Shown: positions 1-64,000 of the stretch, piece by piece
Layout of the letters: every line of letters starts with the position of its first letter
How positions within the stretch are numbered: the first letter of the stretch is position 1
Source of the DNA: Saprospiraceae bacterium
Lineage (GTDB): Bacteria > Bacteroidota > Bacteroidia > Chitinophagales > Saprospiraceae
Reading direction: 5' to 3'
Length of the DNA stretch: 64,000 nt
Assembly: GCA_022841345.1 (NCBI GenBank)
Contig: JALHRR010000009.1
Location: forward strand, 1-64,000
Notes under the pieces: model-generated
Told to the model about the DNA's origin: nothing
What the model saw: the letters and a program-made list of their open reading frames with translations, nothing else
Database searches by the model: none
Program-made: the position numbers and the translations under genes

Positions 1-529
1 GATACAGATCATATAATTGATAAAAGAAAATATTGGGCATAAGATCGTACCACCAGTCTCCCCCGCTTTTACCACCCGGATTATTCAGGTAAATATTTTC
101 CCCATTTCTTTTATTGAAAAAATCCTGCGCCATGAGGATATAGTTATCCCCGTTTTGATCCGACTTGTCAATGCCTGCAAGAGTTGAACCAACCAATGTA
201 GGCAACACATTTATCCCTTCATTACCCATTGGACTAAAGGTTCCTACATATGTAACCAGCCCGAAAGTTTCATTCTCAGGATAATTGAATCCCGCAGGTT
301 TTTTATAAGATAATGGCAGATATTGTCCTGATGCATTCATGTCGAACACCAGAGAGTCATACTGTCTGGCCACCAATTTCCAGTCTCTTACATTGTATGG
401 ACTGGGCAAATTCGGCATAGCCTGGATTCTTGGAATCGCGATTTGACCGGGTTGAGCCTGCACAAATGAGACAATCAACACCAGCAATAGTGTACTGAGA
501 AAATTATATTTAGAAAAAAATAAACGCAT
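1..529 (-). CDS. Secreted protein of a SusCD locus, N-terminal part only
   Basis: Open frame with no stop from the ATG at 529 to the window edge, so only about 176 N-terminal residues are visible. It begins with MRLFFSKYNF, then a hydrophobic stretch (LSTLLLVLIVSFVQA) ending before QPGQ: a clear signal peptide. The mature part is rich in W, Y, N and G and contains RDWKLVARQYD, GIDKSDQNGDN and GGDWWYDLMPN, which looks like a soluble carbohydrate-active or glycan-binding protein. I cannot assign a family. It starts 29 bases after the SusD stop on the same strand, so it is probably the third gene of the SusC-SusD operon and may act on the substrate that system imports. Confidence 0.75.
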   Translation of the reverse strand, partial: MRLFFSKYNFLSTLLLVLIVSFVQAQPGQIAIPRIQAMPNLPSPYNVRDWKLVARQYDSLVFDMNASGQYLPLSYKKPAGFNYPENETFGLVTYVGTFSPMGNEGINVLPTLVGSTLAGIDKSDQNGDNYILMAQDFFNKRNGENIYLNNPGGKSGGDWWYDLMPNIFFYQLYDLY

Positions 530-557
530 TAAAATGATAGGTTCGTTGCTTTAATAA

Positions 558-1991
558 TTAATAACCGGGATTCTGAATCAAACTGGAATTCAAATCCATT
601 TCAATTTGTGGCAGCGGAAATACCTCATGTTTTCCGGGAATAAATCCATCGATTCTGTCAGCTGCCAGGCCCCAGCGAATCAGGTCAAAGAAATGATGCA
701 TCTCAAAGCCCAGCTCCACACTGCGCTCATGTCTGATGGCATTAATTAATTCTGTTTTATCCGTGGTTGTTACCGGTGGAAGTGCTGTTGCAGGATTTAC
801 AGCTTGTGCTCTGGCTCTTGCTCTAACTTCTTCAAGCGGAACCAATGCTTCTGCAGTACGGCCTAATTCAGCCATTGCCTCAGCTTCCCAAAGCAATACT
901 TCTGCATATCTGATTGCTGTGTAATTGATGTCACCATCTGCCTTTTGAGAAGCTTCCTGATCTGATTGCAAATACTTCACAGGTCCATAGCCGGTTGAAG
1001 AAAACGATGGCTTCCATATCAATCCGAAGTAAGGATCATTATTGATAGCAATTGTGAATTTCCTTCTGGGGTCTCCAGCTTCAAACTCATCGAGATATTC
1101 TCTGGTCACTTCTGCAAAACCATATCCGAAACCAAATTTTTTGGATGCCCACCATTGATTCAGCGAATTACCTACTCCCAACTCAAGATTTGTATGTTGG
1201 ATTTCCCAAACCGACTCTGAATTGTTTTGAGTCTCTTTTCGGAAATTGTCCTGGTAATCAGCCATCAACTGGTATACTCCCAATCCTTTCACCTGAGCAA
1301 TGTAGTCCAGCGTCTTCTGATAATTTTTCTGATATAAAGAAGTCTTTGCTGCAAGGCTCAGAGCTGCACCTTTGGTCGCCCTTCCTGCATCTAATGCTGA
1401 ATAGCTGGCGGGTAGCAGAGAAGCAGCTTGCTCACAATCCAAAATGATTTGATCCCAGATAACTGATTTAGAAGTTCTTGGAAGTTTTAATTCATCCGGT
1501 GATAGCAAAGTCAGCATCATAGGAACATCTCCGTATACCTGAGTTAACAAAAAATAATAGTATGCTCTCAGAAAAAGTGCTTCTCCCAAATACTGATTGC
1601 GCAATGTGACATCCATATTCACCTGAGGGACTTTTTCGATCAATAAATTACACTGTACAATTCCTTTATAATTCAATTTCCAGAAATCGTTGAATTCCTG
1701 CGTCCTCGGAGTATGCGTCATAAAATCAATTTCCGTCAGACCTGGTCTTGACCCATCGCCTCCCACCACAGCATGATCGCTTGCCAGCACTCCAAATGCC
1801 CAGTAAAAATTACTATTAGCACTATTGAACATCAGCGGGCCATAAGCTGCATTCACTGCCTGTACAGCATCTTCCTTCGTCTGCAGAAATAAATCAGCAT
1901 CCAAGCGGCCCAGTGGCTCCTTATCCAAAATATTAGTACAAGCACTTGAAAGCAAGCTGCAAATACCCATGATTATTAATAACTGTCTCAT
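558..1991 (-). CDS. RagB/SusD-family nutrient-binding outer-membrane lipoprotein
   Basis: SusD-like surface lipoprotein that captures a ligand and delivers it to the SusC pore encoded just upstream. From the start chosen here the protein has 477 residues: MRQLLIIMG, then a lipobox LSSAC with the lipidated cysteine at residue 18, then a typical mature start (TNILDKEPLGRL). An ATG 24 bases upstream (1..8 = MNSKRTGN) also keeps the frame but overlaps the susC stop, so the inner ATG, 13 bases after that stop, is preferred. TPR-like helices with LRAYYYFLL (SusD-like N-terminal domain), RYAEVLLWEAEAMAELG and the terminal LIQNPGY are hallmarks of the family. The ligand cannot be read from the sequence. 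Confidence 0.93.
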   Translation of the reverse strand: MRQLLIIMGICSLLSSACTNILDKEPLGRLDADLFLQTKEDAVQAVNAAYGPLMFNSANSNFYWAFGVLASDHAVVGGDGSRPGLTEIDFMTHTPRTQEFNDFWKLNYKGIVQCNLLIEKVPQVNMDVTLRNQYLGEALFLRAYYYFLLTQVYGDVPMMLTLLSPDELKLPRTSKSVIWDQIILDCEQAASLLPASYSALDAGRATKGAALSLAAKTSLYQKNYQKTLDYIAQVKGLGVYQLMADYQDNFRKETQNNSESVWEIQHTNLELGVGNSLNQWWASKKFGFGYGFAEVTREYLDEFEAGDPRRKFTIAINNDPYFGLIWKPSFSSTGYGPVKYLQSDQEASQKADGDINYTAIRYAEVLLWEAEAMAELGRTAEALVPLEEVRARARAQAVNPATALPPVTTTDKTELINAIRHERSVELGFEMHHFFDLIRWGLAADRIDGFIPGKHEVFPLPQIEMDLNSSLIQNPGY

Positions 1992-2004
1992 ATTTCCTGT
2001 TCTT

Positions 2005-5000
2005 TTAGAATTCAATTCTTAATCCTGCCAACATCATTCTTGGAGCCGGTACTGTACCCCAGTCAATACCTACTGCCAAATCCGAAGATACATTGAAACC
2101 TCTCGTGTCATTTGTATTGGCCTGAATCTCAGGATCCAGTCCTGAGTATTTTGTAAATGTGAAAAAATTCTGAAGAGTGGCGTACACTCTGATCAGAGCT
2201 ATATCTCTCATCCAGGCCTTATTCTTAAGATTATAGCCCAGGGTGATATTTCTGATTCTGAAGTATGACCCATCTTCCAGAAATCTGGTAGAAATTCTTC
2301 TGTTGCCATTTCTATCATCTATGCTTACTCTTGGAATATCTGTATTTGGATTTTCAGGGGTCCAGCGATTGAGGATATCTGCATATGCATTGAAGCCCCG
2401 GGCTTGTGTTTCATATGCAAAATTTCCAAAAAGGAAATACACATCATTTCCCTGAACACCCTGACCCAGAACTGAGAGATCCCAGTTTTTATAATTCATT
2501 GTTAAATTAAAACCATAAATGAAATCAGGAAATGGACTGCCCAGGTGTGCTCTGTCTTTATCATCTATGATCCCATCTCCATTGAGGTCTGAAAATCTCA
2601 CATCACCCGGACGTGTATCCACATTTTGAAATGCGTGTGCATCAATTTCAGCCTGAGACTGGAATAAACCATCTGCCTGATATATATAAAATGAACCGAT
2701 GGGATACCCAACTTCAGTTCTTGTTATTGGACCGTCTGAAAGACCGAATCCCCCGAGTATGGGCTCTCCGCCTGCCAAAGAAAGCACTTTATTGGTTGCA
2801 GTAGAAATATTGGCACTTAAACTATACTGAAAATCTTTGTAAGCATTTCTAAAAACAAGGGCGAAATCCCAACCTTTATTTTCTACCATACCTGCATTGA
2901 CGAATGGCGGAAAAGCTGAACCACCAGCTTGTGGTACCGGGACCCGAACAAGCACATCGCTGGTAGTTTTCCTAAAATAATCTGCCATAAAAGAGATACG
3001 ATCTTTCCACAAACTAAATTCGATGCCGACATCTTCCTGAGTGGTGGTTTCCCATTTGATATTTTCGTTTCCTGTCTCGACGATATTAGCACCTGTCACG
3101 GGAACTCCGCCAAATGTGTACACTCTGTCACCTGTATTCACCAGTGAACTGAACGGATACAGTCCAATTTCCTGATTACCCAACCGGCCCCAGCTGGCTC
3201 TTAATTTTAAATGAGATAAGTAAGGAACATTTTCAAAAAATGGCTCATTGGATACATTCCATGCTACTGCCAGTGAAGGAAAATTACCATATCTGTTTTG
3301 ACGTCCAAACCGGGATGATCCATCTCTGCGGATAGCGGCATTAACGATATACCTGCTCTTGTAGTTGTAGTTGATCCTTCCAAAATAGGACAAAAGTCCC
3401 CATTCAGTAACAATACCTGAAGCGCCCAGATTACTGATTTCTTCGGGAATGCTGGTATTAATATATCTGAATTGAGTTGATGTCCTAAGGAAATTATTGG
3501 CGGAAGCTCCCAGATAATCTGTTTTATTTTGAATGGCCTCCATCCCCAAAATGGCAGAAAACTTATGCGCCTCACCTTTTCCAAAAGATCTTTGAAAATC
3601 TATAATATTACTCCAAACAAGATTCCTGTCAAAGACTCTTCCTTCAGTCAGAGATGACGGATCATAAATGGCCGGGGATAATCTCTCTTTGAATATTTTT
3701 TCATTTTGGAAAAGAAAATCTCCGCCCAGATTTGTGCGGATTGATAATCCCTCCATCAATCCAAGCTCTGCATACACACTTCCAAATACTCTGGAGCGAT
3801 TGATATTCCAGTCTGTAGCATCGATGAATGCAAGTGGGTTAGCATTTCCATCTCCATATAATTGAGGATCACCCAATTCCTGAGAAGTATTTACGTAAGT
3901 GCCATCGGGATATCTGATTCTGAATACCGGTGCTGCGATCAGGGCATAACGAATACCATTCAGTTCGTTGCCGGGACCCGCTCCATCACCTGAACTTCCT
4001 ATAACATCCCTGTCAGTAACAGCAAATGAAATATTATTTCCAATTTTAAACCGCTTACTACCGGCTTCTCCATTGAAACGAATCATATATTTTTCAAATC
4101 CCTGTCCGCGAAATACTCCTTCCTGATTCATGTATTCTCCCATTATGTAATAGGAGCCAAATTCGTTACCACCTGAGGCACTCAGGTTATATCTTTGAAT
4201 CGGAGCAGGATTGAAGACTTCATCCAGCCAGTTTACATTGGGCAGTGTATCCAGAACTGCAGGATCAATTGGATCCAGTAATCTTCTTGGATCTCTTAGA
4301 GCATTGGTGTTGGCAATCGCTTCATTCCTGATCATCACATAATCAGCAGAGTTCAACATTTCAGGAAGATTATAAGCTTCCTGAAAGCCTCTGTAAGCAT
4401 CAAATGCAAATTTAGGTTTGCCGGATTTCCCTTTTTTAGTTGTAATAATTATAACTCCATTTGCAGCTCTTGCACCATAAATTGCCGCAGCGGCTCCATC
4501 TTTAAGGACATCGATACTTTCAATATCATTAGTAGAAAACATATTAATATTACCGGTAGTTGGAATTCCATCCACAATGAAAAGCGGATTATTATTCCCA
4601 AGAGTACCCACACCCCTGATACGAATGACTATATCATCACCCGGCGCTCCGGTAGCTTGTGTAACCTGCAATCCTGCCACCTGACCCTGCAAAGCCTGAT
4701 CAATTCCCAGGACCGGAAGCTTGTCAATATCCTTTGATTTAAGTGATGTAATAGGTGTGGCAACATCAGACTTGATTTCCTTTCTATAACCTACCACCAC
4801 AACATCCTGCAGCACTTGTTGATTGGGACTCATGGCTATGGTCAGAAAACTATTATTCAGCACCAGAATTTCTTTTGTTTCGTAGCCGATGTAGCTAATC
4901 ACCAATATGGCTCCGGAAGTAATGGCAATAGAAAAATTTCCATCCAAATCCGTAGTCGTACCATTAGTAGTTCCTTTCTCTTCGATATTTACACCTACAA

Positions 5001-5172
5001 GAGATTGACGGTCTTCGTCAGAATATACCTTTCCGCTGATTGTCATTTTTGTACCCGATACAGGATCTTGGGCAGATACCCTTTCCGGTGAGATAAAACA
5101 ACATACCGACAGAATGCCGGCTACAATTAATACTTTAATTGGAAACCAAGTTTGTAAATTTTTAATGCTCAC
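2005..5172 (-). CDS. SusC/RagA-family TonB-linked outer-membrane transporter
   Basis: 1055-residue TonB-dependent transporter forming the pore of a SusCD importer. In order: signal peptide to about residue 34 (VSAQ), CarboxypepD_reg-like domain (about 43-115, GTTTDLDGNFSI, YIGYETKE), the SusC-type segment QDVVVVGY at 122-129, plug domain with LFIVDGIP near 197-204 and DVLKDGAAAAIYG near 221, and a 22-strand barrel ending in an aromatic residue (RIEF). All signature blocks are intact and the length is typical. It is first in the operon, followed by susD with 13 bases between. An AraC-type regulator is divergent from it, with 229 bases between the two starts. No sigma/anti-sigma pair is adjacent, so the AraC protein is the likeliest local regulator. 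Confidence 0.95.
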   Translation of the reverse strand: MSIKNLQTWFPIKVLIVAGILSVCCFISPERVSAQDPVSGTKMTISGKVYSDEDRQSLVGVNIEEKGTTNGTTTDLDGNFSIAITSGAILVISYIGYETKEILVLNNSFLTIAMSPNQQVLQDVVVVGYRKEIKSDVATPITSLKSKDIDKLPVLGIDQALQGQVAGLQVTQATGAPGDDIVIRIRGVGTLGNNNPLFIVDGIPTTGNINMFSTNDIESIDVLKDGAAAAIYGARAANGVIIITTKKGKSGKPKFAFDAYRGFQEAYNLPEMLNSADYVMIRNEAIANTNALRDPRRLLDPIDPAVLDTLPNVNWLDEVFNPAPIQRYNLSASGGNEFGSYYIMGEYMNQEGVFRGQGFEKYMIRFNGEAGSKRFKIGNNISFAVTDRDVIGSSGDGAGPGNELNGIRYALIAAPVFRIRYPDGTYVNTSQELGDPQLYGDGNANPLAFIDATDWNINRSRVFGSVYAELGLMEGLSIRTNLGGDFLFQNEKIFKERLSPAIYDPSSLTEGRVFDRNLVWSNIIDFQRSFGKGEAHKFSAILGMEAIQNKTDYLGASANNFLRTSTQFRYINTSIPEEISNLGASGIVTEWGLLSYFGRINYNYKSRYIVNAAIRRDGSSRFGRQNRYGNFPSLAVAWNVSNEPFFENVPYLSHLKLRASWGRLGNQEIGLYPFSSLVNTGDRVYTFGGVPVTGANIVETGNENIKWETTTQEDVGIEFSLWKDRISFMADYFRKTTSDVLVRVPVPQAGGSAFPPFVNAGMVENKGWDFALVFRNAYKDFQYSLSANISTATNKVLSLAGGEPILGGFGLSDGPITRTEVGYPIGSFYIYQADGLFQSQAEIDAHAFQNVDTRPGDVRFSDLNGDGIIDDKDRAHLGSPFPDFIYGFNLTMNYKNWDLSVLGQGVQGNDVYFLFGNFAYETQARGFNAYADILNRWTPENPNTDIPRVSIDDRNGNRRISTRFLEDGSYFRIRNITLGYNLKNKAWMRDIALIRVYATLQNFFTFTKYSGLDPEIQANTNDTRGFNVSSDLAVGIDWGTVPAPRMMLAGLRIEF

Positions 5173-5401
5173 TGTACTTTCTACTTTAATATTTCAAAAA
5201 GAACAAAATTTCTGTCTCCTCCGACTTGCAAATACCTGAAAACTATTAAATTAAACTTTCCGGATCAGGAAAGGTACTGCATTTGTCTGAGCCAAATGTA
5301 TTTCATTCTCAAGATCAACTATGATACTTTACTGCGAATAATTTGTACTTTCGTGAAATATAATATTTAAAAGGCCTTCGAAGACAAACAATAATTTTAA
5401 C

Positions 5402-6379
5402 ATGCAAGTATATCGCGAAATAACACCCTTAAAAGATGCAGATGTATTCGTTCTGCTTGATTCTGTAAATAAAGGCTTTGACTATCCCATTCACAACCAT
5501 CCTGAATTTGAATTGAACCTGGTCATGGGAATCTCAGGAACCAGAATAGTAGGTGATTCTACTGAGAGATATTACGAAGAAGATCTTGTTCTGTTAGGAC
5601 CCTATTTATATCATAAGTGGGATGCAGATCCAGAACAACTCAATTCTAACGTAAAATACAGAGTTATCACCATCCAGTTTGCACCTGATTTATTGGATTC
5701 GAAACTCCTGCAAAAAGAGCTCTTTTATCATATAAGACAACTTCTGCAACAATCAGGCAGAGGCATTCGTGTGTACGGAAAGACACTCCAAATTCTAAAA
5801 GCGAAGCTGATCAAAATGGCAGAAACCAAAGGATTCAATACCGTGATTGAATTTCTCAGTATCCTGGATATCATGTCGCAATCCGGTGAAATTGAATATT
5901 TGGCAAGTACCGGTTTCAATCCTAAAGAAATGAAATCAGAAAGCCGGCGAATTCAAAAAACTTATCAATATATCCTAAGAAAATTTCACGAGCAAGATTT
6001 AAAATTACTGGATGTAGCCAATCAGGTCAATATGAGTGAATCAGCCTTCAGCCATTTTTTCAGAAAATATACTAATAAGAGTTTTACGCAATTCCTTATA
6101 GATATCAGAATTGGATACGCCTGCAAGTTGCTTTTGGATACAGATGATACAGTTAATAAAATCAGCTATGATTGCGGATTCAACAATATAGCCAACTTCA
6201 ACAGATTATTCAAGAAATATAGAAGCTGCACCCCCGGAGATTACAGACAGCAGTATAAGGAGAAAATTGAATTTGACTGGACGCATCAGGTAACCCCATA
6301 TCAATTTGTCCCACAGGACTCTGATGTTCATATTCAACTGAAACCGGAGACTTATGCTACGAATTTGGTGCATTCTTAA
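5402..6379 (+). CDS. AraC-family transcriptional regulator with N-terminal cupin
   Basis: 325 residues. The N-terminal third looks like a cupin sensor domain (HNHPEFELN at 31-39, then ERYYEEDLVLLGPYLYH), as in sugar-responsive AraC regulators. The C-terminal AraC DNA-binding domain (about 185-280) has two helix-turn-helix units: LLDVANQVNMSESAFSHFF and the second with ISYDCGFNNIANFNRLFKKY. The end TPGDYRQQY is the family's usual terminus, followed by a roughly 40-residue tail. It is divergent from the SusCD operon, and the shared 229-bp gap is the natural place for its operator, although no clear direct repeat was identified there. A possible -7 element TACTTTCG lies at 5346-5353. Function as the local regulator is inferred from position. 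Confidence 0.9.
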   Translation: MQVYREITPLKDADVFVLLDSVNKGFDYPIHNHPEFELNLVMGISGTRIVGDSTERYYEEDLVLLGPYLYHKWDADPEQLNSNVKYRVITIQFAPDLLDSKLLQKELFYHIRQLLQQSGRGIRVYGKTLQILKAKLIKMAETKGFNTVIEFLSILDIMSQSGEIEYLASTGFNPKEMKSESRRIQKTYQYILRKFHEQDLKLLDVANQVNMSESAFSHFFRKYTNKSFTQFLIDIRIGYACKLLLDTDDTVNKISYDCGFNNIANFNRLFKKYRSCTPGDYRQQYKEKIEFDWTHQVTPYQFVPQDSDVHIQLKPETYATNLVHS

Positions 6380-6539
6380 ATATTGAAATTGTTCAGCTTG
6401 CTAAGGGGGATTGTAACATATTCAAAAAGATCTTTTCTAAAATAAATAATTAACATTCAATATCACCATTTCAAGATTTCTAAAAATGAAACTAGCTGTA
6501 AATGCTGTTTAAACCGGCCTTTTAAAATTTCCGTAGCTT

Positions 6540-6890
6540 TTCAAGCTGTTCATGAGCGACCGCAGGAAAGTACTAAATGTACTTTACAAGGAAGCGAACC
6601 GATCCCCAAAGCATTGGGGACGAGGCCTCTCGAGCGCCCTGAGGAGGCTACACTAAATACCTTAGCAAGCATACACAGAAGTCGAGCTGAGTCATGGCTT
6701 CAGTCCTTTACACAGCTAATTCATGTAAAGATACAAGCTTGTTTCCGCCCAAGACTTATTAAGCGAGCGGCTTTGCATGCGCGGAGTGGAGAGCAACGTA
6801 GAAAACAAGGAAAGTTTAAACAGCCTTGTCCCCAATCCCCAAAGCTTTGGGGAGGGGATTGTTACTTTTGGATCAAGCCAAAAGTAAATG
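6540..6890. repeat. Non-coding block of stacked inverted repeats
   Basis: The 770-bp gap between the AraC gene and recQ has no convincing gene. It contains several perfect palindromes: AAAGTAC-N5-GTACTTT near 6568-6586, CCCCAAAGCATTGGGG at 6604-6619, CCCCAAAGCTTTGGGG at 6837-6852, and TTACTTTTGG-N6-CCAAAAGTAA at 6862-6887. The segment is locally richer in G+C than its flanks and reads like a dispersed intergenic repeat rather than a decayed gene. The 94-codon open frame at 6614-6898 crosses these palindromes and has no protein-like features. The CAAAGCTTTG-centred palindrome recurs at two other loci in the window. Confidence 0.65.
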
Positions 6891-7151
6891 AAGGATAAAT
6901 AAAAGCGCTAAAGCAAATTCAACCGATCGAATATTTATTCTAATGATTAATCTTTCAGTTAAATTCTTCTTTATTATAAAAAACCATTGATATAAATAAT
7001 AGAAGCTCTTATATTTACATCCATATCCTGATGTATAGCTATAATAATTTCGCGTCAAATTTCGTAAGCCTTCTTTTAAATTGAGTAAGTATCAGGATTA
7101 GAATGACATAGCTGTCATTTCTTACATTTTATCAATTTAAAATCAAGCCTT

Positions 7152-9332
7152 ATGACCACAAGCATCTCATTGGAAAGACCTATTCAGTCTGTACTCAAAC
7201 AATATTTTGGTTACGACACCTTCAGAAATCTTCAGTCAGAAATAATTGAAACTGTCCTTAGTGGCAAAAATACCATTGTATTGATGCCCACAGGTGGTGG
7301 AAAATCGCTTTGTTTTCAAATACCTGCCATAGCCATGAAAGGGACCGGAGTAGTGATTTCACCCCTCATCGCACTAATGAAGGATCAGGTGGAAGCCTTG
7401 AAAGCAAACGGCGTAAAAGCTGAGTTTATTAATTCATCTCAAAGTATATCTTCCCAAAATCATATCATCCGCAGAGCAATAGCCGGGGACCTCGACTTAT
7501 TATACCTCTCACCAGAGCGTATTTTATCCCAGGATATGGTTCATCTTTTGAAGCAAATGTCTATCAATCTGATTGCTGTTGATGAGGCACATTGTATTTC
7601 TCAGTGGGGTCATGATTTCAGACCGGAATATGCTCTTTTGAAAAGCCTAAAGGCACATTTACCCGCCGGCATACCCTGGATGGCTCTGACTGCCACCGCA
7701 GATAAGGTGACAAGGGATGATATTTTGGAAAGGCTGGATATGAAAGATGCCAGTTCCTTTATTTCTTCTTTTGACAGACCCAACCTTCATCTTCAGGTGC
7801 ACTCAGGTCCCGGGAGAATGAAAGTACTGGAGAATTTCCTTTCTGAGAGAATTGGAGAATCAGGCATTATATATTGTTTGTCCCGTAAAATGACAGAAAA
7901 GGTAGCCGCTGATCTGAGTAAAAAAGGCTATAAAGCTTCCGCATATCATGCCGGTATGGACAATAAAAGCCGGTCGGATGTGCAGGAAAAATTTTTGAAA
8001 GACGATATACGAATTATCTGTGCGACCATCGCGTTCGGGATGGGAATCGATAAGCCCAATGTTAGATTTGTGGTGCATTTCAGTCCCCCTCAATCTATGG
8101 AACATTTTTATCAGGAGATTGGCAGGGCTGGCAGGGATGGTTTGGCTGCTTCTACATTCATGTTTTTCAATTGGGGCGATTTTATCATGTATAAGGAGAT
8201 GTTTGAAGAGAGCGAAAACAGAGAGATCAAACTTGAAAAACTCAATAGAATAGCGGAATATGCCCAATCTCCGGTCTGCAGAAGAAAGATAATTTTACAT
8301 TATTTCAATGAAGATTTGGACAAAGATTGTGGGAACTGTGATATCTGCGAGAATCCTCCCCGGAGATTTGACGGAACTGTCATTGCTCAGAAAGCACTGT
8401 CGGCGGTTTCCAGATTGCGACAGAAGGAACCGGTCGGAACAGTCATTGATGTACTCAGAGGTGCCGCCAAAAGATATATTTTAGATAAACATTATCACGA
8501 AATCAAAACTTTCGGAGCCGGTAAGGATATTACTTATGATGACTGGAAATATTATTTTCAACAATTAGTAGCTATGGGGTTTCTGGAACCGGATATCCGA
8601 AATAACAATCATTTACTCTTGACTCAGAAGGCATCCAGGATTTTGTTTGAAAATGAAAAAGTACAATTATCTGCTTATGTTGTTCCTGAAGTAAGCGCTT
8701 CAAGGAGGTTTGAGCCTAAAATCAGCAAGCAGGAATCATTTGAAAACTGGTTATATATGCAGCTGGTTGAATTGAGAAAAGAACTGGCGGACAAACAGGG
8801 AATTCCACCTACTACTCTTTTCTCTGATGTAACGCTGATGGACATGAAGCAAAAGCAGCCCATTTGTCTTTATCATATGAAACATATCTCAGGTATGGGT
8901 GAAGCTAAACTGGAACAGTATGGTGAAGTTTTTGCAAAAGCTATGCGACATTGGATCATTCAGGCAACACACATTAAAATCAAAAAAGTTAGCGGATCAA
9001 CTTTTCTGGAGACATATGAGTATTTGATTAATGGAAAATCCATAGAGCAAGTAGCAGAGTTAAAAGGAATTCAACCCAACTCTGTCTTTATACACATGGC
9101 AAAATTGATAGAATTTGGATTTGAAATCCCCAAATCACCCTGGCTCAGCAATGAAGAGATCAAGATTATAAAAGACTTATGGGTCACCATGAATCAGCCT
9201 GAAGATGTCAAAGGAATGGTAGAATTCCTGGGCGAAGGAAAATATACTACAGGCACTGTAAAATTAGCACTGGCAGAAAGAATTGAAGACTATAAGACCG
9301 GGCTTAGCAGTGTATATGGGAAGGAAAAGTAA
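7152..9332 (+). CDS. recQ: RecQ-family ATP-dependent DNA helicase
   Basis: 726-residue 3'-5' DNA helicase for recombination and fork repair. Motif I is TGGGKS at 47-52, motif II is DEAH at 144-147 followed by the aromatic-rich loop CISQWGHDFRPEY, and motif VI is QEIGRAGRDG at 321-330. The zinc-binding cysteines lie at about 374-397 (C-RRK, then CGNCDIC), followed by the winged helix. An HRDC domain spans about 530-600 (LYMQLVELRKELADK, ISGMGEAKLEQYG). A C-terminal helix-turn-helix (HTH_40-like, EYLINGKSIEQVAELKG) accounts for the length beyond the E. coli enzyme. Every catalytic motif is intact. The gene stands alone. A weak hairpin with 7-bp arms at 9354-9372 follows it. Confidence 0.95.
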   Translation: MTTSISLERPIQSVLKQYFGYDTFRNLQSEIIETVLSGKNTIVLMPTGGGKSLCFQIPAIAMKGTGVVISPLIALMKDQVEALKANGVKAEFINSSQSISSQNHIIRRAIAGDLDLLYLSPERILSQDMVHLLKQMSINLIAVDEAHCISQWGHDFRPEYALLKSLKAHLPAGIPWMALTATADKVTRDDILERLDMKDASSFISSFDRPNLHLQVHSGPGRMKVLENFLSERIGESGIIYCLSRKMTEKVAADLSKKGYKASAYHAGMDNKSRSDVQEKFLKDDIRIICATIAFGMGIDKPNVRFVVHFSPPQSMEHFYQEIGRAGRDGLAASTFMFFNWGDFIMYKEMFEESENREIKLEKLNRIAEYAQSPVCRRKIILHYFNEDLDKDCGNCDICENPPRRFDGTVIAQKALSAVSRLRQKEPVGTVIDVLRGAAKRYILDKHYHEIKTFGAGKDITYDDWKYYFQQLVAMGFLEPDIRNNNHLLLTQKASRILFENEKVQLSAYVVPEVSASRRFEPKISKQESFENWLYMQLVELRKELADKQGIPPTTLFSDVTLMDMKQKQPICLYHMKHISGMGEAKLEQYGEVFAKAMRHWIIQATHIKIKKVSGSTFLETYEYLINGKSIEQVAELKGIQPNSVFIHMAKLIEFGFEIPKSPWLSNEEIKIIKDLWVTMNQPEDVKGMVEFLGEGKYTTGTVKLALAERIEDYKTGLSSVYGKEK

Positions 9333-9382
9333 ATTTATTGTGAGTTCGATGCAAATTTGGTACAGCCAAATTATATGCTGGT

Positions 9383-10252
9383 CTAAGCAAGCAGAAAATC
9401 CACGATCACACATGCTCCAAAAACCACACTTGCCATTCCATTTGTTGTGGCAAAAGCCAGATTGACACGTGAAAGATCATCGGGCTTAACCAGGGTATGC
9501 TGGTAAATCAAAAAACAAACGAACAGTGCAGCTCCTGTAAACGACAAGTATCCAACTGCTTCATATGTTGTATAAATAGAACTCATAAAGACTGCAATCA
9601 GTAGCGCGCAGATAATATGCAGAATATTAGATACCATCAGGGCTTTTCTTTTGCCAATGGCGGCAGGGATGGAATGCAGTTTTACTTCTTTATCGAATGA
9701 TTCATCCTGCAGTGCGTAAATTATATCAAACCCAGATACCCAAAATAATACGATGCATCCCAATAAAACAGGAGGCCATGCAAATACTCCTGTTACAGCA
9801 ATATAAGCACCTACTGGTGCTAAAGCCAATCCTAATCCCAAAATGAGGTGACATAAAGCTGTGAATCTCTTGGTATAGCTATATCCCAGGATAACCAACA
9901 ACGCTATCGGACTAAGCCATCCGCATAGAGGATTGATAAGCCATGAAGCACATATAAATATAGTTGCGTTGATCAATACAAATACTAAAGCAGCTCCGGA
10001 GGAAACTGTCCCCGCCGGAATTTCTCTGATGGCAGTACGTGGATTGAGTGCATCCCAAGTACGATCTGAATAGCGATTAAAGGCCATAGCGGCGTTCCTG
10101 GCAGTAACCATACATAACAATACCAGAAAAAAAACAGTCCAGGACATAACTGCACCGGGCTGGGAAATACCCATTACAAAACCTGTGACAGCGAATGGCA
10201 GTGCGAAAATGGTATGGCTAAACTTGACCAGGGAGAGATATCGCTCGATCAT
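9383..10252 (-). CDS. UbiA-family prenyltransferase (menaquinone-type)
   Basis: 289-residue integral membrane prenyltransferase with 8-9 predicted membrane spans. The two Asp-rich motifs that bind Mg-prenyl diphosphate are visible: NRYSDRTWD at 59-67 and DIIYALQDESFDKE at about 176-189. The form of the motifs and the length match the 4-hydroxybenzoate-prenyltransferase-like subgroup used for quinone synthesis in organisms lacking the classical ubi route. A role in menaquinone biosynthesis (MqnP-like) is inferred, because no other quinone gene lies nearby. It lies downstream of, and on the same strand as, the DUF1573 gene, with a hairpin between them, so it is probably not tightly co-transcribed. 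Confidence 0.85.
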   Translation of the reverse strand: MIERYLSLVKFSHTIFALPFAVTGFVMGISQPGAVMSWTVFFLVLLCMVTARNAAMAFNRYSDRTWDALNPRTAIREIPAGTVSSGAALVFVLINATIFICASWLINPLCGWLSPIALLVILGYSYTKRFTALCHLILGLGLALAPVGAYIAVTGVFAWPPVLLGCIVLFWVSGFDIIYALQDESFDKEVKLHSIPAAIGKRKALMVSNILHIICALLIAVFMSSIYTTYEAVGYLSFTGAALFVCFLIYQHTLVKPDDLSRVNLAFATTNGMASVVFGACVIVDFLLA

Positions 10253-10267
10253 AAGAAGTTAAATAAC

Positions 10268-10298
10268 AGAGCCTGCACAGTATAACTGCACAGGCTCT
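10268..10298 (-). terminator. Hairpin after the DUF1573 gene
   Basis: Inverted repeat AGAGCCTG/CAGGCTCT, extended by four more pairs after a two-base mismatch, with a tight loop. It lies 23 bases beyond the DUF1573 stop and 16 bases before the UbiA-like start. The T-tract on the minus strand is poor, so it may act as an attenuator or a processing site rather than a full terminator. Confidence 0.5.
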
Positions 10299-10320
10299 TT
10301 ATATTTTCAATAAATGAATA

Positions 10321-10872
10321 TTATTGTGCTGGAGGAGGTGTGCCTTTTACATTACCTTTGATAGTAAGCAATGTTTGAGCAGGATTTGTATTAGCTGTGA
10401 TAGTCACAGTTTTTGAATCCGGACCATTTTTTCCTTTAGAATCGAATTCAACCGGAATTTCACCTTCACCACCCGGAGCGATAGGCTCAGTAGGGCATTT
10501 AGGTACTGTACATCCGCAAGAACCTTTGCAATTTGAAATCACCAATGGCTCAGAACCAGTGTTTTTAAACTTGAACGTGTGCTTAACTTTAGCACCTGCA
10601 TCAACTGTACCATAGTCATGTTCCATACCATTTGTGATAGTAATGCTTGTTGTAGGACCTGTTGGAACTGCTTCAGCAGCAGCAGGATCAGTAGGAGTTG
10701 CCGTGTTGGGATCCAGTGTCATTGTTGCATTTGGATCTGCATTTACAGCTGTTGCAGTTGTATCTGCTGCAGTAGTTTCTGCGTCAGCAGCACCGTCACT
10801 TTTGCAAGCAACTGTTAATGTTAGAACAAACATCATTAGAGCGCTGGCTAGTATTAGACCTTGTTTTTTCAT
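10321..10872 (-). CDS. DUF1573-domain lipoprotein
   Basis: 183 residues from the MKKQG start; an ATG three codons upstream is also possible. A lipoprotein signal ends at TLTVAC, with the lipidated Cys at residue 23. Residues 24-75 form a low-complexity A/T/D/P linker. The rest is a DUF1573 Ig-like domain: HDYGTVDAGAKVKHTFKFKN, then the Cys-rich ISNCKGSCGCTVPKCP, then PGGEGEIPVEFDSKGKNG. The family is common in Bacteroidota and its function is unknown. The -7 element TAATTTTG at 10905-10912 on the same strand gives a short leader and supports this start region. Confidence 0.88.
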   Translation of the reverse strand: MKKQGLILASALMMFVLTLTVACKSDGAADAETTAADTTATAVNADPNATMTLDPNTATPTDPAAAEAVPTGPTTSITITNGMEHDYGTVDAGAKVKHTFKFKNTGSEPLVISNCKGSCGCTVPKCPTEPIAPGGEGEIPVEFDSKGKNGPDSKTVTITANTNPAQTLLTIKGNVKGTPPPAQ

Positions 10873-10904
10873 TGATGACAATTTTTTATTTTATGAATGA
10901 ATTG

Positions 10905-10912
10905 CAAAATTA
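10905..10912 (-). promoter_or_regulatory. Bacteroidota -7 promoter element (DUF1573 gene)
   Basis: TAATTTTG on the minus strand, a perfect match to TAnnTTTG. A TGTG exactly 20 bases upstream approximates the -33 TTTG. It is about 25-30 bases before the lipoprotein start. Confidence 0.6.
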
Positions 10913-10977
10913 ATGTATTTAGTCACTACTGTCACAGAACCCGCTTAAAAAATATAATAATTTTTCTTAACGTAATG

Positions 10978-12615
10978 TTAATGAGGTCGTGAACTGAAAT
11001 ACTTATCAATTTCTAAGAGGCTCAAACAGCACAAACATTGATTTGGTTCAAGTCCTCCTTTTTGAGCAGCGGCTATCCCCCACTCTATATCGCTGATTCC
11101 TCCTACACTGTGTGCATCCGGATTGATGCTCAGCATGACACCTTTTTTTAACGCATATGGAATCCAGGACCAATCCAGATCCAATCTATGAGGATTGGCA
11201 TTAATCTCAATAATGACATTTTTCGCAGCAGCGGCATCGATGACTTTTACGTGATCAATCGGATATCCTTTTCTGGATAAGAGTAATCGCCCTGTAGGAT
11301 GTCCCAGGATGGTAGTGTATGGATTCTCAATTGCTGTGATCAGTCGTTGCGTAGCCTTTACCTCATCCATATTCAGGATGCTGTGGACTGAGGCAATGAC
11401 AAAATCAAATCCTGCCAGAATAACAACATCATAATCCAATCTGCCATCGTACAGGATATCAGATTCGATTCCTTTGAAAATTTTGAATGAACCATTCCAA
11501 CGTACATTGAGTGCATCAATTTCCCTCCATTGTTGCAGGACACGTTCTACCTCCAGTCCTTGTGCATAAAAAGCAGATTTGGAGTGATCTGTAATAGCGA
11601 GATATTCATACCCGTTTTGCATGCAGGCAGCAGCCATTTCTTCCAGTGTGTTCAGACCATCACTATAGGTACTATGTGCGTGTATGACACCTTTGATATC
11701 ATTTTTCCCTACCAATGCCTCCTTCAGCAGAATATCCCGGTACTCCAGCAAAACAGCATTTCTTTTTGCAGGATGAATCAGCGGCAAACCAGCTGCTTTG
11801 AAAATGCTGAGTTCATCAGAAGCATCAGGATGCAGATCAAGCCCGAGTTGTGCAATAAATTCTGGTTCACAGGAATGCTGAATGGAGTGATTACCCCAGC
11901 GTGTGCTTTCTGAATAATGTATGTGCACCGGAATTCCTTCAAATTCAGGTTTGCCGGTATCTGACATAATCATTCCGGTTTCCGGATGTGCATTTATTAC
12001 AATTTCATCCACACTGCAAAGCAGTTCAATTTCTGAGAGGACTTGTTCCTGCCGGACCAAAGCTCCTGTAAAACTGAATAATTCTCCTGGAAATGCTTTT
12101 TGTAAATTAGCCATCAGTTCTTTTGCTTTCAGATATAAATCCTTATAGCGGAACCATCCCTGAGAATCCAGGAAGAATTGGAGATTTTGCTCGACGGTGG
12201 CCTGTGTTTTTGCTCCAAATCCTGCCAAAAGTGTCAACCGGTTTTCCTGACAAGCATACAGTAATTCTCCGATGGATTCTATCTGCAGTTCTTTCCAGAT
12301 GGCCTGCACTTTTTTTGGGCCCAGACCTTTGACCTGAAGAATTTCTCTCACACCCTCAGGAGTCATATCTCTGTATTTATCCAATGCACTAAAACTGCCT
12401 TTATCCAGCAACTCTTTAATTTTTTCCTGAATGGCGGCACCTATACCGGGAATGCTCTTCAATTCATCATCAGACAACTCATTCAATGGCGTACCCAATT
12501 TCTTAAGAGATAGGTACGCATTCTGATATGCTTTAGTCTTGAATGGGGATTCTCCGTGCAATTCCATTAATTGACCCAGTTCCAGAAAAGTATTGGCGAT
12601 GGCTTTATTGTCCAT
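10978..12615 (-). CDS. PolX-like protein: helix-hairpin-helix, degenerate polymerase, PHP phosphoesterase
   Basis: 545 residues from the ATG at 12615 (MDNKAIANTFLELG); 22 further upstream codons are open but do not resemble the family. The N-terminal 8-kDa-type and HhH region (about 1-130) is normal: IPGIGAAIQEKIKELLDKG, VKGLGPKKVQAIWKEL. In the nucleotidyltransferase region the usual GS...DxD catalytic block reads TGALVRQEQVLSEIEL, so both Asp ligands are Glu, and the later Asp strand reads PVHIHYSE. The C-terminal PHP domain looks complete (HAHSTYSDG, ITDHSKSA, ASVHS, GHPTGR, SINPDAHS), with all expected metal ligands. The protein is probably a DNA-binding phosphoesterase or exonuclease rather than an active polymerase. 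Confidence 0.88.
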   Translation of the reverse strand: MDNKAIANTFLELGQLMELHGESPFKTKAYQNAYLSLKKLGTPLNELSDDELKSIPGIGAAIQEKIKELLDKGSFSALDKYRDMTPEGVREILQVKGLGPKKVQAIWKELQIESIGELLYACQENRLTLLAGFGAKTQATVEQNLQFFLDSQGWFRYKDLYLKAKELMANLQKAFPGELFSFTGALVRQEQVLSEIELLCSVDEIVINAHPETGMIMSDTGKPEFEGIPVHIHYSESTRWGNHSIQHSCEPEFIAQLGLDLHPDASDELSIFKAAGLPLIHPAKRNAVLLEYRDILLKEALVGKNDIKGVIHAHSTYSDGLNTLEEMAAACMQNGYEYLAITDHSKSAFYAQGLEVERVLQQWREIDALNVRWNGSFKIFKGIESDILYDGRLDYDVVILAGFDFVIASVHSILNMDEVKATQRLITAIENPYTTILGHPTGRLLLSRKGYPIDHVKVIDAAAAKNVIIEINANPHRLDLDWSWIPYALKKGVMLSINPDAHSVGGISDIEWGIAAAQKGGLEPNQCLCCLSLLEIDKYFSSRPH

Positions 12616-12738
12616 TGATGAGTGATTAGTGTATGGGGTAAAGGTAATGGAAGACAGAGGGAATAATCCATTTGAATACATTAAATTTTGATATTTACTA
12701 GTACAAATTCTTGACTAAGTTGCAAATAACACCATTAA

Positions 12739-13053
12739 GCCACTATCCCTTCAAGAGTAAACCGCGTTGCCACTCTCCCTCTCATCGTCAAGAAAGTACT
12801 CGTATTTTGGTTTACCTCCCGGTACCAGATCATCCAGGCATATCCTAATATCTTTAGCACAACAGAATCCGATCTTCCAGGAGAGAAAGTCGGCAATGAT
12901 TATGGATGGTCCAGCTTCCTCTTCCAGCTCGCCGGCAACATCAAGGATATCGCCCAGGTATCCAATCAGAATTACTCCAATGTTCTCACCTATCTCTCCT
13001 ACCTCGAGGATCAGCGCAAACTGGAGGAGATCAGGAGAGCGGGGAAGAAGTAA
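12739..13053 (+). pseudogene. C-terminal remnant of an unidentified gene
   Basis: Open frame from just after a TAA at 12736-12738 to a TAA at 13051-13053, about 104 codons with no ATG, GTG or TTG start in frame. The translation looks like real protein: KKVLVFWFTSRYQIIQAYPN, DYGWSSFLFQLAGNIKDI, then a charged helical end LEDQRKLEEIRRAGKK. Codons favour C-ending CTC, ATC, GCC and TAC, unlike the AT-rich genes immediately downstream. This fits the 3' end of a gene whose 5' part was lost when the neighbouring DNA was rearranged. I do not recognise the family. Confidence 0.55.
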
Positions 13054-13152
13054 AGCCCATTAGTTAAAGAAATCTGCCATTTGCTTAACTTAAGGATTAT
13101 CTTATTTAAGGGAAAGGGGGATAAAGTAAAATAAGGACCCTTTCATAAAAAC

Positions 13153-13184
13153 TTTGCAATTTGCCTCAAAGAAATGTACATTTG
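13153..13184 (+). promoter_or_regulatory. Strong Bacteroidota promoter (small RNA)
   Basis: TTTG at 13153-13156, a 20-base spacer, then TACATTTG at 13177-13184. Both boxes match the consensus (-33 TTTG and -7 TAnnTTTG) exactly. No coding start lies within the next 300 bases, but a strong terminator follows about 60 bases downstream. Confidence 0.75.
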
Positions 13185-13189
13185 TTTGC

Positions 13190-13277
13190 ACGCCTCTTAT
13201 AACCTTTTAAGGTTATAAACGACGTTAACAACATGCAGTTGAGCCCTTGCTGACCCACTCAGTGAGGGCTTTTTGTT
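13190..13277 (+). ncRNA. Candidate small RNA of about 85-90 nt
   Basis: The interval is bounded by the consensus promoter at 13153-13184 and an intrinsic terminator at 13242-13277. The start of transcription is estimated at about 13190, from the usual 5-8 base distance after the -7 box. It contains a near-perfect hairpin, TTATAACCTT-TT-AAGGTTATAA (13197-13218), a short single-stranded link, then the terminator hairpin. No open frame with a start codon of useful size fits inside. It does not match the tmRNA, 6S, SRP or RNase P features I know. It could be an independent sRNA or a leader that ends transcription ahead of the peptidase gene. Confidence 0.55.
13242..13277 (+). terminator. Intrinsic terminator of the small RNA
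   Basis: Twelve-pair stem AGCCCTTGCTGA / TCAGTGAGGGCT (two G-U pairs), 5-base loop, followed by a run of T with one G. Confidence 0.8.
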
Positions 13278-13522
13278 ATTATGCTAGAAATCCCAATTGT
13301 CATTTGATCCTATATTCATATACTATTATTTTTAATTTGAATAAAGGTTTCGAAAAATTAAAAAATATCGAAATAAACAAGAGTAGAAATACTTGTTTAT
13401 TAGAAGCCACAAATACGTATAAATACCTAAATACATATAGTTGTAATTATTTAATAGTTTATTTTCGAATTTGTTCATATAATGCAGTGTATTCAAGTAT
13501 TATTAATTTAAATAACCAAGTG

Positions 13523-15742
13523 ATGAAAAAATTATTTACGCTTTTATTGTGCTTTATAAGTACAATTTCGGTCTATTCACAATTAGGGGATTCAATAAAA
13601 TTTACGGATTGCCACAGGTTCAATAGTTTTATGAAAGATACTAACTCTACAAATGGATTAATGACATATGCTAGAGAAATCCATCCAAACGGTACTTTAG
13701 TATTTAATTTCGATGTTTCCATTGGTCTTAATGTTGAGCAAGACTTATATCCTTTGCTTAAGCTAGACACTTTCTACACTTTTACAAAAACAATGGAAAT
13801 ACCGAGTAGATCAAATGATGAAAAAGTAACTGAACGATACCAGCAGTTTTATAAAGGAATTTTGGTCGAAGGAGGTGGTTATTCTTTACGAAGACCTATT
13901 GCAGATGATGCCCCAATTGACCCATGTTTTGGATTGTATAGTCTAACTCCATATTTAGGAACTAATATTGATATAGATATTATACCTAATTATGATGATG
14001 AACAAGCTATAGAGGCATTAGAGTTAGAACTGGACACAACTTTGGCGAGCGTAGATACAGTCGTATTAGTTATAAGTCCAAACTTGTAACAAGATTGTGA
14101 GTATGTCCTGGCATGGAGAATAATCTTTTCGGTCGATAAAACACAAATTGCTTGGGTTAATGCTGAAACTGGAGAGGTAATTCATATATATGAAGGAGAT
14201 TCAAATTTAAAAGCTCCTGTGATTCATTATAATAGTGGAGAAGTTTTTTTATTTGATAAAACTGTTTCAGGCGTGACGTCTCTTGAATCCCCTGATGGTA
14301 AAATAATTGGATATGATTTTTCCGGTTTTGCGCCTAACGAGAGGTTGGTTCCAGGTCTTTTTACTTCTAACTTAATCCCAACCACAACTCAGTCAACAAC
14401 ATGGGAATATGTTTCGGATCGAAGATCAGGAGTTTATCAAGCATTTTATGTTGCCCAAGAAATTTTACCAATTATGAATGGAATTGATATGAATTTCGAA
14501 AAAGTTCACATAGGGGCAGGGCTACCTGCTTTTCGGGGTATAGCACTTTTTGGTAGCAATACGGAAAATGCATTTGTTGTTTTAGGTGAGCTGGGTAATG
14601 TTCCAATGGGGCTTGTTGATGTAGTAGCGCATGAATTAACTCATTGTTACTTTTTTGAGGTTTTAGAAGAGCCTAGAAACGCTATTGCAGCATCTATACA
14701 TGAAGGACTAGCTGACATTGTAGCCGTTTATGTAGAATCTGTTTTTCAAGGCAATGTCATTGATTGGGTAATGGGCGACGACGATGATGCCATTGCAACA
14801 GAAACTGATAGAGATCTCGAAAACCCGGATCCTAATTTTGATTGTTTTGATGAGGTGAAGGAATCAAATGTTGCTACCTTCCGTGGTTTGCCCCTGTCTC
14901 ACTGGTTTTTCTTAATAACTGTTGGAAGCATTGCTGACGGCATTCCTGCACTTGGAATTCAAAAAGCAATGGAAATTTTATTAGATGCAGTTAGCGATCT
15001 GGGAGGTACATCACCAGATTATCCTGAATTAGCAGCAGCAACTATTAATATTGCATTGGAGGAATATGGAAGATGTTCAGATGAATTGCTTGCTCTCGCT
15101 CTAGCTTGGGAACATATTTGTGTGCCATTACCAGCTAATATACTAATAGCAGGAGATTTTCATCCATGTTCAGAATTAACTCTTACAGGCCCACTTTATA
15201 CTTGCGAAGAAAATGAATACATTAGTATTTGTATCAAAACCCCGATAACTGGAGTGAATTACCGATGGACAATTGAAGGACTTCTATCTACAGAATTTGA
15301 ATCAAGTTATGGAATGGATGGAAATATACAAGCTGGAGGAAATTGTCTTACACTTACAACATTTCCAAATTATCCATATTATCCTCAAAGAGTTACAGTA
15401 TATGTTTATTCAACTTTTGGGGGGACTGATATAGTTCAAACTCATAATTTTACAATTTTTGACTGCAACAAGGATGATCCTACTTGCGAAGAGTATTATG
15501 AACCTCTACCAAAGTTAGATAATTCTCATGCGGTTGATGCATTTTATCAACATGAAGATCAAGCGTTTGATTCTGTCATTAAATATCTTAAAATATATAA
15601 CTTTACTGGTGAAGAAATATATAAAGGTGAATATGACTCTGGTTTAATTTTCAAATTAAAACGTGAAGGTTTATTATTCATTCAATACTTTAATGCTTCC
15701 AAACAACTGATTAAAATTGAGAAGAAGCTTGAAATCAGATAA
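13523..15742 (+). pseudogene. Secreted thermolysin-family (M4-like) metallopeptidase gene interrupted by one in-frame stop
   Basis: One reading frame runs from the ATG at 13523 (MKKLFTLLLCFISTISVYSQ, a signal peptide) to 15742, broken only by a TAA at 14087-14089 (codon 189). Sequence on both sides continues a normal propeptide: before the stop RYQQFYKGILVEGGGYSLRR (FTP-like), after it CEYVLAWRIIFSVDKTQIAW (PepSY-like). The catalytic domain is intact: HELTH at codons 370-374, the third zinc ligand in HEGLADI at codon 394 (20 after the second His, as in thermolysin), and a His in LSHWF at codon 460, near the thermolysin His231 spacing. A Cys-rich, PKD-like region and a C-terminal sorting-like end (FTGEEIYKG ... 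KKLEIR) follow. It could be a pseudogene, a readthrough case or a base-call error. Confidence 0.85.
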
Positions 15743-15743
15743 A

Positions 15744-16436
15744 ATGAAAATGATTAACCAGAAAATCGGATATTGGAAACTCCACTTAATCCACTTATTG
15801 ATACTTGCATTTTTAATCTTGACTAATAGTTGCCCTCTTTTTGCTCAGATTAGTGTAACTCCGAGTGTTGGAATTGACTTTTCAAGCTTAAAGCATTCAA
15901 GTGACAGCCATTTTGGTTTTAATGATATAAATGGAATTAATACAACTTCCGTGCTTTTTGGCCTAAATGTTGAATATAGAATTTCACAAAAATTATCATT
16001 AGCAATTAGAAATTCATTAGCAAAACATAGATCGCCAGGGATTAATCGTTTAGAATTAGAATATGTTCCCGTTTCAGATTTGAGTTTGATTGTTTTTAGA
16101 AGCTCACTTGAAGTAACATTTTACCCATCTAAGTATTTATTTGGTTCTTTAGGCCCAGCTGTAACTATCTACAATAAGCCTAGAGTACACTATAAATTCA
16201 ATGATTTCACCAGCCTTCTAGATTTTGGTGGAATAGGGATAATAGGAACAGTTGGATATTTGTATAAAGGGGTCAATATTTCATGTGGATTTTCAGGAGA
16301 TTTTATTCCTTTAGGTAATTTTATAGGCCCATCATTAAAGTTAAAAAATAGTTATTGCTTTTTTTTCACTGTTGGATATACTTTTAATTTGATAGGAATA
16401 TTCAATTCAGATAAAGTGGTTTGTCCAACGATTTAA
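15744..16436 (+). CDS. Predicted outer-membrane beta-barrel protein
   Basis: 230 residues from MKMINQK. An uncleaved-looking N-terminus is followed by a hydrophobic signal (LIHLLILAFLILTNSCPLFAQ). The mature part has alternating strands typical of small 8-10 strand outer-membrane barrels (VLFGLNVEYRISQKLSLAIRNSL, FFFTVGYTFNL), with frequent G, Y and F. The start is 2 bases after the peptidase stop, so the two genes form an operon. It ends at a strong terminator. Base composition is as AT-rich as the upstream peptidase, suggesting both arrived together. The function is not recognised. Confidence 0.7.
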   Translation: MKMINQKIGYWKLHLIHLLILAFLILTNSCPLFAQISVTPSVGIDFSSLKHSSDSHFGFNDINGINTTSVLFGLNVEYRISQKLSLAIRNSLAKHRSPGINRLELEYVPVSDLSLIVFRSSLEVTFYPSKYLFGSLGPAVTIYNKPRVHYKFNDFTSLLDFGGIGIIGTVGYLYKGVNISCGFSGDFIPLGNFIGPSLKLKNSYCFFFTVGYTFNLIGIFNSDKVVCPTI

Positions 16437-16458
16437 CTTTAATAGACTTAATAAATTG

Positions 16459-16516
16459 GCATCTCTGCAAAAAATGAAAGGATAGTTCCATTTCATTTTT
16501 GCGGGGATGCTTTTTT
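16459..16516 (+). terminator. Long intrinsic terminator after the barrel gene
   Basis: A stem of about 20 pairs (GCATCTCTGC with GCGGGGATGC using two G-U pairs, then AAAATGAAA with TTTCATTTT), followed by TTTTTT. It closes the peptidase-barrel unit. Confidence 0.85.
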
Positions 16517-16709
16517 AGCCACATACCTTATTTGCTGCTTGCATCGATCCTAGCACATTAATCACTCACATTTTTCATTTATATAGTCTTTCAACTTCAT
16601 TCCGACACTTTTAAAATCTGACTCACTTTTAGATTTCATAAACCTATATAAGTATTACGATTATCAACTTTGGATAACACTCTTAAAATGAAACCACAAG
16701 AAGCGAAAA

Positions 16710-16865
16710 ATGAAAGTATCAATCATGGATGCTAGAATTGAAGAATTAAAAGATTTCATCGAATCAACAATATCGAAAAAACCACATCAGGGATTTAAGC
16801 CTGAACGCCTGCAACACTTCCGAAAAGCTGATTTAAAGAAGCCATCAAAATGGATGGCGCTTTAA
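16710..16865 (+). CDS. Small hypothetical protein (51 aa)
   Basis: ATG at 16710 gives MKVSIMDARIEELKDFIEST, continuing to a lysine-rich end (KKPSKWMAL). The composition is protein-like, with an amphipathic helix at 7-20. An intrinsic terminator follows 23 bases after the stop, consistent with a real short transcription unit. A second ATG at codon 6 is possible. No family is recognised. It lies in the accessory island and could equally be a fragment of a larger gene. Confidence 0.4.
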   Translation: MKVSIMDARIEELKDFIESTISKKPHQGFKPERLQHFRKADLKKPSKWMAL

Positions 16866-16887
16866 TTCAATTGTAGAAGATTAAGAT

Positions 16888-16922
16888 AAAAGCCCTTGAG
16901 TATAATATTCAGGGGCTTTTTA
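16888..16922 (+). terminator. Intrinsic terminator directly before the intron fragment
   Basis: AAAGCCCTTGA / TCAGGGGCTTT stem (one G-U pair) with a T-run at 16917-16921. The group II intron 5' end begins two bases after it. Confidence 0.8.
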
Positions 16923-16923
16923 T

Positions 16924-17081
16924 GTGTGCCGTGCATGATAATCAACTAGGTGGTGAAAGTCCACTGTGAGGGTATGTAATCACCAACCACTAGCCAAGAG
17001 CAAGGGTGTCCATTGCGAGATGGAATCTGAAGGAAGCTGGCGGCAAAACTCTGCCCTGAGGGACACGAAGAATATTCAGAT
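16924..17081 (+). mobile_element. Group II intron fragment (5' domain I only)
   Basis: The segment opens with GTGTGCC, the GUGYG-type 5' end of bacterial group II introns. It then carries the characteristic domain I landmarks in order: GGTGAAAGTCC, CACTAGCCAAGAGCAAGGG, TGTCCATTGCGAGATGGAAT, CTGAAGGAAGCTGGCGGCAA and GAGGGACACGAAG. About 158 bases match this pattern, then similarity stops near 17081. There is no reverse transcriptase frame and no recognisable domain V/VI before the tRNA 80 bases downstream. It is a dead, 3'-truncated copy. Its junction right after an intrinsic terminator resembles the insertion preference of some bacterial group II introns. Confidence 0.82.
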
Positions 17082-17126
17082 AAATAATCTTGCTTGAACT
17101 CGGCTATCTATAGCTATATAAAACAC

Positions 17127-17156
17127 AAAAAGCCTTACATTTCTGTAAGGCTTTTT
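17127..17156 (-). terminator. Terminator of tRNA-fMet (bidirectional)
   Basis: Perfect 13-pair stem AAAAAGCCTTACA / TGTAAGGCTTTTT with a 4-base loop. It has a U-run on either strand and lies 5 bases beyond the tRNA 3' end on the minus strand. Confidence 0.85.
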
Positions 17157-17161
17157 CTTTG

Positions 17162-17234
<73 letters not shown>

Positions 17235-17246
17235 GTATTTGGATTG

Positions 17247-17277
17247 CAAAAGTAATACATTTTATTGAATCTGCAAA
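17247..17277 (-). promoter_or_regulatory. Bacteroidota promoter of tRNA-fMet
   Basis: On the minus strand, TTTG (17274-17277), a 19-base spacer, and TACTTTTG (17247-17254). Both boxes match consensus. The tRNA begins 13 bases after the -7 box. Confidence 0.85.
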
Positions 17278-17291
17278 ATCTTATTTGCAAA

Positions 17292-19730
17292 TTAGCGCAT
17301 AATAAATTTACCGGATCTCAATACTGAGCTATTACTCAATAATTGGTAAGTGTACATTCCCGCCGCTAATTTAGGAATACTCAATCCTGCTTGTTCAGTC
17401 GCTCCGTATAGTCTCTCAGTGTGAACCAATTGACCTACAACATTGTACATCCTGATATGGAATTCAGAGTTTATCGCATGATCGCTTAGCAGCCGATAAT
17501 ATAATTCTCCCGATGTGGGATTGGGAAATAATTGAAATTGTAATGAAGATTTCAATTCTTCATCTGCGCTCAGCAACGGATCATTCACTACAATAACCCT
17601 GAAATCATCAAATGAAAAACCATCAAAATGGTCTTCTTCATCAGAGTGAAATTCAACTCTCAAATAAACCTGAGTTCCCAGATAATCCTTCAAATCAATT
17701 GTTTCAAATACCCAGTCATACTGAAACCCTTCATATACAGGCACACCAAAAGTCATTTCATTAATAGAAGATTTGCTCAATTTTCCGCATAAAGGCTGAA
17801 ACTGAAACCCTGTAGTGGAAGCAGTTATTTGAGCCTTATCATACTCAGGTTCAATGACATATTTTGTTTTAAAAGTAATATAAGCAGCGCGGGCATTTCT
17901 AAGATCTAATGGCTCTCTCAATGTCATGATTGAAGTTTCATTTGACCTGTATGGCTCTGCAATGGTATTGGTGAATGAAAACGGTGGACTGTATGCATCC
18001 TCATCGTTCAGTTTCCAGTTATCGTTACCTTCCTGGGTCCAGGCATTCAGGTTCCATGCACCATCAGCAAATATTTCAAGTTGGTTAGATAAAAATGTCT
18101 TTGATATAGTATCTCTGTGAATATAAAGTCCATTATCCAGCTCTAATACAAACCTGATTTCTTCATCATCCCGGATATCATCATCCAGAAATATCCTGAA
18201 CTCTCCAATCCGGGATTCAAACTGATCCAGTACAATAGTTTGTTTAGGGCTTGCAGATAATATATTTGAACTGAGTGGTTTAACAGATACATTAAATGTC
18301 CCGTCTCTCAATCCTAATCGCTTAATATTGAAGGGAAACCTGTATTCAGTATCATGTGCAAATGATGGACCGGCATCACTGATAATGCCATAATTCCCAA
18401 GCATGGCGGCAGATACTATATTAGTATGCAACATTTCTTTGCATAAGGGTACGATTCTGTTTATTTGGGGCCAAAAACCATCATTCACCACTCCGACTTC
18501 AGGTGTAAAGGCAAATATTTTATTTTTTTCCACTTCTTCACCATACATCCAGTCATCAGAGGATCCATTGGTAAAATAACCAATGGTTTTAGTGTGACTC
18601 ACCAAACCAGCATACATAGAATTATCCCTCAGCATTTCCTGTCCAAATTCCCTGAATGATTTTATATCCACTGTGGGTTCTTTTGTAAATCCCCATGGAT
18701 ATAATAATGCATTTCCAAAAGAATGATAATTAAGTGCAATGTCAAAAGGTACTGTTTCACATAAATGCCTGACAGCACGAACTTCGGATTCAGAGCAGGC
18801 AAAAGGCCCCCTGTATTCATCATGGGCATGATCCGGAGAAGATCCAGTATTATTCAATCCCCAATTGTATTCGTAATTTCTGTTCAGATCCACCCCTTTA
18901 TCAAATACATTATATGATTTGATATTTTTTCGGTGGTTACCACCGCCAGCAGGATTAATCTGCTCATTATAAATGTATCCATCCGGATTGACGATTGGAA
19001 TAAAATACAATTCATAATTATCTACAATGGACCTGACCAGATCATCTTTTTCGTAGTTCTCCAGTAAATACCACATAAAGTACAAAAGCTGGGTAACAGA
19101 AATAGGTTCTCTGGCATGATGCAAACTGGTGTAAAGAATTTTGGGCTTTGGAGTCGGGGTCTGATTACCCGGATTCGATATAACAATTTGGTATATTGGC
19201 TTTCCCGTAAATGTGATAAATTGATTGATAGAGGCTTTTCTTGAAATAAGATGAGGGTACAATGCATTCATTCTATCCAGATGAGAAAGAATTTCTGCAT
19301 ATCTGTGGAATCCAATCATCGAGCCCAAATTAAAATTTACCGGCTGCTCGCCAATAATTTTGCTTCGGTTTTGATTACAATCACCACTTGAACGAGATTC
19401 AATGACTGCAAATTCATCTACAAAATCCGGATTAGTACTTCTTTCAACATAATATTTTGAAACATCATCAATCATTATCTCGTAAGGAATTCCCTTACTT
19501 TCCAACCTGCTTATTTCCGATGCGCTGAAATCACTTTCAAAATATTTTCCTTTTTCATAAAATCCATGAGACAAATCCAGACCGGATTCGAGTAATCTTT
19601 CGGGACCGGAAGCATCCAAAATAATTCTGATACGGCTGGTCTTCACTGATTGGGAATAGCCATATACATTGACTGCAATAATCAATGAGAAAATGAAAAT
19701 GGCTTTTAGTCCTTTAGTAAATATTTGCAT
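17292..19730 (-). CDS. Secreted M14 zinc carboxypeptidase with C-terminal sorting domain (copy 1)
   Basis: 812 residues. Signal peptide to about residue 26, then an N-terminal pro-region (40-130), then the M14 peptidase domain (about 135-440). Zinc ligands are H205 and E208 in HHAREP, with the third His at 336 (NYHSFG). Substrate-site elements are NPDGY at 248-252 and DLNRNY at 281-286. The catalytic Glu is E411 in FTPEVG. A beta-sandwich (about 450-720) binds the domain to a C-terminal Por/type IX sorting domain starting at LFPNPTSGELYYRL, ending SGKFIMR. The product is exported across the outer membrane and trims C-terminal residues from peptides. It is paralogous to the gene at 19920-22337, with 189 bases between. 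Confidence 0.92.
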   Translation of the reverse strand: MQIFTKGLKAIFIFSLIIAVNVYGYSQSVKTSRIRIILDASGPERLLESGLDLSHGFYEKGKYFESDFSASEISRLESKGIPYEIMIDDVSKYYVERSTNPDFVDEFAVIESRSSGDCNQNRSKIIGEQPVNFNLGSMIGFHRYAEILSHLDRMNALYPHLISRKASINQFITFTGKPIYQIVISNPGNQTPTPKPKILYTSLHHAREPISVTQLLYFMWYLLENYEKDDLVRSIVDNYELYFIPIVNPDGYIYNEQINPAGGGNHRKNIKSYNVFDKGVDLNRNYEYNWGLNNTGSSPDHAHDEYRGPFACSESEVRAVRHLCETVPFDIALNYHSFGNALLYPWGFTKEPTVDIKSFREFGQEMLRDNSMYAGLVSHTKTIGYFTNGSSDDWMYGEEVEKNKIFAFTPEVGVVNDGFWPQINRIVPLCKEMLHTNIVSAAMLGNYGIISDAGPSFAHDTEYRFPFNIKRLGLRDGTFNVSVKPLSSNILSASPKQTIVLDQFESRIGEFRIFLDDDIRDDEEIRFVLELDNGLYIHRDTISKTFLSNQLEIFADGAWNLNAWTQEGNDNWKLNDEDAYSPPFSFTNTIAEPYRSNETSIMTLREPLDLRNARAAYITFKTKYVIEPEYDKAQITASTTGFQFQPLCGKLSKSSINEMTFGVPVYEGFQYDWVFETIDLKDYLGTQVYLRVEFHSDEEDHFDGFSFDDFRVIVVNDPLLSADEELKSSLQFQLFPNPTSGELYYRLLSDHAINSEFHIRMYNVVGQLVHTERLYGATEQAGLSIPKLAAGMYTYQLLSNSSVLRSGKFIMR

Positions 19731-19919
19731 GATTCAAATGTAATGAATAAGAACTCAATCCTATTCAAAAAAGTATATAGTTTTTTTACATTTGATTGTT
19801 AACAAACCAATTACATTAGCCTGAATATTGATGTTTTTGTTAAAAGATGAATACAGAATTAATCCCTGAAACCCAATTCAGGATAGATATATTCACTAAA
19901 GAGAAGAAATCTTTGCAGA

Positions 19920-22337
19920 TTAACGGATAATCAATTTTCCAGATTCCGAATTGCTGGATCCCTCAGCCATCACTTTATAAGTGTACAAACCACTCTGAAG
20001 TTGTGGTATATTCAATGGAGCCATAGACACTGAAGGCTCAATGGTAGTAGAAAACACCTGCTGTCCTAAAGTATTATACATGAATAGCCTTGTTGTCTTA
20101 TTATTATGAAATACAGGACTCCAGTGATAGAATAATGTTGTGCTGGCAGGATTTGGATACAGTTTAAAGGAACTAAAATCTGTTACTTCCTGATCCGTAG
20201 AAGTGCGCTCCTTAAAAGCAACAATTTTGAAATCATCAAAATGAAAACCATCCATTTCAACACTCTCATCAGCGTACAATCCAAATTTCAGATGCAGCAT
20301 ACCTCCCACAAATTGCTCCAGATCAATTATCTCCAGAACCCATTCACTCTGGAAACCATCATAAACCGGATTGCCTTCATCCTGCAAAATGGAACCTACT
20401 TTTGTAAATTTCCCGCAGAGAGGTATATAATTAAAGCCATTGCTGGAGCCTAATAACTGTACGTAGTCATGACTGGGTTCAATAGCCCATTTTGCTCTGA
20501 AAGATAAATATGCAGCTTCTGCATCCCTAAGATCAACTGGCTCACTCAATTTGAACTCATTGTTTACACCGCTGTAATAATTTCGGTTTGGAGAATCTGA
20601 GAAACTGCTGGGAGGTGAATAGAAAACAAAATCATCTACAAACCAGCTTGTGTTTACCGGTTCAATCCAGTTGCCCATTGATAAGCCCGAATCATATAAC
20701 AATTCAACATTTGCTCCTTTGAAAATTTTTGTAATGGTATCGGAATGAATAAAGAGTCCGTTATCCACTTCCAGGATATATGAAATTTCTTCACCGATAT
20801 TGATATCTGATCTGATTTGATAAGGAATAGATGCTTCTTTAATTTCAAACTGGCCTAAGAACAAATTGACAGGGTTTCCGACATAAGTAAAATGATTGGT
20901 ATTTGGAATCATGGATACTCTGAAATTACCTCCTCTTAGTCCCAGTCTGTCTAACTGAAACTGAGCATTGTGGTCAAATCCACCGATGTATTTAGGCGAT
21001 TGATCAATAAGCTTTGAATATGAGCCCAGCATCGCCACTGAAGCAATATTGCTGTAAAGCATATTATTGCATAATCCTCTTATTTTGGAAATATGAGGCC
21101 AGAAACCTCCATCATCCGAACTCCCGATTTCAGGTGTAAATGCAAATATTTTCTTTTTCAATTGAGTTTGTTCACCGTACATCCAGTCATCAGAGGAGCC
21201 ATTGGTGAAGTAACCCACAGATTCAACTTCAAATGATCTTCCTACCTGGTACAAATTATCGCGTGTCAATTCATACGCGATTGAATATAGTGCTTTCAAA
21301 TCTGAGGGTGGAACACTGGAATATCCGAATGGCAATAACATAGCATCTCCATAAGCATGGAAATTCAGGGCAATTTCAAAAGGTACACTTCTGCATAGCC
21401 ATTGGATAGCTTGTACTTCGGGCTCGGATGCTTCAGAAGGCCCTCTGTACAGCTCAGATCCGGGAGAAGGAGAAGATCCGATATTATCAAATCCCCAATT
21501 GTAGGAATAGTTTCTATTTAAATCAACACCGACTTCCTGACCATTAAGCTTACTTCTGTTCTTTCTGTGTAATCCCCCTCCATTTGGAAACTGTTGTTGA
21601 TTCAGGAGATATCCATCCGGATTGACGATCGGAACAAAATAAATTTCATTGTTGTCAACCAATGCTTTTATAAATGGATTTTTGTAATAATTTTCAAGCA
21701 TATACCACATGAAATAAATCATCTGGGAAACAGACATCGGTTCTCTTGCATGATGCAACGCTGTATGTAATATTTTAGGCTCACTGCTTTCATCAACCTC
21801 GGGATTGTCGGAAATTTTAACCATCCAGATCGGATTCCCTCTTTCGGTCCTGTAATTACTGATTTGAGTCATTGTTGAAATGATATCCGGAAACTTGCGT
21901 TGCATTTCATCTAATTGCTCAATGATCTCACTATATTGAAAAAATCCGCCCATATTTCCCAACTGAAAATTTACAGGTTCTGTGAGGTCAATCCCTAAAT
22001 TCGGTGGATAGCAACCATGGCGGTTTCTTGAATGGATATGTTCATGTTCAACAGGTGGATAAAGGTTTTGAGTAGCATAAAATGCACCAAGATCTTCAAT
22101 TAAGATATCTACTGTAAAACCTGCATTTTTAATAAGATCTAATTCCACAGAAGAAAACTCTGCTTCATAAAATCTGTTTTTCATCAAATGTCCATGGCTG
22201 ACATCTATACCTAGTTTAAGAATATCATTCATCTCCTTACCGCGAATATCGATTCGGGCTTTGCTATAAGTATGGACTTGTTGAGCGGAGGAATGTAAGC
22301 AAAAGAATAGTACTAAGAATAAATAAATATGCTTCAC
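19920..22337 (-). CDS. Secreted M14 zinc carboxypeptidase with C-terminal sorting domain (copy 2)
   Basis: 805 residues, with the same architecture as its downstream paralogue: signal peptide to about residue 18, pro-region, M14 catalytic domain with HHAREPMS (zinc His and Glu), NPDGYL, DLNRNYSYNWG, the third-ligand block NFHAYGDA and catalytic Glu in FTPEIG, then a beta-sandwich and a type IX sorting domain from KLYPNPASTTLFYHW to SGKLIIR. The catalytic blocks are nearly identical to copy 1, while the pro-region and sandwich have diverged. This points to an old tandem duplication with possible change of substrate preference. It has its own promoter: TACTTTTG at 22367-22374, about 30 bases before the start. 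Confidence 0.92.
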   Translation of the reverse strand: MKHIYLFLVLFFCLHSSAQQVHTYSKARIDIRGKEMNDILKLGIDVSHGHLMKNRFYEAEFSSVELDLIKNAGFTVDILIEDLGAFYATQNLYPPVEHEHIHSRNRHGCYPPNLGIDLTEPVNFQLGNMGGFFQYSEIIEQLDEMQRKFPDIISTMTQISNYRTERGNPIWMVKISDNPEVDESSEPKILHTALHHAREPMSVSQMIYFMWYMLENYYKNPFIKALVDNNEIYFVPIVNPDGYLLNQQQFPNGGGLHRKNRSKLNGQEVGVDLNRNYSYNWGFDNIGSSPSPGSELYRGPSEASEPEVQAIQWLCRSVPFEIALNFHAYGDAMLLPFGYSSVPPSDLKALYSIAYELTRDNLYQVGRSFEVESVGYFTNGSSDDWMYGEQTQLKKKIFAFTPEIGSSDDGGFWPHISKIRGLCNNMLYSNIASVAMLGSYSKLIDQSPKYIGGFDHNAQFQLDRLGLRGGNFRVSMIPNTNHFTYVGNPVNLFLGQFEIKEASIPYQIRSDINIGEEISYILEVDNGLFIHSDTITKIFKGANVELLYDSGLSMGNWIEPVNTSWFVDDFVFYSPPSSFSDSPNRNYYSGVNNEFKLSEPVDLRDAEAAYLSFRAKWAIEPSHDYVQLLGSSNGFNYIPLCGKFTKVGSILQDEGNPVYDGFQSEWVLEIIDLEQFVGGMLHLKFGLYADESVEMDGFHFDDFKIVAFKERTSTDQEVTDFSSFKLYPNPASTTLFYHWSPVFHNNKTTRLFMYNTLGQQVFSTTIEPSVSMAPLNIPQLQSGLYTYKVMAEGSSNSESGKLIIR

Positions 22338-22366
22338 AGGGGGGATAATTTAGTAGTAAACGCAGG

Positions 22367-22374
22367 CAAAAGTA
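22367..22374 (-). promoter_or_regulatory. -7 promoter element for M14 copy 2
   Basis: TACTTTTG on the minus strand, a perfect TAnnTTTG, 29 bases upstream of the start codon. The -33 region (TTTCG) is only a partial match. Confidence 0.6.
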
Positions 22375-22600
22375 AGCAACAATCACGTTAAAACGAAATT
22401 ATCATCCTATATTTTTTTTACATATGTTTAAGTGATTAGCAGAAAATGTACACTTGCGGAATAAAACCGGAATTTTATAAAATCAGACATAAGAAAGTCC
22501 ATGCATGTATTTGACTAGAAACCAATTATTTATAGCCTTATTTACCTTAATCATCAAAGTGATATGTCAATACTTATTAATTCTGATAGATAAATTAAAC

Positions 22601-22637
22601 TAATTTTGTGCCCTGAAATACATCTTAAGGGCACAAA
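22601..22637 (+). promoter_or_regulatory. Thiolase promoter and overlapping 5'-leader inverted repeat
   Basis: A -7 element TAATTTTG lies at 22601-22608. Overlapping it is a perfect 10-bp inverted repeat, TTTGTGCCCT (22605-22614) and AGGGCACAAA (22628-22637), with a 13-base gap. This places the repeat over the promoter and transcription start, a classical operator position, or makes a hairpin at the 5' end of the mRNA. The remaining 22338-22600 stretch shows nothing else apart from the M14 promoter. Confidence 0.55.
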
Positions 22638-22684
22638 TATTTGTCTTTCTAAGGTTCTATCATTAAATCAATTAAGTCTTATAT

Positions 22685-23866
22685 ATGAAAGAAGTATTTA
22701 TTGTAGCAGCTAAAAGAACTCCTATGGGGAGTTTTGGAGGTCAGCTGGCAGGCTTTTCAGCAGTGGAGCTGGGTGTTATTGCAACTAAATCTGCCATCGA
22801 ACAAAGTAAAATCAATCCGGATCTGGTAGATGAAATGTTTTATGGAAATGTTTGTTCTGCTAATCTGGGTCAGGCTCCGGCAAGACAAGTTGCACTGAAA
22901 TCAGGAGTTACCAATAAAGTACCTTCTACCACTATAAATAAAGTTTGTGCTTCAGGGATGAAAGCAACTATGATCGGTGCACAATCCATCCAGGCTGGAA
23001 CCAATCGTTTAGTAATTTCGGGAGGAATGGAAAGCATGTCAAATATTCCGTTCTATATGCCAAAAGCAAGATGGGGAGCCAAATATGGTCATGCTGAATT
23101 ACTGGACGGATTACAAAAAGATGGATTGACAGATGCTTATGATCATCAGGCAATGGGATTCTGCGGTGATGCAACAGCTACAAAATATGACATCAGCAGA
23201 GAAGCCCAGGATGCATATGCTATCAGGTCATACGAGCGTGCAGCTGAAGCCGCTAAATCAGGCAAATTCGAAAATGAAATTGCTCCGGTATCCATTCCTC
23301 AAAAAGGAAAAGATCCATTAGTTATGGTCGAAGATGAGGAATTCAAAAATGTAAGATTTGATAAAATTCCCGGTTTAAGACCTGTATTCAGCAAGGATGG
23401 AACAGTTACAGCGGCAAATGCCTCTACTATCAATGACGGCGCTGCAACACTGATCCTGGCCAGTGCGGACTACGTAAAAGAACATCAATTAAAACCACTT
23501 GCCAAAATAGTTTCCTTCGCTGATGCTGCTCATGAACCGGAATGGTTTACAACGGCTCCTGTTGAAGCAGCACAAAAAGCACTGAAAAATGCAGGTTTGA
23601 GCATTGATAATATTGATTACTTTGAAGTGAATGAAGCATTCGCAGTCGTGGCTCAGGTTTTTGCCAAATCTCTGAATGTTGATGAAAATAAAATGAATAT
23701 CAATGGAGGCGCTGTTGCTCTGGGCCATCCACTGGGTTGTTCAGGTGCAAGAATTCTGGTAACGCTGATTAATGTACTAAAAAATAATGGTGGAAATTAT
23801 GGCCTGGCAGCTATCTGTAATGGAGGAGGCGGAGCTTCCGCTATGATCATTCAAAATATGGATTGA
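22685..23866 (+). CDS. Acetyl-CoA C-acetyltransferase (thiolase)
   Basis: 393 residues, the usual thiolase length. It catalyses reversible condensation of two acetyl-CoA, or the thiolytic step of beta-oxidation. The nucleophilic Cys is C88 in NKVCASGMKA. The NEAFAVVAQ motif, H348 in GGAVALGHPLGCSGAR and C378 in CNGGGGAS complete the active site. It is a soluble cytosolic tetramer by family. It is transcribed alone, with a promoter and inverted repeat upstream and a shared terminator downstream. The biosynthetic (AtoB/PhaA) and degradative (FadA) types cannot be separated safely by eye. The lack of neighbouring fad genes favours the first. Confidence 0.93.
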   Translation: MKEVFIVAAKRTPMGSFGGQLAGFSAVELGVIATKSAIEQSKINPDLVDEMFYGNVCSANLGQAPARQVALKSGVTNKVPSTTINKVCASGMKATMIGAQSIQAGTNRLVISGGMESMSNIPFYMPKARWGAKYGHAELLDGLQKDGLTDAYDHQAMGFCGDATATKYDISREAQDAYAIRSYERAAEAAKSGKFENEIAPVSIPQKGKDPLVMVEDEEFKNVRFDKIPGLRPVFSKDGTVTAANASTINDGAATLILASADYVKEHQLKPLAKIVSFADAAHEPEWFTTAPVEAAQKALKNAGLSIDNIDYFEVNEAFAVVAQVFAKSLNVDENKMNINGGAVALGHPLGCSGARILVTLINVLKNNGGNYGLAAICNGGGGASAMIIQNMD

Positions 23867-23896
23867 TCACTCTATCTGAATTAAACATATATGATT

Positions 23897-23936
23897 GGGC
23901 GAAGGTGGATTACTGCTTTCGCCCATTTTTTTTTTT
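23897..23936. terminator. Bidirectional terminator between thiolase and sugar transferase
   Basis: GGGCGAA / TTCGCCC stem with a 14-base loop, followed by a 12-base near-pure T tract on the plus strand. It lies between convergent genes. Confidence 0.85.
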
Positions 23937-23969
23937 GCGGATAATTTGTACCAGTTGAATTACAATCTT

Positions 23970-25388
23970 CTACTTTCCTTTCCCTTGTAACAACACGAGT
24001 ACTGTATAAAACAAGATTTTAAAATCCAGTGCCAATGACATATTCTCGATGTACAGGATATCAAATTTCAGCCGCTGAATCATTTCATCTACTGAAGAGG
24101 CATATCCGTATTTTACCTGACCCCATGAAGTGATTCCGGGGCGAACTTTTAAAAGTTGCTTATAATGAGGCGCTCTTTCCATGATGAGTGAAATGTAATA
24201 CTGACGTTCAGGTCTGGGGCCTACCAAAGACATATCTCCTTTCAACACATTCCAGAATTGAGGCAATTCATCCAGTCTCCACTTTCTCATCACACCGCCA
24301 AATGGAGTGCATCTGTCATCCGTCACTGTAGATAATTGTGGTCCGTGCGCTTCAGCATCCAGATACATTGACCTGAATTTAAAGATATAAAATGGTTTGC
24401 TGTTCAATCCTATCCTTTCCTGTTTATACAAGATCGGTCCGGGTGAGGAAAATCTTACTCTGACAGCCACGTAGGCATATAAAGGGGACAGCAGCAATAG
24501 CAAAATTCCACTAACAACAATATCTATCAAGCGCTTGATCAATTTTTGCCAATGTGGCATCAGTGACTGTTCGATTTGGATCAGGACTGCTCCATATACC
24601 TGGGTCATCTTTACATTCCCCAGCATGATATCGTACATATCCGGAATAATCTTGATCAAAATTTTATTGCTGTAATCAAAGAGGATGTTAAGAATCTCCT
24701 TCAATTTATTATGCTCAGAGGTTTCGATAGCAATTATTACTTCCTCGATCTGATGTTGCACAATAATATCTTCCAGTTGAGATATTCCTCCTATTTTGCT
24801 TAGATACTGATCCAGTTCATTCGTGCTGTTACCATTGGCATCAATAAAACCTACAAATTTATATCCCAAACCTTTTTCACGGCTTGTAATCTCCTTGTAC
24901 ATCTCAATGGCATTTTCATTTCCACCGATGATGATAGTATTGAAAAATACTTTCCCATTTTTCAACCTTCTGTTTGCTCTGGTCAACCAAAACATCCTTG
25001 CAGTGGCTGTAATCAGAAAATGGAGCGCAAATAGCTGGAAGAATGAGGACATATAATCCCTCCCACTCCCAAAAAAATCATCCATCACAAGGGTGGAGAA
25101 CAGAAAGAAAACTCCGGTAAAACTCAGAAAGAAAGTTCTTCTAAGTGTAGCGAGTCTGGAAAGTCTGTAAATATCAGTGTAATCATCAAAAATTGCATAA
25201 TACAGGAACCAGGCGGTTGGAATCAACAATGAAGTTAGATAAAACTGATTCAAAACACTCTCAGACCAGGTACCAATTGAATCAAATCCACCCTGAAGCA
25301 TTACAAAAAAAACAGACCAGGCTGATAAAGCAGCCAAAAAGTCCAGAAATATATAAATATAGGTGTCTAAGCGACGTTGGTTGAGCAT
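23970..25388 (-). CDS. Undecaprenyl-phosphate sugar phosphotransferase (WbaP/WcaJ type)
   Basis: 472 residues. The N-terminal half has four to five membrane spans plus a CoA-binding-like Rossmann segment (NTIIIGGNENAIEMYKEI). A further span leads to the C-terminal bacterial sugar transferase domain (about 280-472), with KQERIGLNSKPFYIFKFRSM, RKWRLDELPQFWNVLKGDMS and LVGPRPE. It transfers a hexose-1-phosphate to undecaprenyl phosphate at the inner membrane, starting exopolysaccharide or O-antigen units. It is last in a five-gene minus-strand run starting at alaS, 3 bases after the lipoprotein stop. No other polysaccharide genes are adjacent, so the polymer is unknown. Confidence 0.92.
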   Translation of the reverse strand: MLNQRRLDTYIYIFLDFLAALSAWSVFFVMLQGGFDSIGTWSESVLNQFYLTSLLIPTAWFLYYAIFDDYTDIYRLSRLATLRRTFFLSFTGVFFLFSTLVMDDFFGSGRDYMSSFFQLFALHFLITATARMFWLTRANRRLKNGKVFFNTIIIGGNENAIEMYKEITSREKGLGYKFVGFIDANGNSTNELDQYLSKIGGISQLEDIIVQHQIEEVIIAIETSEHNKLKEILNILFDYSNKILIKIIPDMYDIMLGNVKMTQVYGAVLIQIEQSLMPHWQKLIKRLIDIVVSGILLLLLSPLYAYVAVRVRFSSPGPILYKQERIGLNSKPFYIFKFRSMYLDAEAHGPQLSTVTDDRCTPFGGVMRKWRLDELPQFWNVLKGDMSLVGPRPERQYYISLIMERAPHYKQLLKVRPGITSWGQVKYGYASSVDEMIQRLKFDILYIENMSLALDFKILFYTVLVLLQGKGK

Positions 25389-25391
25389 TTA

Positions 25392-26261
25392 TCAGAGATG
25401 AATTAACTTAACATTATCAATAAAAGCTCGTTGAGGCTGACCTTCCTTCGCAGGGTCATAAGATGTGCTGAATATGATCCTGTATCCCTTTTTTCTAAAA
25501 CCCCGAACTTCTTCATTGAATCTGACATACACTTTATTCCATCCCACTCTGGGTAAAAGCTGAAGTTTAAAGTACTTCTCTGTAGGCTGACCCGGATTAA
25601 ACATTTCTAAACCAATGAATAATGGTACTTCGGCATAATAATCCATTTCCAAAAAAATAGCTTCTCCTGAAACCGGAAGATCTTCATATATAAAGGTTGT
25701 TCCCACTTCATTCACCGGACTAGCCTCAGATACCTCCATTTTACCTGAGCGGGTACCTTCTTTAACAAATTCAGAACTGACTTCCAGCCTGGTATTCGTG
25801 TTATTATCGACATCATGTGTAAAGATATGATTGGATTCAAAATCTTCAATGAATTTGAAAGTAGTTTTTGAGTTGTATCTTAAGACAGGATATAAAGTGT
25901 CAGTCCTCCCGGCTTTCAATTCTTTGTTAATTACAATGCTATCGTACATTGGATAAATAGATATCAGTTCATCAATAGCATTTTCTCTGATGCCTCCGAA
26001 TATCCTGAAATTTGTCAATCCTTCAGCCAACACCGGATATGCGCGACCCGGTTCGTAAACACCCAAAAAATTTAAATCTGCATACATCCAGGCTTCTGTC
26101 ACCTGATGTGAATTTGAACCCTGAGCCAATGTTACTTCTTTCTGAAAGGGAGCTATGTAGACGTAGGCAGGAATTTGTTCAGGGTTATTGAAGTCTTTGC
26201 AAGACAATCCCAGGAACATAGCGCTAAATAGTAAACAAATATTAAGAGTAGTATTTTTCAT
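25392..26261 (-). CDS. Hypothetical lipoprotein, possible carbohydrate-associated
   Basis: 289 residues with a lipoprotein signal (FLGLSC, Cys at 21). The mature part is beta-rich. The C-terminal half, from FIEDFESNHIFT to the end FIDNVKLIHL, resembles jelly-roll sandwich domains that close with FDNVxL-type strands. The family is not recognised by name. Tight spacing to the Gfo/Idh gene upstream (20 bases) and the sugar transferase downstream (3 bases) suggests a role at the envelope linked to polysaccharide export or sensing, but this is inference from position only. Confidence 0.75.
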   Translation of the reverse strand: MKNTTLNICLLFSAMFLGLSCKDFNNPEQIPAYVYIAPFQKEVTLAQGSNSHQVTEAWMYADLNFLGVYEPGRAYPVLAEGLTNFRIFGGIRENAIDELISIYPMYDSIVINKELKAGRTDTLYPVLRYNSKTTFKFIEDFESNHIFTHDVDNNTNTRLEVSSEFVKEGTRSGKMEVSEASPVNEVGTTFIYEDLPVSGEAIFLEMDYYAEVPLFIGLEMFNPGQPTEKYFKLQLLPRVGWNKVYVRFNEEVRGFRKKGYRIIFSTSYDPAKEGQPQRAFIDNVKLIHL

Positions 26262-26281
26262 ATTTTATATAACGCATATTT

Positions 26282-27286
26282 TTAATGGATGGATATACGC
26301 TCATTTCTGGCTAAAATTTCACGCTCGATGGACTGCGCAAGTTCCAGAACCTTAATAGCTTCAGTCACAGGAACTGCCACCGGTGTACCGATCAAAACGG
26401 AATCTCTGAAAGCTCTCAGTTCTTCCAAAATGGCATTCACCTGAGGCACCGCAGGCATTTCCATGGATACTTTCTTTTTGGCTTCAGGCAGATCAAGATC
26501 AAAATAAAACTTTCCATCGACCTGCGCCTGAGATTCATCCTCCAGCTGAACTATTTGAAGTTGCTTTTCAAGAAAGTCCATAGAAATATAAGTGTCTCTT
26601 TGAAAAAGTCTGATTTTACGCATTCTTTTCAGGGCCAGTCTGCTGGCAGTGATATTAGCCACACAGCCATTTTCAAACTCAAGACGCACATTGCTAATGT
26701 CCGGGGTACTGCTGACCACACACACTCCACTTGCGCTGATCTTGCTGATTGGGGAAGGAACCATATGCAATATCAGATCCAGATCATGAATCATCAGGTC
26801 CAATACGACAGACACATCTGTACCTCTCGGATTGAATTCCGCCAATCGGTGTGCTTCTATAAATAATGGCTGAATCTCCTTACCCTTCATGGCCAGAAAG
26901 GCCGGATTGAAGCGTTCAACGTGGCCTACTTGAGCGATTACCTGATAGTCTTCAATCAAATTTTGCAATTTATATCCATCTTCCAAATCTGATACTACAG
27001 GTTTTTCGATGAAAACATGCTTGCCTCGGGAAATGACTTTCTCTGCAACCTTGAAATGTGCAGATGTGGGGGCGACAACGTCTATGGCTTCTGAGTCTTT
27101 GATTATTTCCTCAAGATCAAAATATGGTTTCACTCCAAATGCTTCTGCAACCTTTGAAGTCACGGCTGCATCCAAATCATATACGCCGGTAATATCTGCA
27201 TCTTCCAATTGCTGAAGACATTTCAGATGAATTTTACCCAGGTGTCCCAGACCCACCAACCCAATCTGCAATCTTTTATTAATCAT
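26282..27286 (-). CDS. Gfo/Idh/MocA-family oxidoreductase
   Basis: 334 residues. The N-terminal Rossmann fold begins IGLVGLGHLGKIHLKCL. The family EKP motif is in HVFIEKPVVSD at about residue 92-97, and the C-terminal alpha/beta domain includes DLMIHDLDLIL with the conserved His-Asp. It is an NAD(P)-dependent dehydrogenase, probably acting on a nucleotide sugar or cyclic polyol given the sugar transferase in the same operon, but the substrate is not readable. The start overlaps the stop of the upstream small membrane protein by 8 bases, indicating translational coupling. Confidence 0.88.
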   Translation of the reverse strand: MINKRLQIGLVGLGHLGKIHLKCLQQLEDADITGVYDLDAAVTSKVAEAFGVKPYFDLEEIIKDSEAIDVVAPTSAHFKVAEKVISRGKHVFIEKPVVSDLEDGYKLQNLIEDYQVIAQVGHVERFNPAFLAMKGKEIQPLFIEAHRLAEFNPRGTDVSVVLDLMIHDLDLILHMVPSPISKISASGVCVVSSTPDISNVRLEFENGCVANITASRLALKRMRKIRLFQRDTYISMDFLEKQLQIVQLEDESQAQVDGKFYFDLDLPEAKKKVSMEMPAVPQVNAILEELRAFRDSVLIGTPVAVPVTEAIKVLELAQSIEREILARNERISIH

Positions 27287-27587
27287 GTCTGAAATACATC
27301 AAAATGCCTCCAAATAAAGTGATTAAAAAAATCAAAACGATCGCCATATTAACGGAATACCTGATATGGCGGGCAAAGCTATCAATTTCTTTTTTGAATT
27401 GCGGGTATTTGGTATAAACTTCAGCTTCCATCTTTTTCTTGTTGAATAACTCCGTCACAGTGAATTCAACTCTGTTCTTAATCAAAAAACGATAGGACTT
27501 CAGCACTTTAACCCTGAAATAAACATTCAAAAATAGCATGGCAACAAAAAGCCCTATGACCAGAAAAATTAGAAAATTAGAAAGCAT
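27279..27587 (-). CDS. Small two-span membrane protein
   Basis: 102 residues. A membrane segment spans 4-24 (NFLIFLVIGLFVAMLFLNVY), followed by a charged central region (35-70, KNRVEFTVTELFNKKKMEAEV), a second span at about 78-97 (VNMAIVLIFLITLFGGILMY) and a short RHD tail. Both ends would be on the same side of the membrane. It starts 6 bases after alaS ends and overlaps the oxidoreductase gene, so it is a genuine operon member. The function is not recognised. Confidence 0.72.
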   Translation of the reverse strand: MLSNFLIFLVIGLFVAMLFLNVYFRVKVLKSYRFLIKNRVEFTVTELFNKKKMEAEVYTKYPQFKKEIDSFARHIRYSVNMAIVLIFLITLFGGILMYFRHD

Positions 27588-27593
27588 AATTAA

Positions 27594-30269
27594 TTATTTA
27601 CCAGACATGTTTAGCGCCAGAATATTTTTCCCGATCAAGGCAACAGCATGCGAAACGGTCTCTTCAATTTTGGAGATATCAGAACCTCCTGCTGTAGCAT
27701 AAAATGCCTGTCCTCCACCCCCACCATTCATGACTTTCGCAGATTCCTTTACGATATTACCGGCATGGATTCCCGCTTTAACCATTGATTCACTTACCTG
27801 TACGACCAATTGAGGTTTATCGTTGTCTACCCAGCCAAAAACTATCGCATGAGCATTATGATACTGACTCAGTTGATGCGCCAAATTTTTGATGGATTTA
27901 TGGTCACCAAACGGTAAGACTTTGCCCAATACTGCAATTTCTGCGTGCATTACAAACTCATTTTTCAATTCGTGCTGCAATGATGCGACCTGTGCAATCA
28001 TAAGATCTTCTACCTGTTTTCTGTGTAATTTTACTTCTTCCTGCAATTTCAGAACAGCTTTCACAGGGTCTCCGGATGTCTTAAGTGCTTCTTTCAGCTC
28101 ATCCAGCTGATCCAGTTGATTCTGAACCCAGTGCTCTGCTTCAAGGGCTGTAATGGCCTCAATCCTTCTCACACCTGCAGCAATTGCTCCTTCAGATATG
28201 ATTTTGAAATAACCAATCTGACCTGTGCTGTTGACATGACATCCACCACATAATTCTATAGAAAATTCCGGATCGAAAGTGATCATTCGAACTTCTTCAC
28301 CATATTTCTCTCCGAATAACATCATTGCCCCTGCAGCTTTCGCTTGTTCGACAGGAAGATTTCTGGCTTCTCTGCGGGGTATATCACGCCGGATAGCTTC
28401 ATTCACGATATTCTCAATTTTTCTCAGGTCCGCAGGCTCCACTTTTTGAAAATGAGAAAAGTCAAACCGGAGATAGGATTCATTCACCAAAGATCCCTTC
28501 TGCTGAACATGAGTTCCCAGCACTTGTCTTAATGCCGCGTGCATCAAATGCGTTGCACTGTGATTGTATTCGATGAATGCCCTGCGATTGCTGTCAACAA
28601 AAGCCTTCACGGGAGCATCCAGGGTTTCGGGCAGTTTATCTACAAAGTGAAGTACGAGATCATTTTCTTTTACAGTATTGATCACATTGATTCTCTCTCC
28701 TGCTATTTCCAGATATCCAGAATCGCCTACCTGTCCACCACCTTCCGGGTAAAAAGGAGTAACATCCAGCACAATTTGGTAGGAGTCTTTGCCTTTTTGT
28801 TGAAGTGTTCTGGTTCTAAGAATATATGAGTTCTCAGCCTGTAAATGATCGTATCCGATAAACTGAACATCAGAACCTTCTCTCACCAGTATCCAGTCGC
28901 CATAAGATTTTTGAGCATCAGCACGACTGCGTTCTTTTTGAACCTGAAGAGCAGCATTGAACCCAGCCTCATCAATCGTCCAGCCTTTTTCAGTAGCAAT
29001 TAACCGGGTGAGGTCTACAGGAAATCCGAATGTGTCATACAACTCAAAAACCAGCTGCCCTTCCAAATTCTTATCGGATGGATCCAGCTGATCCATGCGC
29101 TTCAAGCCTGAATCCAGCGTTCTCAGGAAGGATTTCTCTTCTTCTCTGATGACATTTTCGATCAAGCCAAGCTGGGCTTTGACCTCAGGGAAAATGTCTC
29201 CGAATGATTCTCCAATTATTGGAATCAACTGACAAAGTAAAGGCTCTTTGTAATCGAGGAATGAAAAATAATATCTGGCAGCTCTGCGCAAAATTCTTCT
29301 GATGACATATCCTGCGCCATTATTGGAGGGTAACTGACCATCTGCAATACAAAAAGTTACGGCTCTGATATGATCAATAACGACTCTGAAAGCAATGTCT
29401 ACCTTATTATCAAGTGCATAGCTACCTGTATAGTTCTTTCCTGTAGTTTGAGAAATATAATCAAAGTAGGGCTTGAATAAATCTGAATCATAATTAGAGG
29501 CAACATTTTGAACCACCCTGCACAATCTCTCAAAACCCATTCCTGTATCGACATGCTTAGCAGGAAGCTCAACCAGCTTTCCATCAGCTTTGCGGTTAAA
29601 CTGTATAAAAACCAGATTCCAGATTTCTATCACATTCGGATCATCGGCATTAACCAGTGTGGCTCCTTCCTTTTGAGCACGTTCTGGGTCCGGTCTCAGA
29701 TCGACATGTATTTCTGAACATGGACCACAGGGACCGGTATCGCCCATCTCCCAGAAATTATCCTTTTTGTTAAAGTACAGGACTCTTTCCGGAGCAATCC
29801 ATTTCTTCCACAAGTCAGCTGCTTCTTCGTCTGCCTCCAACCCTTCTGCTTCATCACCACCAAATACAGAAACATAAATTCTGGACTTATCCACCTTATA
29901 TACCTCAGTAATCAATTCCCATGCCCATGCGATGGCTTCTTCCTTGAAGTAGCCTGCGCCGGGATTCCCGGGATCACCAAAAGACCAGTTGCCCAACATT
30001 TCAAACATTGTATGGTGATAGCCATCAATACCTACATCTTCGAGGTCATTGTGCTTTCCTGAAACTCTAAGGCATTTTTGTGTATCTGCAACTCTGTGAT
30101 ATTGGATCGTTTTATTGCCCAGAAATAAGTCTTTGAATTGATTCATACCTGCATTGGTAAACATCAATGTAGGGTCATTCTTATTAACAATGGGGGCAGA
30201 AGGAACAATCTTATGCAACTTGCTTTCGAAAAATTCAAGAAAAGTCGAACGGATTTCTTTAGAATTCAT
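27594..30269 (-). CDS. alaS: Alanine--tRNA ligase
   Basis: 891 residues, the full family length. The N-terminal class II catalytic core starts NSKEIRSTFLEFFESK with TNAGMNQFKDLFLG and GNWSFGD. The middle tRNA-binding region contains RRILRRAARYYFSFL. The editing domain carries the metal-binding motifs NHSATHLMH (about 568-576) and CGGCHVNS (about 672-679). The C-terminal DHHA1/C-Ala domain ends with VMNGGGGGQAFYATAGG. It charges tRNA-Ala and clears Ser/Gly mischarging. It leads the minus-strand operon with small membrane protein, oxidoreductase, lipoprotein and sugar transferase genes, and diverges from the M23 peptidase gene. Confidence 0.97.
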   Translation of the reverse strand: MNSKEIRSTFLEFFESKLHKIVPSAPIVNKNDPTLMFTNAGMNQFKDLFLGNKTIQYHRVADTQKCLRVSGKHNDLEDVGIDGYHHTMFEMLGNWSFGDPGNPGAGYFKEEAIAWAWELITEVYKVDKSRIYVSVFGGDEAEGLEADEEAADLWKKWIAPERVLYFNKKDNFWEMGDTGPCGPCSEIHVDLRPDPERAQKEGATLVNADDPNVIEIWNLVFIQFNRKADGKLVELPAKHVDTGMGFERLCRVVQNVASNYDSDLFKPYFDYISQTTGKNYTGSYALDNKVDIAFRVVIDHIRAVTFCIADGQLPSNNGAGYVIRRILRRAARYYFSFLDYKEPLLCQLIPIIGESFGDIFPEVKAQLGLIENVIREEEKSFLRTLDSGLKRMDQLDPSDKNLEGQLVFELYDTFGFPVDLTRLIATEKGWTIDEAGFNAALQVQKERSRADAQKSYGDWILVREGSDVQFIGYDHLQAENSYILRTRTLQQKGKDSYQIVLDVTPFYPEGGGQVGDSGYLEIAGERINVINTVKENDLVLHFVDKLPETLDAPVKAFVDSNRRAFIEYNHSATHLMHAALRQVLGTHVQQKGSLVNESYLRFDFSHFQKVEPADLRKIENIVNEAIRRDIPRREARNLPVEQAKAAGAMMLFGEKYGEEVRMITFDPEFSIELCGGCHVNSTGQIGYFKIISEGAIAAGVRRIEAITALEAEHWVQNQLDQLDELKEALKTSGDPVKAVLKLQEEVKLHRKQVEDLMIAQVASLQHELKNEFVMHAEIAVLGKVLPFGDHKSIKNLAHQLSQYHNAHAIVFGWVDNDKPQLVVQVSESMVKAGIHAGNIVKESAKVMNGGGGGQAFYATAGGSDISKIEETVSHAVALIGKNILALNMSGK

Positions 30270-30520
30270 TTTATTTTAATATGTATAGTATTTAAATACA
30301 ATAGATTATTTATTATGTTTTTCTATTATATTATTTTTATTGTTATTTGTTAGGAATTGCAGGCAGTATGCTATATTTTGTGATCGGCTTAGATGTAACC
30401 ATACGTTAAAGTCTGTTAAGATAAAGTGAAGAGCGATGTGTAAAGGACAATATATCCCTACCTTCGTTCTTTTATTGAATCGAAAGCGCGAAATTAGGTA
30501 TTTGTGAGAAGATAAACTTT

Positions 30521-31504
30521 ATGAAGCAAGAAAAATTCATTTTCAATCATAAAACGCTAAGCTATGATAGGTTTAGCCAGTCCGCCAGAGTTAAGATCAT
30601 CAAGATTTTCAGTTTTTTTTCCTCAGCACTATTTACAGCATTTATTTTGTTTGTGCTGGCACAGCAATTCTTCCCTTCTCCAAAAGAGAAGATGTTAATG
30701 CGTGAATTGGAGCAACTGAAGACTCAATATGAAGCTGTAAACAACCAGGTTGATGAAATGACGTCCATGTTGACTGACCTGCATGAGAAAGATGCAGCAG
30801 TATACAGAGTAATTTTCGGAATTGATCCTATAGAAGATGAGGTTTGGACAGCAGGTGTGGGTGGTTCTGACAGAATGACCAACCTTACTATGTACAAAAA
30901 TTCAGGTGCAACCCTAAAGAATACCATTGAGAAAACTGATTTATTGGAAAGACAATTATCACTGCAGTCAAAATCACTGGATTCTCTCTTAAACCTGGCA
31001 AAAGACCGCGAAAACTACCTGGCATCTATTCCTTCTATAAAGCCTGTACAAGCAGGTCATCGCGATAAAAATATTCCATTGCTCTCGGGATTCGGTCACA
31101 GGATGCATCCGCTGCACAAAATAATGAAAATGCACTCAGGCATTGACTTTGGTGGCCCTGTAGGCACTCCAGTTCGTGCAACAGGAAATGGTAAAGTCAT
31201 CAAAGCTGAAAATGAAGGCAACGGCTATGGACTTCAGGTAATCATAGATCATGGATATGGTTATAAGACAGTGTATGCTCACTTAAGCAAATCAGATGTC
31301 AAAGTTGGCCAAATAGTCACCAAAGGTCAAAAAATCGGAGGAATCGGAAATTCGGGAACTTCTACAGCCCCCCACCTCCACTATGAAGTACATATCAAAG
31401 ACAAACCCGTAGATCCGGTTAAATACTGTATCGATGGTCTTACACCTGCTGAATATCAGGATTTGATCAAAATGGCATCGCTTCCAAATAAATCTTTCGA
31501 CTAG
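30521..31504 (+). CDS. M23-family cell-wall peptidase, membrane anchored
   Basis: 327 residues. A cytoplasmic N-terminus (1-27) precedes one membrane span (about 28-48), a coiled coil (55-165) with several hydrophobic heptads, and a C-terminal M23 LytM domain. Zinc ligands are H195 and D199 in MHSGIDFGG, and H287 in PHLHYE, with H285 as catalytic partner. All ligands are present, so it should be an active endopeptidase cutting peptidoglycan cross-links in the periplasm, as opposed to the degenerate activator proteins. It is followed 305 bases downstream by a MerR-like gene on the same strand. Confidence 0.92.
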   Translation: MKQEKFIFNHKTLSYDRFSQSARVKIIKIFSFFSSALFTAFILFVLAQQFFPSPKEKMLMRELEQLKTQYEAVNNQVDEMTSMLTDLHEKDAAVYRVIFGIDPIEDEVWTAGVGGSDRMTNLTMYKNSGATLKNTIEKTDLLERQLSLQSKSLDSLLNLAKDRENYLASIPSIKPVQAGHRDKNIPLLSGFGHRMHPLHKIMKMHSGIDFGGPVGTPVRATGNGKVIKAENEGNGYGLQVIIDHGYGYKTVYAHLSKSDVKVGQIVTKGQKIGGIGNSGTSTAPHLHYEVHIKDKPVDPVKYCIDGLTPAEYQDLIKMASLPNKSFD

Positions 31505-31809
31505 GTAGGTTTGATTCCCGCTGATTCAGCTGTTTCTTAATCTTACTTCAATAGCCTTTGCCAGTAGTCTTTCTATTAGCTCAAAGTATGGTTGGGCTCA
31601 ATTTCTTTATGCCTGTTCTAACTCAGCTGTAAATCAATAAGTAACAACATTTCGCCTCATTCTCCTGTTCAATGCAGGATTTAAAGCCTATTTCAATTTT
31701 ATTCATTTTTTATACTTAGCAGTAAAATGCATTTATTAATGAATTAAATATTAAAATATCCTTCATATAAAAAAATGTTGATTATATTTGTTTAATTGAA
31801 AGTGATAAT
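31505..31809. other. Intergenic gap with only a promoter
   Basis: No coding potential, repeat or stable hairpin was seen in these 305 bases. They end with a -7-like element TATATTTG at 31783-31790 just before the MerR-like start. Confidence 0.5.
31783..31790 (+). promoter_or_regulatory. -7 promoter element for the MerR-like gene
   Basis: TATATTTG matches TAnnTTTG and is 19 bases before the ATG at 31810, leaving a very short leader. No clear -33 box. Confidence 0.45.
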
Positions 31810-32151
31810 ATGCCTACACTCGAAAAAGAAGAACTATCAAAATTATACTATACCATCGGAGAAGTAGCTGATATGTTTGGTGTATCCACTTCTTTAATCA
31901 GGTTTTGGGAAAGCGAATTTCAGTTTCTGAAGCCTCACAAGAACAGCAAGGGCGACCGCCGTTTCACAAAGCAAAATATTGAACAAGTACAACTTATCTA
32001 TCATTTGGTGAAGGAAAAAGGCTTTACGCTGGACGGCGCCAAAAAAGAGATCAAGGAAAACAGAGCAAAGTTGCTGGCTAAAACGCATTTGATAAAAACA
32101 CTCACTGATTTAAGATCAAAGCTCCTGGATCTAAAAAATAGAGCGGAGTAA
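31810..32151 (+). CDS. MerR-family transcriptional regulator lacking an effector domain
   Basis: 113 residues. The winged helix-turn-helix covers about 12-80: YYTIGEVADMFGVSTSLIRF, then WESEFQFLKPHKNSKGDRRF, then YHLVKEKGFTLDGAKKEIKE. The remaining 30 residues form the dimerisation helix. No Cys cluster or ligand-binding domain follows, so it cannot be a metal or drug sensor of the classical kind. The short form is common in Bacteroidota near M23 peptidase genes, as here. Target genes are unknown. Confidence 0.9.
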   Translation: MPTLEKEELSKLYYTIGEVADMFGVSTSLIRFWESEFQFLKPHKNSKGDRRFTKQNIEQVQLIYHLVKEKGFTLDGAKKEIKENRAKLLAKTHLIKTLTDLRSKLLDLKNRAE

Positions 32152-32198
32152 TTACACCCCGCTCATATTTTACAATCAATTATTTTCTTTCTTTTTGA

Positions 32199-34631
32199 TC
32201 AGTTCAAAATCAACTTTTGAACCATCGTGCTTCTGCCTGATGCAGATATGCATTCCATAAACACAGGACCTCTAGGTATTTGACTGATATTGATAGATTG
32301 ATGTTGCGAAGTGTGCGGAATATCCATCAGCAACTTGCCACTATCATCAGTAAGCCAGATCCTTGCCCCGTGTTGAACCAAATTTTCAGACTCAACAGTG
32401 ATTATATCTGATGAAGGATTGGGATATACTTTAACAGTTGCCTGATTGCTCAGTTCATTATTGGAAGAAAGTATGCTTATACCAGAAGCCAGTGCATATT
32501 CTCCGGCTTTTACATTGAATATTCTTACCTGCCCTGCTCCATCATTTGCCACGAATTTTCTTTGCTGGTAATCAGGATATTCTTCCCAATCAGCATTAAT
32601 ATCAGGTCTGTATAACAGGACCAGACTATCTTCGGAAACTGAAAATAAATCATCATCTGAACCAAATGATTTTTCATAAGCTATAGTAGCAATAGCACTG
32701 AAGTCATCCGGAATAAAACCAAAGACCTTCCAATGCCTGTTGCTGCTGATCCTGAAACCATGAGGATTAAAAATGATTGGATCCGGCGCCGTGAAATGAT
32801 GCTCGACATGCAGCCATGCAGGCTCACTCACAGCTTCTACATTAAAATTCATCAACCCGTGCGGAAGATTAACGGTTCCTGTTTTATCTATAACCACTGT
32901 ATTAGCCAGTGAACCCAGATTAAGCGTATTATCTGCATTGATCAAAACAAGTACCGGCTCAAAATCAATATATGTTTGAATCGTGGTGTACTGCCCACTT
33001 ATCATGTGTTGCTGTTCGACGAAAGTCTTATCCTCTTTATAGAATCTAAACTTCACAGGTATATTATTGCAGTAGCTGGCTTTGTATCTCAATTTTTGTT
33101 CAATATCCATAATCACTTCAAATTGATCCAAAGCTGGTTTCGTCACCATTCCATCCAATTCAAATGTTGGATAACCACCTTCGAAAACCCAGTCCCTGAA
33201 ATAGTCTTCCATATTTACACCGGTAATAGCAGTAATCTGATCTCTGTATGTTTGAGCCGTCAGATTGCCATATAGATTATTTTCAAGAATGGATCTCTGG
33301 CTCAGAGCAAACAAACTATCTCCGAGATAAGCCCTCATATTGTGAATCACAAAAGCTCCTTTGTAATAAGTATGGGTATTATAAGTCTTGTCTTCCGGCA
33401 TGGGACTCAATGGTAAAAAGCCTGCATCATCATCCAGGTGCAACCTTCGTACAACTCTCATTCCATTTGTTTTAACCTGGGCTTTGAATGCTTCCTCTCC
33501 TTCCGCAAATTCAGTATATAGATGAGCACCATACTCAGCGTTGCCTTCTTTGATCCACATATCATGGGATGTCTTCAAGGTTAACATGTTACCCCACCAA
33601 TGATGGCAAAGTTCATGGGCCATCAGTCTGTTGTCCTGAGTGCCTCCTGAAACTGAACCCACCGGATAAGCTGTGTTTGTCGGATGTTCCATCGCCCCGC
33701 GTGGAGTAATGACATATCCTACCCGCTCCCAGTGATAGGGGCCATACCATTTTTCAAAGGCCTCGACAGCTTTTCCGATATTTTGCAATGAAGTTTCTGC
33801 GGAATTAATGTCGTTGGGTCTTGCGACAATCTGGATATTAACAGGTCCAAACAAACTTTCATGAACGATGTCCCTATGAACATAATTGCTCACTGCTACG
33901 CTGGTCAAATAAGTTGGAATAGGTTGATCCATCACATATTTATTGGATAGCAGACCTTCACCTATTGAATCCCGGGAGATCAGGGTGCCTACGCAGTAAG
34001 CTACATTTCCATTGGAAGTAATTAAATCAAAATCATAAGTTGCCCGCTCCACGAAATTATCAAAACAGGGAAACCAGGCCCTGCCAAAATTATGTGGATT
34101 GTCATTCAGACCAATTCCAAGATTATAGGCATACCCATTTTCAAAATAAAAACCTCCAAACCCTGAGGCGCTGGTGATTGGAATTCCTCCATAGTATACT
34201 GTAACATCTGTAGTATCACCCAGCTCCAGTATCGCAGGAGTAGTAACTTTCAATAATGTCCCTTCATGCACAAAATCCAGCCTGGTATCACCGGAATAAA
34301 CAGAGTCCACTATCAGTGCTTCCAGATCGAGATTAATATAATCCAGTTCATCTATCAAAGTTCTGAATGTCACTGTGCAAACTCCCTTCAGTCTTCGTGC
34401 AGCGAAAGCTGTGACATCCAGGCGAATATTATAATGAAGAATGTCGAATGTATCACTTCTTTCCAATGCTGCTCTGCCTTGTGCAATTTGCTCCGGAGTC
34501 CATCGGATACCTGCTACCCTATTCCTTACCTGATGACAACCGTGATGATCGTACTCAACAGGTTGTGCGAAGACCTGTGAAAAAAATACGATTGAAAAAA
34601 CTACTGACAGCAATAAGTCCCTTTTCTTCAT
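32199..34631 (-). CDS. Secreted M1-family aminopeptidase with sorting domain
   Basis: 810 residues. Signal peptide to residue 22 (VFAQ). The N-terminal M1 saddle domain is followed by the catalytic domain with HELCH at 339-343 and the third zinc ligand E362 in WIKEGNAEYG (HEXXH-X18-E, exact spacing). The exopeptidase motif is RGAMEHP at 311-317, the GAMEN position carrying His in place of the last residue. A beta-rich region precedes a type IX sorting domain from KVYPNPSSDIITVE to the end (VQKLILN). It is exported and releases N-terminal amino acids from peptides. It lies 6 bases after the M16 peptidase gene, so the two form a peptide-degrading operon. Confidence 0.93.
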   Translation of the reverse strand: MKKRDLLLSVVFSIVFFSQVFAQPVEYDHHGCHQVRNRVAGIRWTPEQIAQGRAALERSDTFDILHYNIRLDVTAFAARRLKGVCTVTFRTLIDELDYINLDLEALIVDSVYSGDTRLDFVHEGTLLKVTTPAILELGDTTDVTVYYGGIPITSASGFGGFYFENGYAYNLGIGLNDNPHNFGRAWFPCFDNFVERATYDFDLITSNGNVAYCVGTLISRDSIGEGLLSNKYVMDQPIPTYLTSVAVSNYVHRDIVHESLFGPVNIQIVARPNDINSAETSLQNIGKAVEAFEKWYGPYHWERVGYVITPRGAMEHPTNTAYPVGSVSGGTQDNRLMAHELCHHWWGNMLTLKTSHDMWIKEGNAEYGAHLYTEFAEGEEAFKAQVKTNGMRVVRRLHLDDDAGFLPLSPMPEDKTYNTHTYYKGAFVIHNMRAYLGDSLFALSQRSILENNLYGNLTAQTYRDQITAITGVNMEDYFRDWVFEGGYPTFELDGMVTKPALDQFEVIMDIEQKLRYKASYCNNIPVKFRFYKEDKTFVEQQHMISGQYTTIQTYIDFEPVLVLINADNTLNLGSLANTVVIDKTGTVNLPHGLMNFNVEAVSEPAWLHVEHHFTAPDPIIFNPHGFRISSNRHWKVFGFIPDDFSAIATIAYEKSFGSDDDLFSVSEDSLVLLYRPDINADWEEYPDYQQRKFVANDGAGQVRIFNVKAGEYALASGISILSSNNELSNQATVKVYPNPSSDIITVESENLVQHGARIWLTDDSGKLLMDIPHTSQHQSINISQIPRGPVFMECISASGRSTMVQKLILN

Positions 34632-34637
34632 TTACAA

Positions 34638-37484
34638 TTATGGTTTTTGCACATTGACATATTTCTCCGGTACTACAATGGACTGAAGAATATTACTTTG
34701 AGTAAAATATTTTGATACAGATTCCTGAATGGATTTTGGACTCAATTTTTCTAATTGTTTCTCCAGCAATTCCATTTTATGCCAGCCTGGTTTCAAACCA
34801 TAAAACTGATCATTTGTCATTCTTCCCAACCAGAAATTATTTTTTTCCAGATCCACAATTCTGCTTTGTCTTTGTGTTTCAGAGACTTTTGTGATATCCA
34901 GTTCTGTAGGGCCTTCAGCTTTTAGTTTTTCAATCACATCATAGGCAGCTTTGGTTAACTCCTCTGTCCTGTCCGGGTCTGCATTAAATGAAATGGTAAT
35001 AGAATAGGTATTTGTAATTCTACTGGCGCCCCCAAATAATGAAACGCCATAAACTCCTCCCAAATCTTCTCTCATGGATTCTCTTAACTTGATCCTTGCA
35101 ACATCCAGCATGGATTGAAACATATATTCATTATCTCCATCAAATTTAAAATCACCGTGATATGTGATATCTACATTTGATCTGGGAGCTTCACCTTTCT
35201 TAATGTCCATTTGTTGTTTTCCTGAAATGTACTTAATGCCCAGATCTTTGTAATTTTCAGTAGTCGCACTGGTAGGCAGATTTGCCAGGTAAGTATGGAT
35301 TAGATTACCATGCTTCTCAAAATCTATATTTCCCACAAAGAAAAAAGTGAAGTCAGCTGCATTTGAAAACCTTTCCCTGAAAATTTTAAAAGCGGCATCA
35401 CCATTGACCTTATCCAGATCTTCCATTACTGTTGGCATTCTTCTTGGGTGATTGCCGAATTTGAATTTTTGCATTTCTCTTGAGAAATAAGCATTAGGAT
35501 TCGCATCTACATTTTGCAAAAATGCTCTTTCTTTATTCAGCACAGAAGTTAAGCCATCAGGAGTATATCTGGGTTCAGTGAAATACAGATAGAGCAACTG
35601 TAGTAATGTTTCCAGATCATCAGGTGAACTTGTTCCATTGAATCCTTCGGAAGTTTCAGATAAGTAAGGATTGAGTCTTACATTTTTGTCACTAAGCTTT
35701 TTGTCCAGCTGAGTAGTATTAAAGTTTCCCAGTCCACTATTTGTAACTGCAGATACAGCATACCGGGCAGAAAGAAGTTCAGCTTCAGAGTACAGTGAAG
35801 TGCCACCCTTACTCTGTGCACTAAACAAGATTTCGTCATTTTTGAATGCTGTAGATTTAAGGATAACTTTTACACCATTTTTATAGGTCAATTCTAGTGT
35901 ATTTGTTTCATCTACCTCCCGTATAGTAGCTGGCGGTTGAGATACCAGTTTCTTGTTTAAAAGCGGCTCATCAAGTGCATCATCAGCATAGCCGGCAGGT
36001 TTAGATTTTTTTACATTTGATATAAGTGTGTTGATATCATTTTCAGTTGGCAGCACTAAACCCTCTTTTTCCGGAGCAGTTACAATCACAACTCTGTCCG
36101 AATCTTTAAGCCATTTAGCTGCAAGCATATTAACTTCATTCAGCTTGATTTCTTTCAAATATAAGTTCAGCATATCCAGTCTCTGCTGTGCAGACAATAG
36201 CGGGCTATCTTCTAAAAAGTGATAAACTGCAGCCATTGCAAATCTTGTAGACTCAGTTTTATCTTCTTCAAGAACAGCACTTTCAGCAATTTTAATCAAG
36301 CTGGCTTTAACTCTTTCCAATTCAGACTCTAAAAAACCATGAATTTTTACCCTTTCATTTTCTGTTAGAATGGTTTCAAGTCCTTTCATAAGGGCTGTCT
36401 CCTTTACTGCTGCATACGAAGTATAGGTAGCCAGATCTCCTACATCTTCGCCATATCCGCTATATGCAAATATAAACGGAGGATCTGGCAGACGTTGCAA
36501 TTCACTCAATCGCTGATTCAACATTGAATTGTATAGTTGTTCGACCAATTTAGACCGGTAATCAGCTTTAGTGAGTGTTTTTGTATTCTTGTGCTTGTAC
36601 ATTACCCTTACAGTTGATAAACCGGCTTCTTTATCAGAAACAACAGATACTGCATTTTCTCCGGTAAGTGGTACATTATATTGTTTTCTTGGTCTGGGAT
36701 TTGGTGGATTAATAAGTTTGGAAAATCTGGTTTTCACCTCTTTTTCCATGGCATTGAGGTCGATATCACCGACAACTATAATTGCCATCAAATCCGGCCT
36801 GTACCAATCTGTATAAAAGCGCTTAACAGTAGAATAAGGCGCATTTTCTATTATTTCCGGTTTTCCAATTGGAAGTCTGTTCGCGTATTGGGAGCCTTTA
36901 TACATGACAGGGTAATATTTGTTGGACATTCTCTGATCGGCGCTCAACCTTGAACGCCATTCTGAAACCACCACTCCCCTTTCTTTATCAATTTCGTCGC
37001 CGTCAAAAGCAACACCACCTGCCCAGTCTTCCATCACTGTAAGACCTTTGGATAATTTCTCCGCATCATCGGTTCGCACTTCAAGCATGTAAACTGTCTC
37101 ATCAAAACTGGTATATGCATTAAGATCAGGACCAAATCTGGTACCCACTGATTCCAGATAATTGATCATCTCATTTTTTGTAAAATTCTTCGTGCCATTG
37201 AAACACATATGCTCCACAAAGTGAGCGAGACCCTGCTGATCTTCATCTTCCACGATAGATCCGGCTTTCAAAGCAATTCTGAGTGCTGCCTTGTTTTCTG
37301 GTTTCTTGTTTACTTTAAGATAATATGTCAAACCATTTTCCAGTTTGCCAATACGGATGCTGGGATCCAAAGGCAATGGCTGAGCATAGATAAATCCGGT
37401 AAGGAAGACACAAATGAATGTTAATAATAAATTCCGCAGGCCGGAGATGCCGGGATGTATCAAAGTTGTCAGACGTGTTGACAT
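34638..37484 (-). CDS. M16-family (pitrilysin-type) zinc peptidase, secreted
   Basis: 948 residues from MSTRLTTLIH; nine further codons are open upstream, but this start places a signal sequence (LLLTFICVFLTGFIYAQ) at a normal position. The first half carries the inverted zinc motif HFVEH (GLAHFVEHMCFNGT), with the distal Glu in DEIDKERGVVVSEW. The second half is the catalytically silent M16_C pair (RSNVDITYHGDF, GVYGVSLFGGASR). It is a clamshell peptidase in the periplasm or at the surface, degrading oligopeptides. It is first gene of a unit with the M1 aminopeptidase, giving endo- plus exo-cleavage. Confidence 0.92.
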   Translation of the reverse strand: MSTRLTTLIHPGISGLRNLLLTFICVFLTGFIYAQPLPLDPSIRIGKLENGLTYYLKVNKKPENKAALRIALKAGSIVEDEDQQGLAHFVEHMCFNGTKNFTKNEMINYLESVGTRFGPDLNAYTSFDETVYMLEVRTDDAEKLSKGLTVMEDWAGGVAFDGDEIDKERGVVVSEWRSRLSADQRMSNKYYPVMYKGSQYANRLPIGKPEIIENAPYSTVKRFYTDWYRPDLMAIIVVGDIDLNAMEKEVKTRFSKLINPPNPRPRKQYNVPLTGENAVSVVSDKEAGLSTVRVMYKHKNTKTLTKADYRSKLVEQLYNSMLNQRLSELQRLPDPPFIFAYSGYGEDVGDLATYTSYAAVKETALMKGLETILTENERVKIHGFLESELERVKASLIKIAESAVLEEDKTESTRFAMAAVYHFLEDSPLLSAQQRLDMLNLYLKEIKLNEVNMLAAKWLKDSDRVVIVTAPEKEGLVLPTENDINTLISNVKKSKPAGYADDALDEPLLNKKLVSQPPATIREVDETNTLELTYKNGVKVILKSTAFKNDEILFSAQSKGGTSLYSEAELLSARYAVSAVTNSGLGNFNTTQLDKKLSDKNVRLNPYLSETSEGFNGTSSPDDLETLLQLLYLYFTEPRYTPDGLTSVLNKERAFLQNVDANPNAYFSREMQKFKFGNHPRRMPTVMEDLDKVNGDAAFKIFRERFSNAADFTFFFVGNIDFEKHGNLIHTYLANLPTSATTENYKDLGIKYISGKQQMDIKKGEAPRSNVDITYHGDFKFDGDNEYMFQSMLDVARIKLRESMREDLGGVYGVSLFGGASRITNTYSITISFNADPDRTEELTKAAYDVIEKLKAEGPTELDITKVSETQRQSRIVDLEKNNFWLGRMTNDQFYGLKPGWHKMELLEKQLEKLSPKSIQESVSKYFTQSNILQSIVVPEKYVNVQKP

Positions 37485-37580
37485 AAAATAGGTTATTGTG
37501 TGAATAAACATTGTCGCAATAAAGATATAGAAATTTAAAAAATTACTATAAATTTTATATAGCTGAAATGCGTCAAAAGT

Positions 37581-37612
37581 AAAGCCCCGAACAGCTATAC
37601 TGCCGGGGCTTT
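37581..37612. terminator. Hairpin between ffh and the M16 gene
   Basis: Perfect 9-bp stem AAAGCCCCG / CGGGGCTTT with a 14-base loop, in the 220-bp gap after ffh. The T-tract is weak on both strands. A terminator for ffh is the likeliest role. Confidence 0.6.
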
Positions 37613-37704
37613 GGAGACAACGTTTTTCACACGACCTTGATCAAGGATAAATTTAACGTTTCTTTAACTAAACGTCCAAACTTTTTTACAATTATTTTTC
37701 AGAT

Positions 37705-39045
37705 TTAATTTGGACGGATGCCTTTCATCCCTCCGACCATGTTTGCCATACCTTTTCCTTTACTCATGGTATGCATCATTTTGGCCATCTGATCAAATTG
37801 TTTTAGAAACATATTAATTTCATGAATATCACGGCCACAGCCTTTAGAGATTCTTTTTTTGCGATTCATATTGATCAGCTCAGGATTGCTTCTTTCCTGA
37901 GGAGTCATGGAATGAATGATCGATTCTACTTTTAAAAATGCCTTATCATCTATGTCCAGGTCTTTGGTCATCTTACTCATACCCGGGATCATATTCAGCA
38001 AACTCTTGATGTCCCCCATCTTTTTAATCTGGCTTAATTGACTCAGGAAGTCATTGAAATCAAATTTATTCTTGCGAATTTTCTTTTCAATTCTTTTTGC
38101 TTCCTCTTCATCAAATTGCTCCTGAGCTTTTTCTACGAAGGAGACAATATCCCCCATTCCGAGGATTCTCTGCGCCATTCTTTCAGGGAAGAACACATCC
38201 AGTGTATCCATTTTCTCCCCGGTGGACACGAACTTGATGGGTTTACCTACCGTATATTTGATGGATAAGGCTGCACCACCTCTGGTATCACCATCCAGTT
38301 TTGTGAGAACTACACCGTCAAAATTAATTGTATCGTTAAAGGTTTTTGCAGTATTGACAGCATCCTGACCCGTCATGGAATCCACTACGAAAAGTGTTTC
38401 CTGTGGAGCCAGTCCTTCCTTTAATCCACTGATCTCTTTCATCATCGCTTCATCGATGGCCAAACGACCGGCAGTATCCACGATTACTACATCATGACTG
38501 TTTGCTTTGGCAAATGCAATGGCTTTTAATGCAATTTCAAGAGGATTTTTGCTTTCCTCATCCTTGAATACCGGGACTCCGATTTGTTCGCCGAGTACAG
38601 TCAACTGATTAATCGCCGCAGGACGATAGACGTCACAGGCTACTAGAAGCGGTCGTTGATTCTTCTTGTAACGAAGGAAATTTGCCAGCTTACCGGAGAA
38701 TGTTGTCTTTCCCGAACCCTGAAGGCCTGCAATCAGGATCACTGCGGGATTGCCTTTAGTGTTGATTCCTACTGAATGACCACCCATCAGATTGACCAAC
38801 TCATCCATGACTATCTTGACCATGAGCTCACCGGGCTTAACGGCTTTCAGCACGTTACTTTTACCAAGCGCTTCGTCTTTGACTTTGTCGGTGAATTCCT
38901 TGGCAATTTTGTAGTTCACATCCGCTGCAACAAGGGCACGGCGAATTTCTTTGATGGAGGCAGCAATATTCAGCTCCGTAAGCTTACTATCTCCGCTAAG
39001 GGTCTTAAATACACCTTCTAATTTATCTGATAAACTCTGAAACAT
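37705..39045 (-). CDS. ffh: Signal recognition particle protein
   Basis: 446 residues, the normal SRP54 length. N domain 1-95. The GTPase G domain has G1 GLQGSGKTT at 107-115, DTAGRLAID near 190, and TKLDGDTRGGAALS. The Met-rich M domain (about 300-446) binds 4.5S RNA through the KKRISKGCGRDIHEIN segment. It targets nascent membrane proteins to FtsY at the inner membrane. A perfect -7 box TACCTTTG lies at 39092-39099 on the same strand. Monocistronic. Confidence 0.97.
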   Translation of the reverse strand: MFQSLSDKLEGVFKTLSGDSKLTELNIAASIKEIRRALVAADVNYKIAKEFTDKVKDEALGKSNVLKAVKPGELMVKIVMDELVNLMGGHSVGINTKGNPAVILIAGLQGSGKTTFSGKLANFLRYKKNQRPLLVACDVYRPAAINQLTVLGEQIGVPVFKDEESKNPLEIALKAIAFAKANSHDVVIVDTAGRLAIDEAMMKEISGLKEGLAPQETLFVVDSMTGQDAVNTAKTFNDTINFDGVVLTKLDGDTRGGAALSIKYTVGKPIKFVSTGEKMDTLDVFFPERMAQRILGMGDIVSFVEKAQEQFDEEEAKRIEKKIRKNKFDFNDFLSQLSQIKKMGDIKSLLNMIPGMSKMTKDLDIDDKAFLKVESIIHSMTPQERSNPELINMNRKKRISKGCGRDIHEINMFLKQFDQMAKMMHTMSKGKGMANMVGGMKGIRPN

Positions 39046-39091
39046 ATGTTGTGATTACTATTCTGAAATGTTGAATAAAATTTCAAGGCTG

Positions 39092-39099
39092 CAAAGGTA
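39092..39099 (-). promoter_or_regulatory. -7 promoter element of ffh
   Basis: TACCTTTG on the minus strand matches TAnnTTTG; TTTT 20 bases upstream approximates the -33 box. It is 47 bases before the ffh start. Confidence 0.6.
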
Positions 39100-39212
39100 A
39101 GGAATTAAGGGAAATTGAGAAAAGGAAAGAAATAACTAGTTTCTTTATCAGCTTGAAATTGAAATTCTCAAACTGAACATTTGATTGCCTAGCATGGTTC
39201 TGGTCACTGCAG

Positions 39213-39269
39213 ATTTCAGGTTTCAGATTTCAGTCCCCAAAGCTTTGGGGATCAGGTTTCAGAATTGTC
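39213..39269. repeat. Heptamer repeat array with inserted palindrome (locus A)
   Basis: Seven-base units ATTTCAG, GTTTCAG and ATTTCAG follow one another from 39213 to 39233. The palindrome CCCCAAAGCTTTGGGG at 39235-39250 then interrupts, and a partial unit plus another GTTTCAG follow. A few bases later comes ACAGCCAAATAGCAGCC, which resembles text beside the other heptamer loci. It fills most of the 350-bp gap between ffh and the antitoxin gene, which has no other feature. Confidence 0.7.
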
Positions 39270-39397
39270 AACAGCCAAATAGCAGCCTTTTTATACAGTT
39301 TTGAAAGATAGCAATTAATTTTGACTGCATTAAGAGCTATGTATTTGCTATTTCATTTGAATCAAAATATCTTTACCAATTAATAAATCTTTACCTG

Positions 39398-39640
39398 TTG
39401 AAAACCAAACTTACATTAACCCTCAGTAAGTCTGCAATCGAAGCGGCAAAATCTTATGCTAAGATAACAGGAAGAAGTCTTTCTGAAATTATAGAGAACT
39501 ACCTGATATCCTTAACACAGGAGCACTCTATGAAGCCTTTGTCAACTAAGCTGAGCAAAATAGTTGGTGTCATAACGCTCCCTCAAGATTATGATGAGGA
39601 ATATGAACGCAAAACGAACCTTGAAAAGAAACATTTATAA
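39398..39640 (+). CDS. DUF6364-type antitoxin (ribbon-helix-helix)
   Basis: 80 residues with a TTG start. The N-terminal half is a ribbon-helix-helix (TKLTLTLSKSAIEAAKSYAK, GRSLSEIIENYL). The end DYDEEYERKTNLEKKHL is the usual C-terminus of antitoxins that pair with PIN-domain ribonucleases, so the antitoxin is complete. The expected downstream toxin is reduced to a short remnant at 39640-39714. It would normally bind its operator and neutralise the toxin. Now it is orphaned. Confidence 0.75.
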   Translation: MKTKLTLTLSKSAIEAAKSYAKITGRSLSEIIENYLISLTQEHSMKPLSTKLSKIVGVITLPQDYDEEYERKTNLEKKHL

Positions 39641-39714
39641 TCCCCAATACGAAAGATTTTAAAGTGAGTGAGATTCCGGCACTCAATCCGGATGAAGTAC
39701 TTTTAGACCTATGA
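39640..39714 (+). pseudogene. C-terminal remnant of a PIN-domain toxin
   Basis: In the frame starting at 39640 the text reads IPNTKDFKVSEIPALNPDEV and ends LLDL before a TGA. This is the closing segment of PIN ribonucleases of VapC type, where TxNTKDF contributes an acidic residue and the end is a short helix. The N-terminal 100 or so residues with the other catalytic acids are missing. The remnant joins directly to the antitoxin stop, so an internal deletion removed the toxin body while sparing the antitoxin. Confidence 0.65.
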
Positions 39715-39736
39715 ATGGTTTAAAAATAAAATTGCT

Positions 39737-40192
39737 TTATGTCCTAACTTCTTTCTCAAAGCAAACGCTGGTTTCGATGTTTTGATATTGGCCATAATTT
39801 GGAATAATCCTGTAGCCATTCTTTTTATATAATGCTATGGCTTCAGGTTGTTTGATTCCAGTTTCCAGAATGCATTTTTTATACCCCAATGATACGGCCC
39901 ATTTTTCCAGTTCTTTCAGGATTAAACTGGCGATTCCCTTTCCTCTATGATTTTCAGGGACATACATTCTCTTGACTTCCATGGTGTTTGAATCATATTT
40001 TTTAAATGCTCCACAACCCACAGGAGTATCAGCTTCATAGGCCACTATAGCGTGCTTGATGGCATCGATTTTATTGAATTGATTGTAAAAAGCATGATCT
40101 TCTCCGTCTCTGATGCTGAGATCTTTGTCCAGTAAATTGACTAGATGGATGAAGTCGGGATTTTGTGAATTTGTACGAATGAGTTCTATCAT
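39737..40192 (-). CDS. GNAT-family N-acetyltransferase
   Basis: 151 residues from MIELIRTNSQ (seven more open codons upstream are unlikely to be used). The GNAT fold is evident: CGAFKKYDSNTMEVKRMYV (strand 4) followed by the acetyl-CoA loop NHRGKGIASLILKELEKWA, then ILETGIKQPEAIALYKKNGY. The substrate is not readable, and MarR-fused or amino-acid acetyltransferase relatives are possible. It lies 14 bases after the re-framed stop of the small secreted-protein gene at 40207-40580, so the two probably form an operon. Confidence 0.88.
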   Translation of the reverse strand: MIELIRTNSQNPDFIHLVNLLDKDLSIRDGEDHAFYNQFNKIDAIKHAIVAYEADTPVGCGAFKKYDSNTMEVKRMYVPENHRGKGIASLILKELEKWAVSLGYKKCILETGIKQPEAIALYKKNGYRIIPNYGQYQNIETSVCFEKEVRT

Positions 40193-40206
40193 ATTAGAAT
40201 AAAAAT

Positions 40207-40580
40207 TTACCATTCAAAATTATCGTTTATAAATTCTTTCGTCCCTTTAGGTCCGGTCAATTTTAACCAGATTTCATTTTCATTATTCGTCACAAATAAT
40301 CTGAATACAAAAAGGAACAACATTCTCTTTCGGATTTGATAAATGCTGTCAAATCATCCAGCATCTGATCATTTCCCGGGAATCGGAAAGCATAACCACT
40401 GTCCAGCTCCTGCTTTTCAAGAATTGATTTCTTAAGTTTTGTAAGCACCAATTCTTTACGGGCTGATTGTTCCTTTTCGCTGAGTTTACAGGCAATGGTA
40501 TGATTATCGGTTTGTTCGGTCTGGCTGAAGCCACTGCATACAATGGCAAATAAAAAGAAAGTGAGATATGCAAAGTTCAT
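40207..40580 (-). pseudogene. Small secreted Cys-containing protein, frameshifted
   Basis: The frame from 40580 (MNFAYLTFFLFAIVCSGFSQ, a signal peptide) runs through KSILEKQELDSGYAFRFPGN and FIKSERECCSF, then ends early at 40290. In the next frame the sequence continues sensibly as RLFVTNNENEIWLKLTGPKG, TKEFINDNFEW, to a TAA at 40207-40209. The break is at a run of five T on the coding strand (A-run near 40308-40312). One extra T would restore a single product of about 124 residues. The pattern GYAFRFPG...ERxCCxFF...LTGPxGxKEF is a family I have seen in Bacteroidota without known function. Confidence 0.65.
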
Positions 40581-40723
40581 GGATAGAATGTCAGGAAGCT
40601 CATTAATTAAATGCGGTTTTTATGCAGAATATTATTCTGCTAAATTTACCATTCAGAAAGCAATATGTTACAAAGTTAATATTCAGGCATAATTTTTAAT
40701 GAACATATTAATAATTTACCAAC

Positions 40724-40731
40724 TATATTTG
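40724..40731 (+). promoter_or_regulatory. -7 element of the pyrimidine-degradation operon
   Basis: TATATTTG matches TAnnTTTG, 38 bases before the mmsA-type start. No clear -33 box was seen and no regulator gene is adjacent. Confidence 0.5.
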
Positions 40732-40768
40732 TATGTTTCCGTGCTATTTCATTTAATAAAGCGATCAT

Positions 40769-42238
40769 ATGAATAATTCTTTCACAGACTCACATCAGAC
40801 ACTCAATTTTATCAACGGAGAATTTGTCAGCAGTCAGCATGATTGGCTGGAAGTGATCAGTCCGCTGGATGGATCACAAATTTCAAAAGTAGGTTTGTCC
40901 GGATACTCCGATCTTGATGCTGCAGTTCAGGCTGCATTGAAAGCATATCCTGAATGGTCAGGCAAAACATTAAAAGACAGAGTGCAGGTATTATATAAAT
41001 ATAGAGAGCTCCTGGTAAAATACATGGACGAGCTCACAGAGCTTTGCCACAGAGAAAATGGCAAAACCTGGTCGGAATCCCGCGCAGAAGTTGAAAAAAG
41101 TATAGAGCTAACAGAGTTTGCCTGCTCCATGCCTCAAATCATTTCCAATGAAGTGCAGGAAGTGAGCCGGGGTGTAGAAGTGCGTATCGACAGGAAACCA
41201 CTCGGAGTAGTCGCTTCTATTGCTCCTTTTAATTTCCCAAATATGGTACCTCACTGGACCATTCCCAATGCAATAGCGCTGGGAAATTGCATGATCCTGA
41301 AACCTTCGGAACTGGTTCCCATGAGTTCTACAAGAATAGCTGAAATGCTCAAAGAAGCAGGACTTCCTGATGGTGTTTTCAATATCGTCAATGGAGGCAA
41401 AGAAACGGTGGAAGCCATTTGCGATCATCCGGATATCAAAGCTGTGTCGTTTGTAGGTTCTACGAAAGTAGCCAAGCTCGTATATCAACGTTCAACTGCA
41501 AATTTGAAAAGATGCGTGGCTCTGGGTGGTGCAAAGAATCACCTGATCGTACTTCCTGATGCTCATGAGGAAATGACAGCATCTAATGTAATTGCATCCA
41601 TGTCAGGTTGTGCCGGTCAGCGCTGTATGGCAGCTGCTGTCATGGTCGGTGTGGACAGAATCGAACATATCATCGATCGGATGGTAACCGAAGCTAAAAA
41701 AATTGTCCCGGGTGATAATCTGGGTTCTGTGATCAGCAAGGCTGCAAAGGATAGAATTGAAAAATATATCAATAATGCTGAAGCTGCAGGTGCGAAAGTC
41801 CTTGTGGATGGCAGAAATGCTGTGGTAGCAGGGAAAGAAGGTGGATTTTATGTCGGTCCCACCATCATTGATCATGTAACTCCTGATATGGCAATAGCAA
41901 AGGAAGAAGTTTTTGGGCCTGTTATTTCCATCATCAGAGCAAAGGATCTGAATGAGGCCATTTTAATTGAAAATAGCTCCGGATATGGAAATGCCGCAGC
42001 TGTATTTACGCAAAGTGGTGGCGCAGCTCGTGAAGTGATGGAAAGAGCCAGTGCAGGTATGATCGGTGTAAATATAGGAGTTCCCGTTCCACGCGAACCT
42101 TTTCCATTCGGTGGCTGGAATGATTCAAAATTTGGGGTTTGTGATATTACAGGAAAAAGCTCCATAGAATTTTGGACACAGAATAAGAAAACCTCAGTGA
42201 AGTGGAATGCGGAAGCCAAGACGAATTGGATGAGCTAG
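40769..42238 (+). CDS. mmsA: CoA-acylating (methyl)malonate-semialdehyde dehydrogenase
   Basis: 489 residues of the aldehyde dehydrogenase superfamily. The subgroup is fixed by LGGAKNH near residue 255-262, where other ALDHs carry a general-base Glu, and by the catalytic Cys at about 286 in GCAGQRCMAAAV. The N-terminal INGEFV and the APFNFPNMVPHW block fit as well. It oxidises malonate or methylmalonate semialdehyde with NAD and CoA to acetyl-CoA or propionyl-CoA plus CO2. As first gene before an aminotransferase and the uracil-degradation genes it provides the final step of pyrimidine catabolism (or valine catabolism). Confidence 0.93.
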   Translation: MNNSFTDSHQTLNFINGEFVSSQHDWLEVISPLDGSQISKVGLSGYSDLDAAVQAALKAYPEWSGKTLKDRVQVLYKYRELLVKYMDELTELCHRENGKTWSESRAEVEKSIELTEFACSMPQIISNEVQEVSRGVEVRIDRKPLGVVASIAPFNFPNMVPHWTIPNAIALGNCMILKPSELVPMSSTRIAEMLKEAGLPDGVFNIVNGGKETVEAICDHPDIKAVSFVGSTKVAKLVYQRSTANLKRCVALGGAKNHLIVLPDAHEEMTASNVIASMSGCAGQRCMAAAVMVGVDRIEHIIDRMVTEAKKIVPGDNLGSVISKAAKDRIEKYINNAEAAGAKVLVDGRNAVVAGKEGGFYVGPTIIDHVTPDMAIAKEEVFGPVISIIRAKDLNEAILIENSSGYGNAAAVFTQSGGAAREVMERASAGMIGVNIGVPVPREPFPFGGWNDSKFGVCDITGKSSIEFWTQNKKTSVKWNAEAKTNWMS

Positions 42239-42242
42239 ATAT

Positions 42243-42440
42243 GAGAGCGGAGAGCGAAGAGCGGTAAGCGGAAAGCAGAAAGAAATGAGAGAAGAGATGG
42301 AACAGTCGGTTATGAGATATAAGATATGAGATATGAGATATGAGATGAAACAGCCAGTGATGAGTGATGAGATATGAGATATGAGATATGAGATATGAAA
42401 TGAAACAGCCAGTTATGAGTGATGAGTGATGAGTTATGAA
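42243..42440. repeat. Heptamer repeat array (locus B)
   Basis: About 200 bases with 7-base periodicity between mmsA and the aminotransferase. The first part consists of GAGAGCG-like units (GAGAGCG, AAGAGCG, GTAAGCG, GAAAGCA), then two blocks of ATGAGAT units and two blocks of GTGATGA units. The blocks are separated by copies of GAAACAGCCAGT. Units drift gradually, typical of slippage. No start codon or coding signal is present. Confidence 0.8.
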
Positions 42441-42468
42441 TTGAGAAGCCGGGGATATGGAAATCTAG

Positions 42469-42565
42469 GGGCGAATTACAATTCGCCCACTTATATAGGA
42501 GGTTAGCCAGTGTAGGGGCGATTCACGAATCGCCCTGCGTTGACGAATCACCCCGCAATAGCGGG
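42469..42565. repeat. Three adjacent palindromes
   Basis: GGGCGAATT-ac-AATTCGCCC (42469-42488), GGGCGATTC-ac-GAATCGCCC (42516-42535) and CCCGC-aata-GCGGG (42552-42565). The first two are versions of the GGGCGAATT palindrome that is dispersed in many bacterial intergenic regions. They could form hairpins in the polycistronic mRNA, moderating mmsA expression relative to downstream genes. Confidence 0.7.
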
Positions 42566-42625
42566 ATAAAACAGAAAATTACAACCATATAATAACAGAA
42601 CCATTAGTGTAAACAACAAAAACAA

Positions 42626-43957
42626 ATGAGCGACAACATTATACAACAGAATCTGGATCACACACTTTTTTCATGGTCGAAGCAGGCAGGGATTAATCCT
42701 ATCAGCATTGAAAAGGCAAAAGGGGTTTATTTATATGACAGAAGTGGAAAGAAGTATATTGATTTTTCTTCCCAATTGATGAATGTTAATATCGGGCACG
42801 GAGATCAGCGGATCACAACAGCTGTTGCCCGACAAATGGAGGAAGTCAGTTATGTATTTCCGGGAATGGTCACGGAAGCGCGGGGGATCTTAGGTGCCAA
42901 GCTAGCCGAAATAGCTCCTCCTTCACTTAATAAGACCTTCTTTACACTCGGTGGGGCGGAAGCCATTGAAAATGCTATCAAGCTGGCAAGGATGTACACA
43001 GGCAGGCACAAGATCATAGCTCAATACAGATCTTATCACGGTGGATCATATGGAGCCATTTCTGCTGGTGGTGATCCCCGCAAATTTCCTATGGACAGCC
43101 AGCAGATGCCAAATATACTGCATGTAGAAAATCCTTATTTCTATCGTTGTCCCTGGAATACAAGTTCCATAGAGGAATGTGGCGAAATGGCTGCCCGTAA
43201 TCTGGAGCAAATGGTCATTTATGAAAATCCGGACAGCATAGCTGGTATACTGATGGAAGGTGAATCGGGTTCATCAGGATGTATTAAATATCCTCCCAAT
43301 TATTGGAAACTGGTCAGGGAGATTTGTGATAAATATGGGATCGTATTAATTGCAGACGAAGTCATGAGCGGATTTGGAAGAACCGGTAAAATGTTTGCTG
43401 TGGAGCATCATGGTGTCGAACCTGACATGATTACAATGGCTAAGGGAATTACATCCGGATATATTCCTTTGGGTGGATTAATGGTCAATGATACTATTGC
43501 AAAACATTATGATAATAATATGATGGCTATAGGACTGACTTACTCAGCTCATGCCGTGGCATGCGCGGCAGCAGTTGAGAATATTAGAATACTACAGGAG
43601 GATAAAATGGTGGAAAATGCGGCAAGTATGGGTAAATATGTAGAAGCGAAAGTGGAGGAACTAAAAGAAAAGCATCCATCCATCGGAGATTTTAGAAATA
43701 CAGGATTATTGGGTTGTATTGAATATGTAAAGAACAGAAAAACAAAGGAAGCCACCACCCCATTCAATGCAAAACCTGCTGATTCTGAAGCGAGTAACAG
43801 AATGGCAGCTAAAGTCAGGGAAGCGGGAATGTTTACATTCGTTCGCTGGAATTACATTTTTGTGGCTCCACCTCTGATGGTTACTGAAGCTCAGATCGAT
43901 GAGGGTTTTGAGATTATTTCTCAGGCAAGTGCTATTGCGGATGAATATTGTTATTAA
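42626..43957 (+). CDS. Class III aminotransferase, probable beta-alanine:2-oxoacid type
   Basis: 443 residues, fold type I, PLP-dependent. The Schiff-base lysine is K273 in TMAKGITSGYIPLGG. The cofactor Asp lies in LIADEVMSGFGRTGK, with the phosphate-binding GGAEAIENAIKLAR and RSYHGGSYGA before it. It moves the amino group of beta-alanine or 3-aminoisobutyrate to a 2-oxo acid, producing the semialdehyde that MmsA consumes. The assignment to beta-amino acids rests on the operon (mmsA before, pyrimidine genes after). By sequence alone another omega-aminotransferase role is possible. Confidence 0.88.
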   Translation: MSDNIIQQNLDHTLFSWSKQAGINPISIEKAKGVYLYDRSGKKYIDFSSQLMNVNIGHGDQRITTAVARQMEEVSYVFPGMVTEARGILGAKLAEIAPPSLNKTFFTLGGAEAIENAIKLARMYTGRHKIIAQYRSYHGGSYGAISAGGDPRKFPMDSQQMPNILHVENPYFYRCPWNTSSIEECGEMAARNLEQMVIYENPDSIAGILMEGESGSSGCIKYPPNYWKLVREICDKYGIVLIADEVMSGFGRTGKMFAVEHHGVEPDMITMAKGITSGYIPLGGLMVNDTIAKHYDNNMMAIGLTYSAHAVACAAAVENIRILQEDKMVENAASMGKYVEAKVEELKEKHPSIGDFRNTGLLGCIEYVKNRKTKEATTPFNAKPADSEASNRMAAKVREAGMFTFVRWNYIFVAPPLMVTEAQIDEGFEIISQASAIADEYCY

Positions 43958-44008
43958 ATTTATTAGTTTCATTTTGCTTTAAGTATTAACCTCAACCCTG
44001 CGCAGCAT

Positions 44009-45757
44009 ATGAATGAAAACCTCTACCTCCCAACTTCCCTGGATGATTCCCCCCTGAATGGAAAGGACATGGCTCCTATTCCGCATGAAAAGCGGACCTG
44101 GTCCATGTGGAATATGACAGCGCTTTGGGTAGGAATGGCGGTTTGTATTCCAACTTACTTGCTGGCATCCAATATGATTCAATCGGGCTTAAGCTGGATG
44201 GCCGCACTGATAATCATTGCACTCGCCAACTTGGTCATCACCTTACCCATGGTACTCAGCGGACATGCCGGTGTCAAATATGGTATACCTTTCCCTGTAT
44301 TTGGTAGAGCAAGTTTTGGAATATATGGCGTTCATATCGCTTCACTTGTGAGAGGGATAGTGGCATGTGGCTGGTTTGGGATTCAGACCTGGGTAGGAGG
44401 TCTTGCATTTTATTCAATTTATAATATTGTCACCGGACAGCCGGGTTCCGCAGATTTGGATGCCGAAAAATTTATAGGATTCGGGTTATTCTGGTTGATC
44501 AATTTGTATTTCATTTGGAAAGGAACGGAATCCATCAAATGGCTGGAGAATTATTCAGCCCCGATTCTTTTATTGATAGGGATAGCTCTAATTGTTTGGG
44601 GATATCAGAAAGTAGGAAGTTTTTCTGAAGTTCTGGAACAAGGAAAACAACTGCAAATGAGAACTGCGGTCATTCAACCGGTTGAAGATGATACTACAAA
44701 TTACCAGATGACTTTGAGCGTTATTTCAGATACAGACGGAAATCCAAAAGCTACTGAGGTAAATATCTGGATCCCTACAGATCAGGGGCCGGTAGAATCC
44801 GGGTGGCGGGCAGTTCAAACTCAGGTTTCAGTTGTCCCTATCCCCTATTCTCCTGATTATCACTCTGGTAAATCACCTGTGAAAGTGCAATTTCGGGATG
44901 CTGATAAAGTAATGTCATCTATCATCTCAGTGTTACCTGAGCATCATACCAATAAACCTAAACCCGGTATATTAACTTACCTGATTTGGTTTACAGCAAT
45001 GGTTGGATTCTGGGCAACAATGGCTATCAGTATTTCTGATATCACCCGCTGGTCAAAGAATCAAAAGGATCAGACCAGAGGCCAGTTTTTAGGATTACCG
45101 ACGACTATGACCTTTTATTCATTCGTAGCCATTTTTGTCACAAGTGCTGCTATCATCGCATTCAAAGATATTCTGATTGTTGAGGACACACCCTGGGATC
45201 CTGTCTCTTTATTAGCAAGGTTTAAAGACCCTGTAGTGGTTGTCATTGCTCAAATTGCTTTAATAATCGCAACACTGAGTACCAATATTGCTGCAAATGT
45301 CATTGCTCCCGCAAATGCCATTTCGAATGTCCTGCCTCAGAAAATAAGCTTCAGATCAGGTGGTATGATTGCGGCTATAGTAGGTATTTTGGCATGCCCA
45401 TGGTGGATCATGAATGATATCGGAGCTATTCTGGTATTTGTAAGTGGATTGTTGGGGCCGGTATTGGGGATTGTTCTGTGTGATTATTTTATCATTCGAA
45501 ACAAGAAACTTGCTTTAGCCGATCTTTATATGACCAATGGAATCTACGCTTATGGTGGAAGTGGCTTTAACAAAGCAGCGCTTATAGCCTTGACTTCAGG
45601 AGTCCTCGTTGCTTTAGTTGGTTACTGGGTTCCTGCTTTGAGCTTTTTGTACACATTATCCTGGTTTACCGGATTCGGGGTTGCATTTTTAATCTATTAT
45701 ATTTTGATGAAAGATAAATTAGAGATAAAATCTGTGCCCGATCCTGTGTCAATTTAA
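44009..45757 (+). CDS. NCS1-family nucleobase transporter with large loop insertion
   Basis: 582 residues, about 90-100 longer than usual NCS1 proteins. Twelve spans are predicted. Family blocks include WNMTALWVGMAVCIPTYLLA (span 1), CGWFGIQTWVGGLAFYSIY (span 3), GTESIKWLENYSAPILLLIG (span 5), FTAMVGFWATMAISISDITR (span 6), and NIAANVIAPANAISN (span 8). Between spans 5 and 6 about 105 residues (214-318, coding 44648-44963) form a soluble insertion with beta-strand character (YQMTLSVISDTDGNPKATEV, VKVQFRDADKVMSSIISVLP). With a cytoplasmic N-terminus this loop faces the periplasm. Placed between aminotransferase and dihydropyrimidinase genes, it probably imports uracil, thymine or a hydropyrimidine with a cation. 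Confidence 0.92.
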   Translation: MNENLYLPTSLDDSPLNGKDMAPIPHEKRTWSMWNMTALWVGMAVCIPTYLLASNMIQSGLSWMAALIIIALANLVITLPMVLSGHAGVKYGIPFPVFGRASFGIYGVHIASLVRGIVACGWFGIQTWVGGLAFYSIYNIVTGQPGSADLDAEKFIGFGLFWLINLYFIWKGTESIKWLENYSAPILLLIGIALIVWGYQKVGSFSEVLEQGKQLQMRTAVIQPVEDDTTNYQMTLSVISDTDGNPKATEVNIWIPTDQGPVESGWRAVQTQVSVVPIPYSPDYHSGKSPVKVQFRDADKVMSSIISVLPEHHTNKPKPGILTYLIWFTAMVGFWATMAISISDITRWSKNQKDQTRGQFLGLPTTMTFYSFVAIFVTSAAIIAFKDILIVEDTPWDPVSLLARFKDPVVVVIAQIALIIATLSTNIAANVIAPANAISNVLPQKISFRSGGMIAAIVGILACPWWIMNDIGAILVFVSGLLGPVLGIVLCDYFIIRNKKLALADLYMTNGIYAYGGSGFNKAALIALTSGVLVALVGYWVPALSFLYTLSWFTGFGVAFLIYYILMKDKLEIKSVPDPVSI

Positions 45758-45768
45758 AAAGAAATAAT

Positions 45769-47151
45769 ATGTCCATACTGATTAAAAATGGAAGAATCGT
45801 GACTGCTGCTGAAGACTATGTAGCAGATCTATTTGTCAAAGACGGAAAAGTGCACAGCATCGGATTGAACCTGAATGTGGAAGCGGATCATGTGATAGAC
45901 GCAACGGATAGATTAGTTTTGCCGGGAGGCATTGATCCTCACGTGCATCTGGACATGCCATTTATGGGCACCTATTCCAGTGATGATTACACCACCGGTA
46001 CCAGAGCAGCACTATTTGGCGGCACTACAACTGTGATTGATTTTATACTTCAAACTCAGGGAGATACACTTCACAATGCGCTCAAAACCTGGCAGAAAAA
46101 ATCTGAAGGCAAAGCAATCGGAGATTATTCCTATCATATGGCGGTTACTGATTTCAATGAAGAGGTTGCAAAGGAGGTGATCGAAATGATTGAAAAGGAA
46201 GGAATTACATCTTTTAAAACCTTTATGGCCTACAAAGGGGCATTGATGATAGACGACGGTCAGATGATCAGATTGATGAAAGTCGTAAAAGAACATGGTG
46301 GACTGGTCACTGTACATGCTACCAATGGAGATATGATTGATACTTTGATTGCAAAACATTTATCTGAAGGAAAAACTTCACCGCTTTATCATTATTTGTC
46401 TCAGCCGGAAGTTACTGAGGCTGAAGCTTCCGCCAGATTCTGTGATATGCTGCATTATACCGGTTGTACCGGATACATAGTACACATGACATGCGAAGGT
46501 GCATTAAATGCTGTCAGAAGAGCAGCGCTGCGTAATCAAAGAGTATTCGTAGAAACCTGTCCGCAATATTTGACTGTGGATACCTCTGTGTATGATAATG
46601 GATTTGAAAGTGCCAAATGGGTCATGAGTCCGCCTATCAGAGAAAAGAAAGATCAGGCAGCTCTATGGTCCGGACTTCAGCAGGGTCTTGTAAATGTGGT
46701 AGGAACAGATCATTGCCCTTTCTCCTGGGAACAAAAACAGATGGGTCGTGATAATTTTGCTAAAATTCCCAACGGACACCCCGCTATTGAGCACCGTATG
46801 GAAATCATGTTTTCTGAGGGAGTTGAAAAAGGTCGGATTTCATTGCAAAAATATGTGGAAGTTACTGCCACTAATCCGGCAAAAATATTCGGGATGTATC
46901 CGCAGAAAGGCACCCTTGCAGTCGGATCAGATGCGGACATAGTAATCTTCAATCCAAACACAAAGCATACCATATCGAAGGATACCCATCATATGAATGT
47001 TGATTATTCCAGTTATGAAGGCTGGAAATTGACCGGCAAAACTGAAACCGTCCTGTTGCGAGGTGAAATCGCCATCCAAAATGAAAAATGCTATCTTGAA
47101 CCCGGACATGGACGCTTCGTGAGACGGGGCAAGACCTCATATACGGTATAA
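45769..47151 (+). CDS. Dihydropyrimidinase
   Basis: 460 residues of the cyclic amidohydrolase group. Metal ligands are H58 and H60 in PHVHLDMPF, the carbamylated Lys K150 in TSFKTFMAYKG, later His residues (VTVHATNGD, YIVHMTC) and the catalytic Asp in VGTDHCPF. It hydrolyses 5,6-dihydrouracil or dihydrothymine to N-carbamoyl-beta-amino acids. It begins 11 bases after the permease stop. D-hydantoinase is the biochemical alternative, but the neighbouring genes make the pyrimidine role the better one. Confidence 0.94.
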   Translation: MSILIKNGRIVTAAEDYVADLFVKDGKVHSIGLNLNVEADHVIDATDRLVLPGGIDPHVHLDMPFMGTYSSDDYTTGTRAALFGGTTTVIDFILQTQGDTLHNALKTWQKKSEGKAIGDYSYHMAVTDFNEEVAKEVIEMIEKEGITSFKTFMAYKGALMIDDGQMIRLMKVVKEHGGLVTVHATNGDMIDTLIAKHLSEGKTSPLYHYLSQPEVTEAEASARFCDMLHYTGCTGYIVHMTCEGALNAVRRAALRNQRVFVETCPQYLTVDTSVYDNGFESAKWVMSPPIREKKDQAALWSGLQQGLVNVVGTDHCPFSWEQKQMGRDNFAKIPNGHPAIEHRMEIMFSEGVEKGRISLQKYVEVTATNPAKIFGMYPQKGTLAVGSDADIVIFNPNTKHTISKDTHHMNVDYSSYEGWKLTGKTETVLLRGEIAIQNEKCYLEPGHGRFVRRGKTSYTV

Positions 47152-47193
47152 TTCGCCTAAATTTTCTTCCTATAATATTATTGCAATATTTGA

Positions 47194-47228
47194 TTTTCAT
47201 TTTCCATTTTCAACTTTCAACTTTCAAC
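47194..47228. repeat. Heptamer repeat array (locus C), ahead of the ureidopropionase gene
   Basis: Five consecutive 7-base units: TTTTCAT, TTTCCAT, then TTTCAAC three times, ending 9 bases before the ATG at 47238. Expansion or contraction would alter the leader directly before a start codon, so slippage there could change translation. Confidence 0.7.
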
Positions 47229-47237
47229 TAAAAAAAT

Positions 47238-48104
47238 ATGCCACGAATTATCAAATCCGGTCTGATCCAAATGAGTCTTCCCATGACAGAAGGCGAAGGA
47301 AGCATCTCTGAGATCATGACAGCTATGACAGACAAACATCTCCCATATATAGAAGAAGCCGGTGAAAAAGGTGTTCAAATCCTCTGTATGCAGGAGATAT
47401 TCAATACACCTTACTTCTGTCCCGGTCAGGATAAAAGCTGGTATGCATCCGCAGAAACTGTCCCTGGTCCCACAACTGAATTGATGCAGCAATATGCCAA
47501 AAAATACCAAATGGTCATTATAGTCCCAATCTATGAGCGGGAACAAGCAGGTGTGTACTACAATACTGCCGCTGTGATTGATGCAGACGGAACTTATCTC
47601 GGTAAATACCGTAAAAACCATATCCCTCACACCTCAGGATTCTGGGAAAAATTCTTTTTCAAACCCGGCAACCTGGGATATCCGGTTTTTCAAACAAAAT
47701 ATGCTAAAGTTGGAGTCTATATCTGTTATGACCGTCATTTCCCGGAAGGTGCCAGAATATTTGGTTTGAACGGAGCAGAAATCGTTTACAATCCTTCAGC
47801 AACGGTCGCCGGACTTTCACAATATCTCTGGAAACTGGAACAACCTGCACATGCCGCAGCTAATGGATATTTTATGGGCTGTATTAATAGGGTCGGTGAA
47901 GAAAAGCCATGGAATCTGGGTAGGTTTTATGGAACATCCTACTTTGTGGATCCGCGTGGTCAAATCATAGCTGAAGCTTCTGAATATAATGATGAACTAT
48001 TAATTACATCATTTGATCTGGATATGATCGACGAAGTTCGTTCAACCTGGCAATTTTTCCGGGACCGCAGACCTGAAACATATGGCAGGATTACTGATCT
48101 CTGA
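47238..48104 (+). CDS. Beta-ureidopropionase (nitrilase superfamily)
   Basis: 288 residues. The nitrilase triad is present: E53 in CMQEIF, K126 in KYRKNHIPH and C163 in YICYDRHFPEG. The specific stretch YFCPGQDKSWYASAE is typical of beta-ureidopropionase and N-carbamoylputrescine amidase. It cleaves N-carbamoyl-beta-alanine to beta-alanine, ammonia and CO2. Its position between the dihydropyrimidinase and PreT genes supports the first substrate, with N-carbamoylputrescine as the alternative. Confidence 0.92.
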   Translation: MPRIIKSGLIQMSLPMTEGEGSISEIMTAMTDKHLPYIEEAGEKGVQILCMQEIFNTPYFCPGQDKSWYASAETVPGPTTELMQQYAKKYQMVIIVPIYEREQAGVYYNTAAVIDADGTYLGKYRKNHIPHTSGFWEKFFFKPGNLGYPVFQTKYAKVGVYICYDRHFPEGARIFGLNGAEIVYNPSATVAGLSQYLWKLEQPAHAAANGYFMGCINRVGEEKPWNLGRFYGTSYFVDPRGQIIAEASEYNDELLITSFDLDMIDEVRSTWQFFRDRRPETYGRITDL

Positions 48105-48195
48105 ATAATAATGTGTACTTTTTCAATCTCACAAATGGATTGTAGGGTGAATCTTATCCACATCCATTGTATTCATTCAAAATAGCTGACATCTT

Positions 48196-49524
48196 ATGGC
48201 CGAATATAACAGACCCCAGTCTTCAGAAGAATTCCATCGAAATTTTGAGCAGAAGAAGCCCCTCATGAATGACACTGAGGCATATTATGAAAGCTCAAGA
48301 TGTTTGTTTTGCTATGACGCCCCTTGCGTAACTGCCTGTCCTACAGGTATTGACATACCCTTGTTTATTAAACAGATTCAAACCGGGAATCTCACAGGAT
48401 CGGCAAGAACCATCTATGATTCCAACTGGTTTGGAAATGCCTGTGGCAAAGTCTGCCCTACCAAAGTGCTTTGTGAAGGAGCTTGCGTCTACAATCATCA
48501 GGATATCAAACCCATAGAAATAGGCAGGCTTCAAAATTTTGCAACTATCAGGGTAATCGAAAGCAATAAATCGCTGTATTCTCCGGGGCCTAACAACGGA
48601 ATGAAAATAGCAATCATCGGCGCAGGTCCGGCAGGCATTTCCTGTGCATGTGAATTGAGAACATTGGGTTATCAGGTTGATATTTTTGAGGCAAAAGATA
48701 AACCATCAGGTTTGACAGTCCATGGTACAGCCCCTTACAAGATTACAAACAAGGAAGTACTGGCAGAAATGGATTATTTGCAGGGACAGCTGGGATTTCA
48801 GGTATATTATAATACACCGGTTAGCAATGCGGAGCAATTAAGGGATATTGAAAAAGAATATGATGCAATATTTCTGGGAGTAGGATTGGGACCGACAGCT
48901 GATCTGGGTCTTCCCGGAGATGACAAGGAAAATGTCATAGGAGCCGTTGAATTTGTAGAAGCACTCAGAATGAAAGAACATTTAGTGCAAGTCCCTGATA
49001 AGGTTATAGTTCTGGGCGGAGGGAATACAGCCATGGATGCCGCTTCCGAAAGTTGCCGCATGGGCGCACAGGAAGTGACGCTGGCATACCGTCGTTCAAA
49101 AGATGAAATGGGAGCTTATGGTTTTGAGTATGAATTAGCTAAAAATGCAGGAGCAAAAGGGCTTTTTAATGTTCAGCCCCTGGAGATTCTGGGAAATGGC
49201 TCAGTAAGCGGCGTTAAGTTTATCAAAACACAATCTGTTAATGGCCAATTGCAGGTAATTGAAGGATCTGAGTTTACAATGGAATGTGATATGGTAATTA
49301 AAGCCACCGGACAAGCGAAAATGGGTAATTTATTTGCATTAATTGAAGGAATGGACCTGGACCGAAGTAAAAGGATCGTTGTAAATCCCGTGACTTTCCA
49401 GAGTACGAATCCAAAGTATTTCGCAGGTGGGGATGCTGTCAATGGTGGAGCCGAAGTGGTCAATGGTGCTCATGATGGCAAAGCGGCAGCTAAGGGAATT
49501 CACCAATGGATCAATAATCTGTAA
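48196..49524 (+). CDS. preT: NAD(P)H-dependent dihydropyrimidine dehydrogenase, subunit PreT
   Basis: 442 residues, equivalent to the N-terminal half of mammalian DPD. The N-terminal Fe-S domain carries Cys at 36, 39, 44 and 48 (CLFCYDAPCVTACP) and at 83, 87, 93 and 97. The FAD site is GAGPAG at 142-147, and the NAD(P) site is VLGGGNTAMDAA. The GGDAVNGGAEVVNGAHDGK end is typical of GltD-like flavoproteins. It passes electrons from NAD(P)H to PreA for reduction of uracil and thymine. It is paired with preA 99 bases downstream. Confidence 0.93.
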   Translation: MAEYNRPQSSEEFHRNFEQKKPLMNDTEAYYESSRCLFCYDAPCVTACPTGIDIPLFIKQIQTGNLTGSARTIYDSNWFGNACGKVCPTKVLCEGACVYNHQDIKPIEIGRLQNFATIRVIESNKSLYSPGPNNGMKIAIIGAGPAGISCACELRTLGYQVDIFEAKDKPSGLTVHGTAPYKITNKEVLAEMDYLQGQLGFQVYYNTPVSNAEQLRDIEKEYDAIFLGVGLGPTADLGLPGDDKENVIGAVEFVEALRMKEHLVQVPDKVIVLGGGNTAMDAASESCRMGAQEVTLAYRRSKDEMGAYGFEYELAKNAGAKGLFNVQPLEILGNGSVSGVKFIKTQSVNGQLQVIEGSEFTMECDMVIKATGQAKMGNLFALIEGMDLDRSKRIVVNPVTFQSTNPKYFAGGDAVNGGAEVVNGAHDGKAAAKGIHQWINNL

Positions 49525-49623
49525 TTAACTACAATTCAACCTAATAAGATCATTTAATTCAATCATTTATTGAATATAATTCATTGAATTTCAATTAAGA
49601 CTTTTCTTTTAAAATCAAATCAT

Positions 49624-50970
49624 ATGGCTGACTTATCTATCAATTTCGCGGGTATCAAAGCACCGAATCCTTTTTGGCTGGCTTCTGCCCCTCCGACCAA
49701 TACCGGTTATCAAATCATGAAAGCATTTGATGCGGGTTGGGGTGGTGCTGTGTGGAAGACACTGGGCGTGCCCGTTGTGAATGTGTCCAGCAGGTATGGT
49801 TCTGTCAATTACAGAGACAGCCGGATGATGGGATTCAATAATATCGAGCTTATCTCCGATCGACCACTAGCAGATAATCTCAGAGAAATAGAAGAAGTTA
49901 AAAAGTATTTCCCGGATCATGCAGTCATTGCTTCATTGATGGTAGAAAGTCGCGCTGAATGGATTCAAATTATAAAAGACTGTGAAAATGCAGGAGCTGA
50001 CGGACTCGAACTCAATTTTGGATGTCCCCACGGAATGTGCGAGAGAGGAATGGGATCCGCTGTTGGACAGGAACCGGAAGTACTAAAGACAATTGTCGGC
50101 TGGGTAATGGAAGCTGCTAATATTCCCGTAATAACAAAACTATCGCCTAATATCAGTCATATCACTGATCCCGGAAGAGCAGCAGTCGCAGGCGGAACGG
50201 ACGCTATTTCACTGGTTAATACCTTTAAGAGTATTGTGGGAATCAATCTGGATACTTATGCCCCTTACCCTGAAGTGGATGGATCGGGTACCAATGGTGG
50301 TTATTGCGGCCCGGCAGTCAAGCCCATTGCATTGAACATGGTCAAAGAACTTGCTCAGGATTATATCACAAAGAACACCCCCATCAGCGGTATTGGAGGT
50401 ATTGAAAATTGGCGGGATGTTGTGGAATATATTTTACTCGGATGCGGGTCTGTTCAGGTCTGTACAGCTGTGATGCATTATGGGTTTGGAATAGTGAGAG
50501 AATTGGAATCAGGAGTGCTGCAGTTTATGCGGGATAAAGGCTATAATACTATTGAAGATTTTCGCGGTAAAGCACTACCTAATGTCAAAGAATGGAAAGA
50601 CTTGAATTTAAAGCACAAAGTTGTAGCAGATATAAATGTTGAAAAATGCATTGGCTGTCAGCTTTGTTATGCCGCTTGTGAAGATGGAGCGCATCAGGCC
50701 ATCGCATTGTCCGGAGACCTGAATATCCGTATTCCATCCATTATTGAAGAAAATTGTGTAGGATGTAATTTGTGCTCTCTGGTATGCCCTGTTGAGGAAT
50801 GTATAACTATGGTTAAGCGTGACGACGGAACTGAAAGTCTTACCTGGGCCGAACGTACTCAACGTGGAGACGTGCCTGTAACATTTAATGATCCGTTAGC
50901 AGGTGGAATCGGACATCATGTGCCGACTCCGGAGGATGCAATTAAGACTTTTAAGAATCGGAAGATTTGA
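49624..50970 (+). CDS. preA: Dihydropyrimidine dehydrogenase, catalytic subunit PreA
   Basis: 448 residues. The N-terminal FMN barrel (about 1-310) is of dihydroorotate-dehydrogenase type with the pyrimidine loop NFGCPHGMCERGMGSAVGQ at 131-149 and TKLSPNISHI. The C-terminal 2[4Fe-4S] ferredoxin domain has CIGCQLCYAACEDGAHQAI and CVGCNLCSLVCPVEECI. It reduces uracil and thymine to dihydro forms using electrons from PreT. In mammalian DPD the catalytic Cys sits in ACGQ. Here that position is Val (AVGQ), and the loop has another Cys at 139. The gene ends the pathway cluster. Confidence 0.93.
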   Translation: MADLSINFAGIKAPNPFWLASAPPTNTGYQIMKAFDAGWGGAVWKTLGVPVVNVSSRYGSVNYRDSRMMGFNNIELISDRPLADNLREIEEVKKYFPDHAVIASLMVESRAEWIQIIKDCENAGADGLELNFGCPHGMCERGMGSAVGQEPEVLKTIVGWVMEAANIPVITKLSPNISHITDPGRAAVAGGTDAISLVNTFKSIVGINLDTYAPYPEVDGSGTNGGYCGPAVKPIALNMVKELAQDYITKNTPISGIGGIENWRDVVEYILLGCGSVQVCTAVMHYGFGIVRELESGVLQFMRDKGYNTIEDFRGKALPNVKEWKDLNLKHKVVADINVEKCIGCQLCYAACEDGAHQAIALSGDLNIRIPSIIEENCVGCNLCSLVCPVEECITMVKRDDGTESLTWAERTQRGDVPVTFNDPLAGGIGHHVPTPEDAIKTFKNRKI

Positions 50971-50997
50971 TTGATTGTGATGTCTTCATGTCATTTA

Positions 50998-51122
50998 GTT
51001 GAAAGTAGCTGAGGAAAGATTTCAGGTTTCAGTAATTTCAGGTTTCAGAAATCAGATTTGGAACAGCCTAATAGCCCAACAGCCATTTATTTTTGCCGAT
51101 GGTCGTACCCAAAGCTTTGGGT
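50998..51122. repeat. Heptamer repeat array and palindrome (locus D)
   Basis: From 50998 the 7-base units run GTTGAAA, GTAGCTG, AGGAAAG, ATTTCAG, GTTTCAG, then after two extra bases ATTTCAG, GTTTCAG, AAATCAG and ATTTGGA to 51062. Text like ACAGCCTAATAGCCCAACAG follows, then the palindrome ACCCAAAGCTTTGGGT at 51107-51122. Unit sequence, palindrome core and flank match locus A at 39.2 kb. The 246-bp gap contains no gene. Confidence 0.75.
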
Positions 51123-51216
51123 ATGATCTAATATTTTATGAATTTATAATTCATCACACAATAAACTTTCTATCATTTCTATCAGGCAATCAGCTCCAAA
51201 AAAATTCAATCTTCTC

Positions 51217-51831
51217 TCACCCAGCTTCCAGCCTGAACCTAGCCTCAGTTTTATGAAAATCAGACGCTACATTGGAGGCAATGATTACTGTAGAAGATTT
51301 TACAAATGTATCGAGAGAACGATGGTACCATTCCAGACCCTGAGCATCCAGATTAGTGCCCGGCTCGTCAAGTAGTAGTAAATCATGCGTACTTAGAATG
51401 GCGAGCGTAAGCTTCAAACGTTGTTTCATACCGGAGGAGAGTTGCCGGATGAGTTTTCCTGATGCATTTTCCAGATAACACCAATCCATAATGTCCTCAG
51501 CTCTCATCTCATTTTGAAAAGGTCTCAATTTGGCCTGCATCTGAATAATTTCCTTAACGCTGAGATCTTCGAATAACTCTATATATGGAGCGGCCATGGA
51601 TATTTTCTTATATACATCATCCCGATGGATAGGACCCTCAGTTGTAAGGTACTGCACTTCACCCTTGCTGGGCGTGAGATAACCTGAAATGATTTTGAGC
51701 AAGGTAGATTTCCCTGCACCATTCCGGCCTTCCAAAGCAAGCTGCTGTCCAGAGGAGATTTCCAGGTCTAAGTTCTTAAAGATCCATTGATAATCGTATT
51801 GCTTGCCGATTTGTTGGAGGATAATTTTCAT
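51217..51831 (-). CDS. ABC transporter ATP-binding protein, small (CcmA-like size)
   Basis: 204 residues, single nucleotide-binding domain. Walker A is GRNGAGKST at 35-43, the Q-loop lies near 80, the signature is LSSGMKQRLKL, and Walker B is LLLLDEPGTNLD. The length matches heme-exporter CcmA-type or other compact ATPases that rely on a separate membrane subunit. No permease gene is adjacent. It follows the lpxC-fabZ gene by 5 bases on the same strand, so it is co-transcribed with lipid A genes. A lipid or envelope role is inferred from position only. Confidence 0.88.
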   Translation of the reverse strand: MKIILQQIGKQYDYQWIFKNLDLEISSGQQLALEGRNGAGKSTLLKIISGYLTPSKGEVQYLTTEGPIHRDDVYKKISMAAPYIELFEDLSVKEIIQMQAKLRPFQNEMRAEDIMDWCYLENASGKLIRQLSSGMKQRLKLTLAILSTHDLLLLDEPGTNLDAQGLEWYHRSLDTFVKSSTVIIASNVASDFHKTEARFRLEAG

Positions 51832-51836
51832 CGGGC

Positions 51837-53222
51837 TTATTTGCGCAAAACCACCTGAGCAGTCAGTTCTCCTTCAGTGACTAATTGCAGTCCAACGTAT
51901 GCATCCGCTTTCATTTTCACAATGCCTCTTCTAATAGGCTCCATCAATTCAAGCCTCAATAACAGCGTGTCACCGGGAACAACTTTTTGTTTAAATTTTA
52001 CCTGATCCATTTTCAGAAAATATGTATCGTAAGTTCCCTCATCCATCAGGTGCATAGCAAGAATCCCACCTGTCTGAGCCAATGCCTCCACAATCAAAAC
52101 ACCGGGCATGACGGGATTATCGGGAAAATGCCCCTGAAAGAAACCCTCATTGAAGGTGACATTCTTAACGCCCACAACTTCGTGGTTATCTAATTTTATG
52201 ATTTTATCCACCAGCAAAAACGGATACCTATGCGGCAGTTTATTGCTGACAGCAACCAAATCCATGACTGGTGTTTCATTTGGATTATAAGAAGGAATCT
52301 GATTGTTCTTTATTAAGTCTTTAAGCTGTTGTTTCAAAAACGCCGCAAATCTTGTATTTCCTGTATGACTGGGTCTGTGCGCTATGATTTTTGCCTGAAA
52401 TGGAATATTAACCAAGGCGAGGTCTCCAATCAGATCTAGTAACTTATGTCTGGCCTGTTCATTCGGATGTCTTAATCCTCCTCTGCCAAATATTCCGGGC
52501 TTGTCCAGCGCTAATCCATGATCCGGATAAGCTTTATTCAACAGTTCAACATCCTCAGCCGAAGGTACTTCCTCGACCAATAATACTGCTGATTCCAAAT
52601 CTCCTCCCTGAATTAAACCGGCCTTGTGCAGCATCAAAACATCCCTAAGAAAAACGAAAGTGCGGCAGTCAGCAATTTCAGTTTTAAAATCTTTCATACT
52701 CTTCAATTCCGTGTACTGAGGAATCAATACATTAGATTTGAAGTCTATTGAGACAGCAAATTCAAGCTGATCTGAAGGCAGCGCAAGGTATTCAGCTCCC
52801 AATTCCTCATCCTTGAAATATATCGGAGAAATAATTTTGAAAGGTTCTATGCTGCCCTCCTGTTCGGTCACTATCCCTGATTCCAGCAAATTCAACCAGG
52901 AAGCTGCACTACCATCCAATATTGGTAACTCATCACCGGTAACTTTTACAAGCAGATTTGTGATTCCAAGACCTGTAGCTGCTGCTAATAGATGTTCTAC
53001 TGTATGAATCGTTTGGTTATTTGAAGTAATGCTTGTGCAGCGGGTGCTTGATGTGACTTTACTCACATCTGCAGCTATCAAAGTAGATTCTCCGTCATGC
53101 AATTTTTCAAATCGGATGCCGGAGTTTAACTCAGCCGGGACAATTTCAACATGGGATACTTTACCTGTATGAATACCTTTACCTTCAGTCTTTATGGGTT
53201 TTGTTATGGTTTTTTGTCGCAT
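51837..53222 (-). CDS. lpxC/fabZ: Bifunctional UDP-3-O-acyl-GlcNAc deacetylase / 3-hydroxyacyl-ACP dehydratase (LpxC-FabZ)
   Basis: 461 residues from MRQKTITKPI; the 28 open codons upstream lack family similarity. The LpxC part (about 1-300) has zinc His in TVEHLLAA (H77), HKLLDLIGD (H259, D263), and the catalytic His in HRPSHTG. The FabZ part (about 320-461) has HRYPFLLVDKI, the catalytic His H365 in GHFPDNPVMPG and Glu in VEALAQTGG. It joins the committed lipid A step with fatty-acid elongation dehydration. The fusion is well known in Bacteroidota. lpxD is 230 bases upstream, the ABC ATPase 5 bases downstream. Confidence 0.96.
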   Translation of the reverse strand: MRQKTITKPIKTEGKGIHTGKVSHVEIVPAELNSGIRFEKLHDGESTLIAADVSKVTSSTRCTSITSNNQTIHTVEHLLAAATGLGITNLLVKVTGDELPILDGSAASWLNLLESGIVTEQEGSIEPFKIISPIYFKDEELGAEYLALPSDQLEFAVSIDFKSNVLIPQYTELKSMKDFKTEIADCRTFVFLRDVLMLHKAGLIQGGDLESAVLLVEEVPSAEDVELLNKAYPDHGLALDKPGIFGRGGLRHPNEQARHKLLDLIGDLALVNIPFQAKIIAHRPSHTGNTRFAAFLKQQLKDLIKNNQIPSYNPNETPVMDLVAVSNKLPHRYPFLLVDKIIKLDNHEVVGVKNVTFNEGFFQGHFPDNPVMPGVLIVEALAQTGGILAMHLMDEGTYDTYFLKMDQVKFKQKVVPGDTLLLRLELMEPIRRGIVKMKADAYVGLQLVTEGELTAQVVLRK

Positions 53223-53453
53223 AAACAGGATGTAAGTGGTTGAAATGTGCCGCGAAATTAATAAAAAGCCACAGAAATAGCTACATATGGGTATAAGTAG
53301 TGACAAGTGCCTTCAATAATAGTATAATAATTCAATTACCTGTTCATTTGAACCCTATAAGTTATAAGGAGGTGGAAGGATTTCTAAATTTAACCGGATT
53401 TTAATCCGGGGCTAATCTTTGGTAAACCCATTTCAGGCTTTTAGAAATCCGGG

Positions 53454-54485
53454 TTAATCTCTTGTTTTCTCCATCGATAGTACCTTCTTCCATAGTTCAG
53501 GGAGTTTCTTGAATATGATATGTGATTTAATATAGCTCACATAATCTATGGCAGGAGATCCAAACCATTTTTTACCTTTTTCGGTGATACTTGCACCAAT
53601 TCCGGATTGAGCCTGAATTTCCGTCTGATCTGCAATCTCGATATGCCCTGCAAATCCAACCTGTCCACCTATAAGACAGCTCTCTCCTATTTTTGTCGAT
53701 CCGGCCACTCCTACCTGAGCTGCCATAGCTGTATGTTTTCCAATCTGAACATTATGAGCAATATGGATCAGATTATCAAGCTTGACCCCATCATGAATCA
53801 CAGTCTCACCCATTGTAGCCCTGTCAATAGTACAATTGGCCCCGATTTCAACCCTGTTTCCTATTCTCACCTTTCCTATCTGTGGAACTTTATTGAATGC
53901 ACCATCCTCATCTTTTACAAATCCGAAACCATCCGAACCAATAACAGTATTTGAATGTATGATACAGTATTCACCCATATGACAATCCCTGTAAATCCTG
54001 ACTCCGGGATAAATAATACTATAATCTCCGATGGTGACTTCTGCTCCGATGTACACCTGAGGATAAATATGAACATGCTTTCCTATCACTGCATTTCTAT
54101 CCACATACACCTGAGCACTGATGTGAGTGCCTTCTCCAATTTTGACAGAGGGATCAACTATTGCACTCTCAGCAATACTGCTGCTTACCTGTTCCTTCAC
54201 CTGAAAATGTTGCAATAACAATGCAACCGCCTGATACACATCCGGGACTCTGATAAGTGTTGATTTAACCGATTCTTTTAATTGAAAATCAGTGGGTATC
54301 AACACAATTCCTGCTTCGCTTGAGTACAAATAATGTTCATATTTCAGATTTCCCATGAATGAAATATGTTCAGCTTTTGCAGTTTCAATCCCACAAGGGC
54401 CAGAAATAGACACTTCAGGATCTCCCTCCAGTGTACCATGAACCAATCCTGCAATCAATCTGGCGTTTACCTTCATAATTTTCAT
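53454..54485 (-). CDS. lpxD: UDP-3-O-acylglucosamine N-acyltransferase
   Basis: 343 residues. The N-terminal uracil-binding domain ([20 protein letters not shown]) precedes a left-handed beta-helix of hexapeptide repeats (about 105-290: [46 protein letters not shown]) with the catalytic His in [11 protein letters not shown]. The end is helical. It adds a 3-hydroxyacyl chain to the 2-amino group after LpxC action. Two Met starts, three codons apart, are possible. It is divergent from hemC across about 100 bases. Confidence 0.96.
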
Positions 54486-54569
54486 TTAAATCCGGGTGAA
54501 TATCAAGTATAATTCCTGCGAAAGGTATTGGTTTATTTTTAGATGGGTCGGTATCGGGGATGAATTTTC

Positions 54570-54577
54570 TATATTTG
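54570..54577 (+). promoter_or_regulatory. -7 promoter element of hemC
   Basis: TATATTTG, 16 bases before the ATG at 54593. Its position inside the first codons of a longer open frame supports starting hemC at 54593 and not at 54560. Confidence 0.55.
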
Positions 54578-54592
54578 CGGCATATTAATACT

Positions 54593-55507
54593 ATGACAAC
54601 AGCACCCGTACGAACAATAAGGATAGGAACAAGAGGAAGTGAGCTAGCACTATGGCAGGCACATTTTCTGCAAAACGAGCTCAATAATATCGGATATACA
54701 TCTGAACTGATCATCATTAAAACCAAAGGGGATCAGATTCAGCACCTGAGCTTTGATAAGATTGAAGGAAAAGGATTTTTTACTAAGGAACTGGAGGATG
54801 AGTTGCTTGCAGGCAATATTGACATGGCTGTACATAGCATGAAAGACCTGCCGACAACCCAGCCTGAAGGCCTGATTATTGCAGGATTGTCCTATCGCGA
54901 AGATCCAAGAGATGTGCTTGTCATCCGGGAAAACTCATTTGATAATACACAGGACCTCAGACTTGTCAAAAACGCCAGAGTTGGTACCTCTTCTGTTCGC
55001 AGAAAAGCGCAGCTGCTACATTTGAGACCAGACCTGATTCTGGAAGATATCAGAGGAAATGTTCCTACAAGATTACAAAAATTAAGAACACAGGATTTTG
55101 ATGCGATTATGCTGGCAAGTGCAGGACTTGAAAGAATCAAGCCGGATTTGTCAGGTCTTATTGTTGTCCATCTGCATCCCAGAGAATTCGTACCGGCACC
55201 CTCACAAGGTGTCCTTGCTTATCAATGCATGGAGAGTGATGCAGAAATGCGCAGAATCATTCAAAAGCTACATCACAAGGATGTTGCGGAAATATCAAAC
55301 ATAGAACGCGGTATTTTAAAAGGTCTGGGCGGTGGTTGTCAGACTCCTCTGGGTGTGTATTCTGAAACAGATCCTGATGGATTTTATCATACCTGGGTTG
55401 CATATGCAACTGATATGAGCATGCCAGTTCAAAATTTCCACTATTCTTCCAATTCCGCTAAAGATACCATCAAACAAATATTGCAATTCCTGCAAAATGA
55501 ACAGTAA
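54593..55507 (+). CDS. hemC: Hydroxymethylbilane synthase
   Basis: 304 residues from MTTAPVRTIRIGTRGS. RIGTRGSELALWQ, HSMKDLPT with the catalytic Asp near 85, GTSSVRRKAQL, and the dipyrromethane-binding Cys at 249 in LGGGCQTPLG are all present. It links four porphobilinogen units into the linear tetrapyrrole for heme. It overlaps hemD by 11 bases, so the pair is translationally coupled. The upstream in-frame ATG is rejected because of the promoter. Confidence 0.96.
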   Translation: MTTAPVRTIRIGTRGSELALWQAHFLQNELNNIGYTSELIIIKTKGDQIQHLSFDKIEGKGFFTKELEDELLAGNIDMAVHSMKDLPTTQPEGLIIAGLSYREDPRDVLVIRENSFDNTQDLRLVKNARVGTSSVRRKAQLLHLRPDLILEDIRGNVPTRLQKLRTQDFDAIMLASAGLERIKPDLSGLIVVHLHPREFVPAPSQGVLAYQCMESDAEMRRIIQKLHHKDVAEISNIERGILKGLGGGCQTPLGVYSETDPDGFYHTWVAYATDMSMPVQNFHYSSNSAKDTIKQILQFLQNEQ

Positions 55508-56174
55508 ACAATTGACTGACAAAACTTTGTTTATCAGCAGGCAGCTGGATACTTCAAGCCTTTTCCAGCAACTTAAAATCAAAGGCTGGTGCATTACAGA
55601 TCAATCTTTATTGAAAATTGAATATCTTGAAATCGAAAGTATCCCCTCCAGCGATTGGATTTTCTTTTACAGTCCAAATGCTGTCAAGGCTTTCGCTGAA
55701 AATGTTACGAGATTGAAATTCTCAATGCATTCTATAAAAATTGCAGCTTATGGCCCCGGTACAGCCGATGTCGTTCACTCGTTTGGTTGGCCTGTAGATT
55801 TTATGGGAACAGGTGAACATGACGGGACCCTGAAGCAATTTAATTTGATCGCATCAGGTACGAAGGTCCTCTTCCCCCGGGCATTACACTCCAGGAATGC
55901 TATGGTCTCAAAAGGAATCCACACTTTTCATCCCATTGATCTTGTGGTGTATGAAAACTCAATGAACCCCGCAGCGATTCCTGTTTGTGATATTTACATA
56001 TTTACTTCATCCTTGAATGTTGAGTCTTTTTTTATAACAAATAAAATACCACCCGGTGCAGTAGTAATTGCTATTGGTCCGCCAACAGCCAAAACACTCG
56101 CTGATTATTATAATGGAAAAATTAAAATTCCCCCTGAAGCATCTGAAATGGAATTGTATAATTTAATAAAATAA
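55497..56174 (+). CDS. hemD: Uroporphyrinogen-III synthase
   Basis: 225 residues, two-domain HemD fold: LFISRQLDTSSLFQQL, DWIFFYSPNAVKAFAE (domain 1 to linker), KIAAYGPGTADVV, and the second domain with LFPRALHSRN, YIFTSSLNVESFF and VIAIGPPTAKTL. The family is poorly conserved, but these pseudo-symmetric blocks and the overlap with hemC make the call secure. It closes and inverts ring D to give uroporphyrinogen III. Confidence 0.9.
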   Translation: MNSKQLTDKTLFISRQLDTSSLFQQLKIKGWCITDQSLLKIEYLEIESIPSSDWIFFYSPNAVKAFAENVTRLKFSMHSIKIAAYGPGTADVVHSFGWPVDFMGTGEHDGTLKQFNLIASGTKVLFPRALHSRNAMVSKGIHTFHPIDLVVYENSMNPAAIPVCDIYIFTSSLNVESFFITNKIPPGAVVIAIGPPTAKTLADYYNGKIKIPPEASEMELYNLIK

Positions 56175-56337
56175 TATCTTTAAACCCTGATTACCAAAGA
56201 TATAATTAATTCTGATTGATGTAATTATTTAAGACTTTTTGTTTGGTTTAGCTTTTTGTAATCGCTCAAGTGATCCAAGCAGGACAATAAGATTAAATAC
56301 ATATGCAAAAATCATTAATAAATAAGTCAGTAATATT

Positions 56338-56345
56338 TACTTTTG
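56338..56345 (+). promoter_or_regulatory. -7 promoter element of the TPR membrane protein gene
   Basis: TACTTTTG, perfect TAnnTTTG, 36 bases before the ATG at 56381. The gap from hemD otherwise holds nothing. Confidence 0.6.
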
Positions 56346-56380
56346 CGACGCAAGCATCAGAAACAAACAAAACTTGAGCT

Positions 56381-58321
56381 ATGGCTAAGAAGCAAAAAGA
56401 AAAACCCAGGGCCAGGGTATTGAAGCATCAGCAGAAAAAAGCAATTTCCACATCTTTCTGGAAACAGCCTTCAATTTGGGTGCCGGGAGTGGTAGTGATG
56501 GTACTGAGTTTTATCTTTTTCAGCCCCTCCTTAAAAAACCAATTTGTCAACTGGGATGATGATGTCAATATCCTGGAAAACAAAAACACAGCCCAACTTA
56601 CAAGCGAAAATGTCAAACGAATTTTCAGTATCGAGGATGGCCATGTGATAGGAAACTACAACCCCCTTCCCATCCTGACATTTGCCATCGAAAGAAATTA
56701 TGTAGGTTTGGATCCTTACCTATATCACCTTAATAATCTGATATTGCATCTTTTGTGCATTTTCATGGTGTACAGAATAGGTTTGCTGCTTGGCTTAAAT
56801 ATGTATGGAGCCGTTTTACTTGCTGCACTATTTGGATTTCATCCTATGCGGGTGGAATCAGTGGCATGGATTACAGAGAGAAAAGACGTTTTATTTGGAT
56901 TTTTCTTTTTGGCATCCTTATTCTATTACATTAAGTATCAGACAGAAAAGAAGTCTGTGTGGAACCTGAGCCTTATTTTTATCTTTTTCATTCTCTCCTT
57001 ATTTTCAAAAATTCAGGCAGTTACGCTTCCATTGACCATGCTTGCAGTGGATTATCTTTTGAAGCGCCCTTTGAAACTCAATCTGATTTGGGAAAAAATT
57101 CCTTATTTTGCTTTATCACTTACCTTTGGTTTGATAGGTATTTATTCACTGGCACTCAATGAATCTCTGGATCAGTCACAGACGAACTATAACGTACTGC
57201 AACGACTTTGTATTGGAGCCTATTCCTATGCGACCTATTTATACAAAGTTGTCATTCCACAGCCAATGGTTCCATTGTATCCATATCCAAAGCATATTCC
57301 ATGGTTCTATTATGCCGCTGTGGCGCCTGTCCTCGCTGTCCTTTACGGGGTCTATCTGGCTTATAAAAAAGATCTGAGAGTGATTGTCTTTGGATGGGCT
57401 GTGTTTACATTCAATGTCATGTTCCTTTTGCAGATAGTCGGTGCGGGACAAGGCTTTATTGCAGACAGGTTTACCTATATTCCTTATATCGGCTTATTTT
57501 TCATTGCAGCTTATTATTTTCAGCAATTCCTGATCAATAAACCTGCTTCAAAGATGGTTGCGATGATAAGTGTGTCCGGGATTCTATTGGTTTATGGCAT
57601 TGTTACCTGGAATCAAAACAAGATTTGGTTCAATGGTGAGACGCTCTGGACGCATGTATTGAAATACAATAAAAATATCACCCTTCCTTATGGTAATCGT
57701 GCCAATTTCAGAAGGGATAATAAAGATTTTGCACGAGCGCTGGAAGACTACAATGCATCCATTGCGCTGGATCCCAATAAAGCAACTGTTTATAATAGTC
57801 GTGGGCGTATGTATTTTGATCAGCAGCAATTTGACATGGCAAAAGCTGATTATGACAAAGCCATTTCACTTGACACTACAAAAGGAGAATTCTACACAAA
57901 TCGTGCAGCGGCTTTAGCCAGCCTGAACAGATTCCAGGAGGCATTGATGGATTCCAATAAAGGTCTGGAACTCGATCCTGAATTTACAAATGGTTACATG
58001 AACAGGTTCCTGATTTTGCAGGCTTTAAATCAGTTTGAAGAATCCTTGAAAGATCTGGACTGGTTGATTGCCCGTTCGCCTGGTGAAGCCAATCTGCAAT
58101 ATGAAAAAGCAAGGGCACTCCGAATTTTGGGAAGAACACAGGAAGCAATGCCATGGTATGACAAAGCCATACAGTTAAATCCGAACCAGGGCTTGTTCTT
58201 TGCAGAAAGAGGGAGATCACACTTAGACCTCAATAATAAGGGAGCAGCAAAAGCAGATTTTGACAGAGCTATCCAATTAGGTCAACAAGTCGATCCGGCT
58301 TTGATAGAAAGAGCCAGATAA
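56381..58321 (+). CDS. Multi-span membrane protein with C-terminal TPR repeats (TMTC-like)
   Basis: 646 residues. A basic N-terminus (1-26) precedes roughly ten membrane spans up to residue 405 with the DWD-like NWDDDVNILENKN loop and GFHPMRVESVAWITERKDVL, which resemble the glycosyltransferase-type membrane region of TMTC/O-mannosyltransferase-like proteins. Residues about 430-640 contain four to six TPR units (FARALEDYNASIALDPNKA, MAKADYDKAISLDTTKG, AMPWYDKAIQLNPNQG). The loop acids suggest a lipid-linked sugar donor, but activity is inferred. It is followed 9 bases later by recN. Confidence 0.82.
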   Translation: MAKKQKEKPRARVLKHQQKKAISTSFWKQPSIWVPGVVVMVLSFIFFSPSLKNQFVNWDDDVNILENKNTAQLTSENVKRIFSIEDGHVIGNYNPLPILTFAIERNYVGLDPYLYHLNNLILHLLCIFMVYRIGLLLGLNMYGAVLLAALFGFHPMRVESVAWITERKDVLFGFFFLASLFYYIKYQTEKKSVWNLSLIFIFFILSLFSKIQAVTLPLTMLAVDYLLKRPLKLNLIWEKIPYFALSLTFGLIGIYSLALNESLDQSQTNYNVLQRLCIGAYSYATYLYKVVIPQPMVPLYPYPKHIPWFYYAAVAPVLAVLYGVYLAYKKDLRVIVFGWAVFTFNVMFLLQIVGAGQGFIADRFTYIPYIGLFFIAAYYFQQFLINKPASKMVAMISVSGILLVYGIVTWNQNKIWFNGETLWTHVLKYNKNITLPYGNRANFRRDNKDFARALEDYNASIALDPNKATVYNSRGRMYFDQQQFDMAKADYDKAISLDTTKGEFYTNRAAALASLNRFQEALMDSNKGLELDPEFTNGYMNRFLILQALNQFEESLKDLDWLIARSPGEANLQYEKARALRILGRTQEAMPWYDKAIQLNPNQGLFFAERGRSHLDLNNKGAAKADFDRAIQLGQQVDPALIERAR

Positions 58322-58330
58322 AAACACATT

Positions 58331-59992
58331 ATGCTCAGGAAATTATTGATCAGAAATTATGCTATCATTCAGGATCTGGAATTGGATCTGGAAGAAGGAC
58401 TGGTCATTATGACGGGAGAAACCGGTTCAGGAAAATCTATCCTGCTCGGAGCGCTCAGTCTGATCATGGGAGACAGAGCTGATACTAAGGTAGTCTTTGA
58501 CCCCGCGCAAAAATGCTATGTTGAGGCATGGTTTGATATAGAAAATTACGAATTACAGGCATTTTTTAAGGAGGAAGATCTTGATTATGAGACCAGCCTT
58601 TGTATCCGCAGAGAAATCACACCTCAGGGAAAATCCAGGGCATTTATCAATGATACACCTGTCAACCTCACAACACTACAAATCCTTTGTGCTCAATTGA
58701 TAGATCTGCATCAACAGTTTGATACGCATCAATTGAATCAGAAGAATTTCCAGATGCAGGTTTTGGACGCTGTGGCACAAAGCCAGTCGATTTTGGATCA
58801 ATATAAAATCAGTTTTAAACAGTATCAGAAGGCATTGCAACACCTTGAGACATTGAAGTCTCAGCAGGCACAGGCAGTACGTGAAAGAGCATTTATTCAA
58901 TTTCAATTTGATGAGCTCGAAGAAGCCCGTTTGAAAAAAGGTGAAAAAGCTAATTTGACGGAAGAATTGAGAATCCTGTCACATGCAGAAGATATTCAAA
59001 AAGTGGCAGCAGCAGGTACACAGATGATTAGTGAGTCGGAAAGGTCTATAGTGGACCAGCTTGGGAGTGTTCAACATCAGATCAATGCATTGTCACATGC
59101 TTATCCTGAATTCCCGTCACTGAGTGAGCGATTAAATGCAGTAACAATCGAACTGGACGATATAGCTTCCGAACTGTCAAAAATCTCAGAATCAGTAGAA
59201 TACAATCCTGAACTTGCAACGGAACTTCAGGAAAGAATCGACATGCTGAACAGACTGGAACTGAAACATATGGTTCAGGATGCTGATGAGCTCATTGAAA
59301 TTCGGGCTAAAATGGAAGAGCAGCTATCTGTTTTTGAAGATATTGAAAACTCCATTATCAATGCTGAAAAAGAACTCTCAGTAAAAGAATCAGCCCTGAA
59401 TAAACTTGCAATAGAGCTTACTCAAAAGAGAAAATCAGTCATCTCTCCCATTGAAAAAAAGATTCAGGAAAGCCTTGCACTACTCAATATGTCACAGGCA
59501 GAATTGAAAATTCAGTGGAAAGCCGCAGATAAATATCTGGCAAGTGGCCGTGATGAGGTCGAATTTCTATTCTCAACCAACAAAGGAGGAAAATTGCTGC
59601 CGATAAAAGACATTGCCTCAGGAGGTGAATTATCCAGACTAGCCTTAAGCCTTAAGTCCCTGATAGCAAAATCTGTTTCCTTACCGACTATGATTTTTGA
59701 TGAAATTGATACAGGAATATCAGGACAAGTTGCCTTGCAGATGGGAAAAATGCTGAAAGAACTGGCAAAAGGTCATCAGGTAATCGTCATCACACATACA
59801 CCTCAGGTGGCATCGCAGGCTAAACAACACTTTGTAGTGTACAAGCAAATAGATAAAGACCGATCTTACACAAAAATAAAAAGACTCGATGAGCAGGATA
59901 AAATTCAGGCCATCGCTGTCATGTTGAGCACTGATCCTCCCACTGCTGCTGCAATGGAGAATGCAAAAGAATTGATTGATTTACCTTCATAA
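58331..59992 (+). CDS. recN: DNA repair protein RecN
   Basis: 553 residues, SMC-like. Walker A is GETGSGKS at 29-36 near the N-terminus. A long coiled-coil body (about 150-380) follows. The ABC signature is IASGGELSRLALSLKS, and Walker B is TMIFDEIDTGISG. It acts in double-strand break repair by tethering DNA ends. The start is 9 bases after the TPR gene and fabI begins 9 bases after its stop, so it sits in a multi-gene run. Confidence 0.96.
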   Translation: MLRKLLIRNYAIIQDLELDLEEGLVIMTGETGSGKSILLGALSLIMGDRADTKVVFDPAQKCYVEAWFDIENYELQAFFKEEDLDYETSLCIRREITPQGKSRAFINDTPVNLTTLQILCAQLIDLHQQFDTHQLNQKNFQMQVLDAVAQSQSILDQYKISFKQYQKALQHLETLKSQQAQAVRERAFIQFQFDELEEARLKKGEKANLTEELRILSHAEDIQKVAAAGTQMISESERSIVDQLGSVQHQINALSHAYPEFPSLSERLNAVTIELDDIASELSKISESVEYNPELATELQERIDMLNRLELKHMVQDADELIEIRAKMEEQLSVFEDIENSIINAEKELSVKESALNKLAIELTQKRKSVISPIEKKIQESLALLNMSQAELKIQWKAADKYLASGRDEVEFLFSTNKGGKLLPIKDIASGGELSRLALSLKSLIAKSVSLPTMIFDEIDTGISGQVALQMGKMLKELAKGHQVIVITHTPQVASQAKQHFVVYKQIDKDRSYTKIKRLDEQDKIQAIAVMLSTDPPTAAAMENAKELIDLPS

Positions 59993-60001
59993 CAAAAAAC
60001 T

Positions 60002-60805
60002 ATGTCACATCAACTATTGGCCGGAAAGAGAGGCATTATCTTCGGAGCATTGGACGAACAAAGTATTGCATGGAAAGTAGCTGAAAAATGCGTTGAAGCA
60101 GGCGCTTCCATCACGCTCACCAACGCTCCGGTTGCCATGAGAATGGGCAAAATCCAGGAATTAGGGGACAAGCTCCATGCTCAGATTATTCCCGCAGATG
60201 CTACCAGTCTTGAAGATCTGGAAAATCTCTTTACTCAATCTATGGATATATTGGGCGGCAAAATAGATTTCGTACTTCACTCCATCGGCATGTCGGTGAA
60301 TGTTCGCAAAGGAAAAGCATACACTGATCTCAACTATGAGTGGATGCTCAAGACAATGGATATTTCAGCCATATCCTTTCACAAAGTGATGCAGACCGGT
60401 ATGAAACTTGACGCTATCTCTGAGTGGGGATCTGTGGTGGGCTTGAGTTACATTGCAGCTCAGAGAATTTTTCCTGATTACAGCGAAATGGCAGAAGCCA
60501 AGTCCATGCTGGAATCTATAGGTCGAAGCTTTGGCTATCATTATGGAGTGGCGAAAAAAGTCAGGGTAAACACTATCTCTCAGTCGCCGACCGTCACCAC
60601 TGCAGGAAGTGGCATTAAGGGATTTTCAGACTTTTTCAGCTATGCAGATAAAATGTCCCCACTTGGAAATGCCTCTGCTGATGCCTGCGCTGATTACTGT
60701 GTCGTCATGTTTTCAGACCTCACCAGAATGGTCACCATGCAAAATTTGTATCATGACGGTGGTTTCTCCAATATGGGCATGAGTCCGGCGTTATTGGAAG
60801 AGTAA
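60002..60805 (+). CDS. fabI: Enoyl-[acyl-carrier-protein] reductase (FabI type)
   Basis: 267 residues, short-chain dehydrogenase fold. The NADH-binding N-terminus is IIFGALDEQSIAWKVAEKC, followed by VLHSIGMSV. The FabI catalytic pair is Y160 and K167 (DYSEMAEAKSML), at the Tyr-X6-Lys spacing that separates FabI from other SDRs. The end SDLTRMVTMQNLYHDGGFSN is family-typical. It carries out the last reduction of each fatty-acid elongation cycle and is the triclosan target class. It is followed by a porin-like gene 7 bases later. Confidence 0.95.
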   Translation: MSHQLLAGKRGIIFGALDEQSIAWKVAEKCVEAGASITLTNAPVAMRMGKIQELGDKLHAQIIPADATSLEDLENLFTQSMDILGGKIDFVLHSIGMSVNVRKGKAYTDLNYEWMLKTMDISAISFHKVMQTGMKLDAISEWGSVVGLSYIAAQRIFPDYSEMAEAKSMLESIGRSFGYHYGVAKKVRVNTISQSPTVTTAGSGIKGFSDFFSYADKMSPLGNASADACADYCVVMFSDLTRMVTMQNLYHDGGFSNMGMSPALLEE

Positions 60806-60812
60806 TTTATAT

Positions 60813-62786
60813 ATGATATTTTTTGAGAAGTACTATATCAGAATATGGCAGCAGCGCAAATGGATATCCTTTGCGCTGCTTTTCTATATATTGATGACTC
60901 AAAATACAGCATTTGGACAGGAACAGGATACGATTCTTGCTCCCGGACGGATCCCTCCTCCGGGCACAGCAGAGGACAGCAGCGGAAGACGGGGGATTCT
61001 GTCAGATTTCGTAGATACAGATTCTTTTCAAGTGCAGTATTACTATCCCGGTCGTGAAAAAGATCTCAAGTTGTATTCAGATACTAGTTTATACAGATAT
61101 CAGCATTTTTATGATCCCGCCCGCCGGAGGACCTTCGATCAGATACATTTAGGTGTTCCCGGATCTCCATCCCGACCTATATGGTTCGAATCATCTTATA
61201 TTAGAGGCAATTTGCCCGGTATACAGGCATATAGCCGGGAACACAAATCAGCATTGGATCTGCCTTTCTACAAAGATTTGACCTCTACATTTTCATCACT
61301 TTCTTTTTTGCGGGGAGGCGATCAGGATGACTATGTATTCACAGCTTTGTTTGCTCAGAATTTTAAAAATGATGTCCAGTTATCGCTGGACTACAACAGG
61401 CATGCTCAGGTAGGAGATTTCAACCGGCAAAGGCTGAAGAATACAAATTTTAATATTGGAATGAAATTCAATTCCTGGAAGTCAGTCATTGAATCCTATA
61501 TCATATTTACACTCAACTCTAATTTGCAGGAAAACAATGGAGGAGTTACTGTTCCCGGCTTTTTTAATGATCCTGCGTTCGATGTACGAATTGGTATTCC
61601 TACCTATCTTGACCAGGCGCAAACATACATTTTCAACCGCACATTTGCCCTGCACAATGATATCAACACAGACAAATGGATTCCCGGTCTGAAAATGAAA
61701 TATCATATCTCTCACTTTGCTGAACGATACAAATTTTTTGATAAAACCAGCCCCACTGAAAAGCTGTTGACATATTATGGCGAGCCCTGGTTAACTGAGC
61801 CCAGAGGACTCAGATCGGCCTATAATTTCAGTACACTGGAACAAAAAGCCAGCGCTGTCTGGGCTTCTCCGCCTATTGAATGGTTCAAAGTGGAACAATT
61901 GCAGGCAGACCTCATATTCAGAAACTCATTATGGGACCAGGGTTTAGGAGCTACAGCATTCAATGAACTGTTTTTCAGAGGTTCGGGCAGATTATCTTTC
62001 AGCAATGTATTGAATGGTGGACTGACTTGGGAAACAGGGCTGGGAAGTGCAGCTTTCAATAGTCAGCTCAGAGCAGACGTTTTATTTAAATGGGGTAAAT
62101 TCATAGCGCTGGAAGGAGTTTATGAGAGAAACAGGAATCTGCCTTCGTTATTTGCAAGATCACTTTTGTTAAGTTTTACAGAAATATACAACAACCCCGC
62201 ACTACCTGAGCAGATTAGCAATTCCTGGGAAGCCACATTGCAAGTGCCATTTACAAAGACTTCAGCCACGGCAAAACTATTGAGCCTCAACAATGCGCTA
62301 TACTTTGACCAGGAATTTTATCCCCGAATATTGGATAATAATGCCACTATTGCACAGTTTGGTCTCACTCAACTGTTCAAAATATGGAGAATGAATGTTG
62401 ATTTGAGTGCTACCTTACAGACGAGTTCAGCTCCTGAATTGGGCATTCCACCTATTTTTACAAAGGCAAGTATTTACTATGAAGGACCGATATTCAATGA
62501 TAAATCTACTTTCAGAATGGGAGCAGATGGAAGGTATATCAAAGGATACAATGGTTTGGGCTTTATGCCAGCCCACAGCCAATTTTACTACTCCGGCTCT
62601 GTAGCCCTGGATGATTACTACGAAGTGGATGCATTTATTTCCATGAGAGTCAAGGTATTCAATGTCTCCGTGAGATATGAAAACCTGTTAAATGCTTTTA
62701 CAGGAATAGTTGGATATCAGCACCTGAGATATCCTATGCAGGATGCAGGATTGAGGATTGGGATACAGTGGATATTGTTAAATTGA
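60813..62786 (+). CDS. Putative porin, outer-membrane barrel
   Basis: 657 residues with a signal region (ISFALLFYILMTQNTAFGQ), a Pro-rich plug (PGRIPPPGTAEDSSG), and a long barrel of about 20 amphipathic strands ending in IGIQWILLN. It matches the 'putative porin' family of Bacteroidota (SSYIRGNLPGIQAYSREH, ALDLPFYKDLTS). Channel specificity is unknown. It is co-transcribed with fabI. It converges with the response regulator gene 18 bases downstream. Confidence 0.85.
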   Translation: MIFFEKYYIRIWQQRKWISFALLFYILMTQNTAFGQEQDTILAPGRIPPPGTAEDSSGRRGILSDFVDTDSFQVQYYYPGREKDLKLYSDTSLYRYQHFYDPARRRTFDQIHLGVPGSPSRPIWFESSYIRGNLPGIQAYSREHKSALDLPFYKDLTSTFSSLSFLRGGDQDDYVFTALFAQNFKNDVQLSLDYNRHAQVGDFNRQRLKNTNFNIGMKFNSWKSVIESYIIFTLNSNLQENNGGVTVPGFFNDPAFDVRIGIPTYLDQAQTYIFNRTFALHNDINTDKWIPGLKMKYHISHFAERYKFFDKTSPTEKLLTYYGEPWLTEPRGLRSAYNFSTLEQKASAVWASPPIEWFKVEQLQADLIFRNSLWDQGLGATAFNELFFRGSGRLSFSNVLNGGLTWETGLGSAAFNSQLRADVLFKWGKFIALEGVYERNRNLPSLFARSLLLSFTEIYNNPALPEQISNSWEATLQVPFTKTSATAKLLSLNNALYFDQEFYPRILDNNATIAQFGLTQLFKIWRMNVDLSATLQTSSAPELGIPPIFTKASIYYEGPIFNDKSTFRMGADGRYIKGYNGLGFMPAHSQFYYSGSVALDDYYEVDAFISMRVKVFNVSVRYENLLNAFTGIVGYQHLRYPMQDAGLRIGIQWILLN

Positions 62787-62804
62787 TCGAAAATAATTTT
62801 AAAA

Positions 62805-63230
62805 TCAATTCACATACACAGCCAAATCCAGCCAAAACTGCTCAATTTTATAAACAGCCTCATGAAAATCATCAATCTCCAGCGGTTTGTTTACAAAACT
62901 ATTAGCATGGCTGCTATAGGCCTGAACAATATCTTTAGGGTTGGAGGAGGTAGTCAGGACTATAACCGGAATCATCTTAAGTATGGCATCAGATTTAATC
63001 TGTGTCAACACATCATGTCCGTTCAATAATGGCATGTTAATATCCAGTAAAATCAGATCCGGTTTTTCCGCCTGGATGTATATTTCTTTTTTGTATAAAA
63101 AATGTAAGGCTTCCATTCCATTCCGCACAACGCTGATTTTATGTTTTCCTCCCAGCTCTTCAAATGCTTCCAGAGTGAGTAAGATATCCCCTTCATTATC
63201 TTCCACCAATAATATGTGAGCTCCTCTCAT
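62805..63230 (-). CDS. Single-domain response regulator
   Basis: 141 residues, receiver domain only. The acidic pocket is in LLVEDNEGD, the phosphoacceptor is D63 in LILLDINMPLLNG, the Thr switch is in VIVLTTSSNP, and the Lys is K115 in SFVNKPLEI. The short length and PLLNGHDVLTQIKSD resemble the Rcp1-type partner of phytochrome-like kinases. It lacks any output domain and overlaps the kinase gene by 4 bases, so it is the kinase's partner and probably feeds a phosphorelay. Confidence 0.93.
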   Translation of the reverse strand: MRGAHILLVEDNEGDILLTLEAFEELGGKHKISVVRNGMEALHFLYKKEIYIQAEKPDLILLDINMPLLNGHDVLTQIKSDAILKMIPVIVLTTSSNPKDIVQAYSSHANSFVNKPLEIDDFHEAVYKIEQFWLDLAVYVN

Positions 63231-64000
63231 ATTTGTTTTTTAATTTTAGGCACGGAAAAGAAAAATTTAGAACCCTCGCCCTGAACAGATTCCAGCCATA
63301 TCTTGCCACCCAGAGATTCAATATGCTTCCTGGCAATAGCCAGGCCAATCCCTGTACCGCTATATTCATTGTGATTATGCAGACGCTGGAACATGATGAA
63401 TATTTTTTCAAAGTATTGTGAATCAATTCCGATTCCGTTATCTTCAATTGTAAAAAGATAATCACTTCCTACCTCTTCAGCAACAATATTTATAAGAGGT
63501 GCAACACCTTCCCTTGAATATTTAATAGCATTGTCAAGGATTCCATGAAACACATGGGTGAGTGGAGCCTTGAAAGACATAATCACTGGTAACGGATGGA
63601 AATTAATGGTAACTGATTTTTCAGCAATAATCCTTCTTCTCAGAAGTAAATAATCATTAATCAAATAATTCAGGTCTACATCCTCTGCATCTTCAACGAT
63701 ATTACCTGCTCTGGAATAACTCAACAAATCCAAAATTACCTGCTTCATTCTAACTGCACCATCAGAAGCAAAATGAATATATTGAAGGCCTTTTTCGTCA
63801 AAATGATGCTTGTACTCTTTATTGATCTTACCCAAAAAACTGGCCACCATTCTTAGCGGTTCCTGCAAATCGTGCGAAGCAACAAATGCAAATTGTTCCA
63901 ATTCGATATTCTTCTTATTTACCTGATCAATAGAGGCCTGTAATTCTTTGTTAGAAGCAATTAATGACTCCTGTAGTTTTTTCTGATCTGCAATGGTGGA
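63227..64000 (-). CDS. Sensor histidine kinase, C-terminal part
   Basis: The frame is open to the window edge, so the N-terminal sensor is missing. About 257 C-terminal residues are visible. Upstream of the kinase core is a coiled coil (QEYxL-like heptads in KKLQESLIASNKELQASI). The H-box is FAFVASHDLQEPLRMV, the N-box is GILDNAIKYSR, and the G boxes are EDNGIGID and GTGIGLAIARK. All catalytic motifs are intact. The group (DLQEPLR in the H-box) is the phytochrome-like/PAS kinase class. It is paired with the single-domain regulator that overlaps its stop. Confidence 0.93.
   Translation of the reverse strand, partial: STIADQKKLQESLIASNKELQASIDQVNKKNIELEQFAFVASHDLQEPLRMVASFLGKINKEYKHHFDEKGLQYIHFASDGAVRMKQVILDLLSYSRAGNIVEDAEDVDLNYLINDYLLLRRRIIAEKSVTINFHPLPVIMSFKAPLTHVFHGILDNAIKYSREGVAPLINIVAEEVGSDYLFTIEDNGIGIDSQYFEKIFIMFQRLHNHNEYSGTGIGLAIARKHIESLGGKIWLESVQGEGSKFFFSVPKIKKQI

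Follow-up and report, generated by a model that had tools for sequence, protein, structure and literature searches.

A FnIII/Ig-like domain predicted in the TM5-TM6 loop of an NCS1 symporter from a pyrimidine-degradation operon

An NCS1 transporter encoded in the window, the 64,000-nucleotide stretch of a Saprospiraceae genome analysed here (GCA_022841345.1, contig JALHRR010000009.1, positions 1 to 64,000), carries a domain insertion between TM5 and TM6, and such insertions in NCS1 transporters are real, folded and widespread. The third extracellular loop (TM5-TM6) appears to have been expanded to a folded FnIII/Ig-like periplasmic domain, which may sit on EL4 as a cap, steadying or tuning the outer gate of a uracil/thymine-type NCS1 symporter, a reading to which we give a probability of roughly 45%. 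The gene and its two membrane parts are located as follows.

44009-45757, plus strand: NCS1 (PF02133) symporter with insert, 582 aa, recognised by PF02133, Mhp1 and Foldseek matches
44105-44614, plus strand: first repeat, TM1-TM5 (residues 33-202), placed by AlphaFold2 helices, alignment and conservation
44969-45709, plus strand: second repeat and last helices, TM6-TM12 (residues 321-567), placed by the same three means

Membership of the NCS1 family rests on Pfam, fold and binding-site residues. The PF02133 profile matches the protein at E 7e-92 (309 bits, over the Pfam curated cut-off of 23.5) in two pieces, stopping at genome position 44659 and restarting at 44993, which leaves residues 218-328 uncovered. 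TIGR00800 (ncs1, NCBIfam), a model of a single subfamily, is likewise split in two by the insert and scores 308.8 bits, below its curated cut-off of 353.1. Mhp1, the hydantoin symporter of this family (PDB 2jln, 4d1a), aligns at E 4.6e-40, also in two pieces (residues 19-197 with Mhp1 15-185, and 328-547 with Mhp1 213-431); between them lie 130 residues in the window protein versus 27 in Mhp1, at the point where the two inverted repeats join, the place that the original prediction had given for the insert. The AlphaFold2 model of the whole protein (30 sequences, pTM 0.85) has Mhp1 4d1a as its best PDB match by Foldseek (E 5.8e-17, TM-score 0.80 normalised by target), suggesting the same transport fold in a protein that, unlike Mhp1, has a beta-domain in place of a short TM5-TM6 loop. 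Only Mhp1 and CodB represent NCS1 in the PDB sequence search, and these are the solved members named in the available part of PMC9379551. By alignment, S424 and T425 correspond to Mhp1 S312 and T313, and W122, Q126, W335 and N430 to Mhp1 W117, Q121, W220 and N318, four residues whose substrate roles are described in the available part of PMC4195764; W122, Q126 and W335 are kept in all 42 insert-bearing rows and N430 in 41 of 42, with one gap. The membrane motifs had been judged normal, and with its substrate residues kept the protein is indeed an otherwise ordinary NCS1 transporter. Equivalents of the Na2 site, assigned by Mhp1 residue numbers, are conserved or conservatively replaced in insert-bearing rows. 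The window protein would be a sodium-type NCS1 symporter performing ion-coupled uptake, with sodium as the presumed coupling ion. It is the one PF02133 gene found in its genome.

The transporter is flanked by the following genes, all on its strand.

40769-42238, plus strand: CoA-acylating methylmalonate-semialdehyde dehydrogenase (TIGR01722, over cut-off)
42626-43957, plus strand: class III aminotransferase, the gene just before the transporter
45769-47151, plus strand: dihydropyrimidinase (TIGR02033, over cut-off), following the transporter after 11 bases
47238-48104, plus strand: nitrilase-family amidase, by context a putative beta-ureidopropionase
48196-49524, plus strand: PreT-like flavoprotein, presumed dihydropyrimidine dehydrogenase subunit
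49624-50970, plus strand: PreA, NAD-dependent dihydropyrimidine dehydrogenase subunit (NF006183, over cut-off)

Such a gene set constitutes the reductive pyrimidine degradation pathway, and uracil, thymine or their dihydro forms are therefore the likely substrates of the window transporter. The best NCBIfam match of the amidase is N-carbamoylputrescine amidase, under its cut-off, and the matches of the flavoprotein are of the glutamate-synthase-small-subunit type, also under their cut-offs; the PreT-like role is suggested because PreA adjoins. A likely functional counterpart is PA0443 of P. aeruginosa, an NCS1 protein that growth tests tie to thymine, uracil and dihydrouracil (PMC11633122, available part), the likeness being judged by reported substrates. 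By eye, a deaminase-like ORF is common to two of the insert-bearing pyrimidine loci (L022, near 3253 on the plus strand, and L026) and would fit cytosine as a further substrate. A small ORF at 39398-39640 (plus strand) resembles, by eye, a ribbon-helix-helix antitoxin, and the next same-strand ORF of at least 80 aa starts at 40769. Scans of the window for promoters (38 versus 30.4 +/- 5.4) and terminators (7 versus 7.7 +/- 2.7) were uninformative.

Within the transporter, a soluble segment of about 105 residues between TM5 and TM6 had been proposed at 44648-44963 (residues 214-318), beta-rich, periplasmic and no product of a frameshift. These coordinates hold (44648-44962 within ORF 44009-45757), Mhp1 is without the residues in question, and the AlphaFold2 model refines the limits to a helix, a beta-domain and a linker, with TM6 predicted from residue 321.

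44621-44656, plus strand: helix after TM5 (residues 205-216), predicted by AlphaFold2; length 12 in 38 of 38 main-clade rows
44657-44932, plus strand: predicted FnIII/Ig-like beta-sandwich (residues 217-308), from AlphaFold2 and fold matches
44720-44755, plus strand: loop between strands 2 and 3 (residues 238-249) with the motif D-x-x-G-x-x-K-A; length 12-13 in 38 rows
44897-44923, plus strand: loop joining the final two strands (residues 297-305), with S303 in 38 of 38 rows and S304 in 30 of 38; length 8-21
44933-44968, plus strand: return linker to TM6 (residues 309-320), 9-13 residues in 38 rows, of low model confidence

The Mhp1-like helix order and the distribution of charge (one to four K/R in each putative inner loop, none or one in the short outer loops) support a periplasmic location. 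In other genomes the homologues likewise encode the insert within one open frame, so it is not due to a frameshift; rows G006 and G170 each have one TAA flagged inside the matched stretch, yet their open frames run to 600 and 572 aa. A gene-prediction or assembly artefact has a negligible chance of being the explanation: nothing was found in its favour, and it is refuted by homologues with the insert in open frames from independent genomes and two collections.

Predicted alone (AlphaFold2 with 29 sequences), the insert forms an ordered seven-strand beta-sandwich with a mean pLDDT of 89 and a pTM of 0.78, the modelled strands lying at residues 220-225, 228-237, 250-257, 260-268, 273-279, 291-296 and 306-308. 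In the whole-protein model most ten-residue blocks of the insert have pLDDT 84-94, with dips to 79 (221-230) and 71 (281-290), and the return linker falls to 59 (311-320). The best Foldseek match of the insert is a DSCAML1 FnIII domain (E 6.8e-3) and the best VIA match is FnIII domain 2 of CD148 (Z 7.7), tied with other Ig-like folds; among the 50 best matches per search FnIII/Ig-like modules predominate. As no Foldseek match falls under E 1e-3, and VIA Z scores of 7-8 can reflect merely a common arrangement, FnIII/Ig-like is used here as a fold label only. Sequence searches with the insert alone are in keeping with this: no Pfam family covers it, and it yields only scattered sub-threshold Pfam matches. 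The fn3 profile (PF00041) matches neither the insert nor figures among the 15 families matched by 29 members at E <=1, and Y_Y_Y (PF07495), a domain of sensor kinases, is matched below cut-off by one of 29 members (E 0.067). A derivation from the host's own Y_Y_Y or fn3 domains was considered and is unsupported, the hhalign probabilities being 23.8 for Y_Y_Y, a weak resemblance, and 1.9 for the fn3 domains of the same genome. Against the PDB, the insert profile has its best match at E 0.05 (Pvc7), and the FnIII regions that it matches in a glucanase (0.16) and in IFNAR1 (0.71) are leads only; an LPXTG surface protein hit by sequence search (whole-sequence E 0.0011) consists of two weak stretches of E 2-8 each and was dismissed as chance. 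The sole match to the domain in its own genome at E <=1 is the insert itself. Of 100 related genomes, 15 match the insert profile at E 0.01, 13 of them inside NCS1 genes, and the other two matches are weak. One is a LytS-type histidine kinase (L144, 1011-1241, minus strand, G478), matched at E 0.003 before a membrane segment; the kinase stretch also aligns with Y_Y_Y domains and by eye has a W ... QFR ... S pattern in common. The other is a BlaR1/M56-type protein (L143, 115-2697, plus strand, G011), whose C-terminal part shows, by eye, a long run of repeats of about 30 residues around 'IHDV'.

The same insert recurs in NCS1 proteins of other Bacteroidota. The TM5-TM6 loop is bimodal among 114 distinct relatives (at least 450 aa, L044 excepted), with 106-139 residues in 42, 23-31 in 72, and none between. 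In a scan of one genome from each of 84,980 species, 30 of the 80 best loci carry the insert (L021-L049 and L053; L009 and L032 are identical proteins, and contig ends truncate L044, L049 and L053), a list that favours insert-bearing proteins because its order reflects similarity to the query. An evenly drawn sample of 395 genomes from the phylum included 43 with a match, eight with the insert (own genome included), 30 with an insert-free protein and five with weak partial matches, and 12 of the 40 nearest-relative genomes (own included) gave matches, eight with and four without. The insert-bearing loci bear eight phylum labels, namely Bacteroidota, Balneolota, Spirochaetota, Acidobacteriota, Pseudomonadota, Myxococcota, Planctomycetota and Hydrogenedentota; outside Bacteroidota each label comes from one or two metagenome bins, and binning errors may account for some of them. 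It had been allowed that the insert might prove a common, already described variant: it is widespread, but no description of such an NCS1 insert was found in the open-access papers searched, judged by title, opening of the abstract and term counts, and it is not described in the available parts of PMC3924187 and PMC13390362. Nor is it disordered and unconserved, given the pLDDT of 89 alone and the likeness by profile of the inserts of two clades.

These two clades, one of 38 proteins (SH-aLRT 100) and one of four (L045-L048, SH-aLRT 96), require two insert changes on a tree built without the insert columns. Their inserts resemble each other by hhalign (probability 96.8, E 2e-10), although the small-clade profile comprises five rows including the partial L053, and both profiles start at a conserved helix end, which raises the score. 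Holding all 42 insert-bearing proteins together is not rejected by the AU test (p 0.35), consistent with a single origin. An outgroup tree with E. coli AllW and the EL4 columns removed lowered support for the clade of 38 to 89 and gave four insert changes; we discarded this rooting, as the outgroup branch (length 10) is too long to trust. Since the loop is short both in Mhp1 and in AllW (24 residues), the basal event was likely an insertion and not a loss, to judge from these sequences. Three genomes with the same genus code (G178, G116 and G229) are mixed, one having an insert-bearing transporter and the others insert-free ones, which points to gene replacement or exchange.

Sequence change is much faster in the insert than in the membrane parts, yet the insert is under purifying selection, its dN/dS being below one. 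The most frequent residue has a mean frequency of 0.32 in the insert versus 0.74 and 0.68 in the membrane halves. For the three closest pairs, insert identity is 0.89, 0.85 and 0.71 versus 0.91-0.99 in the membrane parts, dN is 0.054-0.157 versus 0.002-0.050, and dN/dS is 0.32, 0.135 and 0.30 versus 0.007-0.096. In the 19 pairs listed after these, identity is 26-50% in the insert and 76-91% in the membrane parts. This divergence and the small number of conserved residues argue against a ligand-capturing domain that binds substrate before transport, as does the prevalence of FnIII/Ig-like modules among the 50 best fold matches per search; with only the outer-side position and retention of W266 (36 of 38 rows) to favour it, such a role is very unlikely. 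The residues conserved in the 38 main-clade rows are S303 (38), A248 (37), K247 and W266 (36 each) and G244 (35), and there is one cysteine in 42 inserts. Besides the two loops listed above, the loop at 280-290 varies in length (5-18). The loops 238-249, 269-272 and 297-305 would, with an FnIII topology, share the chain-entry pole next to TM5. Mean entropy is 2.20 bits in these predicted membrane-side loops (25 columns), 2.99 in the far-pole loops (15 columns) and 2.59 in the strands; the two sets of loops differ with p 0.004 (rank test) and 0.002 (permutation), values that are post hoc because the loops were grouped once the conserved motifs were known.

A second difference between the two groups of transporters lies between TM7 and TM8.

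45164-45193, plus strand: EL4 stretch 386-391, a gap in insert-free relatives, and P395, from the alignment rows

Segment 377-396 of EL4 is 20 residues long in all 41 insert-bearing rows counted (L044, not among them, shows the long form) versus 14 (70 of 72) or 15 (2 of 72) in insert-free rows, and is thus five or six residues longer with the insert. P395 is present in all 38 main-clade rows and all four of L045-L048, whereas 92% of insert-free rows have Ile in this column. Part of this contrast is the insert-free group's own shortness, as EL4 of Mhp1 is only three residues shorter than that of the window protein (HMMER alignment), and the sequences suggest that EL4 may have moved in both groups. 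The co-occurrence of insert and long EL4 may itself reflect common descent, since the AU test leaves room for one origin of the insert.

Among the lid, ligand-capture and partner-docking roles originally suggested, a lid or cap fits best, because the longer EL4 co-occurs and the conserved loops lie at the predicted membrane-side pole. Through the loops predicted to face the membrane (D-x-x-G-x-x-K-A and S-S), the domain would dock on the outer face of the same transporter, most probably on the longer EL4, and as a built-in cap could steady or tune outer-gate opening or the stability of the outward-facing state. Against this may be set the fast drift, the possible common descent, the length variation of loop 297-305 and the existence of insert-free transporters in the same operon slot. 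Seven relatives have the order aminotransferase, insert-free NCS1, dihydropyrimidinase (L011-L018, from four genomes, and L121, L126 and L129), with aminotransferases 62-65% identical to that of the window in six and 35-39% in G020. Such insert-free transporters (e.g. L013, L014, L121, L126 and L129) are 44-49% identical to the window protein in the best segment and have the same substrate-site residues, but differ in the 23-31-residue loop, the shorter EL4 and, mostly, Ile at the P395 column; the insert is therefore not needed for the pathway. The main rival to the cap is accordingly a passive or stabilising decoration that entered a tolerant loop and folds by itself, so that its loss would destabilise the protein with no tuning of transport. 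These same slot-mates, the rapid drift with the fold kept and the large length variation of some insert loops speak for it, and it is a real if less probable possibility. It sits poorly with the absence of intermediate loop lengths among the 114 relatives, the invariant S303 and near-invariant K247 and A248, the accompanying change in EL4, and retention of the insert throughout the 38-row clade (SH-aLRT 100, or 89 with the outgroup) under several phylum labels.

Periplasmic FnIII/Ig-like domains often bind proteins, and rapidly changing loops could track a changing partner, so that the insert might instead dock a periplasmic or outer-membrane partner handing over pyrimidines. We consider this improbable, as no extra gene is common to many insert-bearing loci (L021-L048 in the 114-row set, ORFs of at least 150 aa). 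The largest of the 12 largest non-operon ORF clusters spans six loci, the top four are by eye antisense shadow ORFs, and the rest span two loci each; the comparison is local to the loci, and a partner could be encoded elsewhere. Homologues of other operon genes are present on 21 of the 30 insert-bearing contig loci and none on nine, among which L024, L029 and L046 are on contigs of less than 6 kb and L053 is cut just upstream.

The cap reading has a parallel in KCC-type cotransporters, which have a 5+5 inverted-repeat fold and a domain at TM5-TM6 (EL3), as does the window protein. In KCC4, according to the available part of PMC7200160, EL3 and EL4 pack as an ectodomain above the outer gate that covers about two thirds of the outer surface, and several mutations of ectodomain contacts lower transport while a milder one does not. 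KCCs are a different family, whose ectodomain combines short helices and a small sheet with disulfides and N-glycans, in contrast to the predicted seven-strand, almost cysteine-free sandwich, and where KCC4 joins EL3 with EL4, here the insert and longer EL4 co-occur and would be in contact. It is conceivable, though on balance doubtful, that a bacterial nucleobase symporter lineage arrived independently at the KCC-style arrangement, with an EL3 domain coupled to a longer EL4 to regulate the outer gate from within, and that this was acquired once or twice, or passed between lineages, and then retained in several phyla. For annotation, such proteins are broken up by family models and may fall short of a curated cut-off. 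NCS1 is a model family for alternating access, and the insert-bearing lineage beside insert-free relatives in the same operon slot offers a natural experiment on how an extracellular domain may tune an outer gate.
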